From: Patescibacteria group bacterium
GTDB taxonomy: Bacteria > Patescibacteriota > Microgenomatia > UBA12405
Assembly: GCA_013387215.1 (NCBI GenBank)
Contig: WARW01000010.1
Span: 1-48,324 of the forward strand
Direction: 5' to 3'
DNA length: 48,324 bases
Positions 1-48,324 of the stretch are shown one piece after another. A program made the translations under genes and the position numbers. The notes beneath the pieces are model-generated. The model was not told where the DNA came from, searched no databases, and worked only from the letters and a program-made list of their open reading frames with translations. Numbering within the stretch: position 1 is the first letter of the stretch; every line of letters begins with the position of its first letter.

Positions 1-463
1 ATTCTCCCACAAACTTATCTCTATCTATTCTATCTTCATATTCATGTGTGGAATCATCAAGTTCAATTGCAAAAACAGGAGATTGTGTTTCTTTTTTAAC
101 TACTAAAAAATCTACAGATTTTTGATTAATTCTTCTTAACCATCCAAGATAATATTTATATGCCTTTTGACGCTCTACACAAAAAATCTTATCTAAATTA
201 ACCTGAGGATAAATATCAAATTTAGATCCAAGCACAACCCTAAGACCTTCAAACAACAACCTCTCATGTTCAGACATCATAGTCCTTTTAAGTTTATAAG
301 GTAAATAATAATTGGGAATTTTTACATCCTCTTTTTCAATATCAAGATTTTTTAAGTATTCTTCTTTTTCAGACTCATTTCTCCGAATTTCTTTTCTCCT
401 AAAAATATCATCAAAAACCAATACTACACCGATTACTATTAAGATAAAAATTATAAAATTCAT
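1..463 (-). CDS. DUF2726 domain protein, C-terminus cut by window edge
   Basis: Not in the ORF track because it runs off the left edge; I translated it by hand. It begins MNFIIFILIVIGVVLVFDD, an N-terminal membrane anchor, followed by a charged linker and then a domain reading SEHERLLFEGLRVVLGSKFD, with IYPQVNLDKIF and FLVVKK...PVFAIELDDSTH further on. This pattern (E-x3-Y/F-x-L...V.PQV.L...DFLV..K...P..AIELD.S.H) fits DUF2726, a nuclease-like family with a restriction-endonuclease-like core. The acidic/lysine residues FLVVKK and IELDD would be the putative catalytic strand. The biological role is unknown. The ATG at 463 is the only in-frame start before the hydrophobic segment. tRNA-Asp and its terminator lie immediately upstream on the same strand. 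Confidence 0.75.
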   Translation of the reverse strand, partial: MNFIIFILIVIGVVLVFDDIFRRKEIRRNESEKEEYLKNLDIEKEDVKIPNYYLPYKLKRTMMSEHERLLFEGLRVVLGSKFDIYPQVNLDKIFCVERQKAYKYYLGWLRRINQKSVDFLVVKKETQSPVFAIELDDSTHEYEDRIDRDKFVGE

Positions 464-500
464 TAATAAATTTACATAAAAATCATGAACAAAAAATGAC

Positions 501-529
501 AAAAAAAATCCCCTGAAAAGGGGATTTTT
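501..529 (-). terminator. Intrinsic terminator after tRNA-Asp
   Basis: On the minus strand the sequence reads AAAATCCCC, a six-base loop, GGGGATTTT, then more T. It lies about 8 bases past the 3' end of the tRNA, so it is a standard hairpin plus T-run for the tRNA-Asp transcript. Confidence 0.8.
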
Positions 530-536
530 GTGTCTG

Positions 537-610
537 CGGGCCCAATGGGATTCGAACCCACGATCTTTCGCGTGACAGGCGAATGTGCTAGACCGCTGCA
601 CCATGAGCCC
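537..610 (-). tRNA. tRNA-Asp(GTC)
   Basis: The minus strand folds as a cloverleaf: acceptor GGGCTCA/TGGGCCC with one G-U pair, anticodon loop CTGTCAC giving GTC, and T-arm GTGGG-TTCGAAT-CCCAT. The discriminator is G and CCA is not encoded. It is followed by an intrinsic terminator. A TATAGT-like -10 lies in the upstream palindromic stretch around 620-640. Confidence 0.95.
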
Positions 611-667
611 AATAGATACTTTGATACTATATCAAAACTCCATTAAATAAACAATGCGAGATTTTGC

Positions 668-1297
668 CTAATTAAACCCGATAGTATCTTGCCAATTCTT
701 TCCGTTTACTGGAATACCGTATTGCCCAATATTTAAGAACAAGAATTTGTCTGGGTGTTTTTTATCCATCACAAAATAAGCGGCTCCATTGGTTTCTGTA
801 TAAGTCTTTGGACACTTATCAGCATTCTGCCACCAAGGACCAGCATTATTATTTTGGCTGTTTGAAACAGGGAAGGCGATAATAGCACCTTCAAAGTTTC
901 CACTGACTTTGTCTCGAGACACTGTTTGTGGATAACAATTTTTTTCGGAATATTTTTTCAAAAATTTATTTTTTATAGCTTCTTGCAAAGTAAGTTTTGG
1001 ATCTTTGGAAAACACTTCCACATATTGAGCATTATCTAGATCTTTTTTGCCTCGATAAACATAAATTTTATCTCCTTTTTCTTCCACACCTGTATTACTG
1101 GAATCATATTTAAAATTGATCCCTAAACTTTTTGAGGAATAAGTATTTTTATCGGTTGCGCTTGTTGGCTTTACTACTTCAGCATTTGGGTTTGTACTGA
1201 CTACCATTAAGTCTTTATCTTTGGGTTTTACAATAAACCACATATAGGCCAAAGAAACACCTAACACTAAAATGATGACGACTTCTTTCATGTTCAT
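668..1297 (-). CDS. Membrane-anchored hypothetical protein
   Basis: A 209-residue protein I do not recognise. Residues about 5-22 (VVIILVLGVSLAYMWFIV) form one membrane anchor. The rest is a polar domain expected outside the cell, with a low-complexity linker (residues 33-55), KSLGINFKYDSSNTGVEE, and a late cysteine pair (C119, C162 region). There is no lipobox cysteine, so it is not a lipoprotein. It stands alone: tRNA-Asp is downstream and the divergent polX is upstream. The start could be the ATG at 1297 or at 1291; neither has an SD. The IxFKYDSS-type core resembles the small PsbP/DUF-like extracytoplasmic domains common in Patescibacteria, but I cannot assign a family. Confidence 0.65.
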   Translation of the reverse strand: MNMKEVVIILVLGVSLAYMWFIVKPKDKDLMVVSTNPNAEVVKPTSATDKNTYSSKSLGINFKYDSSNTGVEEKGDKIYVYRGKKDLDNAQYVEVFSKDPKLTLQEAIKNKFLKKYSEKNCYPQTVSRDKVSGNFEGAIIAFPVSNSQNNNAGPWWQNADKCPKTYTETNGAAYFVMDKKHPDKFLFLNIGQYGIPVNGKNWQDTIGFN

Positions 1298-1353
1298 ATT
1301 GCTACTATTTTTTCAGAAAAATTAATCAATATATATAGATAATATCAATAGAC

Positions 1354-1359
1354 TATAAT
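1354..1359 (+). promoter_or_regulatory. -10 element of polX, leaderless type
   Basis: A perfect TATAAT with only 9 nt before the polX ATG and no SD in between. Transcription would begin within about 3 nt of the start codon. Confidence 0.6.
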
Positions 1360-1368
1360 AAATAGTAT

Positions 1369-2415
1369 ATGGCAGACAAAGCTAAAATATACTCAAATGC
1401 TGAAATCGCTGAATTCTTAACCAACATTGCTACCGCTTACCAAATTAAAAAGAAAAATTTCTTTAGAATTGTGTCTTATCAAAATGCCGCTGAAACAATT
1501 TTAACCTATCCTAAGCCAGTTCAAGAAGTATGGGAAAAGAATCGGGAAGAGTTGGAAAATGTTCCCAGTATTGGCGAACATATTATGGAAAAGCTTGATT
1601 ATTTATTTAAATACAATAAATATCATCCTCAAGTTGAAAAGGCTTTTAAAGGAATTCATCCAGCAGTTTTTACATTTACCAAAATTAACGGCGTTGGTCC
1701 AAAAATGGCATACGTTATTACTAACAATTTAGAATTTTCAGAAGAACCGCTTGAGGCGCTTGATCAACTAATTAAATACTGCAAAGAAGGAAAAATCAGA
1801 GATCTGCCTCGGTTTGGACAAAAATCAGAAAATTTAATTTTAGAAAACACTCTTCACTTTTTAGGCCAGCATCGTCGGATGACTTATGAGGAAGCCAATA
1901 ATATTGCTCGAGGTGTAATTGATTATTTAAAAAAAGATTTTCCTGAGGTTGAATTTATTCCGCTTGGAAGTTTGCGCCGGCATTCACCCACAGTGGGGGA
2001 TATTGATATTGCTGCCAAGAGTACTCGAACCGAAGAAATATTAAATTGTTTTATTACATACCCTAATAATGTTCAGACTATTACTAAGGGTCCCAAAAAA
2101 GCTTCCATCCGCATTTATCATGATATTCGCGTCGATTTAATGGTCCAACCCAAAGAAAGTTTTGGTTCTCTTTTGCAGCATTTTACCGGCTCCCGACAGC
2201 ACAATATTTTATTAAGGCGTTATGCCCAAGAAATAGGGCTTTCAATTTCAGAATATGGCATAAAAGACCTTAATACCGGTGAATTACATACTTTTGAAAA
2301 TGAAACTGATTTGTATCATTTTTTAAAATTAGAATACATCGAACCTGAAAAAAGACTGGGTGAAAATGAGATCGAAGAGTCTAAAAAATGGTATAATAAA
2401 AAAATTAAAGTTTAA
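1369..2415 (+). CDS. polX: Family X DNA polymerase without PHP domain
   Basis: A family X (Pol beta-like) nucleotidyltransferase that fills short gaps in base-excision repair. The order is an 8-kDa-like helical domain (1-75) with HhH turns VPSIGEHI (65-72) and INGVGPKM (106-113), a fingers region, then the palm with GSLRRHSPTVGDIDIA (200-215). The catalytic aspartates are D211, D213 and D256 (IRVDLMV). A thumb-like motif FTGSRQHNILLRRYA and the family ending YIEPEKRLGENEIE follow. Most bacterial PolX enzymes run to about 570 aa with a C-terminal PHP nuclease; this one stops right after the polymerase core, so it lacks the 3'-5' exonuclease/AP-endonuclease part. The start is supported by TATAAT 9 nt upstream. 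LemA follows after 7 nt. Confidence 0.9.
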   Translation: MADKAKIYSNAEIAEFLTNIATAYQIKKKNFFRIVSYQNAAETILTYPKPVQEVWEKNREELENVPSIGEHIMEKLDYLFKYNKYHPQVEKAFKGIHPAVFTFTKINGVGPKMAYVITNNLEFSEEPLEALDQLIKYCKEGKIRDLPRFGQKSENLILENTLHFLGQHRRMTYEEANNIARGVIDYLKKDFPEVEFIPLGSLRRHSPTVGDIDIAAKSTRTEEILNCFITYPNNVQTITKGPKKASIRIYHDIRVDLMVQPKESFGSLLQHFTGSRQHNILLRRYAQEIGLSISEYGIKDLNTGELHTFENETDLYHFLKLEYIEPEKRLGENEIEESKKWYNKKIKV

Positions 2416-2422
2416 ATAAATA

Positions 2423-3010
2423 ATGACACCTTTGATAATAATTGCGATCGTTGTAGTTTTAATCGGTTTATATATTTTTGGATTTTACAACAGACTCAAG
2501 ACCACTCAAGTCCGAATTGGTGCCTCGATTCAGGAAATTGGCAATCAACTTAAAAGACAAGCTAATTTAATTCCTAATTTAGTCGAATCGGTCAAAGGCT
2601 ACATGGCTCATGAAAAGGGAATTTTCGATGATTTAGTTTCCGCTCGAAAAACTATTACCGAAGCCGTTTCCACTAATGATTCAAAAAAAATTGATGATGC
2701 TCAAAATTTAATCAATAGAGCTTTGGGTGCTTTAAAAGTAATTGTCGAAAGCAATCCGCAAATTCAAGCTTCAGGCCTAGTTACTGATTTAATGAATGAA
2801 CTTCGAGATACTGCTGATAAAGTTATGTATGCAAGACGCACTCTTATTGATCTAACTGCCGACTTTAATACTGCCATCGAAACTATTCCTGGTGTTTGGC
2901 TTGCCCCAATGTTTGGATTCACTAAACAAAAAGGTCTCGACACTCCCGTTGAGTCAGACCAACTCTCAGTTTCCGAAGAGGAAATGAAGAACCCCAACGT
3001 CAAATTATAA
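2423..3010 (+). CDS. lemA: LemA family membrane protein
   Basis: A 195-residue LemA-family protein. It has one N-terminal membrane segment (residues 2-21, IIIAIVVVLIGLYIFGFYN). This is followed by the family's long alpha-helical domain with the signature NQLKRQANLIPNLVESVKGYM, ENLV-type SARKTI and the later MYARRTLIDLTADFNTAIETIPGVW ending. LemA proteins are typically single-pass with the helical domain outside; their biochemical role is unsettled. A close link to HtpX-type proteases is common, and here htpX follows after 38 nt on the same strand, so the two are probably co-transcribed with polX. Confidence 0.93.
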   Translation: MTPLIIIAIVVVLIGLYIFGFYNRLKTTQVRIGASIQEIGNQLKRQANLIPNLVESVKGYMAHEKGIFDDLVSARKTITEAVSTNDSKKIDDAQNLINRALGALKVIVESNPQIQASGLVTDLMNELRDTADKVMYARRTLIDLTADFNTAIETIPGVWLAPMFGFTKQKGLDTPVESDQLSVSEEEMKNPNVKL

Positions 3011-3048
3011 GCAAAATCTTTTATTAACTTGATAAATTTAATTCATAT

Positions 3049-3942
3049 ATGCTTAACGTATACGAACAAGTAGCACGAAATAAACTCAGATCAACCGTAA
3101 TTATCGGCCTATTTGTGGTTTTTATTGTTGCAGTTGCTTATATTATTTCTCAAGCTTTCGGACTAGGTGATTCATTTTTAATCTTTGCATTCATAATTTC
3201 ACTTTTCATGTCTGGTATCAGTTATTTTTATGGTGACCAAATTGTTTTAGGTCTTAATCATGCCAGATCAGCCGACCGCAAAGAATTTTTTGACTTTTAT
3301 ACTGTGACTGAAAATTTAGCCATGGCCGACCAGCTTCCCATGCCTAAAATTTATGTGATTGATAGCGCCGCTCCCAATGCTTTTGCCACTGGCCGCGATC
3401 CGCAACACGCCATCGTCTGTGCCACCACCGGACTTCTCGCCAAACTTAATCGCACTGAACTTGAAGCAGTGATTGCTCATGAACTTTCCCATGTCAAAAA
3501 TTATGATATCCGTTTGATGATGATTGTCAGTATTTTGATTGGCACCTTATCTATATTAATTAATATTGCTTCAAGAAGTTTTTTCTTTGGCGGGGGACGA
3601 CGGGATAATGACCGCAACAATGAAGGTGGCGCAATTCTCGCTATTATTGGCATCATTTTAATAATATTTGCTCCGCTTATTGCTCAATTAATTCAGTTGG
3701 CCATTTCTCGCCGACGTGAATATTTAGCCGATGCTTCGGGGGTAAAACTAACCAGACAACCACAAGGCTTAATTGATGCCTTAATCAAAATTTCTGATGA
3801 TCCTAGCAAATTAGAAACTGCCTCAACTGCCACGGCTTCGCTTTATATTGAAAACCCTTTCAAGGGCCAGAAGCTTGCCAGCCTTTTTTCCACCCATCCT
3901 CCAATTGAGGATAGAATCAAGGCTCTTCAACAAATGCTCTAA
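3049..3942 (+). CDS. htpX: HtpX-like membrane zinc metalloprotease
   Basis: An M48-family membrane protease (297 aa, about the usual length) for turnover of misfolded membrane proteins. Two N-terminal transmembrane segments (about 15-35 and 42-62) precede the catalytic domain. The zinc motif HELSH has H144 and H148 as ligands and E145 as general base; the third ligand is E224 in RRREYLADASG. A further hydrophobic hairpin (about 155-175 and 195-215) flanks a Gly/Asn-rich loop (FFFGGGRRDNDRNNEGG). The C-terminal LFSTHPPIEDRIKAL is the family's closing motif. It follows lemA closely, the classic pairing. Confidence 0.95.
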   Translation: MLNVYEQVARNKLRSTVIIGLFVVFIVAVAYIISQAFGLGDSFLIFAFIISLFMSGISYFYGDQIVLGLNHARSADRKEFFDFYTVTENLAMADQLPMPKIYVIDSAAPNAFATGRDPQHAIVCATTGLLAKLNRTELEAVIAHELSHVKNYDIRLMMIVSILIGTLSILINIASRSFFFGGGRRDNDRNNEGGAILAIIGIILIIFAPLIAQLIQLAISRRREYLADASGVKLTRQPQGLIDALIKISDDPSKLETASTATASLYIENPFKGQKLASLFSTHPPIEDRIKALQQML

Positions 3943-3996
3943 TAAGCGATAGTACGTTATCTTGGTTTTTTAAAATAGTCGTTTAAAATAAGTCAT

Positions 3997-6900
3997 ATGC
4001 CGCAATTTGTTCATTTGCATGTCCACACTGAGTATTCACTCTTGGATGGACTGCAAAAGATAAAAAAATTAGTTCCAGCCGTCAAAGAAATGGGCATGAA
4101 TGCTGTTGCCATTACTGATCATGGCAACATGTATGGCGCGATTGAATTCTACAAAGCTTGCAAGAAAAACGAAATAAAACCTATTATTGGATGCGAAGTC
4201 TATATTGCTGGAAATGGTCGATTTGATAAATCTCCCAATAATAGGCGAAACCAGCATTTAATTTTATTAGCCAAAAATTACACTGGATATCAAAATTTAA
4301 TGAAGCTGGTCAGTATTGGCCATATTGAAGGTTATTACTACAAACCAAGAATCGACTGGGAAATCTTGCAAAAATATCATGAAGGTTTAATCTGTACCAG
4401 TGCTTGTGTTGAAGGTGAAATCTCTCAATATATTCTCGACAATAAATATGAAAAAGCTGTTGAACGGGCCAAAGAATTCCAAAAACTTTTTGGTGAAGAT
4501 TATTATTTGGAAATTCAACGCCACCCAGGATTAAAAGATCAAGATATTGCCAACGAAGGTATTATAAAAATTAGCCGTGAACTAGGCATTCCTTTAATTG
4601 CTGCCAACGATGCTCATTATCTTAAAAAAGAAGATGCTTTTGCTCAAGATGTTTTGATCATGATCAATACTCAAACAAACGTTAACGACACTAAACGTAT
4701 GAGTATGATGCAATGGCCAGACTTCTACATGAAATCTCCTGAAGAAATGGCCGAACAATTTGCTGATTTGCCAGATGCTTTGGAAAATACTCAGAAAATT
4801 GCAGATAAATGTAATGTTGAAATTGATTTAGGCAAATGGGATTTTCCACAATTTCCACTAGAGCCAGGCAAAACTGCTGAAACAACTTTGCGTGAACTTG
4901 TTTATGGCTGTGCTAAAGACCATTACGGTGAACTCAATCAGGATATTATTGATCGTCTCGAATATGAATTAGACGTTATCTGCACCAAAGGTTACGCACC
5001 CTACTTCTTAATCATGCGTGATTTTATTCAATGGGCTGAACAAAACGACACTCCAACCAACACTAGAGGTTCTGCCGGCGGCTGTTTTGTGGCATTCGTA
5101 CTTGGAATTACTTCAGTAGATCCATTAATTTATCAACTTCCATTCGAAAGATTTTTAAACAAAGACCGTCCATCACCTCCAGATATCGACTTAGATATTT
5201 CCGATACTAAACGACAAGGGATGCTTTATCATATTATCGATCAATACGGTAAAGACATGGTCGCTCAAATCTGCACTTTTGGTAGAATGATGGCCAAAGG
5301 TGCTGTCCGCGACACGGCTCGTGCCCTCGGTTACGAATATGCCATTGGTGATCGAATTAGTAAATTGATTCCCATGGGTTCACAAGGCTTTCCTATGTCA
5401 ATCGACAAAGCCTTGCAAACTACTCCCGATCTTAAGGCAATTTACGATTCTGAACCAGATGCTAAAAAAATAATTGACATGGCTAAACAGATTGAAGGCT
5501 GCGCCCGCCACATCAGTGTTCACGCCTGTGCTATCGTTATTTCTCCAAAAGATATTAATGCCTATACTCCAACTCAGTTGGAAACTGGTGGCGACAAAAC
5601 CATTACTCAATATGAAATGCATGCTGCCGAAGAAGTGGGTTTAATCAAATTCGATATTCTTGGAATCCGCAATTTATCATTTTTGGGAGAAGCTGTTGTT
5701 AATGTCAGAAAAACCCGTGGTGTTGAAGTTAATTTAAGAAAATTGCCGCTTGATGATAAAAAAACTTTTGACATGTTATCCCGTGGCGACACTATGGGCG
5801 TTTTCCAACTTTCCGGCGAAGGCATGACCAAATGGCTTAAAGAGCTAAAACCAAACCGGGTTGAAGATTTAATGGCAATGGTAGCATTATATCGTCCAGG
5901 TCCAATGGCTATCATCCCAGAATATATTGCCCGCAAAAACGATCCGTCAAAAATTGAATATTTTGACCCAAAAATGGAGAAATATTTAAAAGCATCTTAT
6001 GGACTTTTGGTTTACCAGGATGACTGTTTATACACCGCTATTGAACTTGCTGGTTACAATTGGACTGAAGTTGATAAGTTTAGAAAAGCTATCGGTAAAA
6101 AAATTCCGGAAGAAATGGCTATCCAAAAGGAAAAGTTTTTTCAAGGTTGTATTAATAATGGTTACACAGAAGAAAAAGCCAAAGAAATCTTCTCTTTTAT
6201 CGAACCATTCACTTCTTACGGTTTCAACAAGGCTCACGCTGCCTCTTACGGCATGTTGTCCTATCGTACTGCCTACATGAAGGCCAACTATCCGGTGGAA
6301 TACATGTGTGCTCTTTTAACTGCTGAATCTGGTGACACTGAAAAAATCACCGACGGGGTTGAAGAATGCCGCAAGATGAAAATAGTTGTCGGCCCACCAG
6401 ACATAAATAAATCAAAAAGTGGTTTTGAGATGGAAGAAAATAAAGAATCATTTGGTGGCATGGCAATTCGTTTTGGTTTCAGCGCTATTAAAAATGTCGG
6501 TGATGCCGCTATCGAAAATATTATTAAAGAACGCGAAGCCAATGGTCCATTTATAAGTTTTACTGATTTTTGTTTAAGAGTTGATGGTCAAAAAGTAAAC
6601 AAAAGAGTTTTGGAAAGTTTAATTAAAGTCGGCGCCATGGATCAATTCGGATCTAGAAATGCAATTCTGGCCTCTATTGATCTTATCCGCCAAAACTGCG
6701 AAAAAATAAACGGCAAAAGAAATAATAATCAATTCGGTTTATTTGATGATCCAAAAGAAGACCGCAGCAAGCCAGTTGCTCCCCCTGATAATTTCCCTCA
6801 AGTTGAAGAAATGACTGAACGGGAAAAACTATCTTTGGAAAAAGAACTCTTGGGAATTTTTGTTACCGAAAACCCAATTGCTAAAATTTTAGATGCTTTT

Positions 6901-7413
6901 AAAACTCTTGGTCTTCCAAAAATCAGCGATGTTCTTCAAAAAGAACCAAATTCAAATGTAAAAATCGCTGCTTCTGTCGCCAAGTTTAAAGTTATTCGCA
7001 CTAAGAAAAATAATGCCAAAATGGCTTTTATTACTCTTGAGGATGAAACTGGTCGAATCGAAGCTGTCACTTTTCCAAAAACTTTCGAAGAAATCGAACC
7101 AATTCTTGCCGAAAATAAGGCATTCTATATCGAAGGAAAACTTAATGAACGCGATGGTGCTATTTCTATCCTAGTCGACACTGTAAGTGAAAAGGCCCCA
7201 GATAATACACCTAAATTTGATTTTACTGTCACAGTTCCCAAAGGTGCCAGTCAAACTCAATTAATGGAACTAAATAGTCTTTTGAAACGTAATCCAAACG
7301 GGCATAGGGGATTAATTATCCTGCCTAACGGCAAAAACGTAATTCTAAGTTACGGCGTCAACTATACTCCTGAACTTCAAAAGCAAATCGACGCCATTCT
7401 CAAAATTACTTAG
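3997..7413 (+). CDS. dnaE: DNA polymerase III alpha subunit
   Basis: The replicative polymerase, of DnaE type, complete at 1138 aa. It starts with a PHP domain (FVHLHVHTEYSLLDGL, residues 4-19; ITDHGNMYG at 39-47; NDAHY at 204-208) that keeps metal-binding His/Asp residues. The palm carries TRGSAGGCFVAFVLGITSVD (356-375) and PPDIDLDIS with D396 and D398; the third carboxylate is in LIKFDILGIRNL near residue 552. GYAPYFLIM, tandem HhH/beta-binding region and a C-terminal OB fold (VKIAASVAKFKVIRTKKNNAKMAFITLED) follow. A TAAAAT -10 sits 7 nt before the ATG with no SD, suggesting its own leaderless promoter. Its last 8 nt overlap the convergent gene at 7406. Confidence 0.97.
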   Translation: MPQFVHLHVHTEYSLLDGLQKIKKLVPAVKEMGMNAVAITDHGNMYGAIEFYKACKKNEIKPIIGCEVYIAGNGRFDKSPNNRRNQHLILLAKNYTGYQNLMKLVSIGHIEGYYYKPRIDWEILQKYHEGLICTSACVEGEISQYILDNKYEKAVERAKEFQKLFGEDYYLEIQRHPGLKDQDIANEGIIKISRELGIPLIAANDAHYLKKEDAFAQDVLIMINTQTNVNDTKRMSMMQWPDFYMKSPEEMAEQFADLPDALENTQKIADKCNVEIDLGKWDFPQFPLEPGKTAETTLRELVYGCAKDHYGELNQDIIDRLEYELDVICTKGYAPYFLIMRDFIQWAEQNDTPTNTRGSAGGCFVAFVLGITSVDPLIYQLPFERFLNKDRPSPPDIDLDISDTKRQGMLYHIIDQYGKDMVAQICTFGRMMAKGAVRDTARALGYEYAIGDRISKLIPMGSQGFPMSIDKALQTTPDLKAIYDSEPDAKKIIDMAKQIEGCARHISVHACAIVISPKDINAYTPTQLETGGDKTITQYEMHAAEEVGLIKFDILGIRNLSFLGEAVVNVRKTRGVEVNLRKLPLDDKKTFDMLSRGDTMGVFQLSGEGMTKWLKELKPNRVEDLMAMVALYRPGPMAIIPEYIARKNDPSKIEYFDPKMEKYLKASYGLLVYQDDCLYTAIELAGYNWTEVDKFRKAIGKKIPEEMAIQKEKFFQGCINNGYTEEKAKEIFSFIEPFTSYGFNKAHAASYGMLSYRTAYMKANYPVEYMCALLTAESGDTEKITDGVEECRKMKIVVGPPDINKSKSGFEMEENKESFGGMAIRFGFSAIKNVGDAAIENIIKEREANGPFISFTDFCLRVDGQKVNKRVLESLIKVGAMDQFGSRNAILASIDLIRQNCEKINGKRNNNQFGLFDDPKEDRSKPVAPPDNFPQVEEMTEREKLSLEKELLGIFVTENPIAKILDAFKTLGLPKISDVLQKEPNSNVKIAASVAKFKVIRTKKNNAKMAFITLEDETGRIEAVTFPKTFEEIEPILAENKAFYIEGKLNERDGAISILVDTVSEKAPDNTPKFDFTVTVPKGASQTQLMELNSLLKRNPNGHRGLIILPNGKNVILSYGVNYTPELQKQIDAILKIT

Positions 7414-7738
7414 TTAATCGATGTTCGTGCCTAGTCACGATACCGATTAAATACAAGTTACTGAAATGGTTTGGAACATCAAGCTTCTCACCATCTCTTA
7501 AAGTAATAGTATTAGGACAAGCAGGAGTATTAATCATTTCCTGGCACTTACCTCTAAAAAAAGCTTCTGGACCTCCGCCGTTTCCCAACATCATTCTAAC
7601 CGGATCATTACCACACGCCTTTTCACCATCCAGCATATTACACATACATCCAGTACAGTTCTCCTCTCTCTTTTCTCTTAAAACTCGTTCTTCCTCATGA
7701 ACTTTTTTTAACAAGGCAGCCTGTTTTTCAGGATTCAT
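7406..7738 (-). CDS. Small cysteine-containing hypothetical protein
   Basis: A 110-residue soluble protein of unknown function. The first third is a charged helix (KQAALLKKVHEEERVLREKREE). A cysteine cluster follows, CTGCMCNMLDGEKACGND, with further cysteines in FFRGKCQEM and TPACPN, so metal binding or disulfides are possible. The start is firm: GGAGGA lies 5-6 nt before the ATG, one of the few strong SD sites in the window. Its 3' end overlaps dnaE by 8 nt in convergent orientation. It has no partner gene. Confidence 0.65.
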   Translation of the reverse strand: MNPEKQAALLKKVHEEERVLREKREENCTGCMCNMLDGEKACGNDPVRMMLGNGGGPEAFFRGKCQEMINTPACPNTITLRDGEKLDVPNHFSNLYLIGIVTRHEHRLTK

Positions 7739-7780
7739 ACATCCTCCGTTTTAAATTAATAATTTTAAATTTTAAGGTCA

Positions 7781-7803
7781 AAAAAACCGCCACAAGGCGG
7801 TTT
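7781..7803 (-). terminator. Terminator-like hairpin upstream of gene 7406
   Basis: AAACCGCC-acaa-GGCGGTTT is a perfect 8-bp stem. The T-run is on the minus strand only. The position is odd, because no minus-strand gene lies just to its right; it would stop antisense or read-through RNA before gene 7406, or act in that gene's leader. Confidence 0.5.
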
Positions 7804-7929
7804 CCAAAAAACTAGCTATAAAAATTTTGTAATTAATATTAGTTTTAACAAGGTAAAATTCATCTTATACCTCGATTTAGCCCTTGTCAAATTTAATTTA
7901 AGTCGCTAGACTACCAAAGTTTTGTTTGA

Positions 7930-7935
7930 TATAAT
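7930..7935 (+). promoter_or_regulatory. -10 element of rplS
   Basis: TATAAT within TTTGATATAATTTC, 27 nt before the L19 start codon. This leaves a short leader of about 20 nt without a clear SD. Confidence 0.6.
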
Positions 7936-7962
7936 TTCAAAGCATTTAATTTAACACCTAAT

Positions 7963-8274
7963 ATGTCCTTAAAAATAACATTCAAAGAAAATGAGTTTTC
8001 TGTAGGCGATTCCGTCAAAGTAAACTACAAAATCAAAGAAAAAGATAAAGAAAGAGTTCAAGCTTTCGATGGCGTAATTTTAGCCATCCAAGGTCTTGGT
8101 GAAAACAAAAACTTTATCGTCCAAAAAGCTGCCTCTGACGGAGTTAAAGTTGAAAGAATTTTTCCAGTAAACTCTCCTTGGATTGACAGCATTAAAAAAT
8201 TACGTGGTCCAAAAACCAAAATTAGAAGAGCTAAACTATATTATCTACGCAGTCCAAAAGCTAGAACAATATAA
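7963..8274 (+). CDS. rplS: Large ribosomal subunit protein bL19
   Basis: The sequence matches L19 throughout: FSVGDSVKVNYKIKEKDKERVQAFDGVILA near the N-terminus, VERIFPVNSPWIDSI in the middle, and the family end RRAKLYYLRSPKARTI. At 103 aa it is slightly shorter than the usual 113-117, having lost the N-terminal helix. L19 sits at the 30S-50S interface. It is alone here, without the usual trmD/rimM neighbours, under its own -10 element. A structured region lies just downstream, before tRNA-Lys. Confidence 0.95.
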   Translation: MSLKITFKENEFSVGDSVKVNYKIKEKDKERVQAFDGVILAIQGLGENKNFIVQKAASDGVKVERIFPVNSPWIDSIKKLRGPKTKIRRAKLYYLRSPKARTI

Positions 8275-8284
8275 GATTAGCCGT

Positions 8285-8330
8285 CCTTAGTCCTTTCTTC
8301 CTTAATCATGTTAAGATTTAAAGACTAAGG
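8285..8330 (+). terminator. Inverted repeat after rplS, possible terminator
   Basis: CCTTAGTC (8285-8292) and GACTAAGG (8323-8330) pair perfectly. Nested inside is CTTAA-tcatg-TTAAG. The following TTTAACAATTT is only partly T-rich, so termination is plausible but weak. It ends 11 nt before tRNA-Lys. Confidence 0.45.
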
Positions 8331-8341
8331 TTTAACAATTT

Positions 8342-8415
8342 GGGTCCTTAGCTCAGTTGGTTAGAGCATCTGCCTTTTAAGCAGGTGGTCGCGAGTTCGA
8401 TTCTCGCAGGACCCA
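8342..8415 (+). tRNA. tRNA-Lys(TTT)
   Basis: Cloverleaf with acceptor GGGTCCT/AGGACCC, D-arm AGCTCAGTTGGTTAGAGC, anticodon loop CTTTTAA giving TTT, and T-arm GCGAG-TTCGATT-CTCGC. The discriminator is A and CCA is not encoded. Confidence 0.95.
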
Positions 8416-8442
8416 CAAAATTAAAGCTTGGTAAAATAAACC

Positions 8443-9138
8443 ATGTCTATTTATGGTTTATTAATCGGAATCGCTTTTGCAATTGGTGCTGAATATTTCT
8501 CCCGACACAACAAAATAATTCCTAAAAACAAAGAAACTTTATTCATTTTTTTGCTTTTCTTTTCCTCAGTTATTGGCGCCAGGACTTATTCGGTCATTAG
8601 CGATTGGGCTTATTATTCCCAAAATTTATCTCAAATACTTAATACCCGAGCAGGTGGTCTAGGAATTTTTGGCGGATTTTTAGGAGGAGTAATTTTTATT
8701 TTGATTTATTCAAAAATATTTAAAATTAATTTTATTCAGATTTCAAATATATTAGCTCCCATTATTCCTCTTGGACAAAGTATTGGACGTTGGGGAAATT
8801 TTTTTAACAAAGAAGTTTTTGGGGTGCCAACTTATATTAATTTTGGCCAATATATACCCGAAAATTTAAGACCAAATCAATATATAAATTTTTCATATTT
8901 TCATCCTGTTTGGCTTTATGAATCTATTTTAGATTTATTATTATTCCTATTCTTAATTAAAAGAAATTCAAAACAAACAGCTTTTTATCTAATTGGCTAT
9001 GGTTCTATCCGATTTTTTCTAGAGTTTCTTCGATGGGACACTTTTACTGTTAACCAAATTAAAATTGGTCAAGTTTTAGCATTTATTTTCATCTTAATAG
9101 GCATTATTCTCGCCCAGAACAAATCTTCTAGCGCTTAG
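8443..9138 (+). CDS. lgt: Prolipoprotein diacylglyceryl transferase
   Basis: Lgt transfers diacylglycerol to the lipobox cysteine of preprolipoproteins in the cytoplasmic membrane. The multipass protein carries the signature GQSIGRWGNFFNKEVFG (111-127), HPVWLYES (154-161) and YGSIRFFLEFLR (186-197). At 231 aa it is shorter than the usual 260-290. The GGLxxHGG loop, whose histidine (His103 in E. coli) is reported essential, reads GGLGIFGGFLGG here, so the His is Phe76. The start is supported by TAAAAT only 5 nt upstream of the ATG. The 3' end overlaps the convergent gene at 9128 by 11 nt. Confidence 0.92.
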   Translation: MSIYGLLIGIAFAIGAEYFSRHNKIIPKNKETLFIFLLFFSSVIGARTYSVISDWAYYSQNLSQILNTRAGGLGIFGGFLGGVIFILIYSKIFKINFIQISNILAPIIPLGQSIGRWGNFFNKEVFGVPTYINFGQYIPENLRPNQYINFSYFHPVWLYESILDLLLFLFLIKRNSKQTAFYLIGYGSIRFFLEFLRWDTFTVNQIKIGQVLAFIFILIGIILAQNKSSSA

Positions 9139-9895
9139 TTATCTTTATGTTATTTTTTATAGTTTGGTTGTTTGTGCCAATACAGGTTGCACTAATTGTA
9201 TTAATACCATTCGCAAATTGGCTGGCAAACTTTAATACTCGGCAATTTGGTGTTTTTAAACATTTATAAGCAAGTTTGTCGTTCAAATATATGTCGGTTG
9301 ATTTTATCGAATCAAAACCGCTGCATTCGGTTTCAATTAAAACATTACCTGATCTGCTTATTACTGAGTTATTCGCTGGTGTTTTAAAATTCAATACAGG
9401 TTTTTTAATATTATAAATTCCAGTTGTCTTTGTTTGATAACCAATATCTGAATCGGAAATACCTTCTCTTGCTAATTCGATAAACTGATGAGCACCTGGT
9501 TTTGCATCTGGCGCCGATTTAATTTGAATCGTCTTATTTGCTGTCTGGCCAGGGCTTAAAGGAATTTCAAAATATTTTGGATCTTGAGTCCAATTACTTT
9601 CCAGTTGAAAATAACTGACATAAAAATAAGAAGGGGAACAAAGTGAATTATCGTTATTTTTAATTGTTAAATTGTAAGTCAACGCTTTGCCTGGAGATCC
9701 ACTTTGCTCTTTTGGAGAAATAATTAAAGACGGATTTGCCCTAACGCATTTTGTCTTATCTACTGTTTCTTTGGTCATTTCAGCTGCTTTTGATCGTAAA
9801 TCTTCAGTATTTTTTTCCACATAATTTGATAGTGCAATAACTGTAACAGCTAAAACTAAAATTAATGGTATGTAATATTTATTACTTTTTTTCAT
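9128..9895 (-). CDS. Secreted or anchored protein with NEW3-like Ig-fold domain
   Basis: The ORF track starts at 9910 (MMSLIMKKSN); I prefer the ATG at 9895 (MKKSNKYYIP), which gives a cleaner N-terminus. Residues about 7-26 form a membrane anchor or uncleaved signal. A domain (about 50-150) reads SPKEQSGSPGKALTYNLTIKN, then LSPGQTANKTIQIK and SAPDAKPGAHQFIELA, the pattern of the NPCBM-associated NEW3 Ig-like fold. A second beta-rich domain begins KPVLNFKTPANNSVIS and contains cysteines (C near 200, 222, 227), resembling a Big/Ig repeat. It is probably a cell-surface protein; no enzyme motif is visible. No SD is present. Confidence 0.6.
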   Translation of the reverse strand: MKKSNKYYIPLILVLAVTVIALSNYVEKNTEDLRSKAAEMTKETVDKTKCVRANPSLIISPKEQSGSPGKALTYNLTIKNNDNSLCSPSYFYVSYFQLESNWTQDPKYFEIPLSPGQTANKTIQIKSAPDAKPGAHQFIELAREGISDSDIGYQTKTTGIYNIKKPVLNFKTPANNSVISRSGNVLIETECSGFDSIKSTDIYLNDKLAYKCLKTPNCRVLKFASQFANGINTISATCIGTNNQTIKNNIKITKR

Positions 9896-10022
9896 AATTA
9901 ATGACATCATGAAAAAATTAAAAAATCAAGTCTCACCACATCAAAATTAGTCAATTTTCAAATTTATCTTTTATTTTGCTTTAAAACATGATAATTTCAC
10001 ATAACAAGAAAAAATAAAAAAT

Positions 10023-10394
10023 ATGCCAGAAACATTTAATTCTCAAGGTGATACTTTTGAACAATCAGGCGAACTTATAAAATTGACAGAATCTAAAGCC
10101 CAAGAAATTGAATCTGCTATTCTCAATCTTGAAAATCCAACTAGTCCAATACTTCTCGAAAATACCCAAGCTTTTGATTTTGATCCTCGTATCGGTCAAA
10201 AATTAAAAGAAAAATATCAAGTTAACGAAGAATTTCCCGACATTATTGAACCATATATTCCCGGTGTTACCACAGAAATTTATGGTTTTGGAACCAACAA
10301 TCCTTCTCTTAAACTAATTAAGATTAAATACACTGATGGTCAAGTCGAAGAAAAATTTGGAGTCAGCAAACTTTATCCAAAACTGAAATCATAA
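10023..10394 (+). CDS. Hypothetical soluble protein
   Basis: A 123-residue protein without transmembrane segments or known motifs. The N-terminal half is polar and acidic (ETFNSQGDTFEQSGELIKLTESKAQEIES). The C-terminal half looks like a small beta domain (VTTEIYGFGTNNPSLKLIKIKYTDGQVEEKFG). It stands alone between a convergently facing secreted protein and the zinc-protein pair, after an AT-rich 112-nt gap. Function unknown. Confidence 0.55.
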   Translation: MPETFNSQGDTFEQSGELIKLTESKAQEIESAILNLENPTSPILLENTQAFDFDPRIGQKLKEKYQVNEEFPDIIEPYIPGVTTEIYGFGTNNPSLKLIKIKYTDGQVEEKFGVSKLYPKLKS

Positions 10395-10449
10395 TCTAAT
10401 TAATCTGTCCCTTATCATAAAATCTCCAGATACATTTTAAATAAAGTGG

Positions 10450-10521
10450 TATAATTCGCTAAATTGTACATTTACAATTAGGTGGAATTCCACGTTTCCG
10501 TGTTGTGAAAGGAGTGTTTTT
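10450..10521 (+). promoter_or_regulatory. Promoter and structured leader of the zinc-protein pair
   Basis: TATAAT at 10450-10455 is followed by a roughly 60-nt leader with consecutive hairpins. These are AATTGTA-catt-TACAATT (10462-10479), GTGGAATTCCAC (10482-10493) and CACG-tttc-CGTG (10491-10502). The last two share CAC and so exclude each other. An SD (AAAGGAG) and ATG follow directly. This is an unusually long, structured leader for this window. Confidence 0.55.
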
Positions 10522-10827
10522 ATGTGTAAAAGCAAGCTGGTTAACCAAGCATCTTTGTCACTATCCCAAAGAATCGGCAAAATTTTTGGTGGTTTTTTTG
10601 ATCAATTAGATCAGTCTTACATTCAAAATCAATGTTATCTCTGCGGCGAACCGAAATGGTATTTTGAAACATCTTTTATCGGTTGCCCTCCGCTTTATAT
10701 GCCATGTTTTGTAAACTTAAACTCACCCTGCTTTATTTGCGGCAAAATGACTTGTTTTTTTCACCAAGATAAGAATGGTGTCTGTGAAATTTGTCAAAAA
10801 TTACCTCCACAAATAGAAAAAATATAA
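10522..10827 (+). CDS. Cysteine-rich zinc-binding small protein A
   Basis: A 101-residue soluble protein of unknown function. Two metal-binding regions are visible: CYLCGEPKWYF...GCPPLYMPC, then CFICGKMTCFFHQDKNGVCEICQK, which has the spacing C-x2-C-x4-C-x2-H-x6-C-x2-C typical of a cross-brace/treble-clef zinc fold. The N-terminus (about 1-30) is polar with a hydrophobic patch KIFGGFFDQLDQ. GGAG lies 7 nt before the ATG. Protein B, 16 nt downstream, ends in the same C-x2-C...C-x2-H...C-x2-C arrangement, so the two form an operon of related proteins. Confidence 0.65.
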   Translation: MCKSKLVNQASLSLSQRIGKIFGGFFDQLDQSYIQNQCYLCGEPKWYFETSFIGCPPLYMPCFVNLNSPCFICGKMTCFFHQDKNGVCEICQKLPPQIEKI

Positions 10828-10843
10828 AAATGGAGTGATTTTT

Positions 10844-11230
10844 ATGTGGTTATTAGACTTATTATTAAAAATACTTTTTATTATTTTTCTTTATTTATTG
10901 TTTGTTTATTTAAGCATGGAAATGAAGAAGAACCGGAAATACAGCTATTACCAACAAAGCCACGCCAAACTTACAAACGACTCAGCCAATTCAAAATATC
11001 ATTCTCCTGATGAATATTTTAAGTATCGAACTTTACTTCAAATTCATCGAGAAAAGTACTTTTGTCATATTTGCAATAAAGGCAGTACTCCCTTAAAAAT
11101 ATTCAATATTACGTTTTGGAATCACTACACTGGTCTTAAAAAATGCAGAAAATGTAAAAAACTAACTTGCCAAAAACACATACACTCAAGAATCTGCGAA
11201 AACTGTTCTAATTCCACCAAAAAGTCATAA
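10844..11230 (+). CDS. Membrane-anchored zinc-binding small protein B
   Basis: The track starts at a GTG (10835), but that codon lies inside the SD (TGGAGTG); the ATG at 10844, 8 nt from GGAG, is the likely start (128 aa). Residues 1-22 (WLLDLLLKILFIIFLYLLFVYL) are a membrane anchor. After a polar linker come CHICNKGSTPLKIFN and CRKCKKLTCQKHIHSRICENC. This final motif parallels that of protein A (C-x2-C-x4-C-x2-H-x5-C-x2-C), so B looks like a membrane-tethered relative of A. Function unknown. A strong terminator follows. Confidence 0.65.
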   Translation: MWLLDLLLKILFIIFLYLLFVYLSMEMKKNRKYSYYQQSHAKLTNDSANSKYHSPDEYFKYRTLLQIHREKYFCHICNKGSTPLKIFNITFWNHYTGLKKCRKCKKLTCQKHIHSRICENCSNSTKKS

Positions 11231-11282
11231 ACTCATTATTATCAACTGCGATAAGAATGTCTTTGTGACTTTTCTATATAAC

Positions 11283-11332
11283 AAGAGGGGAACCTATATT
11301 TAATTTTATTTAAATACAAGCCCCTCTTTTTT
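11283..11332 (+). terminator. Intrinsic terminator after zinc-protein operon
   Basis: AAGAGGGG pairs with CCCCTCTT, enclosing an inner TATTTAA/TTAAATA hairpin, and is followed by a T-run. It closes the two-gene transcript. Confidence 0.8.
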
Positions 11333-11343
11333 ATTTTATGAGG

Positions 11344-11349
11344 TATAAT
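11344..11349 (+). promoter_or_regulatory. -10 element of butyrate kinase gene, leaderless type
   Basis: GAGGTATAATC with 7 nt between TATAAT and the ATG. There is no SD. Confidence 0.65.
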
Positions 11350-11356
11350 CACCTTT

Positions 11357-12445
11357 ATGAAAATACTAGTCATCAATCCTGGCTCAACTACCACCAAATT
11401 AGCTGTTTATGATAATCAAGAACTTGTCTTTGAACACAAAATTGATCATGCTCAAGATCCTGAATTCCAAACAAAATATACCAGCGCCGAAGGTAATGTG
11501 TTTGATCAATTTGAATACCGTCTAAATTTAATTACTGAAATTTTAAAACAACACAATATTAACGATCTACAAGGCATTGTGGGTCGAGGCGGCATGATGC
11601 CTCCTGTTGTTTCTGGCACTTATCAAGTCAATGAAAAAATGGTTGATGATTTAAAAAATCGACCTCTTGCTAATCACGCTTCCAACCTTGGTGCTGCTTT
11701 AGCTTTAGAGTTAGCTAAAAAATTTAATCTTCAAGACAATGCTTTTATCGTTGATCCTGTAACTACTGATGAACTAGAAAATAAACACCGAATTACTGGT
11801 GTTCCTGGAATTAATCGTTATTCTGCTTGGCACGCTTTAAACCAAAAGGCTGTTTCTCGTGAATATGCCTCATCTATCGGCAAAAAGTATGAAGACTTAA
11901 ATTTAATTGTTGCTCATTTAGGTGGCGGTTTTTCTTTTGGTGCCCACAAAAAAGGTCGAGTAATCAATGTTTATAATGCTCTAGCTGGTGAAGGTCCTTT
12001 TTCTCCAGAAAGAGCCGGTGCTCTTCCTGCTCAAGGGTTAGTTGAACTATGTTTTTCAGGTCAAAAAAGTAAAGAAGAAATTATCCATTTAATTGCTGGC
12101 GGCGGCGGTTTATTTGCTCATCTTGGTACTAAAAACTTAATGGAACTTGAAAATAACTACGACATATTACCACAAGATCAAAAAGATGTTGTCGATTCAA
12201 TGATTGCTGGTATTTCTCGAGCTATCTGTTCATTAGTTCCAGATTTTGAAGGTGAAAAAGTTGATCAAATTTTAATTACCGGCGGAGTTGCTCGATGGAA
12301 ATCACTCATTGAAAAGATAAAAAGCAACTTAACCACTCTTAATATTGGAATTTCGATTTATCCTGGAGAAAAAGAATTAGAATCTCTCCGCGATGGCGCA
12401 CTAAGAGTTTTAAACAACGAAGAAAAACCAAGAATCTACGGCTAA
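11357..12445 (+). CDS. buk: Butyrate kinase (acetokinase family)
   Basis: Converts acyl-phosphate plus ADP to the acid plus ATP. The ASKHA-fold start ILVINPGSTTTKLAVYDNQE is diagnostic for butyrate rather than acetate kinase, as are GIVGRGGMMPPVVSGTYQVN, VDPVTTDEL and HLGGGFSFGAHKKGRVIDV-like VINVYNALAGEGPFSPERAG. The C-terminal ITGGVARWKSL matches the ITGGxA adenosine loop. Length 362 aa is normal. No phosphotransbutyrylase or acyl-CoA gene is in the window, so its physiological substrate (butyrate, isobutyrate, 2-oxoacid-derived) is open. A leaderless -10 lies 7 nt upstream. Its stop codon interlocks with that of the convergent gene (CTAA). Confidence 0.92.
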   Translation: MKILVINPGSTTTKLAVYDNQELVFEHKIDHAQDPEFQTKYTSAEGNVFDQFEYRLNLITEILKQHNINDLQGIVGRGGMMPPVVSGTYQVNEKMVDDLKNRPLANHASNLGAALALELAKKFNLQDNAFIVDPVTTDELENKHRITGVPGINRYSAWHALNQKAVSREYASSIGKKYEDLNLIVAHLGGGFSFGAHKKGRVINVYNALAGEGPFSPERAGALPAQGLVELCFSGQKSKEEIIHLIAGGGGLFAHLGTKNLMELENNYDILPQDQKDVVDSMIAGISRAICSLVPDFEGEKVDQILITGGVARWKSLIEKIKSNLTTLNIGISIYPGEKELESLRDGALRVLNNEEKPRIYG

Positions 12446-13098
12446 ATCAGTAAGTGGCCAGTATCAAAATAATAAAAATTGTCCAGTTTACAGCCTTTTT
12501 CTTTGGCCGCTGAGGTTAAGCATCTTACTTTTTTTCGGTCCACCAGACTGCTGCCAATCACGACTAATTTTTTATCTGATTCTAAAGTTTTTAAGGCCAT
12601 TTCATTAAAATCATCTTCCATTCCAAAACAACTTCTCATTTTTCTAAATCCAATTTGAGAACTTACTTGGCAATCAGGATTGGCATTTCTGGCAAACTTT
12701 TCTAGTCTTTCCACTGATTTATCAGTTAAAAACGGAAAGTGACAAACCTTGGTACCTGAAAAAATAGGTGCAATTGCTTTCCAGGCAATATTATCTTCAT
12801 CTATTTTTATTCGGCTCGACCAAAATACAAATTCTTCCGATCTTTTAACGATATTTCTTAAAGTGCACAATCGGCTCACATTGCTTTCATGGTTATTTTC
12901 TGAACCATAATTCAAAAACACTCCATCCAAATCAGTAAAAGTTACTACCTTCTCTGTGCTGCAAAAAGGTTCTTTTTCTATAATCCGATTAAAGTCCACC
13001 ACTCGTTCTTCCCACACAGGAATTTTTGTTTCCGGAGTCTTTTTTACCCGCAAAAAATTAATTTCATTAAAATCTAACGCTTGGATAATTTCGCGCAT
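12442..13098 (-). CDS. HAD-like hydrolase of unknown substrate
   Basis: A 218-residue protein with a recognisable HAD motif I, VTFTDLDGVFL (D56 nucleophile, D58 general acid). A motif II-like strand follows, EEFVFWSSRI, with the serine after a hydrophobic strand, and a late KLVVIGSSLVDRKKV, where the aspartate could be the motif IV acid. No standard cap domain is evident. The subfamily is not recognisable. The -10 TATAAG lies 10 nt before the ATG. The 3' end overlaps buk by 4 nt, and ung lies upstream on the same strand, 50 nt away. Confidence 0.6.
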   Translation of the reverse strand: MREIIQALDFNEINFLRVKKTPETKIPVWEERVVDFNRIIEKEPFCSTEKVVTFTDLDGVFLNYGSENNHESNVSRLCTLRNIVKRSEEFVFWSSRIKIDEDNIAWKAIAPIFSGTKVCHFPFLTDKSVERLEKFARNANPDCQVSSQIGFRKMRSCFGMEDDFNEMALKTLESDKKLVVIGSSLVDRKKVRCLTSAAKEKGCKLDNFYYFDTGHLLI

Positions 13099-13148
13099 AT
13101 TATTTAGTCTTATACTTGCGAAAAATCATTCGAAAAATTTGTTTTATC

Positions 13149-13814
13149 TTACCAATCTATCGGCTCTTCATTATTGAATATTAAATACGCGTTAGCTTGA
13201 GAAAATGGTTTAGATCCAAAAAAACCACTATGAGCAGAAAAAGGGGACGGATGGGCAGATTTTATAATTAAATGTTTTGATTCATCAATCATGCTGCCTT
13301 TTTTCTGAGCATAATTTCCCCATAAAATAAACACTAAATGTTCTTTTTGATCCGATAATACTTTAATAACTGCATCTGTAAACTTTTCCCAGCCTTTATT
13401 TTGATGTGAACCAGCTAAATGAGCCCTAACAGTTAAGGTGGCATTCAACATTAATACTCCCTGTTTTGCCCAATTTTCCAAATCACCGCTCATGCTTGAT
13501 GGTTTTTTGCTTAAATCTGTTTCGATTTCTTTATAAATATTTTGAAGAGATGGTGGAAGTCTAATTCCCTTATTAACAGCAAATGCCAACCCGTTGGCTT
13601 GATTTGGTCCATGATACGGATCTTGTCCTAAAATCACCACTTTAACTTTATCAAACGGAGTCAAATCAAATGCGTGAAAAATAAATTTAGCTGGAGGATA
13701 AACCGTTGTTTCTTTGTATTCGGATCTGACAAATTCGGCTAGCTCTTTAAAATATTCTTCATCAAATTCTTTTTGTAAGGCTTTTTTCCAGGATGGTTCA
13801 ATTTTAACTTCCAT
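13149..13814 (-). CDS. ung: Uracil-DNA glycosylase, family 1
   Basis: Excises uracil from DNA. The water-activating loop VVILGQDPYHGPNQANGLAF carries catalytic D65. LMLNATLTVRAHLAGSHQNKGW contains the uracil-recognition asparagine, and the DNA-intercalation loop SAHPSPFSAHSGFFGS carries H188. At 221 aa it is a full-length family 1 enzyme. TAAAAT is 5 nt before the ATG, indicating a leaderless transcript. With Ogt, two NUDIX enzymes, PolX and LexA it forms a scattered DNA-damage and nucleotide-cleaning set in this window. Confidence 0.97.
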   Translation of the reverse strand: MEVKIEPSWKKALQKEFDEEYFKELAEFVRSEYKETTVYPPAKFIFHAFDLTPFDKVKVVILGQDPYHGPNQANGLAFAVNKGIRLPPSLQNIYKEIETDLSKKPSSMSGDLENWAKQGVLMLNATLTVRAHLAGSHQNKGWEKFTDAVIKVLSDQKEHLVFILWGNYAQKKGSMIDESKHLIIKSAHPSPFSAHSGFFGSKPFSQANAYLIFNNEEPIDW

Positions 13815-13842
13815 GTTTGATTTTAAACATATTTTTTCTCTA

Positions 13843-16224
13843 TTAGCTAGTTATTTTAAAAAATCTGCTAATAAATTTTATAAATTTCATTATTGAAAAC
13901 CTTGTTGTTTTCACCTGATTTTCCATATCTTTTAAAGGGGTATATTCGCAAGCTCCTATATCTGGCTGTTCCGTAATTGAATTACCAACAAAGTCAGTTT
14001 TTAAACCGACATTACTTCCATTATTAACAGCAGGGGATAATTCTTTAATTCTCAAATCTGAATTACTCACATCTTCAAACAAAGGGTCTAAATAAATTGA
14101 ATTTTTATCTTGATTTGTCACCAGTTTCCAATTATCAAAATTATATTCAACTCCTTTCCAAATAAAACTAGGATTCAAAAATTTATTTATTACCAAAGCT
14201 GAAGGTCTTTCTTTTCCATTTGCATCATATATTCCATAAGCATCGCCTTCTTTAAGCGTGTATACGCAAGCGACACTCACATAATCAGAATATAAATCTC
14301 TTAAAATTTCAAAAGCATTTTTAATATATGACGCCTGATTTTTCAAACTTACCATATCAAGACCCCAGCCAAATTCAGTAATCCATATTTTTTTATCTGA
14401 TTGACCATTATCAACCATAATTTTTCTGATGGCGGCAATACTGCCAAAACTATTATTATCCTTAAGATTAGGAGGATTTGCAATGTCGTCGGTATAAACG
14501 TGATATGAGACTGCATCAGGATAAATGTTGTTTTCATAAAATTTTTGCAAAAATTCTCCTCCATGAGCGTCACTGCTCGATCTTTTCCAAGCACCTATTT
14601 GAACAGCCACTTCAGCCGATGGATCAATCGCGTGAATTGCTTCCGAAACCGCTGAATAAAGTTCCATGTATTGATAAATATTGGGCATTGGTTTCCAAAA
14701 ATAAGTCAAACTGGCTTCATTCCATACTTCATATTTATGCATTTTTCCTTTATATCTTTTTGCCGCCTCTCTGGCAAAATCAACAAAACCAGATTTCCAT
14801 GCTTGAAATGTCGGACCCGTCATCTCATAAGCATGAATATCGTCAATATAAAGATAATTTCCAAGAGAAAGAGGTCCATAAAAAGAAACTTCTACTTGAG
14901 TGCAGCCCTCAGGCGCCTTAAACAATATTTCTTTTTGAACATAAGTATCACCCCAATTATCGCCATTTCTTTTACTGATTATTTCCGAATTATGGGAGAT
15001 ATCTTTAACTTCATATGTCTCCGCATCATGTCTAGTCCAAAACTGAACTGAATAACTCATACCAGGCTTTACGTTAATAGTTTGTTTTATAGAACTATTA
15101 TTGGTAATCTTCACTGCCTTAAAACCGCCATGAACTAATTTCGTTTCACTCTCCACATTCCCATCTGTTTTCCAATCTGATGAAAGCTTATCAATTTCAA
15201 AATCTCCCGACTTTAATAAATCCGTTATTTCATATGGAACATGATGGATATCCGAATTTTTATTGGCCCATGCTGGCGAATTATCTAAAACGGCCAAAGG
15301 CTCAATATTATTTTCAACTAATTTATTAATAAAATAGTCGGTATGACTCCAATCCCGAGAACCTTTATTTGTCTCTATTCTTGACCAATCAAAATCGTCC
15401 CGCGAAACAGTAACTCCAAGCTGTTTCATTCTGGCCACATATTTATCAACATCATTATTGCCAATACTTGCCAAAGAACTATTAATTCCATATTGAATGT
15501 TTTTGGTTGTTCCATAGTAAAGGTTATTGTTAACTTCTGGTCCTTTCGACACTTTTGGGTCAACATTTATAAAAACATTTGCGCTCGCATAATTGCTATA
15601 CACAATATTATTTTTCGCCACATTATCATTTCCCAAAATAGAAATCGGTGTATAAGAATTATTTATTAATGTATTGTTGTATAAAGCATTCGATGACCCG
15701 GTAACAGTAATAGTATTTCCTAAAGAATAATTAGAAACTATATAATCAATTTGATTGTTATTTCCATTTAACTTAATTGGTCCGTTTACATGAAGTTGGG
15801 TTAGTCTAATATAGTTTTTAAAATTGAAATCCACACCTGAATTCTCGTCTCCCAAAATCATTGGCTGATCTCCATTACTTCCGTAAGATCCATAAGTAAT
15901 TAAGTTTCCTTCAACTCCCGAAGATGAGATGGTAAGTTTTTCCAAAAACCTTTGTCCTTTTTTCAGAAAAATATTATCACCGCCAACGTATCCATTTGGT
16001 TTTTCTTGCATTTTAGCAATCGAATTAAATGGTCCAGCTTTTCCAGAATCAGAAGCACAAACACAGGAAGGGGAAGTGCCATTACAAGTTCCATCACCGC
16101 TATTTAAGCAACTACTATCAATATAATAAGAACTGGCGTATGTTTTGATAGGAAAAACAACCAGAAATACGGTTAAAACTACAACCGATTGGCTTAATTT
16201 CAAAAAATATCCCCACTTTTTCAT
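13843..16224 (-). CDS. Secreted glycoside hydrolase nested in a beta-helix protein
   Basis: A very large exported protein (793 aa from the ATG at 16224; the track adds one TTG codon). The signal peptide is about residues 1-31 (SVVVLTVFLVVFPIKTYA-S). Residues about 31-245 are a right-handed parallel beta-helix (IRLTQLHVNG, NNTLINN, KNNIVYSN, NNNLYYG). A (beta/alpha)8 glycosidase-like part starts near 253 (MKQLGVTVSRDDFDWSRIE), with acid/base E504 in KYEVWNEAS and nucleophile E618 in IWITEFGWG, as in clan GH-A (GH39/GH5-like). A jelly-roll carbohydrate-binding-like module (about 336-468, GDFEIDKLSSDWKT...YIDDIHAYE) is inserted in the barrel. After 685 the beta-helix ending resumes (YLDPLFEDVSNSDLRIK...PDIGACEY). 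The C-terminal basic tail may attach it to the cell. Confidence 0.8.
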   Translation of the reverse strand: MKKWGYFLKLSQSVVVLTVFLVVFPIKTYASSYYIDSSCLNSGDGTCNGTSPSCVCASDSGKAGPFNSIAKMQEKPNGYVGGDNIFLKKGQRFLEKLTISSSGVEGNLITYGSYGSNGDQPMILGDENSGVDFNFKNYIRLTQLHVNGPIKLNGNNNQIDYIVSNYSLGNTITVTGSSNALYNNTLINNSYTPISILGNDNVAKNNIVYSNYASANVFINVDPKVSKGPEVNNNLYYGTTKNIQYGINSSLASIGNNDVDKYVARMKQLGVTVSRDDFDWSRIETNKGSRDWSHTDYFINKLVENNIEPLAVLDNSPAWANKNSDIHHVPYEITDLLKSGDFEIDKLSSDWKTDGNVESETKLVHGGFKAVKITNNSSIKQTINVKPGMSYSVQFWTRHDAETYEVKDISHNSEIISKRNGDNWGDTYVQKEILFKAPEGCTQVEVSFYGPLSLGNYLYIDDIHAYEMTGPTFQAWKSGFVDFAREAAKRYKGKMHKYEVWNEASLTYFWKPMPNIYQYMELYSAVSEAIHAIDPSAEVAVQIGAWKRSSSDAHGGEFLQKFYENNIYPDAVSYHVYTDDIANPPNLKDNNSFGSIAAIRKIMVDNGQSDKKIWITEFGWGLDMVSLKNQASYIKNAFEILRDLYSDYVSVACVYTLKEGDAYGIYDANGKERPSALVINKFLNPSFIWKGVEYNFDNWKLVTNQDKNSIYLDPLFEDVSNSDLRIKELSPAVNNGSNVGLKTDFVGNSITEQPDIGACEYTPLKDMENQVKTTRFSIMKFIKFISRFFKITS

Positions 16225-16289
16225 CAATCAATGAATTTATCACATATTTCCAGTCTGAAACAGTCCTACGAAGTATAATTATGGTATTT

Positions 16290-16751
16290 ATGTCTTTTCT
16301 TATCAAGAAAACACAGGATACCGAAAAAGTTATGGAAATAACCAAATCGCTTGGCACTTATTTTGACGAAGATGCATACAATGAAATCGAAAGTGATGCT
16401 CAAAATTTTCCTCTTTTCGGGGGTTTTATTGGAAATATTATGGTGGGATATATTATTTTTTACGAAATAAATCCACAGGTCGTAGAAATTAAGTGGATGG
16501 CAGTGAAAAAAGATTATCAGAACCAAGGTCTAGGCGGAAAACTGATAAATAAAGGACTAAAGATAATTAACCAGAATAAAAACTATAAAATCTGTGAACT
16601 GAAAACTATTGGAGAAGGGGACAAAGATAAAAAATTCATAAAAACTCGAAAATTCTATCTTAAGAACGGATTTATACCCTTAGAATCGCTTCAATCTTTT
16701 CCTGGGTGGAACAAAAATAATTATGTCCAAATCTTCATTAAGTGTATATAA
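16290..16751 (+). CDS. GNAT family N-acetyltransferase
   Basis: A small acetyl-CoA-dependent acetyltransferase. The motif A pyrophosphate loop is visible in WMAVKKDYQNQGLGGKLINKGL (Q-x2-G-x-G/A), preceded by the beta4 strand VVEIKWMAV. Motif B is FYLKNGFIPLE. The substrate is unknown. The track start at 16281 is only 1 nt after a perfect TATAAT (16274-16279). The second ATG at 16290 (MSFLIKKTQ) is 10 nt away and more likely, as a leaderless start. It is divergent from the glycosidase gene, with 65 nt between starts. Confidence 0.85.
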   Translation: MSFLIKKTQDTEKVMEITKSLGTYFDEDAYNEIESDAQNFPLFGGFIGNIMVGYIIFYEINPQVVEIKWMAVKKDYQNQGLGGKLINKGLKIINQNKNYKICELKTIGEGDKDKKFIKTRKFYLKNGFIPLESLQSFPGWNKNNYVQIFIKCI

Positions 16752-16852
16752 ACTTGTAATTTGAATATCCCGAAGTTCAAACACCAAGTTGAATATTTAT
16801 ACATTTTACACTTACTTGTATTTTTCAGTAATTATGGTGAAATAATTAGATT

Positions 16853-17635
16853 ATGTTTGTTCATGAAAGTGGTCCAATAAACGGTGAGATAATTTTATTT
16901 TTACATGGTAATGGCGCCAGTGGAGCCATGTGGCGACAGCATTTTAAGTATCTAAAAGATTTTAATTGTCTGGCCCCCGACTTTCCTGGTTTCGGCAAAA
17001 GTAATCAAGAAAAATGGATTTCTCTTGAAGATACCGCCGACAAAATTATTGATTTAATCGATAAGTCTAATTATAAAAAGGTTAATTTAGTAGGTTTATC
17101 GCTTGGCAGTGGTGTAGCTTTTACTTTGCTTGGCAAAAGACCGGATCTCTTTAATCATGTAATTATTGACGGAGCAGGGCTTCAAGGCACACCCGCACTT
17201 CCTCTTGTAAAAATTGGCTTTTATCTCATGGAACCGTTTCTCCATACTGAATTCTTAATTAAAACTATAGCCAACTCAATCAAAATAAATCCGGCCAATT
17301 ATTCCGAGTTTAGGACAGACATGCTTCAAATGTCACCTTCAGCATTTCGCCGCGCCTTTATTCAAGCCTTATCACTAAAACAACCACAAGGATTAGAAAA
17401 TTTTCCAGGATCAGTATTGTTCGTATGCGGGGAAAAAGAGTTGGCAGGTGTCAAAAAATCAAATCAAATATTGGCAAATCTCATGCCTCATGCAGCATCA
17501 AGAATCGCTCCTAAAGTAGGGCATGGCTGGTTGGCAGAAAAACCAGAGCTTCACTATCGTATGGTCGAAGCCTGGTTAACCGACAAACCATTACCAAGTG
17601 AATTAATTAATAATTTGTGTGAGGACAATAAATAA
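16853..17635 (+). CDS. Alpha/beta hydrolase fold protein
   Basis: A 260-residue alpha/beta hydrolase. The oxyanion region is ILFLHGNGASGAMWRQHF (HGNG). The nucleophile elbow is VGLSLGSG (Ser near residue 84), the acid is likely in LFVCGEKELAG, and the histidine is in KVGHGWLAEKP. APDFPGFGKSNQ is the usual strand 4 loop. It is probably a soluble esterase/peptidase-like enzyme; the substrate cannot be told. The upstream 101 nt are AT-rich with only weak -10 candidates (AAATAATTAGATTATG). Confidence 0.85.
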   Translation: MFVHESGPINGEIILFLHGNGASGAMWRQHFKYLKDFNCLAPDFPGFGKSNQEKWISLEDTADKIIDLIDKSNYKKVNLVGLSLGSGVAFTLLGKRPDLFNHVIIDGAGLQGTPALPLVKIGFYLMEPFLHTEFLIKTIANSIKINPANYSEFRTDMLQMSPSAFRRAFIQALSLKQPQGLENFPGSVLFVCGEKELAGVKKSNQILANLMPHAASRIAPKVGHGWLAEKPELHYRMVEAWLTDKPLPSELINNLCEDNK

Positions 17636-17712
17636 AATCCTTGGTAATTTACGATTCAAATTTTAATAATACCCAAAAAATTGGCAAAATCTATTAACCA
17701 AAAATTATAAGG

Positions 17713-18372
17713 TTAATTAAATCTTAAAAATTTTTTTCCAATTAGAATAACCCAAATCCAAAGAGGAAATACTGATGTTACTGATAACATCATTCCAATA
17801 TTTCCAGTTGTTGGCGGAATTAGCATTAATATACCTATAATTAGAGTAAGATAATTAATAGTTTTGCCAAAGATATTTTTTTGAAACATCACAATCGATA
17901 TCAGTAAAAAGGCAATCCCCGATATTACATAAGCAACGTCAAATGCAGTTCCTTGCCAATTAGACAGTGCTAATTCGCCACCCATAATTGCGAGTGATCG
18001 CTGAGCCTCTGTTGTTGCGCTAGTATACATATTGCTAAAATGGAGCATTTCAAAAGCAGAACCAGAAGCAAGATAAGTCGCTACACCAATAAATCCCAAT
18101 GCCACGGCAATTTTCATAAACGATTTGTTAATTTTTCTTAATGCTTCATACATTGCTAGATAAAGAAAAACTGTGAGCACTTGATCGACAATTAGTAACA
18201 AGTCCATATCTAATAATCCAACAAACTTATTCGTTTGGAAAAGGTGAAACCAATCTACTGCAGCCTTCGGTGGTGGTGAAACAAAAAATATTATCATCTG
18301 AAGAGGTATAAACGCCGCAATCAAAAACGCCGACAAAGCCCCAGCTTTATAAATTATTTTTGATGATTTCAT
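17713..18372 (-). CDS. Multipass membrane protein, DUF4386-like
   Basis: A 219-residue integral membrane protein with about six hydrophobic segments: ALSAFLIAAFIPLQMIIFFV, LLLIVDQVLTVFLYLAMYEAL, IAVALGFIGVATYLA, AYVISGIAFLLISIVMF, LTLIIGILMLIPPTTG and VFPLWIWVILIGKKFL. The arrangement, with a helix-linking region around EALRKINKSFM and the loop RSLAIMGGELALS, resembles DUF4386, a family without known function. TATACT is 6 nt before the ATG. It does not appear to share a transcript with a neighbour. Confidence 0.6.
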   Translation of the reverse strand: MKSSKIIYKAGALSAFLIAAFIPLQMIIFFVSPPPKAAVDWFHLFQTNKFVGLLDMDLLLIVDQVLTVFLYLAMYEALRKINKSFMKIAVALGFIGVATYLASGSAFEMLHFSNMYTSATTEAQRSLAIMGGELALSNWQGTAFDVAYVISGIAFLLISIVMFQKNIFGKTINYLTLIIGILMLIPPTTGNIGMMLSVTSVFPLWIWVILIGKKFLRFN

Positions 18373-18453
18373 AAAATCAGTATATCAAATTACTTCGTTA
18401 AATTTTTTACACATCCCGTTGTTACATACATAATACTTTTAGATTCTTCTTTG

Positions 18454-18527
18454 TGACTCCAGCGGGAGTCGAACCCGCGATTACCTGGATGAAAGCCAGG
18501 TGTCCTAGGCCACTAGACGATGGAGCC
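18454..18527 (-). tRNA. tRNA-Glu(TTC)
   Basis: Acceptor GGCTCCA/TGGAGTC with one G-U pair, anticodon loop CTTTCAT giving TTC, T-arm GCGGG-TTCGACT-CCCGC and discriminator A. A TTGGTAAAAT promoter element (minus strand, -10 at 18544-18549) lies 16 nt upstream. Confidence 0.95.
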
Positions 18528-18621
18528 GTCAATGACAAGTCATATTTTACCAATAGAAAGAAAGATTTTCCACTATCTAACTTAGTAAGATTAAAAACCT
18601 TTGACTTGATAAAATATTATC

Positions 18622-19242
18622 ATGATTTATATTTTCCACGGCGATAATCAGTTTGAAAGCCGGGCTGCTTTTAATAATCTCTTGGATAAATATGCTAATA
18701 CTGAAAACCTTCGTCTCGACAGCAAAAATCTTGATCCAGAACTAATAAATGTTTTTCTTCAAAGCAGTTCTTTGTTTAATGAACAAAAAGTTCTGGCAAT
18801 CACCAATCTTTTTTCCGCTCCAAAAGCCAATCTTGATAAAATCCTAAAAGTTATCAATAAATCCCCAAATTGTGATGTCGTCATTTGGCAGGACAAAAAA
18901 TTAACTCTTGCCCAAACAAATCTTCTTCCAAAGTCAAAAATTCAAGCGTTTGCGCTAGATAATAAATTATTTGCTTGTCTCAATGCTATTAAACCAAAGA
19001 ATCTAAAAACTTTTATTCCCATGTATGAGGAATTAATGAAAACTGGCGTCTATGATTTATTTTTATATTTATTTAAAGGCAACATCAGAAAGCAATTAAC
19101 ATCATATTCCCGTTTTTCTGAGAGTTCTCTAAAACGCACCTATCTGACCTTAATCGAATTAGATTATCAAAATAAAACTGGCCAACTATCCATACCTAAA
19201 GAAATGGCACTGGAAAGAATCATCATCAATCTAATAAAATAG
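18622..19242 (+). CDS. holA: DNA polymerase III delta subunit-like, short form
   Basis: Clamp-loader delta protein by overall pattern. The N-terminal MIYIFHGDNQFESRAAFNNLL matches the delta start (YLL.G.D.fl), followed by LFNEQKVLAITNL, CDVVIWQDKKL and the basic helical segment KNLKTFIPMYEELMKTGVYDLFLYLF. C-terminal helices (KRTYLTLIELDYQNKTGQLS) correspond to the collar-like region where delta normally has DxxxK near the end. At 206 aa it is much shorter than typical delta (about 330), so part of the AAA-like lid is missing. TAAAAT lies 6 nt before the ATG. This call is from motif pattern alone. Confidence 0.75.
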   Translation: MIYIFHGDNQFESRAAFNNLLDKYANTENLRLDSKNLDPELINVFLQSSSLFNEQKVLAITNLFSAPKANLDKILKVINKSPNCDVVIWQDKKLTLAQTNLLPKSKIQAFALDNKLFACLNAIKPKNLKTFIPMYEELMKTGVYDLFLYLFKGNIRKQLTSYSRFSESSLKRTYLTLIELDYQNKTGQLSIPKEMALERIIINLIK

Positions 19243-19297
19243 TTTGGTACAAATTCTTTTAAGTGATAAAATTTGTCAATTAAAAGTTAACCTAAAA

Positions 19298-19756
19298 ATG
19301 TTTACTCCATATTTTACAGATATTCACGACGATATAATCATTCCAAAACCTTGGGGAGAAGAAAGAATTTTTACTCCAGAAAATCTTAATTACACTTTTA
19401 AACTATTACTTATAAAGAAAGATTGTCGAATATCTCTTCAATCACACACTGAAAAGGTCGAAACCTTCGTTTTAGTCTCTGGCAAAGCCCATTTAGTGGT
19501 AGGAACAGATATTAATGCACTTGAAACAATCGAAATGGAACCAATGAGAGGCTACACCATTAATGTCAACACAATTCATCGAATGATTGCTATTGATGGC
19601 GATGCTCAAATCATGGAAGGCTCCACTCCAGAAACTGGTATCACTGTCAGATATCAAGACGATTATGGCCGTCCTGATGAAACTGAACAAATGAGAAAAA
19701 CAAAAAACAGAGGTTGGACTTCTACTCAAGAAGAAAACGATCGGACAAAAGAATAA
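19298..19756 (+). CDS. Mannose-6-phosphate isomerase-like cupin
   Basis: The track's TTG start (19244) adds an unlikely N-terminus. The ATG at 19298 (MFTPYFTDIHDDIIIPKPWG) matches the family's KPWGEE start, and TAAAAT lies 25 nt upstream. The 152-residue protein is a single cupin: RISLQSHTEKVETFVLVSGKAHLVVG carries the metal-binding H-x-K..E pattern, and YTINVNTIHRMIAIDGDAQIME gives the second histidine. This is the type II phosphomannose isomerase fold that usually forms the C-terminal half of GMP-PMI enzymes; here it is free-standing. It probably isomerises a sugar phosphate, but no partner sugar gene is nearby. Confidence 0.8.
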   Translation: MFTPYFTDIHDDIIIPKPWGEERIFTPENLNYTFKLLLIKKDCRISLQSHTEKVETFVLVSGKAHLVVGTDINALETIEMEPMRGYTINVNTIHRMIAIDGDAQIMEGSTPETGITVRYQDDYGRPDETEQMRKTKNRGWTSTQEENDRTKE

Positions 19757-20024
19757 ATTTAATCGCAATTCAGTTGCGAAAATGTTATTAAAATAACAAC
19801 CTATAATAATAACATGTTTTAGAACGACATGTTATGATATATTACGATTTCTACTGTACACATATGATACACATTGATTATGTCTAAAAATCCAGATATT
19901 TCATTAAACTCTACCTTTTAGCACTCATGACACTTGACTGCTAAAATTAAGCGTGCCTAACATATTAACCTATAATATGATAATTTACTAGTATAATTAA
20001 CCAGTAGTCTGCTATTATTAATGT
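19757..20024 (+). promoter_or_regulatory. Long promoter region upstream of ppsA
   Basis: The longest non-coding gap in the window (268 nt). It contains several -10-like elements: TATAAT at 19802-19807, TATGAT at 19863-19868, TATAAT at 19992-19997 and TATTAT at 20013-20018. The last is 6 nt before the ppsA ATG. An inverted repeat AACATGT...ACATGTT (19811-19833) follows the first -10. A 13-codon ORF (MSKNPDISLNSTF, 19880-19921) is present but unproven. Confidence 0.45.
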
Positions 20025-22307
20025 ATGACAACAAAAGACATTTTATGGTTCAAAGAAATTAGCCACGATGATATTCCAATCGCTGGTGGAAAGGGTGCAA
20101 ATCTAGGTGAAATGTATTCAATTGGCATTCCAGTTCCCAACGGTTTCGTTGTCACTTCTCAAGTCTACTTTAAATTTATTGAAGAAAATAAGTTACGGGA
20201 AAGAATTAAAGATATTTTAAAAACCGTTAACATTGACGAACCAGATCAACTCCACGAAGCTTCGGTCAAAATTAAAAAAATAATTCATTCTGGCAAGATT
20301 AATGAACAAACTGGTATTGAAATTATGAAGTCCTACAAAAAACTTTCTGATTATGGCGGCCTTAAAGATGTTCCGGTTGCAGTTCGTTCTTCAGCTACTG
20401 CTGAAGATTTGCCAGACGCTTCTTTTGCTGGTCAACAAGAAACTTATTTGAATGTTGTTGGGGCTTCTAACGTTTTAAATCGCGTTCGTGATTGTTGGGC
20501 CAGTCTTTTTACTCCAAGAGCAATTTTTTATCGGGAAAAAAAGAAGTTTGACCATTTTAAAGTTGGTATTGCCGTCCCTGTTCAAAAACTTATCAACTCC
20601 GAAATCTCGGGCATCTGTTTTACGGTCAATCCAGTCACTAATGAAAAAAACCAAATCATTGTTGAAACAATTTGGGGCCTTGGTGAATATATTGTTCAAG
20701 GTCGAATTACTCCAGATCAACATATTATTGATAAAAATGAATGGAAAGTAGCTTCTTATAACCATATTGATCAGGATGTTCAGCTGGTCAAATCAGACAA
20801 TGAAACCAAAGAAGTTGCTGTTCCAAAATCGAAACAAAAGAAAGCAAAAATTGATAATGCTACAGCCCTTAAGGTTGCTAAAATTGGACAAAAATTACAC
20901 AATCATTATGGCAAGCCACAAGACATTGAATTCGCCATTGAAAAAGGTAAAGTTTATATTGTTCAAACCAGACCAATCACTACAATTGTTTCCAACCAAA
21001 AAACCATTGACCAGCAAACCCACATAACCCAAAAACCAGACTTAACTGGAGAACAAGCTAGTCCAGGAACTGCCACCGGTGTTGTTGTTATTATCAAAAG
21101 CCCAAAAGAAATTAATCGCGTTCAAAAAGGTCAAATCATGGTCACTCCTATGACCACGCCAGACTTTGTTCCAGCCATGAAAAAAGTAAACGGCATTATT
21201 ACCGATAAAGGTGGTCAAACTTCCCATGCAGCTATTGTTAGTCGTGAATTGGGAGTACCTTGTGTTGTTGGTACTAAAACCGCTACAAAATTTTTCAAAG
21301 AAGGCGATATTGTCACCATGAATGGCACTACTGGAGAAATATGGAAAGGGGATTTGACTAAATCTGATGGAAGTTTCAAACCAGAAGTCAGCAAACAAAT
21401 TTTAACTAACTTTAAAACTGCTACTCATGTTTATGTAAACTTAGGCGAGCCAGAACTCGCCGAAGAAATTTCCAAAAAGAATGTTGATGGTGTTGGACTT
21501 TTAAGAGCCGAGTTTATGCTTGCTAATATTGGTATACATCCAAAAAGAGTTATTGCTGAAGGCCGCCAAAAAGAATATATCGAAAGATTGGCTAATGATT
21601 TATTGAAATTCTGCAAAAACTTTAATCCGCGTCCAGTTGTATACAGAGCCACCGACTTTAAAACAAATGAATATCGTTCGCTTCATTATGGCAAACTTTA
21701 TGAACCAGAAGAACCAAATCCATTGCTAGGTTTCCGAGGCGCTGCTCGCTACATCAACTGTCCTGACGTTTTTTTAATGGAACTTGAAGCCATAAAATTA
21801 GTCAGAAATAAACACAATCTCAAGAATCTTTCTTTAATGATTCCATTTGTCAGAACTCCTCAAGAACTTGCCGAAGTAAAAAAAATAATTGCCAGTGCTG
21901 GCCTTTTAAGATCACCTTCATTTAAATTACTTATGATGGTCGAAATTCCAAGCAATGTTATTCTTTTAGACAAATTTATAGATGTTGGTATCGATGGTAT
22001 TTCTATTGGAAGCAACGATTTGACTATGTTAACCCTCGGTCTCGATCGGGATAATAATGAAGTTGCTAAAACCTTTAATGAACTCGATCCTGCTGTCCTC
22101 TGGTCACTTAAAAGAGCCATTACTAAGGCAAAAGAACGAGGAATAACTAGCTCTATTTGCGGACAAGCACCAAGCAACCATCCGGATCTAGTCGAAAAAT
22201 TAGTTAAATGGGGGGTAACCAGCATTTCCGTAAGTCCTGATGCCATTAATTCAACCAGAGAAATAGTTGCCTGGGCCGAAAAAAGAAAACTTCAAAAGAA
22301 ATTTTGA
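20025..22307 (+). CDS. ppsA: Phosphoenolpyruvate synthase
   Basis: Makes PEP from pyruvate and ATP (pyruvate, water dikinase), the entry to gluconeogenesis. The N-terminal ATP-grasp domain has GGKGANLGEM (21-30), VPVAVRSSATAEDLPDASFAGQQ (116-138) and IWGLGEYIVQG (216-226). The swivelling domain carries the phospho-histidine H401 in TDKGGQTSHAAIVSRELGVPCVVG. The PEP/pyruvate TIM barrel includes VDGVGLLRAEFM, PFVRTPQELAEVK, GIDGISIGSNDLTML and the catalytic cysteine in SSICGQAPSNHP. At 760 aa it is full length. There are several candidate promoters upstream; the closest predicts a leaderless transcript. Confidence 0.97.
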   Translation: MTTKDILWFKEISHDDIPIAGGKGANLGEMYSIGIPVPNGFVVTSQVYFKFIEENKLRERIKDILKTVNIDEPDQLHEASVKIKKIIHSGKINEQTGIEIMKSYKKLSDYGGLKDVPVAVRSSATAEDLPDASFAGQQETYLNVVGASNVLNRVRDCWASLFTPRAIFYREKKKFDHFKVGIAVPVQKLINSEISGICFTVNPVTNEKNQIIVETIWGLGEYIVQGRITPDQHIIDKNEWKVASYNHIDQDVQLVKSDNETKEVAVPKSKQKKAKIDNATALKVAKIGQKLHNHYGKPQDIEFAIEKGKVYIVQTRPITTIVSNQKTIDQQTHITQKPDLTGEQASPGTATGVVVIIKSPKEINRVQKGQIMVTPMTTPDFVPAMKKVNGIITDKGGQTSHAAIVSRELGVPCVVGTKTATKFFKEGDIVTMNGTTGEIWKGDLTKSDGSFKPEVSKQILTNFKTATHVYVNLGEPELAEEISKKNVDGVGLLRAEFMLANIGIHPKRVIAEGRQKEYIERLANDLLKFCKNFNPRPVVYRATDFKTNEYRSLHYGKLYEPEEPNPLLGFRGAARYINCPDVFLMELEAIKLVRNKHNLKNLSLMIPFVRTPQELAEVKKIIASAGLLRSPSFKLLMMVEIPSNVILLDKFIDVGIDGISIGSNDLTMLTLGLDRDNNEVAKTFNELDPAVLWSLKRAITKAKERGITSSICGQAPSNHPDLVEKLVKWGVTSISVSPDAINSTREIVAWAEKRKLQKKF

Positions 22308-22336
22308 ACTAAAAAAACAGAGTGATACAATTTAAT

Positions 22337-22537
22337 ATGGCAACCAAAGAAGAGATTCGAGCCGCAATCAGCAGGGAGCACGTGAAGTTAACTGAAATCA
22401 GATCTCATCAACAGATTCATGTTTCAAACCACCCAGAAAAAAAACCAGAAGATTGCGCAGAATGCTTAGCCGATTTAGTGAAAATTGAGCAGACAAACAA
22501 TCGGATAAAAAGTCTGGAAAAATATCTTTCGGACTAA
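22337..22537 (+). CDS. Small helical hypothetical protein
   Basis: The track starts at a GTG (22322), but TACAAT (22326-22331) overlaps that part. The ATG at 22337 (MATKEEIRAA, 66 aa) is 5 nt after it, as in the other leaderless genes. The protein is charged and helical with one CAEC pair (PEDCAECLADLVKIEQ) and histidines upstream (SHQQIHVSNHP), so a small metal site is possible. No family recognised. It follows ppsA by 29 nt. Its stop codon interlocks with that of rsmI (CTAA). Confidence 0.6.
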   Translation: MATKEEIRAAISREHVKLTEIRSHQQIHVSNHPEKKPEDCAECLADLVKIEQTNNRIKSLEKYLSD

Positions 22538-23199
22538 CAAAATACGACAACAATCTCACCTTTAATGGTTCTTTTATTGATTTCTTGAGATACCTCAACT
22601 GCTGTTCCAGTAATAACTTCTTCAAATTTTTTTGTTAACTCTCTGCAAATAGCTATATTTGTAGTTTCTCCATAAACCTTAGCAATTTCTTCAACTAATT
22701 TGTTGATTCTAAAAGGCGATTCGTAAACAATTTTTGCTCCATCAATTTGTTTATATTGTTCTAAAATCTTTTTTCTTTCTCCATCCCTTTTTGGTAAAAA
22801 TCCAAGATAAGAAAATCTTCCGCTTGGTAAACCAGACAAAACCAAAGCATCGATTAAAGCGCTTGGACCGGGAATTGAAGTCATCAAATATCCTAATTGT
22901 CGGCATTTTCTTACCAATTTAAATCCTGGATCAGAAATTATGGGCGTTCCGGCATCACTAACCAAACCAACCTCAACTCCACTTTCTAAAAGTTTTATTA
23001 CTTCTGGTATTTTTTGTTCTTCAACCTCATCATAAAACGAAATTAATTTAGGTGAGTTGGAAAGATTTAAAAGTTTCAGAAACTGACCGGTATTTCTTGT
23101 GTCTTCACACAAAAGATAATCGACTTTTTCTAAGACTTCTTTAGCCCGAATTGATATGTCACCTAAGTTTCCAATTGGAGTAGCAATTATGTAAAGCAT
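22534..23199 (-). CDS. rsmI: 16S rRNA C1402 2'-O-methyltransferase
   Basis: SAM-dependent enzyme that 2'-O-methylates C1402 in the decoding centre. Family marks: MLYIIATPIGNLGDISIRA at the start, LLCEDTRNTGQFLKLL, LVSDAGTPIISDPGFKLV and IPGPSALIDALVLSGLPSGRFSYLGFLPKR, then EEVITG near the end. At 221 aa it is the tetrapyrrole-methylase core without the C-terminal extension found in some homologues (about 280 aa). Its ATG overlaps the lexA stop codon (TAATG), so the two genes are translationally coupled in a lexA-rsmI operon. Confidence 0.95.
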   Translation of the reverse strand: MLYIIATPIGNLGDISIRAKEVLEKVDYLLCEDTRNTGQFLKLLNLSNSPKLISFYDEVEEQKIPEVIKLLESGVEVGLVSDAGTPIISDPGFKLVRKCRQLGYLMTSIPGPSALIDALVLSGLPSGRFSYLGFLPKRDGERKKILEQYKQIDGAKIVYESPFRINKLVEEIAKVYGETTNIAICRELTKKFEEVITGTAVEVSQEINKRTIKGEIVVVFC

Positions 23200-23828
23200 T
23201 AATTAAATTGTCTAATAACTGCCACTACTTTACCTCTAATTTCCACATCTGTCACATAGATAGGGGACATAGTTGAATTAGCCGGCTGCAATCTTATTCT
23301 ATTAACTTCTTTATAATATCTTTTTAAAGTTGCAAAGCCATTCTTTAAAATAGCCACTACGATATCACCATTATTTGCCACATGTTGTTCTTTAATAACC
23401 ACATAATCGCCGCTAAAAATTCCATCATCAACCATTGAGTCTCCTTTAGCCTGCAATATATATGATCGGTCACCAGGTTTAATTAAACTTGAATTAACAG
23501 CAAAAGTAGCATTTGGATCATTGTATGGTTCAATTGGCTCACCGCAAGCAATAAAACCCAAAACTGGCAACTCAATCATAGTTGCATTTTTATATGGCAT
23601 TGGTAATTCCTCACTTCCAAGGACTTCGATTCCTCTTACTGCTCCCCGATATCTTCTGATTAAACCTTTCTTTTCCAACACTGCTAAATGTTCGTGCACA
23701 GTAGCCAATGAAGACAAACCCAAATGAGTTGCAATCTCAGTTAAAGTAGGGGCGTAGCCATATTTAGCGATATTTTCGTTAATATAGTCTAATATCTGTT
23801 TTTGTCTTTTATAAAGCACTGTTGCCAT
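23199..23828 (-). CDS. lexA: LexA repressor with Cys-Gly cleavage site
   Basis: SOS repressor, 209 aa from the ATG at 23828 (the track's TTG at 23834 is less likely). The winged-helix DNA-binding domain covers about 1-70 (QKQILDYINENIAKYGYAPTLTEIATHLGLSS). The S24 peptidase domain has catalytic S131 (AKGDSMVDDGIFSGDYV) and K169 (ATLKRYY). The self-cleavage site reads FIACGEP, so the bond is Cys95-Gly96 as in UmuD, rather than the usual Ala-Gly. The promoter is textbook: TTGACT, 16-nt spacer, TATCAT, then 6 nt to the ATG (leaderless). rsmI follows in the same operon. Confidence 0.95.
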   Translation of the reverse strand: MATVLYKRQKQILDYINENIAKYGYAPTLTEIATHLGLSSLATVHEHLAVLEKKGLIRRYRGAVRGIEVLGSEELPMPYKNATMIELPVLGFIACGEPIEPYNDPNATFAVNSSLIKPGDRSYILQAKGDSMVDDGIFSGDYVVIKEQHVANNGDIVVAILKNGFATLKRYYKEVNRIRLQPANSTMSPIYVTDVEIRGKVVAVIRQFN

Positions 23829-23834
23829 ACCCAA

Positions 23835-23862
23835 ATGATACGCGAATAATACCCGAAGTCAA
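23835..23862 (-). promoter_or_regulatory. lexA promoter (-35 and -10)
   Basis: On the minus strand: TTGACT (23862-23857), a 16-nt spacer TCGGGTATTATTCGCG, then TATCAT (23840-23835). It is the clearest two-box promoter in the window. The GC-flanked spacer could hold the LexA operator, but no perfect dyad is visible. Confidence 0.7.
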
Positions 23863-23930
23863 TAAACCAAATTATACACAATAGAAATAAAAGTAATTAA
23901 GCACAAGTAATGTTATATTTAAATAAGCCT

Positions 23931-25709
23931 ATGCTATTTTTTCTGTCTTTATTTTTATCCCTTTTTTCGGTTAAACCTGCATATGCAGCCGGAGAATTTA
24001 ATGCCGTCCAAACAATAAACTATACCATTGATAACAACGGCGATGCATCTGTTAGTCAAGATATAGAACTTTCCAATAATTATTCCGAAATTTATCCTAA
24101 AGAATATCAAGTCAGTCTTTCTGGTCCGAGTATTACCAATATTCAAGGAAACGATGATAAAGGCAACATTGTGGTAAAAAGCGACCAAATGAATGAAACG
24201 ACTGTCATTTATCTTAAATTTAATCAAGCCAACGTTGGACAACACAAAGTTACCAAATTCAAACTAAATTACACCATACCTAAGCTTGCCACACACAAAG
24301 GTAATGTCTGGGAATTACCGTTGCCTGAATATAAAAATACTCAAGCAACCGATACGATCAATATAAATTTATTAGTGCCGGAAAGTTTTGGTACCATGTC
24401 TTTTTCTTCCGTAAATACCACCAACTCAGTAATTTTAAATCAACAAACACAAATCCAATTTAATCTAAATAATATTACTGACAAAAAAATATTATTTATT
24501 TTTGGTAATTACCAGGTTTTTGATTTTAATTTTAAATATTTTTTAAATAACACCACAGATAAGATAAGTCACACAGAAATCGCTATTCCACCAGAAACCG
24601 ACAGTCAAAAAGTAATTTTTAAAGACATTAACCCTAGGCCTGTAAAAGTTAACATTGATTCAGATGGCAACTGGCTGGCACAATATGACCTTCCACCACA
24701 GGAAAAAATCGAAGTAAATGTTTCCGGACAGGCTAAAATATTTTCCTCGACCATAAACGACCCAAACATTGATAAAAAAAGTCTGCTCCAATCAAAAAAT
24801 TTTTGGCCAGTAAACGACCCAACTATTCAAGAAATCGCCTCCACTTTAAAAAGCCCTAAAGATATTTACAATTATGTAATCAATAATTTAAATTACGGCT
24901 ATGATTCTTTTAATACTGCTACTAGAAAAGGGGCGTTGGGAGCTTTAAATGATCCCGCTAATTCACTTTGTACTGAATTTACCGATCTTTTCGTAACATT
25001 GGCTCGTGCTAAAGGTATTCCCGCTCGAGAAATTGAAGGTTTTGCTTATACTAATAATCCTAAAATTAAACCCATAAACTTGAATGCCGATATTCTTCAT
25101 GCTTGGCCTCAATATTACAATTCCATTTCTCAAAAATGGGTTTCTATCGATCCCACTTGGGCTAAAACCACCAATGGTATAGATTATTTTAGCGACTTGG
25201 ATTTGAATCACTTTATATTTGTAATCCACGGAAAAGACAGTCAATATCCATCTCCGCCAGGGTCTTACAAAAATAATCAGAATATCAAAACTGTATCTGT
25301 TGAATTTGCTACCAAAGATTTAAAAGAATCCTATTTACCGCCTAAATTGACTAGTGAAAAAACAAGAATAAACGAAAATCCAGAAATTGTTTTAACCAAC
25401 ATCAACCCAAATGCCCTAACTGATTTAAAAATAACTTTAGATAATCAAAACTGGAGTTATCAGATTCCTGTTATTCCGCCTTACGCCTCGGTCACTCTAA
25501 AAATCCCTAATTTAAATTTTGTAAAAACTCTTCTTCCGCAAAGTCACAATCTAAATTTCAAGGTCGATTATAAAAATAGCGATAAACCAGCCACTTATGC
25601 TGTTTTTTATCCGACTCATTATTTAAATCTATCTATAGTAATCGCTCTAGCTATCGTTATTCTCTCTACAGGCGGTATAATATTAACTGGAAAATTTAAA
25701 CATAAATAA
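23931..25709 (+). CDS. Exported transglutaminase-like protein
   Basis: The track starts at 23910. The ATG at 23931 gives a signal peptide MLFFLSLFLSLFSVKPAYA-AGEF and sits 11 nt after a TATATT -10, so I prefer it (592 aa). An N-terminal beta-sandwich region (VQTINYTIDNNGDASVSQDIELSN) resembles the DUF3857-like or Ig-like domain before transglutaminase cores. The core has the Cys-His-Asp triad at NSLCTEFTDLF (about C347), LHAWPQYY (about H390) and VSIDPTW (about D407). A membrane segment near the C-terminus (LSIVIALAIVILSTGGIIL) anchors it with the domain outside. It may be a protease or crosslinking enzyme at the cell surface; the substrate is unknown. The next gene overlaps its stop codon (TAATG). 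Confidence 0.82.
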   Translation: MLFFLSLFLSLFSVKPAYAAGEFNAVQTINYTIDNNGDASVSQDIELSNNYSEIYPKEYQVSLSGPSITNIQGNDDKGNIVVKSDQMNETTVIYLKFNQANVGQHKVTKFKLNYTIPKLATHKGNVWELPLPEYKNTQATDTININLLVPESFGTMSFSSVNTTNSVILNQQTQIQFNLNNITDKKILFIFGNYQVFDFNFKYFLNNTTDKISHTEIAIPPETDSQKVIFKDINPRPVKVNIDSDGNWLAQYDLPPQEKIEVNVSGQAKIFSSTINDPNIDKKSLLQSKNFWPVNDPTIQEIASTLKSPKDIYNYVINNLNYGYDSFNTATRKGALGALNDPANSLCTEFTDLFVTLARAKGIPAREIEGFAYTNNPKIKPINLNADILHAWPQYYNSISQKWVSIDPTWAKTTNGIDYFSDLDLNHFIFVIHGKDSQYPSPPGSYKNNQNIKTVSVEFATKDLKESYLPPKLTSEKTRINENPEIVLTNINPNALTDLKITLDNQNWSYQIPVIPPYASVTLKIPNLNFVKTLLPQSHNLNFKVDYKNSDKPATYAVFYPTHYLNLSIVIALAIVILSTGGIILTGKFKHK

Positions 25710-26128
25710 TGAAAAAATTTTTAAAATATACGTTGCTTTTTATTTTTGCCCTGATTACTGAAAATCAACTTTGGCATAATTTAACTTTTGATAATATTCC
25801 TTTAACCATTATAAAAGTGGCTCTGATTTTAGCCCTTTTCGAACTCGTGCTAAAACCTATAATTAAGATACTTTTGCTACCTATAAATATTCTAACTTTA
25901 GGCACAATTAGAATTGTTATTGCAACTGTTGGTCTCTATCTTGCCACTTTCTTTTTAGATGATTTTCACCTAGATGACATTTTTTCAGTCAGCACCACTT
26001 TTCAAGGTTTTCAAATCCCACAATTCCACTTTACTGGGTTTTTGGGATATTTAGTTAGTTCCTTTACGTTAAGTTTTTTGATATATATTTATAATCTGAT
26101 TTTAATTAAAAAAGAGGTTAAAAAATGA
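25709..26128 (+). CDS. PF04020 (phage holin 4_2-like) membrane protein
   Basis: A 139-residue protein with four hydrophobic segments. The family signature is ALFELVLKPIIKILLLPINILTLGTIRIVIATVGLYLATFF, typical of the PF04020 or YvlD group. Despite the Pfam name these are chromosomal membrane proteins of unknown role, and nothing else here is phage-like. It is tightly coupled on both sides: TAATG with the transglutaminase gene and ATGA with secG. Confidence 0.82.
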   Translation: MKKFLKYTLLFIFALITENQLWHNLTFDNIPLTIIKVALILALFELVLKPIIKILLLPINILTLGTIRIVIATVGLYLATFFLDDFHLDDIFSVSTTFQGFQIPQFHFTGFLGYLVSSFTLSFLIYIYNLILIKKEVKK

Positions 26129-26337
26129 AAACTATATTGATTATTGTTCAAATTATTCTGTCTTTGATACTGACAGCGTTAATATTTCTTCAATCAAACG
26201 GCGACACTGATTCCAGATCAAACATTATGTCGACTGTTAATTTTGAAAAAAGAGGTTGGGAAAAGGTTATGTTTAATGTTACCATTTTCGTTTTAGTACT
26301 TTTCCTTATTTCTTCGGTTATTCAAACATTAATTTAA
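26125..26337 (+). CDS. secG: Protein translocase subunit SecG
   Basis: A 70-residue two-helix SecG: helix 1 ILIIVQIILSLILTALIFLQ, the polar loop NGDTDSRSNIMSTVNFEKRGWEK, and helix 2 VMFNVTIFVLVLFLISSVIQTL. SecG supports SecYEG/SecA export. The loop keeps the RG(W/F)EK-type end before helix 2. It overlaps the previous gene by 4 nt. An exported solute-binding-like protein follows. Confidence 0.9.
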   Translation: MKTILIIVQIILSLILTALIFLQSNGDTDSRSNIMSTVNFEKRGWEKVMFNVTIFVLVLFLISSVIQTLI

Positions 26338-26341
26338 ATCC

Positions 26342-27676
26342 TTGATTACTAAACTTCAATTTAAAATTGAACTTTTAGTCTCTTACATCAAAAGCAAATT
26401 CTTATTTATTTTAGTAGGAGTTCTTTTAGGTTCAGCTATTTTTGTTTTTCATAACCAGATTATTGCTTTTTATTACACTCCAAAATTTCATACTAAAATA
26501 ATCGGTGTCGAAGGGCTTTATTCTTTTAACAGTCTTCCAGAAGAAATTGTTTCCAAGATAAGTTATGGCCTCGCTATTAATTCAGAAGATGATAAGCCAA
26601 TTTTATCTCCTATAGTCAAATCCTACAAAATGGAAAATAATAATCTGGATTATATTTTTACACTCAATGATGGTTTTTCTTGGCAAAATGGTAAAAAATT
26701 AACTGCCTATGACATTAATTATCAAATTGAAGGAGCTACTATTTCTCCAATGTCGGAAAATACTGTCAAAGTATCGGTTAAAAATCCGTTTTCGCCTTTA
26801 ATGTCGGCCTTAAGTAAACCATTATTTAAGAAAAATTTTATTGGCATCGGTGATTACAAAATCCAATCAATTACCTATAAAGAAGGCAATGTAAATACAA
26901 TTAAACTTAAGCCAAATATTAGTAGCAACCCAACTTTGTTATATCGTTTTTATTCCAATGATAAAGACTTAACTGATGCCTATAAATTAGGAACAGTGGA
27001 TGAAATTCAGATATATTCTTTGCCATCGGATCTGGAAAAATGGAATAAAACTAAAATTATCCAAGAAATTGAAACCAATAAAAAATATTCTGCCATCTTT
27101 TTCAACACTCAAAAAATAAGCAATAAACAAACACGGCAGGCATTGGCATATGCAACTCCAAAGTCAGATGATAAAAACGAGCGTTGTATAGGTCCGATTT
27201 CTCCAACTTCTTGGGCCTACAATCCAACCATAAAAACTTATGACTTTAGTCCTGATCACGCTAAAGAATTATTCAGTAAAAATAAAATCGATAGTATTAA
27301 TTTAGCTGTCACCGATCGCAACTTATTGCCTTTAGCTGAACAAATTAAAAATGCTTGGCAAACCAACCTAGGCTTAAATACCACCATAACCATGGAGAAC
27401 CAAATTGATTTAAACAATTTTGAAGCCGTCCTTTCGTATGGTTCAATTCCTCATGATCCTGATCAATATTTATTCTGGCATTCAACCCAAACTGAAACTA
27501 ATGTCACTAAAATAAATAATTCTCGTATCGATAAATTATTAGAGCAAGGGAGAGCTTCTTTTGATCCGCTTGAACGAAAACAAATTTACCAAGATTTCCA
27601 AAAATATTTACTTGAAGAATCTCCTGCTATCTTTTTATCTTATCCAACAAAATTTACTATCACTCGGGTAAAATAG
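26342..27676 (+). CDS. Family 5 extracellular solute-binding protein-like
   Basis: A 444-residue protein of the SBP_bac_5 (peptide/nickel-binding) fold. It has an N-terminal anchor (about 20-38, FLFILVGVLLGSAIFVF) instead of a lipoprotein signal. Family traits are YIFTLNDGFSWQNGKKLTAYDINYQIEG, NKQTRQALAYATP, GPISPTSWAYNP and DQYLFWHSTQTETNVTKINNSRIDKLLEQGR. No permease or ATPase of this class is nearby, so it may be an orphan peptide-binding protein or a surface protein. The start is a TTG, as no ATG comes before the anchor. It follows secG by 4 nt. Confidence 0.85.
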   Translation: MITKLQFKIELLVSYIKSKFLFILVGVLLGSAIFVFHNQIIAFYYTPKFHTKIIGVEGLYSFNSLPEEIVSKISYGLAINSEDDKPILSPIVKSYKMENNNLDYIFTLNDGFSWQNGKKLTAYDINYQIEGATISPMSENTVKVSVKNPFSPLMSALSKPLFKKNFIGIGDYKIQSITYKEGNVNTIKLKPNISSNPTLLYRFYSNDKDLTDAYKLGTVDEIQIYSLPSDLEKWNKTKIIQEIETNKKYSAIFFNTQKISNKQTRQALAYATPKSDDKNERCIGPISPTSWAYNPTIKTYDFSPDHAKELFSKNKIDSINLAVTDRNLLPLAEQIKNAWQTNLGLNTTITMENQIDLNNFEAVLSYGSIPHDPDQYLFWHSTQTETNVTKINNSRIDKLLEQGRASFDPLERKQIYQDFQKYLLEESPAIFLSYPTKFTITRVK

Positions 27677-27680
27677 AACT

Positions 27681-27908
27681 ATGAAATCTGAGAAAAATGA
27701 CTTATTTGGCAACCTGATTATTGCTACCTTATTAGGTCTTCTCGCTATCGCCGCCTTTATCTCTTACAAAAGTATTGATTGGGCAGTACTTAAAAGAATG
27801 GAAGCTACGCCTTTAAATATACCTACCCCCGCCACAAATTCCAGTACTTTAAACACAAAACCAGCCACTCCATCTGCAGCAGCGACTGCACCAGCAAGCA
27901 AAAAATAA
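27681..27908 (+). CDS. Small membrane protein with Ala/Thr/Pro tail
   Basis: A 75-residue protein: one membrane segment (about 11-28, LIIATLLGLLAIAAFISY), then a short linker (KSIDWAVLKRMEAT) and a disordered tail of alternating A, T, P and S ending in lysines (ATAPASKK). Probably the last gene of the transglutaminase/secG run. Function unknown. Its stop codon abuts that of the convergent gene (TAACTA). Confidence 0.55.
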   Translation: MKSEKNDLFGNLIIATLLGLLAIAAFISYKSIDWAVLKRMEATPLNIPTPATNSSTLNTKPATPSAAATAPASKK

Positions 27909-28223
27909 CTACAAATTTTTTCGCGGTATTAATTTATAAGCCATTGTTATATCTTTTGGCTCATCTTTCTGTTTATAAATAAAGGCTAATTTCCTTCTGT
28001 CAAAAATTTTAAAGAAATCTTTCCATGACACTTCTTTTGTTTGAACCGCATCGTTCATAAATCGTTCGTCATTTTTACCTCCGAAATCAATCCTAATTCC
28101 CAGTTTATCTGCTCCAGCATTTGGATCATCAAAAACTGCCGGTCGACCATGGTGGTTTTCTGCCCACTTTATTATTTCTTTATGATCCCAAGTTACCTTA
28201 TCATCCGGATTTGAAAAAAACAT
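27909..28223 (-). CDS. Small conserved hypothetical protein (WAENHHGRPA family)
   Basis: A 104-residue soluble protein. I recognise the layout of a small family found in many bacteria: T-x-D-H-x-x-I-x-x-W-A-E-x-x-x-G-x-P-A, then I-R-I-D-F, then I/V-S-W-x-x-F-F-x-x-F-x-x-x-x-L-A-x-x-Y. Here these are TWDHKEIIKWAENHHGRPA, LGIRIDFGG and VSWKDFFKIFDRRKLAFIY. Members are sometimes labelled 1,4-alpha-glucan branching enzyme, which the length rules out. Function unknown. It starts 4 nt after the yqaE-like gene on the same strand, so the two are probably co-transcribed. Confidence 0.75.
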   Translation of the reverse strand: MFFSNPDDKVTWDHKEIIKWAENHHGRPAVFDDPNAGADKLGIRIDFGGKNDERFMNDAVQTKEVSWKDFFKIFDRRKLAFIYKQKDEPKDITMAYKLIPRKNL

Positions 28224-28227
28224 AATT

Positions 28228-28398
28228 TTAACGAATACTTAATACTATCCACAAAGCATGAACTATTCCCGGAACATAACCCAAAAGAGTTAATATTACA
28301 TTCAACCAAAATTGTGAAGTTAAACCAACTTTTAAATATACTGCGGCTGGCGGCAAAACAATAGCTAATATTAATTCAAGTAAATTTACTGTCACCAT
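28228..28398 (-). CDS. YqaE/Pmp3 family membrane protein, missed by ORF track
   Basis: A 56-residue gene too short for the track. Translation: MVTVNLLELILAIVLPPAAV, then YLKVGLTSQFWLNVILTLL and GYVPGIVHALWIVLSIR. This is the UPF0057/Pmp3 pattern (LPP-x-AV-x-L-x-x-G...FW-x-N-x-x-L-T-x-L-G-x-x-P-G-x-x-H-A), two membrane helices. Relatives affect membrane potential and salt or cold tolerance in yeast and plants. A TATAAA lies just upstream of the ATG. The gene at 27909 follows after 4 nt. Confidence 0.9.
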   Translation of the reverse strand: MVTVNLLELILAIVLPPAAVYLKVGLTSQFWLNVILTLLGYVPGIVHALWIVLSIR

Positions 28399-28537
28399 AA
28401 TTTATAATTAATATCACCAATATTAATTTTTGTTTGTCATAAGATCGTTAGATTTACGTAAGAGTTAAATGAAATATTATTTGGTAATTCTCAATAATTT
28501 GCACTCAAAGATAATTTAATTTAAACTATATCAATAT

Positions 28538-29095
28538 ATGACAAAGAAAATTTTTGCTTTGATCCTTGTTTTGACTATTATTTATACGATTTTTAAAATT
28601 CACGAATTCACCCAACCTTCACCCACAGCCATTCCCTCGACATCAACTCCAACTTTAGCATCGATAAATTATTGTAAACCTCAAGATCTTGCTGCATCAG
28701 TAACTCTAGGACCTGCAGCAGGAAATATTTATGGAGATTTTCAAATCACCAATTCTTCAAATCAAATGTGTCAAATAGTAGGCACTAATTATGTTTTAAT
28801 AAGTTATGACCAAATAAGAAACAACAATATAAAAGTTGTTCATCAACCTCAGACTATGCAAAGTATTTTTCAATTAAAACCAAATGATTCTGTATATGCC
28901 AAAATTCATTATCCAAACGGTCCACAATGCAACGGTCCAACAAAATCAGTTAATATTAGCTTTTCATATCAAATTTCTCCAGACCAAACTGTAATCTTTA
29001 AAAATCCTAATCAAAACTTTCCTCTTCAAGCCTGTGTTTCAGCCGACATAACACAAATCGATCTGTCTGGATTTTCCACCCAAAGTCCTCAGTAG
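28538..29095 (+). CDS. Exported DUF4232-like protein
   Basis: A 185-residue protein with an N-terminal membrane/signal segment (KIFALILVLTIIYTIF), a P/S/T-rich linker (TQPSPTAIPSTSTPTLAS) and a beta-sandwich domain. The domain has the DUF4232 traits: NYCKPQDLAASVTLGPAAGN, GDFQITNSSNQMCQIVGTNYV, and a late QACVSADITQIDL. The cysteines at both ends could form a disulfide. Such domains sit outside the cell, and their function is unknown. TATATC is 5 nt before the ATG (leaderless). Confidence 0.72.
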   Translation: MTKKIFALILVLTIIYTIFKIHEFTQPSPTAIPSTSTPTLASINYCKPQDLAASVTLGPAAGNIYGDFQITNSSNQMCQIVGTNYVLISYDQIRNNNIKVVHQPQTMQSIFQLKPNDSVYAKIHYPNGPQCNGPTKSVNISFSYQISPDQTVIFKNPNQNFPLQACVSADITQIDLSGFSTQSPQ

Positions 29096-29112
29096 TTAGG
29101 TATAATTGAATC

Positions 29113-29397
29113 ATGAAAAAAGAAGTGTTCCAAATATCCCTTATCGTCTTTATTTTCGCGCTATTTTTAAGTCTTTATTCAATATGGCAAATTTCTCCCA
29201 TATCTTTCAGATTATTTAATGGTATATGCGAAAAATTCAGCTATAACGATTGCATGGTTTTTTATTGGAATCAAAAATCATACTACCGAATTCTAATGTA
29301 TATTTTCTCCAGTATTACTGTTATTAGTGCTGTTTTAGCTCTTGTTTCTTTTTTCAAAAGAAAACCGCAAAACCTACCCAAACATGCTAAAAAATAA
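29113..29397 (+). CDS. Small two-helix membrane protein
   Basis: A 94-residue protein with helices at about 7-25 (ISLIVFIFALFLSLYSIWQ) and 62-81 (ILMYIFSSITVISAVLALV) around a soluble loop containing two cysteines (GICEKFSYNDCMVFYW). No family recognised. It has a very clear leaderless promoter: TATAAT at 29101-29106, 6 nt before the ATG. The PAP2 gene starts inside its 3' end. Confidence 0.6.
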   Translation: MKKEVFQISLIVFIFALFLSLYSIWQISPISFRLFNGICEKFSYNDCMVFYWNQKSYYRILMYIFSSITVISAVLALVSFFKRKPQNLPKHAKK

Positions 29398-30010
29398 GTT
29401 ATTCTTAAAAGCTGCAATTTCATTAGGGCTTTTTTTGTGTCTGAGTTTATTTTTGATGCTCTCTCCTCACCAACAACTGGACCTTGATTTAACAGAATTT
29501 ATTCAGAATCACACCCCTATGGCTATTGATAATATTCTAGCCTTGTTCAGTATTTTAGGAAATTTTGAAATAATCACCATTCCTTTTCTTTTAAGCTTAC
29601 TCTTATTTAAAAACATTCGCACCAAAATAGGCATCTTCATTGTCTATGTAATTGGTTTATTGATTGAAGCTTTTGGGAAATATTTTCTTAATCACCCTGG
29701 CCCTCCTTTGAATTTCTATCGAAACGATCTTCATGTTATTTTGCCAACCTCTCGGGTAATTTTAAATTATTCTTATCCTTCTGGCCATAGTTTTCGGATT
29801 AGTTTTTTAGTTATGTTGCTTTTTTATTATTTGCAGCAAAAAAAACCAAAACACCTCTGGATCTATAACTCCTGTTTATATGTTTTGCTTATCGTTATGT
29901 TGTTGTCTCGCGTCAGCCTTGGCGAACACTGGTCAAGTGATGTGCTTGGTGGTTTTCTGCTCGGTTCAGGTCTAGCTTGGTTAAGCTTATATCTCTATAA
30001 TAAGGCATGA
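29384..30010 (+). CDS. PAP2 family membrane phosphatase
   Basis: The track's start at 29342 is a TTG in the previous gene; the ATG at 29384 (MLKNKLFLKAAISL, 208 aa) overlaps it by 14 nt. It is a six-helix PAP2/undecaprenyl-pyrophosphatase-like enzyme. The three phosphatase motifs are GKYFLNHPGPP (motif 1), SYPSGHSFR (motif 2, with catalytic His) and SRVSLGEHWSSDVLGG (motif 3, with nucleophile His). Motif 1 normally ends in RP; the Arg is Gly here. It may dephosphorylate a lipid carrier or phosphatidate at the outer face of the membrane. The next gene overlaps it by 4 nt (ATGA). Confidence 0.85.
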   Translation: MLKNKLFLKAAISLGLFLCLSLFLMLSPHQQLDLDLTEFIQNHTPMAIDNILALFSILGNFEIITIPFLLSLLLFKNIRTKIGIFIVYVIGLLIEAFGKYFLNHPGPPLNFYRNDLHVILPTSRVILNYSYPSGHSFRISFLVMLLFYYLQQKKPKHLWIYNSCLYVLLIVMLLSRVSLGEHWSSDVLGGFLLGSGLAWLSLYLYNKA

Positions 30011-30582
30011 CCATTAAATCCAATAATATTTTCACTCCCCAAGGGATTCTAGAAGAAGTTGAAAAAGATCCAAAATTAGACTTTTTAATGAATATTTTTA
30101 ATATCCCTAGAGCCTTTGGTGTCAGCGGTTTTGGTGGCAATTGGGATGTTGGCCGCCACTCCTACGCTACAGCATTAGTAGCTATTTTCTGGTCGAAATT
30201 CAATGAATATGCTGATGAAAAAAGAAATAAATTAGTTGTCATGGCGCTTTTGCACGATCTTCACGAAGCCGTAACAGGGGACATCTTACCTATGTTCAAA
30301 ACCGATGAATTAAGAAACAAACTTGACGATATTCAAAATAATATTTTAGCCGCTCTAAAAGTTGATTTCGATCATGCCTTAGAACCCGATCTAAAAATTT
30401 GTGATTTAGTTGCTTTTTATTACGAAATCAAACAAGTATCACCCAATATTCTTCATCCCAACAAACTTAATCTAGCCAATCTTATGGCTACAAAACAAAT
30501 TGATACTATCTTGGCTTATTGTGAAAAGAACAATCTCGAAACTAAAAAAATCAAAAACTTTTTGAAATATTTAGAAGTATAA
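30007..30582 (+). CDS. HD-domain phosphohydrolase, YfbR-like
   Basis: A 191-residue HD-superfamily protein. Metal ligands are H51 (DVGRHSYATA), H83-D84 (LLHDLHEAVTGDI) and D133 (LKICDLVAFYYE). H-A/E-V-x-TGD after the HD pair is typical of the 5'-deoxynucleotidase YfbR and related enzymes that hydrolyse dNMPs, so a nucleotidase role is a fair inference. It overlaps the PAP2 gene by 4 nt and is translationally coupled to it. Confidence 0.82.
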   Translation: MTIKSNNIFTPQGILEEVEKDPKLDFLMNIFNIPRAFGVSGFGGNWDVGRHSYATALVAIFWSKFNEYADEKRNKLVVMALLHDLHEAVTGDILPMFKTDELRNKLDDIQNNILAALKVDFDHALEPDLKICDLVAFYYEIKQVSPNILHPNKLNLANLMATKQIDTILAYCEKNNLETKKIKNFLKYLEV

Positions 30583-30658
30583 AAATCACTGATCTCATAA
30601 TCAAGTTTTTACAAAATATTTACGAAAATATTATTTTTGTTTAATAGTATAAACAAAT

Positions 30659-30961
30659 ATGATTTTTAAAGAAAAGGTCTACGAAATAACCAAGAAAATT
30701 CCTAAAGGGAAAGTTGCCACTTATGGTCAAATTGCCAGAATTGCCGGCAAACCAAAAGCCTCTCGGGCAGTTGGTTTATTTATGAAAACTAATCCTAATG
30801 CACCACTTACTCCCTGTCATCGAGTGGTCGCTTCCGACGGCAAATTAACTGGTTATTCTGCTGGAAAAGGCATTACTACTAAAAAAGAAATGCTGATTTC
30901 TGAGGGAGTTAAATTTATTGGCGACAAAGTTGATTTAAAAACTTCTCAATGGCAAAATTAA
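30659..30961 (+). CDS. ogt: O6-alkylguanine-DNA alkyltransferase, catalytic domain only
   Basis: A 100-residue protein covering only the C-terminal domain of Ogt/MGMT. It has the helix-turn-helix IPKGKVATYGQIARIAGKPKASRAVG and the active-site loop TPCHRVVASDGKLTGYSAG. Cysteine 53 in PCHRV is present, so it is a potential suicide alkyltransferase, not an alkyltransferase-like protein (which has Trp there). Conventional Ogt has about 70 more N-terminal residues. TATAAA is 5 nt before the ATG. Its stop interlocks with the GIY-YIG gene (TTAA). Confidence 0.92.
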   Translation: MIFKEKVYEITKKIPKGKVATYGQIARIAGKPKASRAVGLFMKTNPNAPLTPCHRVVASDGKLTGYSAGKGITTKKEMLISEGVKFIGDKVDLKTSQWQN

Positions 30962-31206
30962 CCTGAAATCATTTTTTCTTTTTCTTTCTTGGTCATTCTT
31001 TTTATTTCCCATTCTCTTTTTAAAGCCAAAGATCTTGTCAGCCATTCTTCCAAATAAACAAGCTCAAAATCATTAAAACATTTCATGTATTTAGCCGACT
31101 TTACGGTTTTACTTTGATGCTCTTTCAATCTTCTTTCCAGATTATTCGTTTGCCCGGTATACAACGTATTTTTTGAAGTTCTCAAAATATATACAAAAAA
31201 GCTCAT
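30958..31206 (-). CDS. GIY-YIG domain protein (UPF0213/YhbQ-like)
   Basis: An 82-residue single-domain GIY-YIG protein. The motif is FVYILRTSKNTLYTGQTNNLERRLKEHQSKTVKSAKY, with the catalytic Arg and Tyr, followed by LEEWLTRSLALKREWEIKRMTKKEKE, where the glutamate after the Arg helix would bind metal. Stand-alone members of this group are presumed DNA nucleases, with unclear roles. It is convergent with ogt, overlapping by 4 nt. Confidence 0.92.
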   Translation of the reverse strand: MSFFVYILRTSKNTLYTGQTNNLERRLKEHQSKTVKSAKYMKCFNDFELVYLEEWLTRSLALKREWEIKRMTKKEKEKMISG

Positions 31207-31254
31207 CTAATTTTCTTTACTCAACCACTCTAAAATATTTTTTTATAATAATAT

Positions 31255-31722
31255 TTAATAACCCTTTGGTGGCCGTTGTAATGCTCCAAATGTTTTAACT
31301 TGTAAAGCACAAGTGAAATCATAAATTTTCTTTACTTCTCTTCGGACAAATTCCACATCTTCACCATTTCTTTTCATTTCTCCTAAAACATATTTTATGG
31401 ATTTATCATAATCATTTTTGAATTTTTGATTAATATTTTTCCAATATATCTCTTTAAATATTTGCAATAAACTTTTTTCGTAGGGGATTCTGCCGATTAG
31501 CATTAAATAGGCAATCATCGGGTAACTTAAAGTTTTCGTAAAAAAAGCAGCGTTATCATTTGACATGATACTTCCTATCTTTGGATCATATTTTATGTCA
31601 TACACTTTTTCTCCCGAAGAGGAATAACACTTAGCATTATTGCCGTTTATTTCAATTCTATTGTCGGCAATAGCTGTCAATGCTTCATAAACTTTTGAAA
31701 TATGCGGCTTTTTCCAGATCAT
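31255..31722 (-). CDS. Hypothetical protein downstream of the ABC operon
   Basis: A 155-residue soluble, mostly helical protein I cannot place. Notable stretches are ISKVYEALTAIADNRIEING, KYDPKIGSIMSNDNAAFFTKTLSYP and QVKTFGALQRPPKGY at the C-terminus. It starts 8 nt after the ATPase gene's end. The ATPase stop codon TAA forms part of a TAAAAT that lies 5 nt before this ATG, so it may also have its own leaderless promoter. Confidence 0.6.
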   Translation of the reverse strand: MIWKKPHISKVYEALTAIADNRIEINGNNAKCYSSSGEKVYDIKYDPKIGSIMSNDNAAFFTKTLSYPMIAYLMLIGRIPYEKSLLQIFKEIYWKNINQKFKNDYDKSIKYVLGEMKRNGEDVEFVRREVKKIYDFTCALQVKTFGALQRPPKGY

Positions 31723-31730
31723 TACTTATT

Positions 31731-32501
31731 TTAGTTCAATAATTCCAAAATTCTTGCTTCTAGTTTGGCAAACTCTGGCAACAGCCTTGTCTTTAAAAGA
31801 CTTTCTTTTTTAATCAATTTTATGGAAAACTTTTTGATTATTTTTCCGGGGCTTCCTGACAATACAATTATTTTATTTCCTAAAAATATGGCTTCTTCGA
31901 TATTGTGGGTCACAAATATCATGGTTTTTTTAGTTTTTTGAGAAATATCAATTATTTCCTTATAAATTGAAGCTTTTGTAATTGGGTCTAATGAAGCAAA
32001 TGGTTCATCAAACAAAAGAACATCCGGATCGCAACTTAGGGCTCTGGCAATTCCAATTCGTTGCTGCATACCACCCGATAATTCGTGAGGATAATTATCC
32101 TTAAACTTTTCTAATTTAACTAAACGCAAATATCTTAATGCTTCAGTCTGAATTTGGTTCTTGGGAATTTTTTTTGACTTTAAAACAAATTCAATATTTT
32201 GGAGAGCCGTCTTCCAAGGAAACAAAGAATAATTTTGAAAAATAATCACTCTTTGATTGGAAGGTTTTGAAATCAATTTGCCTCTATGATAAATTTCTCC
32301 ACAGCTAGTTTTATTTAAACCAGAAATCAAGGATAAAAGTGTTGATTTGCCACAGCCAGATGGTCCCAAAATACATACAATTTCACCCTCTTTAACTTTA
32401 AAACTCACACCATCCAATGCTTTTACGGTTGTCTGATTATTATTTTTATATATCAAACCAACATTTCTGACATTAATAATTGATTTTTTCTTTAAGACCA
32501 T
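31731..32501 (-). CDS. ABC transporter ATPase, nitrate/sulfonate/taurine type
   Basis: A 256-residue ATP-binding subunit of the SsuB/TauB/NrtD class. Walker A is GPSGCGKST (46-54), the Q-loop is IIFQNYSLFPWKTALQNI, the signature is HELSGGMQQRIGIARAL, Walker B is DVLLFDEPFASLD, and the switch histidine is in MIFVTHNIEEAIFLG. The order permease-ATPase with a 10-nt overlap, plus the binding protein upstream, makes a complete importer with the radical SAM gene in the middle. The substrate cannot be read from the ATPase. Confidence 0.92.
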   Translation of the reverse strand: MVLKKKSIINVRNVGLIYKNNNQTTVKALDGVSFKVKEGEIVCILGPSGCGKSTLLSLISGLNKTSCGEIYHRGKLISKPSNQRVIIFQNYSLFPWKTALQNIEFVLKSKKIPKNQIQTEALRYLRLVKLEKFKDNYPHELSGGMQQRIGIARALSCDPDVLLFDEPFASLDPITKASIYKEIIDISQKTKKTMIFVTHNIEEAIFLGNKIIVLSGSPGKIIKKFSIKLIKKESLLKTRLLPEFAKLEARILELLN

Positions 32502-33232
32502 TTGACTAGTTTATTTTTTAATAAAACCATTAAATTATCCATCAAAAGACCGATTAATCCAATTGTAATCATGCCCACAATCACCTGATCCAATCTCAGC
32601 ATTTGCTGTCCAATCGTAATAAGATAGCCCAAACCAGTAAATGATGTCACCATTTCTGCTGCCACTACTGCCATCCAGGAAAAACCAATTCCCACCCTAA
32701 CTCCAGATAAAATATAAGGCAGTGAAGAAGGAACAATAACGTTTGTTAAAATCATCAATTTATTCGCTCCAAAACAACGTGCCACATCAAGATGTTGCTT
32801 AGATACATTTTCAACACCTGTTAAAGTGTTAAGGAAAACAGGGAAGAAAGCTGCAATCATAGTAATAAAATAACTCAGCCGGTCGCCCACCCCAAACCAC
32901 AAAATTGCCAATGGAATCCACGCAATTGGAGGAATAGGACGCAAAAAATTTATAAAAGGCGAAAAAATTGCTTTAGCTTTCTTATTCACTCCTAAAAATA
33001 AACCCAATGGCACTCCTGTAATTAACGCAATGATTAAACCGACTAAAACTCTCTTTAAACTAAATAAAATATCCAAGCCCATTTCGCCGCTTAAAACCAT
33101 ATTTACAAATGTTAAAAATATGGTTGAAGGTGAAGGCAAAATTAACTGGTTAAGAAGATGGGCTCGACTTGATATTTCCCAAATAGTTAATACTAATATA
33201 ATCAAAAACCCTCTCCAAAAGGTATTTTTCAT
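32492..33232 (-). CDS. ABC transporter permease, SsuC/TauC type
   Basis: A 246-residue inner-membrane permease with about six helices. The coupling (EAA) loop is VSKQHLDVARCFGANKLMILTNVIVPSSLPYILSGVRVGIGFSWMAVVAAEMV. The N-terminal part has LPSPSTIFLTFVNMVLSGEMGLDILFSLKRVLVGLIIALITGVPLGLFLG, characteristic of the sulfonate/taurine/nitrate group. Its start overlaps the end of the radical SAM gene by 4 nt, so the operon is translationally coupled. Confidence 0.92.
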   Translation of the reverse strand: MKNTFWRGFLIILVLTIWEISSRAHLLNQLILPSPSTIFLTFVNMVLSGEMGLDILFSLKRVLVGLIIALITGVPLGLFLGVNKKAKAIFSPFINFLRPIPPIAWIPLAILWFGVGDRLSYFITMIAAFFPVFLNTLTGVENVSKQHLDVARCFGANKLMILTNVIVPSSLPYILSGVRVGIGFSWMAVVAAEMVTSFTGLGYLITIGQQMLRLDQVIVGMITIGLIGLLMDNLMVLLKNKLVKWS

Positions 33233-34701
33233 TTTATTTTTCTTGATTCTTCTAGAGCTTTGCCTTTTTTAAATTCGACAGGTTTATCAAGATAAACATT
33301 TTCCTCAAGCTCGTAATTGTATGGTCTTTGTTCAATCATGGTATTGACCGCATGATAGGCATATCTCAATTGTTCTTTAGTTAAATACTTCGACATGCTG
33401 ATAAAACCAGGTCTATCAATATCTTCTTCAACTGATTCTTCAGTCGACAGCCAATACAAATGAGCCAATTCATCTTTTATAATTCCGTCTTTAAGGGCCT
33501 GACGATAAAGTGCAGTTCCAGGAATAATTGATAAATATTTTACTCGGGTAATTTCCTTAAATTCTTTACAAAATTCGATTAAATTATCTATCATTTCCTG
33601 TGTTTCGTCTGGTGCGCCTACAATTAAAAGTCCACCGCATTTTATGCCTGATTCACGGGTAAGATTAATAGTATTCAAAATTGCATGTTTTGTGGTGCCT
33701 TTACGGTAACAATCTAAAACGTCTTGTGTAATTGATTCAAATCCATACAAAATCAAATCGCAGCCTCTTTCCTTCATGTGTTTCAAAACTGGCAAATCCA
33801 CTCCAACTGCTCTAGCAAAACAAATCCATCTATGTGGATGCGCAGGAAAAGCTTCATCTAATAGTTTGTGGACAAATTCTTTGTCTGTCACAAAAGTTAA
33901 ATCATTCCACCAAGCAAACTTAAAGTTATATTTTCCTAAATATTCAAGTTCGCGTTTAACCCGGTCAATTGATTTATATTTTAACTTTGGCATTGGCCGA
34001 TAACAAAATGCACAATTGCAAACACATCCGCGAGAATAACTCAAAAATATTTCTGGAATATCTTTTCCTTCATACATTTCCCAAACAGAAAAATCTTGAA
34101 AGGGGACTGCATCTAAATTATCCATTTGTTCTCGCTCTTTATTTAAAACCAATTTATGATCTTTGTCATACCATGCAAGTCCATCAATTTCCTCAATTGC
34201 TTTGGCAAATTCATTTTTAGAAAGATAGTCCATTAATTCAGTCAATGTTAATTCGCCTTCGCCAACTACAGCATAATCAGCCACCGTATTCTTCATTATC
34301 AATTCTGGAGCCGAGGTCACTAAAGGACCACCTAAAATAATCGTACAGTTTGGATTTTCTTTTTTAGCAATCTCACAAGCTGCCTTAATATAGGGGAAAT
34401 TATCCTCATAAGTAGAAATTCCAATAATATCGTAATCCTTAAGCTTTCCCACTAAATCGTTTGCATCTTTAATCGCTCTTTGATCAAAAAGTCTAAAACC
34501 ATAACCAAGTCCTCTAATTAATGAGGCAATAATAGATGGACCTTCAAATGGTGCTCTATGAGCCCATTCCCATCCACAAGGCATCACAAAAGGTGATGGG
34601 GGAACAATTAATCCATACTTAATTTTACTAGTTACTTTGGCTTTATCTGGCAATGGCAAAGCCAATAACCTTTTATAAGTTAACGTTTCAGATGGCAACA
34701 T
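33229..34701 (-). CDS. B12-binding-type radical SAM enzyme
   Basis: A 490-residue class B-like radical SAM protein. The N-terminal half (about 55-165) has the Rossmann-like B12-binding fold: PSIIASLIRGLGYGFRLFDQ, YDIIGISTYEDNFPYIKAACEIAK, CTIILGGPLVTSAPELI and DYAVVGEGELTLTELMDYL. The DxHxxG cobalamin motif is absent. The radical SAM core starts at FLSYSRGCVCNCAFCYRP, with 4Fe-4S ligands C226, C230 and C233. The SAM-barrel continues through LILYGFESITQDVLDCYRKGTT. A strong SD (AGGAGG) precedes the ATG. It lies between the binding protein (11 nt upstream) and the permease (4-nt overlap), so it belongs to the transporter operon. The reaction (methylation, tailoring or rearrangement) is unknown. 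Confidence 0.88.
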   Translation of the reverse strand: MLPSETLTYKRLLALPLPDKAKVTSKIKYGLIVPPSPFVMPCGWEWAHRAPFEGPSIIASLIRGLGYGFRLFDQRAIKDANDLVGKLKDYDIIGISTYEDNFPYIKAACEIAKKENPNCTIILGGPLVTSAPELIMKNTVADYAVVGEGELTLTELMDYLSKNEFAKAIEEIDGLAWYDKDHKLVLNKEREQMDNLDAVPFQDFSVWEMYEGKDIPEIFLSYSRGCVCNCAFCYRPMPKLKYKSIDRVKRELEYLGKYNFKFAWWNDLTFVTDKEFVHKLLDEAFPAHPHRWICFARAVGVDLPVLKHMKERGCDLILYGFESITQDVLDCYRKGTTKHAILNTINLTRESGIKCGGLLIVGAPDETQEMIDNLIEFCKEFKEITRVKYLSIIPGTALYRQALKDGIIKDELAHLYWLSTEESVEEDIDRPGFISMSKYLTKEQLRYAYHAVNTMIEQRPYNYELEENVYLDKPVEFKKGKALEESRKIK

Positions 34702-34712
34702 AAATCCTCCTT

Positions 34713-35738
34713 TTATTGCTGTTTAGTGTATGTTGGCACATCAACTAGCTTATTTATTAATTTTTGATCGAATAAGAATTTGGAAGTATCTTGCAATTTT
34801 GCAGTCAAAGCTGGTGAAATTGAAATATTAATATCTTCCGCCTTAGTGACATTGTAATTCACATTTTTAGGCGAGACTTGCATGATTAAGTTCTTGTCTA
34901 ATTTTGAATTATCGCTATACCATTGAGCCACTTGGTCTTTGTTTTGAGTCAAATAAAATGCAGCATCTTTAAGTGAGGCATTTAATTGAGCCACAGCTTC
35001 AGGATGTTTGTCTGCAAAATCTTTAGACATAACTGTCACCAGATCCATATCCGTATCTTTCAAAACTCGATATTGGTCTTTGTTGAGACCATCGGTCACA
35101 AACGGATCCCATAAAAGAGCCGCATCAATTTGTTTTGAGGCCAAAGCGGCTCTGATTGAAGCAGCATCAGGAAGATTGACCAAATCAATATTTTTTCCAG
35201 GTGTTAATCCAGCTTCTTCGACCCATTGAACAGCTGGTTTATGTGGAGAAGTTCCAAAGATTGTTCCAAGCTTTTTATTTTTTAAATCTTTAATTTCTTT
35301 AAACTTAGAATCTTTATTGACAACTAATGCCATTTTACCGTCAGCACCGAGCGAATCTATAGCATATGCATCAAAACCTTGTCCCACTAAAACTAAATAA
35401 ACCGATTCGCTGCAAAGCATTACATCTGCTTGATTGGAAACCATAGCCACTTTCATTTCTTTTCCTGTTCCATAAGCAGTAACTTTTGCATCTAATTTAT
35501 TATTTTTTAAAATTTCTGACTTTTGCAAAATAGTTCCAATTTGTCCAGTATAAACCGTTCCTAAAGCAGGATATGCAACATTTATTTTTGTTAAATCAGA
35601 TTTAGGAGGTACTTGTTTAGTCTTATAAGATTTATTGTCATTAAATTTTATAAATCCGACTATTGCAGCTAAAATTAATATAACCGCAAAAATACGAAAA
35701 TTATTTTTTGGAGGGGTTTGTATTATTTCATTTTCCAT
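34713..35738 (-). CDS. ABC substrate-binding protein, SsuA/TauA (NMT1) type
   Basis: The track's TTG start (35768) overlaps the promoter. The ATG at 35738 (MENEIIQTPPKNNFRIFAVI) is 7 nt after a TATATT and gives a clean N-terminal anchor (RIFAVILILAAIVGFIKF, about 15-32). The 341-residue protein has the family marks INVAYPALGTVYTGQIGTILQKSEI, AYGTGKEMKVAMVSNQADVMLCSE, LVVNKDSKFKEIKDLKNKKLGT and SIRAALASKQIDAALLWDPFV. It is membrane-anchored, not a lipoprotein, so it probably faces outward on a single-membrane cell. First gene of the radical SAM/ABC operon. Confidence 0.9.
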   Translation of the reverse strand: MENEIIQTPPKNNFRIFAVILILAAIVGFIKFNDNKSYKTKQVPPKSDLTKINVAYPALGTVYTGQIGTILQKSEILKNNKLDAKVTAYGTGKEMKVAMVSNQADVMLCSESVYLVLVGQGFDAYAIDSLGADGKMALVVNKDSKFKEIKDLKNKKLGTIFGTSPHKPAVQWVEEAGLTPGKNIDLVNLPDAASIRAALASKQIDAALLWDPFVTDGLNKDQYRVLKDTDMDLVTVMSKDFADKHPEAVAQLNASLKDAAFYLTQNKDQVAQWYSDNSKLDKNLIMQVSPKNVNYNVTKAEDINISISPALTAKLQDTSKFLFDQKLINKLVDVPTYTKQQ

Positions 35739-35795
35739 ATTTCCCAATATATACCTTCTATATATCAATGTCTAGCCCTTCTCTATTTTGATAAA

Positions 35796-36359
35796 TTAAT
35801 TACACTTCAAACTTGAAATAAAGTCATCAATTTTTTTATTTATATCAGAAGAATTTTTGTCTAAAAAATATTCTATTTGATACATACTTTTATTTTTTTG
35901 GCAGTAAATATATCCGATAGCTCCCTGATAAACCAACTGATCTTTTATACATGATCCAAATTGATAGCGGCTATTTAAATATGCTTTAAAAAATAAATTA
36001 TTATTTATATATACTTCTCTCGGTTTAAATTCATCTGCACATCCAGTTACATTTGATACCTCTCCAGGATATGGAGCAATATCATTTTGAAATAATTTTT
36101 GAAATTGATTTGCTTTTGTTTTTATCAAAGAATCAGCATCTTTAGCCTCAATTTTTTTATTAATTTCCAATCTCACATAATCGTTATCGAATTGATAAAG
36201 ACCTCTAAATGCTTCGGAGGAATTTTCATAAACATCATTAAGCTTATATTTTTTTTGATCAAGAAAATATATTCCGGATTTATTATCCATTTTATATAGT
36301 ACAAATGATATAACAGTAATCAACAGGATTAAAACAACTATTATCTTTTTTATATTCAT
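35796..36359 (-). CDS. Membrane-anchored hypothetical protein
   Basis: The track's start at 36371 uses a TTG in the divergent gene; the ATG at 36359 (MNIKKIIVVLILL, 187 aa) is better. Residues about 4-22 form an anchor. The outside domain (LDQKKYKLNDVYENSSEAFRGLYQF...) has two or three cysteines (C near 110, 135, 152 and a C-terminal LKCN) that could pair. No known family. Its start codon and that of the sulfatase-like gene are separated by one base (CATAATG), so the two genes share their promoter space. Confidence 0.6.
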   Translation of the reverse strand: MNIKKIIVVLILLITVISFVLYKMDNKSGIYFLDQKKYKLNDVYENSSEAFRGLYQFDNDYVRLEINKKIEAKDADSLIKTKANQFQKLFQNDIAPYPGEVSNVTGCADEFKPREVYINNNLFFKAYLNSRYQFGSCIKDQLVYQGAIGYIYCQKNKSMYQIEYFLDKNSSDINKKIDDFISSLKCN

Positions 36360-36360
36360 A

Positions 36361-37674
36361 ATGGTAATCAAGAAACGCTACTATTGCCTAATTATATTAC
36401 TATTTATTTTAGTACCTGTTTTGGCGTTATTTTTTAAGAATAAAAACGACATAAAAGCTTTAGAAAACTATCGTTGTCCTGATTGTAATGTCGTTTTAAT
36501 TTCCGTCGACACTCTCCGAGCCGATCATTTATCTTCATACGGATATCATCTTAACACTACTCCTAATATCGATAATTTTTTTAAAAACGGCGTTTACTTT
36601 AAAAACAATACATCAGCTAGTTCTTGGACACTGCCCGCCACAATGAGCATTATGACTGGATTGTTACCCAGCAATCATCATTTAACCAACAAACTTACGA
36701 TTGATGATAAAAACGGCAATGTTGAAGATATGACTTTAAAACCAGGTATTAAAACCATTGCTGAAATATTAAAAGATAATGGCTATAAAACTGGTGGTTT
36801 TACAGGAGGAGCTGGAGTTGATCATAGTTTTGGATTTGACAGGGGATTTGATGCTTATTTTGATAAAAATAATTTTGGCGGATTTTCTGATTCAATTAAC
36901 GAATCACTGAAATGGTTAAAAGAAAACAAGGATAATAAAACTTTCATTTTTTTGCATGGCTACGATGTCCACGGACAATTCCCAGTAAACTATGACAAAA
37001 GATTCGTCAAAAATTATAAAGGTAATTTAACTGGCTGTATTGAAGAGCAAAAATCCCTAAGAGAAGAAGGTTTATTTAATAAAAAAATTTCCCTGACTAA
37101 AGACGATGTTAAATTTTTGGTTGCACTTTATGATGAAAAAATCCAAAGGATGGATGAAAACTTAAATCGTTTTTTTGAAGAATATTCAAGAATCACCAAC
37201 AATAAAAAAACTATTTTTATTCTTGTTTCAGATCACGGTGATGAATTTTATGAACATGGTGAAATCGATCATGGACACAGTTTATATGACGAACTAATTA
37301 ACGTTCCTCTAATAATAAAACTACCCGATCAAAACAATAAAATAGAAATCACAAAAAGAGTCAGTTCACTTGATATTCTTCCCACTATCACCAATATTTT
37401 GAAAATCTACACACTCGACAAAATCGACGGCATTAATTTATTTTCCAACACCAAAAACAACCGCCAGATAATATCAGAAACTGAATATCGATATGTAGTA
37501 AATTTAAGGTCAGTAAAATCTGAAAATGGCTGGAAACTAATCGAAGATCTCACCAACAGAAAAAACCAGCTTTTTAATCTTATCTTCGATAAAAAAGAAA
37601 ATAACAATATTTATAGTACAGTTAAAAAATACGACAGGCAGCTAATTGACAAACTTAACACTTACTTTTTTTGA
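36361..37674 (+). CDS. Sulfatase-like membrane-anchored hydrolase (Thr nucleophile)
   Basis: A 437-residue alkaline-phosphatase-superfamily protein with an N-terminal anchor (about 8-25). Core motifs: VVLISVDTLRADHLSSYGYH (metal site), SSWTLPATMSIMTGLLPSNHH (nucleophile region), IFLHGYDVHGQF and ILVSDHGDEFYEHGEIDHGHSLYDELINVPLIIK (metal-binding Asp/His). Where sulfatases have the C/S-x-P-x-R formylglycine motif, this one has T90-L-P-A-T. It cannot be a formylglycine sulfatase and more likely acts on phosphate or phospho-diester bonds, as in LPG or teichoic-acid-related enzymes. It overlaps the convergent transporter gene by 20 nt. Confidence 0.82.
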   Translation: MVIKKRYYCLIILLFILVPVLALFFKNKNDIKALENYRCPDCNVVLISVDTLRADHLSSYGYHLNTTPNIDNFFKNGVYFKNNTSASSWTLPATMSIMTGLLPSNHHLTNKLTIDDKNGNVEDMTLKPGIKTIAEILKDNGYKTGGFTGGAGVDHSFGFDRGFDAYFDKNNFGGFSDSINESLKWLKENKDNKTFIFLHGYDVHGQFPVNYDKRFVKNYKGNLTGCIEEQKSLREEGLFNKKISLTKDDVKFLVALYDEKIQRMDENLNRFFEEYSRITNNKKTIFILVSDHGDEFYEHGEIDHGHSLYDELINVPLIIKLPDQNNKIEITKRVSSLDILPTITNILKIYTLDKIDGINLFSNTKNNRQIISETEYRYVVNLRSVKSENGWKLIEDLTNRKNQLFNLIFDKKENNNIYSTVKKYDRQLIDKLNTYFF

Positions 37675-38593
37675 TTATTTTAGAAACAAAGAAAGGGCTG
37701 AACAAAACTGAATGGGCAACAAATCCTAATGCTGGAGCAATAGCCGCCTTCGGGCTATAAAGAAGTAATACTGTGGACGCAATAGCAATATTTTTCATTG
37801 ATGTTGAAATCACCATCGAAAGACCTGTTTCATTAGATTTAAATAAACTGGAAATTGGTTTTAAAAATAAAAATAAATAGAAGTCCTGAACAAATGAAAT
37901 TAATAAAATAAATATAATATTTTGAATATCAGCATGTCCTAAAGGTAAGCGTTTAAACGAACTGCCAAATTGGATAAAAATTAAAGTGGATAGGATAAAA
38001 AAGTTCAATATTGGTAATGAATTTTTTATGAAATTGAAAATTACCGGAAGAAATTTTCTAATAAGAATAGACAATAAAATAGGCAAGGGGACTAAAATTA
38101 AAATATCCTTAAAAAGTAAAATACTAGGGATGTTTAGGTTATTTCCCATAAGTAACAACAGAATCAAAGGAATAACAATTGGTGATAAAACCATTGATGA
38201 AATCAAAAATAAAAACGAATTATTTTTATCGGCTTTGTAGTGGTTGGTAAAAAATGGAGCGACAGCTGCAGCCGGAGTTAATGCTGAAAAAACCAGACCA
38301 TATATGTATTGATCATCGGTCAGCAAAAGTTTGGCAAAAATCCAAACCACAAACGGACTTAAAATAAATATTAAAAAATTCGTAAAAAGTAATGGTTTGA
38401 AACCTGGAAAATTTTGTTTTAGCTGTTTTATATCAATAGTAAATCCGCTTAAAAACATTAAAAAGAATAATAAAAAAATTCCGTATGGGCTAAGAGAAAA
38501 AGCGGTATACTGAAATTTGAAACCTAAAATAATCGCCAAAAAAACGCCCAGACCGAAATATTTAGATAATAAATTATTTAGTTCTTTATACAT
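37655..38593 (-). CDS. Bile acid:sodium symporter family (BASS/SBF) transporter
   Basis: A 312-residue multipass protein with the SBF/BASS layout of about ten hydrophobic segments. Family sequences are LMFLSGFTIDIKQLKQNF, GLVFSALTPAAAVAPFFTNHYKADKNNSFLFLISS and SMVISTSMKNIAIASTVLLLYSPKAAIAPALGF, corresponding to the two Na+-site crossing helices. The substrate in bacteria ranges over bile acids, pantoate, sterols and other organic anions. It shares a palindromic -10 with the divergent phosphodiesterase gene and overlaps the sulfatase-like gene at its 3' end. Confidence 0.85.
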   Translation of the reverse strand: MYKELNNLLSKYFGLGVFLAIILGFKFQYTAFSLSPYGIFLLFFLMFLSGFTIDIKQLKQNFPGFKPLLFTNFLIFILSPFVVWIFAKLLLTDDQYIYGLVFSALTPAAAVAPFFTNHYKADKNNSFLFLISSMVLSPIVIPLILLLLMGNNLNIPSILLFKDILILVPLPILLSILIRKFLPVIFNFIKNSLPILNFFILSTLIFIQFGSSFKRLPLGHADIQNIIFILLISFVQDFYLFLFLKPISSLFKSNETGLSMVISTSMKNIAIASTVLLLYSPKAAIAPALGFVAHSVLFSPFFVSKIIKKSKC

Positions 38594-38604
38594 GCAACGA
38601 ATTG

Positions 38605-38612
38605 ATTATAAT
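38605..38612. promoter_or_regulatory. Bidirectional -10 element ATTATAAT
   Basis: ATTATAAT is its own reverse complement, so TATAAT occurs on both strands, offset by 2 bp (plus 38607-38612, minus 38610-38605). It is 9 nt before the phosphodiesterase ATG and 11 nt before the transporter ATG, so one element can serve both genes. Confidence 0.65.
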
Positions 38613-38621
38613 TGATTCCAA

Positions 38622-40673
38622 ATGATAAAGACATTAAGAATTGTATTTTTAATTGTTTTGGTTATGGGAAGTGTTTTTGCTTTTACTAAAAATAACAGCA
38701 ATAATAACGATCGAAAATTAAAATTATATTGGTTTATACCTGATGGTTTAAGAAACGATCCTGATATTTTTACTGTCTACAAATGGGCTCAAGAAGGTAA
38801 ACTTCCCAATATAAAAAAGATGATGGATAAAGGTTCTTATGGTTATTCGATTCCTGACTTTCCATCTCATACACCCACAAATTTCTCAACATTATTAACA
38901 GGGGATCATCCTAATACTCATGGTATTTCCGACGGAGCTATTCGGGTTGAAGGTTATCCACTAAATGTCTCTGCCATTAGCGGTTTTAAGGCAAATTCTA
39001 AATGGACAGATGCTGCTTGGACAATATTTGAAAAAAATAAATTAAAAACATTTTTATTATCGATTCCTGGTTCAACCCCTCCTGAGATGTCAAAAGGTTG
39101 GACAGTCAGAGGCAGATGGGGTGGTTGGGGAGCCGACTTTTACGCTATAAATTTCCAAGATAATTCCGATATAAATGATAATCAGTTAACCAATAAAAAT
39201 AATCGTCTTTTTAAAAATGGACCAGAATTAACCGAAGTCACCAATTCTTATCCTCAAAAAACTCAAATTGAAAATCTGAAATCGTTTTCGCCTGTTAAAG
39301 AAATCTCTCTAGATGCTTGGGATAATAATGCTCTGGGTTTTATTACCGATTCCACTGATGATAATAAAATTAATTACGATACTTTATCTATTTCTTTTGA
39401 TAAAAAACAAATTGCTGTTTCATTAAAAGCTGATCAATGGTCAGACTGGACACCTATAAAATTAAAATGGCGCACCAGAGATGATTTTAATTTATACACA
39501 CCCCAAAAAACTGAACTGGAAAAAGAATATGCCACTATTGATATTAATACCAACGTAAAAATAAAATTAATTCGATTAACTGAAGACGGTAAATTTAGAA
39601 TTAGATTTCTTTATAGTATTTTGAATAATACCCTTACTTCTCCTGCAAATTTAGCCGACGATCTTAATAAAAATGTTGGGCCGATGGTGGATTTTGCTGA
39701 TAATTTTCCGCCTCAGCTTGTATATTATCCCGAAGACAAACAAACCTTTTTAGACGAAGCCAATATGTCTTTAGATTGGCACAAGAAAGCCGCTTCTTAC
39801 ATAATTGATAAATATAAACCAGAAGTATTTATTCAAGATACTTACACTTCTAATCAAATGTTAACTTCCAAATGGTGGACAGGTTATCTCGATCCGGCCA
39901 GCCAAAGATATAAAGATATTACCGATGCTGACAGAGAAAAATTATGGAATGAAGTTAAATATATGTACCAAAAACTTGATGCCGTTATTGGTGAAGCCAT
40001 GAGTAAGGCTGATGATAAAACCACAATTGTATTTTCCTCAGACCATGGAGTGGCTGCTCTAAACAAAGAAGTTTATTTGAACAATTTATTTGCTCAAAAA
40101 GGCTGGTTAACAATTAAATATGATGAGAAAAATAAGATCTACGACATTGATTGGGATAAAACCAAAGTCGCCTTTTTAGAAAATACAAACATATATATTA
40201 ATCCAAAAGGTCTAGGTGGAAATTGGAAAAGAGCCTCTGGCGATGATTATGAAGCCTTAAGAAATGAGGTCATAAAAACACTCACCGAACTGAATGATAA
40301 TAATAATTTTCCTTTGGATAAATATGCTAAATGGGAAGACAGTGAAACTGTTTTTGGTCTGCCAAAATCACAATCAGGCGATATTGTTCTTGCCAACAAA
40401 ATCGGTTATCAATGGACAGAAGAAGTAACTAAAAATGGTGAACTGTTCAAAACACCATTGAAGTCTGGCTACAAACAGGGGATTATGGCAAAAGATCAAA
40501 AAGCTCTTTGGACTTCTTTTGTCATCATGGGACCAAATATAAAAAATAATTACGAAATAAAAAATCCCATTTCCAATGCCGACCAATTACCGACGATACT
40601 AAAATCAATCGGTATTAAAAGTAATGATAAATTTGATGGAAAAGTAATCGAAGAAATATTTAAAAACAACTAA
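38622..40673 (+). CDS. Type I phosphodiesterase/alkaline phosphatase family protein
   Basis: A 683-residue exported or anchored enzyme with an N-terminal hydrophobic segment (about 5-21, LRIVFLIVLVMGSVFAF). The catalytic core has LYWFIPDGLRNDP (metal Asp), IPDFPSHTPTNFSTLLTGDHPNTHGI (nucleophile Thr84 by alignment with nucleotide pyrophosphatase/phosphodiesterases) and TTIVFSSDHGVAALNKEVYLNNLF (Asp-His metal site). The middle (about 230-330) is a beta-rich insertion (WDNNALGFITDSTDDNK...LKADQWSDWTPIKLKW). Substrate unknown; with the sulfatase-like gene it makes two extracytoplasmic phosphatase-fold enzymes beside one anion transporter. Leaderless -10 at 9 nt. Confidence 0.85.
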   Translation: MIKTLRIVFLIVLVMGSVFAFTKNNSNNNDRKLKLYWFIPDGLRNDPDIFTVYKWAQEGKLPNIKKMMDKGSYGYSIPDFPSHTPTNFSTLLTGDHPNTHGISDGAIRVEGYPLNVSAISGFKANSKWTDAAWTIFEKNKLKTFLLSIPGSTPPEMSKGWTVRGRWGGWGADFYAINFQDNSDINDNQLTNKNNRLFKNGPELTEVTNSYPQKTQIENLKSFSPVKEISLDAWDNNALGFITDSTDDNKINYDTLSISFDKKQIAVSLKADQWSDWTPIKLKWRTRDDFNLYTPQKTELEKEYATIDINTNVKIKLIRLTEDGKFRIRFLYSILNNTLTSPANLADDLNKNVGPMVDFADNFPPQLVYYPEDKQTFLDEANMSLDWHKKAASYIIDKYKPEVFIQDTYTSNQMLTSKWWTGYLDPASQRYKDITDADREKLWNEVKYMYQKLDAVIGEAMSKADDKTTIVFSSDHGVAALNKEVYLNNLFAQKGWLTIKYDEKNKIYDIDWDKTKVAFLENTNIYINPKGLGGNWKRASGDDYEALRNEVIKTLTELNDNNNFPLDKYAKWEDSETVFGLPKSQSGDIVLANKIGYQWTEEVTKNGELFKTPLKSGYKQGIMAKDQKALWTSFVIMGPNIKNNYEIKNPISNADQLPTILKSIGIKSNDKFDGKVIEEIFKNN

Positions 40674-40703
40674 AACCTTCTCTAAATGTTATATTTATAT
40701 AAC

Positions 40704-41471
40704 ATGAAATCAATAATTAATTGGCGAATCTTTTTTATTCTTCTAAGTTTAAGTTTATTAAGCGTTCTGGCAGTTTTACCATATGTAATAACACTCCAAG
40801 GTGATACCATAAAACAGTTAAATATACCCATATCTACCATAATAACTGCTCAAACATTTCAATGCTTGATTCTATTTTCTATTACAATCTTTCTAGGATT
40901 ATTTTTAACTAAAAAAAATAATTTCAAGCTTCCATTGCTGGAGGCAATCGCCAATCATAAAGATTATAAAAAAATTCTCCAATCCATTACTGGCAGATCC
41001 GTTCTTTTTGGTGTTGGTGCAACCCTAGCAATTTACGAAACAGACCGCCTCTTTGGAAAATTTGGCGCCTTAATTAGTACCAGTCAAAACCCAGCTCCAA
41101 TCTGGCAGAAACTTCTGGCAGCCATTTATGGCGGTACTACAGAAGAAATATTAATGCGTCTATTTTTAATGTCACTATTTGTCTGGATCAGCACTAAAAT
41201 TATTAAAACCAAACAAAACCAGCCAACTCAAATCGGAATAATAGTCTCCATCGTTCTTGCTTCAATAATCTTCGGCCTCGGACATTTACCAATAACTGCC
41301 TCGTTAACTGCAATCACCCCAATTATAGTTACTAGAGCTGTTATTCTAAACGGAATTGGCGGAGTCGCATTTGGTTGGCTCTTTTGGAAAAAAGGGCTTG
41401 AATCAGCTATGATTGCGCATTTTACTGCTGATATCTTCTTGCTTACAGTTTTACCGCTAGTCTTAAGCTAA
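40704..41471 (+). CDS. CPBP family intramembrane metalloprotease
   Basis: The track starts at 40686, within a TATATT promoter element. The ATG at 40704 (MKSIINWRIFFIL, 255 aa) is 8 nt past it and gives a good first helix. It is a multipass protein with the CPBP/ABI motifs: YGGTTEEILMRLFLMSLFVW (EExxxR), FGLGHLP (motif 2 histidine) and ESAMIAHFTADIFLLTVL (motif 4 histidine). Relatives process membrane proteins, including CAAX processing in eukaryotes and immunity proteins in bacteria; the substrate here is unknown. Confidence 0.87.
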   Translation: MKSIINWRIFFILLSLSLLSVLAVLPYVITLQGDTIKQLNIPISTIITAQTFQCLILFSITIFLGLFLTKKNNFKLPLLEAIANHKDYKKILQSITGRSVLFGVGATLAIYETDRLFGKFGALISTSQNPAPIWQKLLAAIYGGTTEEILMRLFLMSLFVWISTKIIKTKQNQPTQIGIIVSIVLASIIFGLGHLPITASLTAITPIIVTRAVILNGIGGVAFGWLFWKKGLESAMIAHFTADIFLLTVLPLVLS

Positions 41472-41474
41472 CGA

Positions 41475-42080
41475 TTAAGCATTTTTGATTATCTTTTCTA
41501 TTTCCGGAAAATATTCTTGGCTAAAATGACCTTTATTCTCAAAACTTACTAGTTTTGCCAAAGGTAAGGCCTTTTTATATTTCAGCACCTGCTCATACAA
41601 AACTTCAGTATCATCTTTGCTTTGAAGCAAATAAATATTTTTGCATTGATCAGTCATTTTTGATGACAACTCAAACTCAAAATCTCCCAACGACTCTTCA
41701 CTATTGGCTCCATCAAAAGGTGCTGCTACTAAAATAATCGCTTTAATTTTTTTGGGAATAATATTTTCCGACAAATATTTGCTCAAAAATATTCCTCCCA
41801 AAGATTTTCCGATTAATATCAAATCATCATCCAGTTGAGAAATAAGATTATTAAAACATATTGCCCATTCCAAATATTTGGCATTATTTTTGTTTGGCAT
41901 TTGAGCCAGTATCACATCAAAATTATCACCTAAATCTTCTTGCAAATTCTCTTTCCAGTCTTTTTTAAAACGTAATCGATCAAGATAAATTTCGTCTTTT
42001 CGAAGATAATCTATATAGTCATCATAACTATCAAAAGCCATCCCGCCATGTATTACGACCACTTGTTGTTTTGTGTTCAT
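41475..42080 (-). CDS. Serine hydrolase, YdeN/RBBP9-like
   Basis: A 201-residue alpha/beta hydrolase. The N-terminal QVVVIHGGMAFDSYDDYIDYL is the HGG oxyanion region, DDLILIGKSLGGIFLSKYL is the nucleophile elbow (G-K-S-L-G), and SFENKGHFSQEYFPEIEKII carries the histidine. The acid is probably in YLLQSKDDTEVLY. The layout (short, no lid) fits the RBBP9/YdeN group of serine hydrolases. It ends 3 nt from the CPBP gene's 3' end, convergent. Confidence 0.82.
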   Translation of the reverse strand: MNTKQQVVVIHGGMAFDSYDDYIDYLRKDEIYLDRLRFKKDWKENLQEDLGDNFDVILAQMPNKNNAKYLEWAICFNNLISQLDDDLILIGKSLGGIFLSKYLSENIIPKKIKAIILVAAPFDGANSEESLGDFEFELSSKMTDQCKNIYLLQSKDDTEVLYEQVLKYKKALPLAKLVSFENKGHFSQEYFPEIEKIIKNA

Positions 42081-42181
42081 GTTTCAATACATTTTCTCAC
42101 AATTCAATTATTTTTGTTGATTATTTTGGACGATATCGAAACATTTATTGTTAATAATGAAACAAAATTGTATACTTTTTT

Positions 42182-42688
42182 ATGATTTTAACTCAAAAGA
42201 TCATAAAAGCTTTACATATTGCCGCAAAACAACACGAAGGTCAAAAAAGAAAAGATAATATTACTCCTTTCATCGTTCACCCAATTGAAGTGGCATGGTT
42301 AGTTAGCGAGTACTCAAACAATGAAGATATTATTTCAGCTGCTTTACTACATGATGTGGTTGAAGATACTCTCGGTTATTCCTTCAAACAAATGACTTCC
42401 GATTTTGGTGATATGGTAACAACAATTGTCTCTACTATTACTGATCCACCTCATAATAATATGACCTGGAATGAATTGCATAAAAAATGTCTTGAAAAAC
42501 TTAAATCAGGAAATAATGAGTCAGTGTTAATTTTTCTAGCTGACAAATATACCAGTATCAATACTAAGCCAATAGATTTAGATAGAGTTTGGTATTACAA
42601 AGAAATAATTGAAATTGCCAAAAACAGGGAATTTACAAAAAATACGAAATTACTAAAAGAGTTTGAAAAATTAATTCAAAATTATTAG
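42182..42688 (+). CDS. SpoT/MESH1-like HD phosphohydrolase
   Basis: A 168-residue HD protein of the (p)ppGpp-hydrolase type. Motifs: AAKQHEGQKRKDNITPFIVHPIEVAWLV (H33 ligand, R23 region), AALLHDVVEDTLGYS (H57-D58 plus the HDx3ED signature, E61-D62), then LADKYTSINT (D121 ligand, N near 127). These match the hydrolase half of RelA/SpoT and the small alarmone hydrolase MESH1. There is no synthetase domain. TATACT is 4 nt before the ATG (leaderless). Its stop codon directly abuts the convergent tRNA-Gln. Confidence 0.87.
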   Translation: MILTQKIIKALHIAAKQHEGQKRKDNITPFIVHPIEVAWLVSEYSNNEDIISAALLHDVVEDTLGYSFKQMTSDFGDMVTTIVSTITDPPHNNMTWNELHKKCLEKLKSGNNESVLIFLADKYTSINTKPIDLDRVWYYKEIIEIAKNREFTKNTKLLKEFEKLIQNY

Positions 42689-42759
42689 TTGCCCCGCATG
42701 GATTCGAACCACAGTATACAGCTCCAAAGGCTGTTGTCCTACCATTAGACGACGGGGCA
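42689..42759 (-). tRNA. tRNA-Gln(TTG)
   Basis: Acceptor TGCCCCG/CGGGGCA, anticodon loop CTTTGGA giving TTG, T-arm TGTGG-TTCGAAT-CCATG with one mismatch/wobble, and discriminator A. Its 3' end touches the stop codon of the HD gene on the other strand. Confidence 0.93.
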
Positions 42760-42791
42760 ATGTGCCGTTTCTTGCTCCTAGTCCCTTTAGG

Positions 42792-42803
42792 GACGACGGG
42801 GCA
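42792..42803 (-). repeat. Duplicated 12-nt tRNA-Gln 5' end
   Basis: TGCCCCGTCGTC, the first 12 nt of tRNA-Gln (42759-42748), recurs at 42803-42792 just upstream. It is next to a small hairpin (GTCCCT-tta-GGGAC). It looks like a partial duplication of the tRNA 5' end. Confidence 0.5.
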
Positions 42804-42818
42804 GTAACGTGTAATATT

Positions 42819-43187
42819 TTATCCTACAATTTCGCCTTCTTCAACATGCTCTTTAATATCCGATTTCTCCATATGTTCTTTAATAATTTTCCAATTCATT
42901 TGATTAGATCTAAAGAAAACATCTCCAGTTACACCAGCAATAGGCACTAGTCCAATTGCAAAATCCAAAACAAGATTTAAAAGCATTTTATTTACCTTAG
43001 GTTTGGGTAAATTTAATATTTTGGCCACGTAAATTAAATAAAAACCAACCGCTGAACCGATAATATCACCAAATCCGGGAATTAAACTTAAAATAGGATC
43101 TAATCCAAATCTGATTCCAAAAATCTTGAATCTATTGTCTAATAAATCGGCTAAATTCTTTGCTAACCGATAATGAATATCTTTCAT
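42819..43187 (-). CDS. DUF4112 membrane protein
   Basis: A 122-residue protein matching DUF4112: LADLLDNRFKIFGIRFGLDPILSLIPGFGDIIGSAVGFYLIYVAKILNLPK, with the conserved GLD-x2-(L/I)-P-G-x-GD, and the second half VLDFAIGLVPIAGVTGDVFFRSNQMN. Two membrane hairpins are expected; function unknown. Its ATG is only 11 nt past the 3' end of tRNA-Leu(GAG) on the same strand, with no clear SD or -10 in between, and tRNA-Gln follows downstream. So the mRNA may be cut out of a tRNA precursor. Confidence 0.85.
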   Translation of the reverse strand: MKDIHYRLAKNLADLLDNRFKIFGIRFGLDPILSLIPGFGDIIGSAVGFYLIYVAKILNLPKPKVNKMLLNLVLDFAIGLVPIAGVTGDVFFRSNQMNWKIIKEHMEKSDIKEHVEEGEIVG

Positions 43188-43198
43188 TTATTAATAAG

Positions 43199-43280
43199 TG
43201 CCGAAGGAGGGACTTGAACCCCCACGCCTCGCGGCATACGCACCTCAAGCGTACGTGTATACCAATTTCACCACTTCGGC
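43199..43280 (-). tRNA. tRNA-Leu(GAG)
   Basis: Class II tRNA with long variable arm (TGCCGCGAGGCG). Acceptor GCCGAAG/CTTCGGC, anticodon loop TTGAGGT giving GAG, T-arm GGGGG-TTCAAGT-CCCTC, discriminator A. Last of the Gly-Val-Leu series on this strand. Confidence 0.93.
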
Positions 43281-43293
43281 TTATTTTTTAATG

Positions 43294-43366
43294 TGGTCAC
43301 TGAGGGACTCGGACCCCCGACATCTTCGATGTAAACGAAGCGCTCTACCAACTGAGCTAAGTGACC
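43294..43366 (-). tRNA. tRNA-Val(TAC)
   Basis: Acceptor GGTCACT/AGTGACC, D-arm AGCTCAGTTGGTAGAGC, anticodon loop TTTACAT giving TAC, T-arm CGGGGG-TCCGAGT-CCCTC, discriminator A. The T-loop starts TCC rather than TTC, which is unusual. Confidence 0.93.
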
Positions 43367-43385
43367 GAGTACCTTAATTTTAATG

Positions 43386-43458
43386 AGCGGGAAACGGGAT
43401 TCGAACCCGCGGCCTTCTCCTTGGCAAGGAGACGCTCCACCAATTGAGCTATTCCCGC
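43386..43458 (-). tRNA. tRNA-Gly(GCC)
   Basis: Acceptor GCGGGAA/TTCCCGC, anticodon loop TTGCCAA giving GCC, T-arm GCGGG-TTCGAAT-CCCGT, discriminator T. A TTGGTACAAT promoter-like element lies 10 nt upstream (43469-43474). Confidence 0.95.
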
Positions 43459-43492
43459 AATACGGTTTATTGTACCAAATAAATTGTTAATG

Positions 43493-43565
43493 TGCCGAAG
43501 GTTGGAGTCGAACCAACATCCCAGGTTTTTCAGACCAGTGCCGTGACCACCTTGGCTACTTCGGC
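43493..43565 (-). tRNA. tRNA-Phe(GAA)
   Basis: Acceptor GCCGAAG/CTTCGGC, anticodon loop CTGAAAA giving GAA, T-arm GTTGG-TTCGACT-CCAAC, discriminator A. The anticodon stem has one T-T mismatch (CTGGT/ACCTG). Confidence 0.9.
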
Positions 43566-43579
43566 TTACAAGTGTGTTT

Positions 43580-43585
43580 ATTATA
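43580..43585 (-). promoter_or_regulatory. tRNA-Phe promoter -10
   Basis: Minus-strand TTGGTATAATAAACACAC with TATAAT 14 nt before the tRNA. The same TTGGTATAATAAAC-like box precedes tRNA-Leu(UAA), tRNA-Gly(GCC) and tRNA-Glu. Confidence 0.65.
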
Positions 43586-43620
43586 CCAACTTTCTTGAAA
43601 ATGTTACTTTTTAATTTTAA

Positions 43621-43656
43621 AAGAAAAAAGCGGTTTTGCAATGATGCAGGTACCGC
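43621..43656 (-). terminator. Intrinsic terminator of the PurM-like gene
   Basis: The minus strand reads GCGGTACC-TGCA-tcat-TGCA-aAACCGC followed by TTTTTTCTTTT. It separates the PurM-like gene from the tRNA cluster. Confidence 0.8.
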
Positions 43657-43708
43657 CTGGACCCAAACTGATTTTTTCTCAATTCATCCAAATAATATAG
43701 AGTTTTTT

Positions 43709-44821
43709 CTACCTAACTTTTAAGGATGATCCTTTGTATATTAGATTCATTGGATTAATTACGACTCTCTTTTGTTTTGTTTTAGCCATATCAACATAGC
43801 CAGCATTAATCGCTTCTAATCCGCATTTGTTTGCAATATCAATTACTGAAGCAATGTCTAGTTCATTAACATAAATTGCAAACCCGGCACCCATATTAAA
43901 ATTGCCATACATTTCTTTTGTTTTTACAGGTCCATTTTTCTGAATGAATTTAAACACTTCATGAGGTTCAAAAATTTTGTTGATTACATAATCGTACGTT
44001 TCCCCAGCTCTCATTAATTTTCTCCACCCATGACCCGTAATGTTTACAGCATAATTAATTTTTATGCCTTCATCCACACACTCGTCAATAAAAGGTACAT
44101 AAATTGTTGTTGGATCTAAAAGTGCTTCTCCAAACATTCTTCCGTCATTCATTTCTGTCATAAATCCATTAGGCAATTTTCCTGCAATTTCTCTAGCCAT
44201 AGTCAAACCATTAGCATGAATGCCGGAACTTCTGATTAGTATGATTGCATCACCAACTTTGATATTTTCTGAATTAATTATCCTATTTTTAGGACTAATT
44301 ATTCCAGTTGCTGAACCTGCCAAAACTACTGTATGAGGATTAACGATTCCTTTTAGTGTGGGTGTTTCGCCGCCTCCCCAAGTGCATCTCGACATTTCAC
44401 AAGCTTTTTTCCATCCAGATATTAATTCTTGATACCGATATTTGTCTTTAAACCAATCTGAGCTGCCGGCAGCCAAATGCATTGCAACTGATAAAGGCAT
44501 TGCACCCAAAGTAATCAAGTCATTCACAATCATTGCCACAGTGTCTTGAGCAACCTGATCATAATAACTTTTTCCGGTTATTCGATACATTTCATCAGCC
44601 ACTAAGTTCTTTGTTCCCAATCCTTCTTCCACATGAGCCAAATAAAAGTACCGCTGTTCCATTAAAAAAGCGCTTTCCCCGCGGCTTTTTTCAACCACTT
44701 TAAACCCATATTTCGGATTTATTGTGGTTTTTAATGCTGCTTTTTGAGCTTCTTTTTTAAATTTATCCATTGTGCCATAAACCACACCGGTTCCTTCATA
44801 AGTCATTCCTTTTACAGTCAT
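43709..44821 (-). CDS. PurM-like (AIR synthase superfamily) protein
   Basis: The ATG at 44821 (MTVKGMTYEGTG, 370 aa) has AAGGAG 8 nt upstream; the track's GTG at 44830 overlaps the SD. Superfamily marks are VAQDTVAMIVNDLITLGAMPL (cf. GVDTVAMCVND), CTWGGGETPTLKGI (cf. GGETAEM), SATGII, GDAIILIRSSGIHANGLTMAREI and FNMGAGFAIYVNE (cf. FNMGIGM). This is the ATP-binding PurM fold, most like phosphoribosylformylglycinamidine cyclo-ligase (AIR synthase). TYEGTGVVYGTMDKFKKEAQ replaces the usual DYxxAGVDIxxG. No other purine-synthesis gene is in the window, so a different substrate is possible. The leader holds a perfect AGATCG-ctt-CGATCT hairpin (44858-44872). Confidence 0.82.
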   Translation of the reverse strand: MTVKGMTYEGTGVVYGTMDKFKKEAQKAALKTTINPKYGFKVVEKSRGESAFLMEQRYFYLAHVEEGLGTKNLVADEMYRITGKSYYDQVAQDTVAMIVNDLITLGAMPLSVAMHLAAGSSDWFKDKYRYQELISGWKKACEMSRCTWGGGETPTLKGIVNPHTVVLAGSATGIISPKNRIINSENIKVGDAIILIRSSGIHANGLTMAREIAGKLPNGFMTEMNDGRMFGEALLDPTTIYVPFIDECVDEGIKINYAVNITGHGWRKLMRAGETYDYVINKIFEPHEVFKFIQKNGPVKTKEMYGNFNMGAGFAIYVNELDIASVIDIANKCGLEAINAGYVDMAKTKQKRVVINPMNLIYKGSSLKVR

Positions 44822-44857
44822 CAGAATCACTCCTTCTATATTATTGTGTTAAAGTTC

Positions 44858-44872
44858 AGATCGCTTCGATCT
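44858..44872 (-). promoter_or_regulatory. Hairpin in the PurM-like leader
   Basis: AGATCG-aag-CGATCT (minus strand) is a perfect 6-bp stem. It lies between a likely -10 (TAAAAT) and the SD of the PurM-like gene. It could be an operator or an RNA hairpin. Confidence 0.45.
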
Positions 44873-44932
44873 TTATTTACAAGCGTATTTTAGCACCATT
44901 TCTCAATATTTAGGTCTTATTTATTTTATATG

Positions 44933-45016
44933 TGCCACGGGTGGGACTTGAACCCACACGCCCTTGCGGGCACGCCGTTCTGAGCGACGCCTGTATACCA
45001 ATTTCAGCACCATGGC
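44933..45016 (-). tRNA. tRNA-Leu(CAG)
   Basis: Class II tRNA with long variable arm (TGCCCGCAAGGGCG). Acceptor GCCATGG/CCGTGGC, anticodon loop CTCAGAA giving CAG, T-arm GTGGG-TTCAAGT-CCCAC, discriminator A. Confidence 0.93.
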
Positions 45017-45044
45017 AAAAACCTAATCTTATGTATTTTAACCT

Positions 45045-45536
45045 ATGTTAGACTATCTCATGGTTTCTAATCCAAATGATAGGCCAAAAGTTGTTTTAGT
45101 CAATCGCTCTGTCATTATCAATTCCAAAGGCAAAATCCTTCTGATACAGAGAGCAAAAAATGATCGGAATAATGCCAACCTTTGGGAATTACCTGGAGGC
45201 AAGCTTGATGAAGGCCAAGATATTTCTCATGCTCTCGAAAGAGAAGTTCTTGAAGAAACCGGGCTATTAATAAATCCTGTTTCCCGTTCCGCCTATTTTG
45301 AAAGTCTAGTCATCTCCAGTGGACCATATATTGGTCTTCCTTATATTGTCATTATTGGCATCAGTCTTCTGGAAGAAGGTAAAGTCAAATTATCCGAAGA
45401 ACACCAAGATTTTGTATGGGTAGAACTAAAAAACGCCAATAAATACGAGCTAACTTCAGAAACAGAAAAAGCTCTTTTAGTTTTAAAAAAACCAATAACT
45501 AAAATCATTAAAAAATATGAAACTGTCCGAATATAA
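45045..45536 (+). CDS. NUDIX hydrolase
   Basis: A 163-residue NUDIX protein with a perfect box, GGKLDEGQDISHALEREVLEETGL (G-x5-E-x7-REUxEExGU). Around it are VVLVNRSVIINSKGKILLIQRAK and VWVELKNANKYELTSE. It resembles (d)NTP or ADP-sugar pyrophosphatases; the substrate is not clear. TATTTT lies 5 nt before the ATG. It overlaps the second NUDIX gene by 20 nt. Confidence 0.88.
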   Translation: MLDYLMVSNPNDRPKVVLVNRSVIINSKGKILLIQRAKNDRNNANLWELPGGKLDEGQDISHALEREVLEETGLLINPVSRSAYFESLVISSGPYIGLPYIVIIGISLLEEGKVKLSEEHQDFVWVELKNANKYELTSETEKALLVLKKPITKIIKKYETVRI

Positions 45537-46017
45537 AAAACTAAATAATTTTCGGTTTAAGGAAACAACGATTTCTTTTTTAGTCAAAAATAATCAAGTT
45601 TTATTGGCCATGAAAAAACGAGGTTTTGGTGTTGGTAAATGGAATGGAGTTGGTGGCAAAAAAATGCCCAATGAAAGTATTTTGCAGACTGCAACAAGAG
45701 AAGCCAAAGAAGAAATCATGGTTGAACCAATTACCATTCGTCATTGTGCCACAATTTATTTTTATTTACCTCACGATCCAGAACATAATCAAAAAACTTC
45801 TATTTTTATTGTTAATAAATGGAAAGGCAAACCCACTGAAACTGAAGAAATGAGTCCTCGCTGGTTTAATAAATTTCAAATTCCCTACGAATCAATGTGG
45901 TCTGACGATTCAATTTGGCTGCCAAAACTTCTAAACAACGAAAATTTTACCGCCGAGTTCTTGTTTGATAAAGACAACAAAGTTGCCGACTACCTCATCA
46001 CCGATAACGTTAAATAA
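45517..46017 (+). CDS. MTH1-like NUDIX hydrolase
   Basis: A 166-residue NUDIX enzyme close in pattern to eukaryotic MTH1 (NUDT1), which hydrolyses oxidised purine dNTPs. The MTH1-like parts are VLLAMKKRGFGVGKWNGVGGKKMPNE, TEEMSPRWFNKFQIPYESMWSDDSIWLPKLLNNENFTAEFLFD. The NUDIX box GKKMPNESILQTATREAKEEIMV has M where the box normally has G. The WxNGxGGK and MWxDDxxWxP motifs are those that form the nucleobase pocket in MTH1. It starts inside the preceding NUDIX gene, so the two are translationally linked. Confidence 0.88.
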   Translation: MKLSEYKKLNNFRFKETTISFLVKNNQVLLAMKKRGFGVGKWNGVGGKKMPNESILQTATREAKEEIMVEPITIRHCATIYFYLPHDPEHNQKTSIFIVNKWKGKPTETEEMSPRWFNKFQIPYESMWSDDSIWLPKLLNNENFTAEFLFDKDNKVADYLITDNVK

Positions 46018-46055
46018 AAAACCGGCAGACGCACAAATTGTGTCGACCCACCGGT
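46011..46055 (-). terminator. Intrinsic terminator of the gene at 46079
   Basis: Minus strand: ACCGG...CCGGT stem with an inner imperfect hairpin, then TTTTTATTTA. It overlaps the stop codon of the MTH1-like gene on the other strand. Confidence 0.7.
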
Positions 46056-46064
46056 AAAACAAAA

Positions 46065-46080
46065 AAGAAAGGGGGTGATC
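46065..46080. promoter_or_regulatory. Extended SD-like/anti-SD-like element
   Basis: The plus strand reads AGAAAGGGGGTGATC, matching the complement of the 16S rRNA 3' end (AGAAAGGAGGTGATC) at 14 of 15 positions, with the mismatch replaceable by a G-U pair. No normal ORF follows on the plus strand. On the minus strand it gives an anti-SD-like GATCACCCCCTTTCT at the very end of gene 46079. Confidence 0.5.
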
Positions 46081-46483
46081 AATAAACGTACTCACATATT
46101 TTAAATAAAGATTTTCTATAGCCCAAATCGAGTTTAGTTGAATCTAGTTTCCGACTCATATCTTGTATTCTTTGCCACGGCAAATTTTCCACCAATTTAT
46201 AGAAATTCCAAAATTCATCAAAGTTTCTTAACCTAATTGAGTTAATTCGTGAAAGCATTTGATTGCAAATTTGAATGTAATAATTTTCAAAATGAAAAAC
46301 CATATCTTTTCTTTCCAGAATTCGATTTTTTTCTTTAGTTAAATTATTAAGACGATAAATTAAAATGTTTTTAGTTAAAAACAAAGCGGCTTTTTCACCA
46401 CCTTCTTTGTTTCTAAAGAGAACATCAATGGCATGAATACCATCCCTCAACATAATGATGTCAAAATTTAATTCGTCCATCAT
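46079..46483 (-). CDS. Hypothetical helical protein with strong SD
   Basis: A 134-residue, predominantly helical, soluble protein of unknown function, with regions such as ALFLTKNILIYRLNNLTKEKNRILERKD and NQMLSRINSIRLRNFDEFWNFYKLVENLPWQRIQDMSRKL. It has an SD (AAGAAAGGGAGG) 7 nt before the first of two ATG codons, and a leader of roughly 75 nt behind TATACT. The SD can pair over 9 bp with CCCTTTCTT at the 3' end of the same mRNA. An intrinsic terminator closes the transcript. Confidence 0.6.
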   Translation of the reverse strand: MMDELNFDIIMLRDGIHAIDVLFRNKEGGEKAALFLTKNILIYRLNNLTKEKNRILERKDMVFHFENYYIQICNQMLSRINSIRLRNFDEFWNFYKLVENLPWQRIQDMSRKLDSTKLDLGYRKSLFKICEYVY

Positions 46484-46620
46484 AAAAAAACCTCCCTTTC
46501 TTGATTTTAAAAGTACTAAAGCGTTTACGACTCATGCAGTTTGCGTCAAAACACCCAAAGTACTGGAAGTATACTACTAAAAATTTTTATTGGAGAATCA
46601 AATTATTACAAAAACGTTGG

Positions 46621-46691
46621 AGCGGGTAGGGGGAATCGGACCCCCGCCAAAAGATTGGAAATCTTTTGTTCTACCACTAAACTATACCCGC
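46621..46691 (-). tRNA. tRNA-Gly(TCC)
   Basis: Acceptor GCGGGTA/TACCCGC, anticodon loop TTTCCAA giving TCC, T-arm GGGGG-TCCGATT-CCCCC, discriminator T. With tRNA-Gly(GCC) it covers most glycine codons. Confidence 0.93.
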
Positions 46692-46726
46692 AAATCTTTA
46701 AAATTTTACAAGCAGAGTCGGGTTGA

Positions 46727-46779
46727 GAATCGAAATTTCCATTCGATTCGAAATCCAGCGAAGTTTTGCTTGCAAAACT
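46727..46779. repeat. Two tight inverted repeats between tRNA genes
   Basis: GAATCGAA-atttcca-TTCGATTC (46727-46749) and AGTTTTGC-tt-GCAAAACT (46762-46779) are both perfect 8-bp palindromic arms. They fill the 91-nt gap between tRNA-Pro and tRNA-Gly(TCC). They may separate the tRNAs or be processing signals. Confidence 0.5.
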
Positions 46780-46782
46780 GAG

Positions 46783-46856
46783 TCGGGGATATAGGATTCG
46801 AACCTACAGCCTCACGGTCCCAAACCGTGCGCGCTAGCCAATTGCGCCAATCCCCG
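46783..46856 (-). tRNA. tRNA-Pro(TGG)
   Basis: Acceptor CGGGGAT/ATCCCCG, anticodon loop TTTGGGA giving TGG, T-arm GTAGG-TTCGAAT-CCTAT with one wobble, discriminator A. Confidence 0.95.
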
Positions 46857-46863
46857 TATTGTG

Positions 46864-46948
46864 TGCCGCTGGCGGGGGTCGAACCCACACGCTTTTTGAG
46901 AGCACAAGATTTTAAGTCTTGCGTGTATACCAATTTCACCACAGCGGC
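46864..46948 (-). tRNA. tRNA-Leu(TAA)
   Basis: Class II tRNA with long variable arm (TGCTCTCAAAAAGCG). Acceptor GCCGCTG/CAGCGGC, anticodon loop CTTAAAA giving TAA, T-arm GTGGG-TTCGACC-CCCGC with imperfect pairing, discriminator A. Its promoter box CTATAATAAACGCAC lies 13 nt upstream. Confidence 0.93.
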
Positions 46949-46961
46949 AAACAGTGCGTTT

Positions 46962-46967
46962 ATTATA
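46962..46967 (-). promoter_or_regulatory. tRNA-Leu(TAA)-Pro-Gly promoter -10
   Basis: Minus-strand TTGCTATAATAAACGCAC, TATAAT 13 nt before tRNA-Leu(TAA). It is almost the same box as that of tRNA-Phe. Confidence 0.65.
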
Positions 46968-47010
46968 GCAAGATAAAAATAATATTAAATACCATAAAGC
47001 GCTGAAAAAA

Positions 47011-47067
47011 ACCAAAAAAAAGACCGCTAGTGTTTTAATAGCTTGCGCTATCAAAAATGCGATCTTT
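47011..47067 (-). terminator. Intrinsic terminator after sipW
   Basis: Minus strand: AAAGATCGC and GCGGTCTTT pair over 9 bp (one G-U), with an inner ATAGC-gcaa-GCTAT hairpin, then T8. The plus strand also has a T-rich run after the stem, so it may work both ways. Confidence 0.75.
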
Positions 47068-47077
47068 GTTTTTTTGT

Positions 47078-47169
47078 TCAATTGTCTCCTTTTACAGGTG
47101 TTTCAGTTGGTGTTGGACTGGCGTAGGAGTCGGTATCATAGCTCTAATTTCATTATTAGTACTCGTTAC
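47078..47169 (-). pseudogene. Decayed P/T-rich C-terminal tail of sipW
   Basis: After the sipW stop codon (TAA) the same frame continues without a stop for 24 codons, VTSTNNEIRAMIPTPTP..., and restoring one base lets it go on as SPTPTETPVKGDN to a TGA. This reads like a former P/T-rich tail lost through a nonsense and a frameshift mutation. Chance is possible, because the segment is short. Confidence 0.4.
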
Positions 47170-47631
47170 TTATCTTTTAAGCAAAGCTCCAGCCACAGTT
47201 TCATGCAAAAATCTATTCCACCAAGAAATTGGATATCCAATTTTAGGAATTGAAAAAAGATAAATTCCATTCACTCTTCTTAATTTCCATCCGTCATTCC
47301 AAGCATCATTTGCATTGTTTGCATCACCTTTGGTAATTATTTCACCATTGTTAATCTTAACAACTCTGTGAGTTATGAATCCACCCTCATTAGTTTGAAA
47401 AACAACTATGTCACCAGGTTTAAGCTTAGAGTTGTCAACTTTGGTAATACAAATCAAATCTCCAGCTTTAAAAACTGGATTCATACTATCACTAGTAATA
47501 ATCAATAATTTATACCAGCGATTGCTAATACCAATTCCATAGCCAATAAAAAGCAAAAATAAAAGTATTATTATTCCAATTACTGTCAGAGATCTTTTCA
47601 ACCATTTAATTTTAGTTACACTTTTTTCCAT
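47170..47631 (-). CDS. sipW: SipW-type signal peptidase I
   Basis: The track's start at 47703 runs through a terminator; the ATG at 47631 (MEKSVTKIKWLKR, 153 aa) has AAGGAG 7 nt upstream. It is an archaeal/ER/SipW-type type I signal peptidase. A membrane segment (about 15-33) precedes the catalytic SDSMNPVFKAGDL (S49), and GGFITHRVVKIN supplies H88 in place of the lysine found in the LepB type. TKGDANNANDAWNDG is the conserved aspartate region. It acts at the outer membrane face. It lies just downstream of the TasA/CalY-like gene, which it probably processes. Confidence 0.9.
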   Translation of the reverse strand: MEKSVTKIKWLKRSLTVIGIIILLFLLFIGYGIGISNRWYKLLIITSDSMNPVFKAGDLICITKVDNSKLKPGDIVVFQTNEGGFITHRVVKINNGEIITKGDANNANDAWNDGWKLRRVNGIYLFSIPKIGYPISWWNRFLHETVAGALLKR

Positions 47632-47664
47632 TTTAATTCTCCTTTTTAACCCATAGTTAACATA

Positions 47665-47722
47665 AGAAAAAAGCCACGGTAAATATAAATGCCTAATTGG
47701 CATAAATAAATAGCACGTGGCT
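47665..47722 (-). terminator. Terminator between the TasA-like gene and sipW
   Basis: Minus strand: AGCCACG (47722-47716) pairs with CGTGGCT (47678-47672), enclosing ATGCC-aatta-GGCAT, then TTTTTT. Only read-through would reach sipW from the upstream gene. Confidence 0.75.
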
Positions 47723-47757
47723 CTGTTCAGTTCAGTTCTCGCAATAATTACAAGTGT

Positions 47758-48324
47758 TTAATGAATTTGATCCAATACAAATTGCAGATCGAAATTAACA
47801 CTATCACCTTGAGCTAAATTGTCATGATCCGTTGGATTCCATTGAGTATTGAGTTGGAATTGCATTGATTCGCCTGGTTGTAAAATCGGTTGTGGGCTGC
47901 CAGTCATTGTTGAAGTAGATAACGTTGCTCCGTCACTTAAGCCAGTCATATACTGAAAACTATCATAAGGAGCAAAGTTTTGCTTAACAATTACACTAAG
48001 CATTGGGCCAAGATCACCAACAATATTATTCGGTGATTCACCAGCAGCAATCTCAGGAGCAGAAACTCCATTCTCATTGTTTTTAATATTAAGAACGTTT
48101 ACAGATAATTTGCCGGGAAGATTACCAATGTTTTTAATGGTTACGACACCAGCACCCCGATATTCTCCAGGAGCAAGCTTGTCAGCACTCATTTTCATAG
48201 GAACTGTAGCACCATTATTATCATCAATTGTCAGATCAAGCGTACCGCCTGTGATGATGTTACCAGCAGAAGTGCCAGTATCTTTGTACCAAGCTCCACT
48301 ACCAATTGTCCCAAAAGCCGCAAC
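47758..48324 (-). CDS. TasA/CalY (camelysin)-like exported protein, N-terminus cut off
   Basis: The track starts it internally at 48198, but the frame stays open to the window edge; the extra 42 codons read VAAFGTIGSGAWYKDTGTSAG, then NIITGGTLDLTIDDNN. The pattern AxFxDT-x-TSxGNxITxGTLDL, then LAPGEYRGAGVVTIKNIGNLPGKLSV and ILQPGESMQFQLNTQWNPTDHDNLAQGDSVNFDLQFVLDQ, is that of the SipW-dependent TasA/camelysin (CalY) family: beta-sandwich surface or fibre proteins. The signal peptide lies outside the window. A terminator and sipW follow. Confidence 0.8.
   Translation of the reverse strand, partial: VAAFGTIGSGAWYKDTGTSAGNIITGGTLDLTIDDNNGATVPMKMSADKLAPGEYRGAGVVTIKNIGNLPGKLSVNVLNIKNNENGVSAPEIAAGESPNNIVGDLGPMLSVIVKQNFAPYDSFQYMTGLSDGATLSTSTMTGSPQPILQPGESMQFQLNTQWNPTDHDNLAQGDSVNFDLQFVLDQIH

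Follow-up and report, generated by a model that had tools for sequence, protein, structure and literature searches.

Why should a gene for a B12-type radical SAM enzyme lie inside an operon for what resembles a sulfonate or taurine importer? The question arises from a 48,324-nt stretch of a Patescibacteria genome (contig WARW01000010.1; hereafter, the window), in which an earlier note described a five-gene operon encoding a binding protein, a radical SAM enzyme, a permease, an ATPase, and a hypothetical protein, and proposed that enzyme and importer are functionally coupled. The genes concerned are the following; comparison loci in other genomes are designated by L numbers.

35796–36371, minus strand: small membrane-anchored extracytoplasmic protein, family unassigned (hyp191)
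34713–35738, minus strand: SsuA/NMT1-family substrate-binding protein (SBP), 341 aa, with an N-terminal membrane anchor
33229–34701, minus strand: B12-binding-domain radical SAM enzyme (rSAM), 490 aa, with CxxxCxxC at residues 226–233 and PF02310 at residues 81–156
32492–33232, minus strand: ABC permease, 246 aa, BPD_transp_1 (6e-27)
31731–32501, minus strand: ABC ATPase, 256 aa, ABC_tran (1e-33)
31255–31722, minus strand: 155-aa hypothetical protein outside the module, native to the genomic backbone of the host genus
36361–37674, plus strand: alkaline-phosphatase-superfamily "sulfatase" with a Thr nucleophile motif, WTLPA
37655–38593, minus strand: BASS/SBF-family (bile acid:Na+ symporter) transporter, with a hydrolase gene on either side
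38622–40673, plus strand: type I phosphodiesterase-like protein (pde683), PF01663, with a Thr nucleophile motif, SHTPxNF

Recomputed coordinates reproduce the spacing given in the earlier note: an 11-nt gap between the SBP and rSAM genes, a 4-nt overlap (ATGA) between rSAM and permease, and a 10-nt overlap between permease and ATPase. An alternative TTG start for the SBP is possible upstream, at 35768. The order of these four genes also stands, but the hypothetical gene does not belong with them: 31255–31722 has counterparts of 74% and 69% identity, with a syntenic left flank, in genomes of the same genus, and the five-gene operon was rejected on this basis. In one of these genomes (G007) the operon is absent beside the counterpart, while in another (G003) the contig stops just beyond it. 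The first gene of the operon is probably hyp191, just before the SBP gene. The module is also larger than the earlier note had it, as hyp191 and the two alkaline-phosphatase-superfamily enzymes recur too, and the genes on the divergent side (36361–37674 and 38622–40673) are part of the same recurrent neighborhood. Membership of the BASS/SBF transporter is uncertain; no homologue was found in the other compared loci. Promoter and terminator scans gave no excess over shuffled sequence.

The enzyme is, by its core (PF04055 at residues 221–378, 5e-16) and its N-terminal B12-binding (Rossmann) domain (PF02310, 5e-15), assignable to the cobalamin-dependent radical SAM class. Both the CxxxCxxC motif and the B12 fold were thus correctly recognized at the outset, as was the absence of DxHxxG; this absence is not an oddity, however, as the motif is usually missing in cobalamin-dependent radical SAM enzymes (PMC8828468, PMC13331322). 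The earlier note held that assignment to a housekeeping subgroup would speak against a link to transport, and no curated housekeeping subgroup fits. The best NCBIfam model, HpnJ (TIGR03471), scores 139.8 bits against a cut-off of 577.6, PhpK gives 98 bits and BchE 79 bits, all far under their curated cut-offs, and identification with any of the three was rejected. Enzymes of these types share the N-terminal B12-binding domain and CxxxCxxC core; the window enzyme, in contrast, is tied to transport rather than to hopanoid, bacteriochlorophyll, or phosphinate genes, and its close orthologues are set apart by a conserved N-terminal motif, GWEWxHxAPFEGPS. These orthologues, 52–53% identical, occur in L023, L024, and L060–L065, and the gene tree groups the window enzyme with L023 and L060.

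The importer proteins all fall within the SsuABC/TauABC superfamily, the SBP by its NMT1_2/SsuA-like domain. The SBP is probably anchored in the membrane, as the earlier note proposed, by a single N-terminal hydrophobic segment (residues 14–32); since its sole Cys is residue 109, it has no lipobox and is not a lipoprotein. Scores fall below the curated SsuABC/TauABC cut-offs (SsuA_fam, 109 vs. 163.5; SsuC, 141 vs. 347; TauC, 154 vs. 342; TauB, 205 vs. 357 bits), and the permease tree recovers an rSAM-linked clade apart from SsuC/TauC, with the window permease beside those of L023 and L060. Among NCBIfam models, SaoA fits the ATPase best and SaoP the permease; identification as a Sao transporter was rejected, with all three genes under the cut-offs (SaoA, 224 of 360 bits; SaoP, 218 of 295; SaoX for the SBP, 35 of 300).

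The gene order itself invites comparison with ssuEADCB, in which E. coli ssuA, ssuD, ssuC, and ssuB encode binding protein, enzyme, permease, and ATPase in the sequence seen here, with the catabolic enzyme likewise between the SBP and permease genes. An anaerobic counterpart of that system, in which the radical SAM enzyme stands in for SsuD, an oxygen-dependent monooxygenase, and releases the sulfur of an imported sulfonate, would also accord with the shared ABC superfamily. However, the ssu and tau (tauABCD) enzymes are a monooxygenase and a dioxygenase, the window system has hydrolases attached, and we know of no B12-dependent radical SAM desulfonase. Moreover, the TauA sulfonate contacts Gln30, Gly61, Gly79, and Thr132 correspond to Pro57, Gly92, Ser110, and Ser164 in the window SBP, so that two of the four coordinating residues are lost; the Gln-to-Pro and Gly79-to-Ser changes are present in all ten aligned SBPs of the clade, and both TauA amine ligands are also missing from the window protein. 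Pro57, Ser110, Glu111, Ser164, and His166 are invariant in this SBP clade. In TauA, Gln30Ala lowers affinity about 2000-fold, from 1.6 nM to 3.5 µM (PMC6906117). The description "sulfonate/taurine-type" accordingly holds at the family or superfamily level and no further, and an anaerobic ssu system appears improbable. AlphaFold models, built from alignments of only two or three sequences, reached pLDDT 37 for the SBP and 52 for the radical SAM enzyme, a quality at which neither pocket is readable.

The proposed coupling of enzyme and importer finds support in genomic neighborhoods. Among 340 Elusimicrobiota genomes, 10 contain a close SBP (E<1e-100); in eight of these the same rSAM family lies within a few kb, and in the remaining two another B12-type radical SAM gene lies within about 3 kb. 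The chance of such linkage in 8 of 10 genomes is about 3e-14, a rough estimate that ignores shared ancestry. The pair recurs in at least three Elusimicrobiota lineages besides the window, so that the absence of a conserved neighborhood, named in the earlier note as grounds for refutation, is not what is found; the arrangement is conserved across phyla. The rSAM, SBP, permease, and ATPase genes are adjacent in L023 and L060 (52–53%, 39%, 51–52%, and 45–46% identity, respectively), and also in L066, L074–L077, and L114; rSAM-linked homologues overall are 35–40% identical for the SBP in Elusimicrobiota and 40–46% for the ATPase, and the window permease is 51–52% identical to that of L066 as well. 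In contig searches, a single-sequence scan found no relative where a degenerate alignment scan did. On a plasmid of Deltaproteobacteria bacterium Smac51 (CP026658.1, L022), two B12-type radical SAM genes precede genes for an SBP, a permease, and an ATPase, and an APS kinase gene is also present; its radical SAM proteins are 26–27% identical to that of the window and sit on long branches, and its permease groups with SsuC, so that it was rejected as an orthologue and represents an analogous arrangement.

Could the genes be neighbors by chance, or by mere co-transfer, with no common pathway? The block in the window looks acquired, as such a reading would have it, but the genes overlap and turn up together in several lineages in varying order, which makes this very improbable. 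A second possibility is that the importer delivers a corrinoid, or a precursor of one, as cofactor for the enzyme and not the substrate. The enzyme has a B12-binding domain, and hosts with small genomes usually lack B12 synthesis. However, the SBP is SsuA/NMT1-like rather than BtuF-like; the window genome has six further matches to the enzyme, and genomes of Elusimicrobiota in many cases have more; the importer nevertheless goes mainly with a single family, most members of which manage without it. No Rfam match, and hence no cobalamin riboswitch, was found in or near the operon. Cofactor import is thus unlikely. In L024, within the same rSAM clade, a tripartite tricarboxylate transporter takes the place of the ABC importer, which suggests that transport itself is the enzyme's likely partner.

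Extracytoplasmic hydrolases also recur across the compared loci. The product of 36361–37674 is 40% identical to that of the gene that closes the Elusimicrobia operon L023; it lacks the formylglycine sulfatase signature (C/S-x-P-x-R), and its WTLPA motif has Thr as the nucleophile residue, at a position where no aligned homologue has Cys. Homologues of pde683 (42–46% identical) occur in L023, L063, L064, L066, and L074–L077, and weak homologues of hyp191 (23–29%, 43–70 bits), which has no Pfam match, occur in L063, L071, and L074–L077, mostly adjoining pde683. A TonB receptor gene is present in L023 and L060, and an OprO/P porin gene in L074, L076, L077, and L114.

The ABC importer is absent from 15 of the 24 compared rSAM-family loci. 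Sulfation genes occur in 12 of these 15 and in none of the nine importer loci (Fisher p=3e-4, without phylogenetic correction). L061–L065, L069, and L071–L073 contain, in varying subsets, CysD/CysN/APS kinase, two PF13469 sulfotransferases, an ADI-family protein, and a methyltransferase, which in L064 is fused to the radical SAM enzyme. Sulfate-activating and sulfotransferase genes in sister loci also count against release of sulfur from a sulfonate. As most of the compared loci lack the importer, import is a variant, and the system may be biosynthetic: the importer would supply a precursor, the radical SAM enzyme and methyltransferase would build a methylated (elsewhere sulfated) surface or secreted compound, and the alkaline-phosphatase-superfamily enzymes would be external tailoring transferases. 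Co-occurrence with sulfation and methyltransferase genes, the L064 fusion, and the mutual exclusion of importer and sulfation genes argue for this account. However, neither a sulfotransferase nor an orthologue of the methyltransferase of the fuller clusters is present in the window genome, none of the clusters showed an enzyme that would build a scaffold, and an importer is odd for a product that is exported; we consider it possible but rather doubtful.

In the host group, no close homologue of the radical SAM enzyme was found among 56 relatives (best, about 33%), nor any at E<1e-40 in 379 genomes of the phylum; pde683 likewise has no comparable homologue in the 56 relatives (31% at best, over 127 residues). 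The top two rSAM matches among those relatives have glycosyltransferase- or methyltransferase-type genes as neighbors. With close counterparts of both genes missing from the sampled relatives, the window appears to hold a horizontally acquired module.

Given the directly observed gene content, operon structure, cross-phylum conservation, and missing counterparts of the rSAM and phosphodiesterase genes in close relatives, we favor, with moderate confidence, an acquired import-and-modify module. The two Thr-nucleophile enzymes, anchored outside the membrane, would cleave a phospho- or sulfo-ester and release a small organic anion; by the families involved, the anchored SBP would capture this anion, the permease and ATPase would carry it in, and the cytoplasmic B12-dependent enzyme would then act on the imported molecule or an immediate derivative, most likely by C-methylation. 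In diderm relatives, the outer-membrane TonB receptor or OprO/P-type porin would provide the remaining step of uptake, with a SAM methyltransferase probably working alongside the radical SAM enzyme. Against this account stand the many compared loci without the importer and the lack of the methyltransferase and sulfotransferases in the window genome. The host thus probably takes up a small molecule and alters it by an undescribed route; literature searches found no description of this arrangement. More tentatively, an SsuABC-like importer of new ligand specificity may feed a new B12-dependent radical SAM family in a pathway for which some lineages import an anionic intermediate and others produce it by sulfation, the import half having been transferred to an ultra-small bacterium with no such methyltransferase or sulfotransferases.

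For most of the many B12-dependent radical SAM enzymes, no substrate is known. The fixed link to a dedicated importer gives a direct route to the substrate here, as a ligand of the binding protein would be a candidate for the enzyme as well. The pattern of "import or sulfate" in Elusimicrobiota and Omnitrophota points in turn to an uncharacterized sulfated or methylated metabolite, which may pass between uncultured bacteria, including one with a very small genome.

The importer and radical SAM genes form a compact operon, in which an 11-nt gap separates the first two genes and overlaps of 4 nt (radical SAM/permease) and 10 nt (permease/ATPase) join the rest:

34713-35738, reverse strand: SsuA/NMT1-family substrate-binding protein (SBP) with an N-terminal hydrophobic anchor
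33229-34701, reverse strand: B12-binding-domain radical SAM enzyme (rSAM; CxxxCxxC, residues 226-233; PF02310, residues 81-156)
32492-33232, reverse strand: ABC permease
31731-32501, reverse strand: ATPase

The coordinates, spacings, and domain claims of the earlier note were all correct on recheck: the SBP lacks a lipobox cysteine and is probably membrane-anchored rather than a lipoprotein, and the rSAM combines the cluster motif and B12-fold domain with the absence of DxHxxG from its sequence. That absence is normal among rSAM enzymes that depend on cobalamin; many bind it base-off, lacking the His ligand (PMC13331322, PMC8828468). No curated family accepts the window rSAM; HpnJ (TIGR03471) scores best, yet at 140 bits against a 578-bit cut-off. 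ATPase and permease both score under the cut-offs of the SaoA/SaoP/SaoX transporter models (NCBIfam), and a text search of the open-access literature found no publications on the importer and B12-rSAM arrangement.

The 155-aa hypothetical gene at 31255-31722, previously counted as a fifth operon member, belongs to the host backbone, since counterparts in two same-genus relatives (G003, 74% identity; G007, 69%) are likewise preceded by the window's left-flank genes (PPDK, RsmI, LexA, a transglutaminase-like protein, and others). These syntenic copies rule out a five-gene operon. After this gene, G007 carries other genes than the window, and the G003 contig stops ~250 bases beyond it. The block that begins at 31731 is an insertion beside the backbone gene. 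Its acquisition is supported by two genes lacking close counterparts: the rSAM has none above ~33% identity in 56 relatives and no match at E<1e-40 in 379 genomes of the host phylum, and the phosphodiesterase-like gene (PF01663; 38622-40673) has short weak matches at most in the 56. GC across the block is steady at 0.30-0.34. Judging by its small genome and those of its relatives, the host is probably of the CPR/Patescibacteria type. Additional genes at 27909-31000, between the conserved left flank and the 155-aa gene, are missing in G003 and G007; this spot is therefore variable within the genus. A BASS-family transporter gene (37655-38593) lies on the opposite strand between two hydrolase genes and was not found in other loci.

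Gene content and operon structure are established, as is the recurrence of the neighbourhood in other genomes. A degenerate alignment scan recovered two rSAM orthologues, each 53% identical to the window enzyme, one from an Elusimicrobia MAG (L023) and the other from an Omnitrophota MAG (L024); L023 is ordered methyltransferase, rSAM, SBP, permease, ATPase, "sulfatase", the last (alkaline-phosphatase superfamily) 40% identical to window 36361-37674. Genome searches in Elusimicrobiota (294) and Omnitrophota (285) added more loci of the rSAM family, for a comparison set of 24 once the window and L114 are included; the importer adjoins the rSAM in nine of them (window, L023, L060, L066, L074-L077, L114). 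Conversely, a close SBP (E<1e-100) occurs in 10 of 340 Elusimicrobiota genomes, adjoining the window-type rSAM family in eight and lying within ~3 kb of a different B12-type rSAM in two (L115, L116); of the weaker matches (~1e-46), the one in L115 is a tandem copy and the one in L117 is unlinked. The rSAM tree groups the window with L023, L060, L061, and L024 (100/96), and the permease tree with L023 and L060 (86/83), where E. coli SsuC and TauC fall outside the linked clade, to which L115 and L116 belong (89/91). The top-listed plasmid-borne homologues of SBP and permease (29% and 42% identity, respectively) resemble the window's proteins less than the linked ones do. A plasmid of Deltaproteobacteria bacterium Smac51 (CP026658.1) is a distant analogue, where a pair of near-duplicate B12-rSAMs precedes SsuABC-type genes; its cluster also includes APS kinase, PPDK, a MobA-like nucleotidyltransferase, and an AMP-binding (acyl-CoA ligase family) gene. 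In three Elusimicrobiota genomes (L097, L125, L127), the flanks of importer-type loci carry HemN-like radical SAM genes along with EmrE/DMT-like transporters.

The order SBP-enzyme-permease-ATPase equals that of E. coli ssuADCB and prompts a rival reading, an ssu-like desulfonation role, but the SBP pocket residues speak against that role. TauA contacts sulfonate through Gln30, Gly61, Gly79, and Thr132 and the amine through Glu106, Thr132, and Asp205 (PMC6906117); SsuA sulfonate contacts are equivalent (PMC3839906). Aligned to TauA, linked SBPs replace Gln with Pro and Gly79 with Ser (the next residue being a conserved Glu) and lack Glu106 and Asp205 equivalents; the Thr/Ser position is kept, and so is Gly61 in the window SBP and almost every other. 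The "sulfonate/taurine-type" label thus holds for the superfamily but not for the pocket. Given these changed contacts, the linked clade has a conserved pocket of its own, which makes a plain alkanesulfonate an unlikely ligand. In L024, which shares the window's rSAM clade, a tripartite tricarboxylate transporter (TctA/TctC-type) replaces the ABC importer, and this substitution suggests a small organic anion.

The compared loci also repeatedly encode a class I methyltransferase, Thr-nucleophile enzymes of the alkaline-phosphatase superfamily, a phosphodiesterase-like protein of 650-680 aa, and a small anchored protein with weak similarity to window 35796-36371; several diderm importer loci include a TonB receptor or OprO/P-type porin. 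Twelve importer-less loci carry varying subsets of sulfation genes (CysD, CysN, APS kinase, two PF13469 sulfotransferases, an ADI-family protein), which are absent from importer loci within the stretches read and from further flanks of five importer-locus contigs; this mutual exclusivity gives Fisher p = 3e-4 over loci, shared ancestry ignored. The window genome lacks sulfotransferases and has no methyltransferase orthologue either. Nine Elusimicrobiota/Omnitrophota loci (L061-L065, L069, L071-L073) share a cluster of B12-rSAM, class I methyltransferase, PF13469 sulfotransferases, and ADI-family protein, most with APS kinase and/or CysD/CysN, suggestive of an undescribed pathway for a sulfated natural product or for surface modification. 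At L064:9449-11623, a second B12-rSAM of the family is fused to the class I methyltransferase (724 aa), and the phosphodiesterase-like gene comes after it.

A biosynthetic role using an imported precursor is the main rival to the reading adopted here, import and modification, for which we infer the ligand, reaction, and metabolic direction. Under import and modification, surface enzymes would cleave an ester to release a small anion, which would enter the cell through the importer and be modified there by the B12-rSAM, most likely through methylation.
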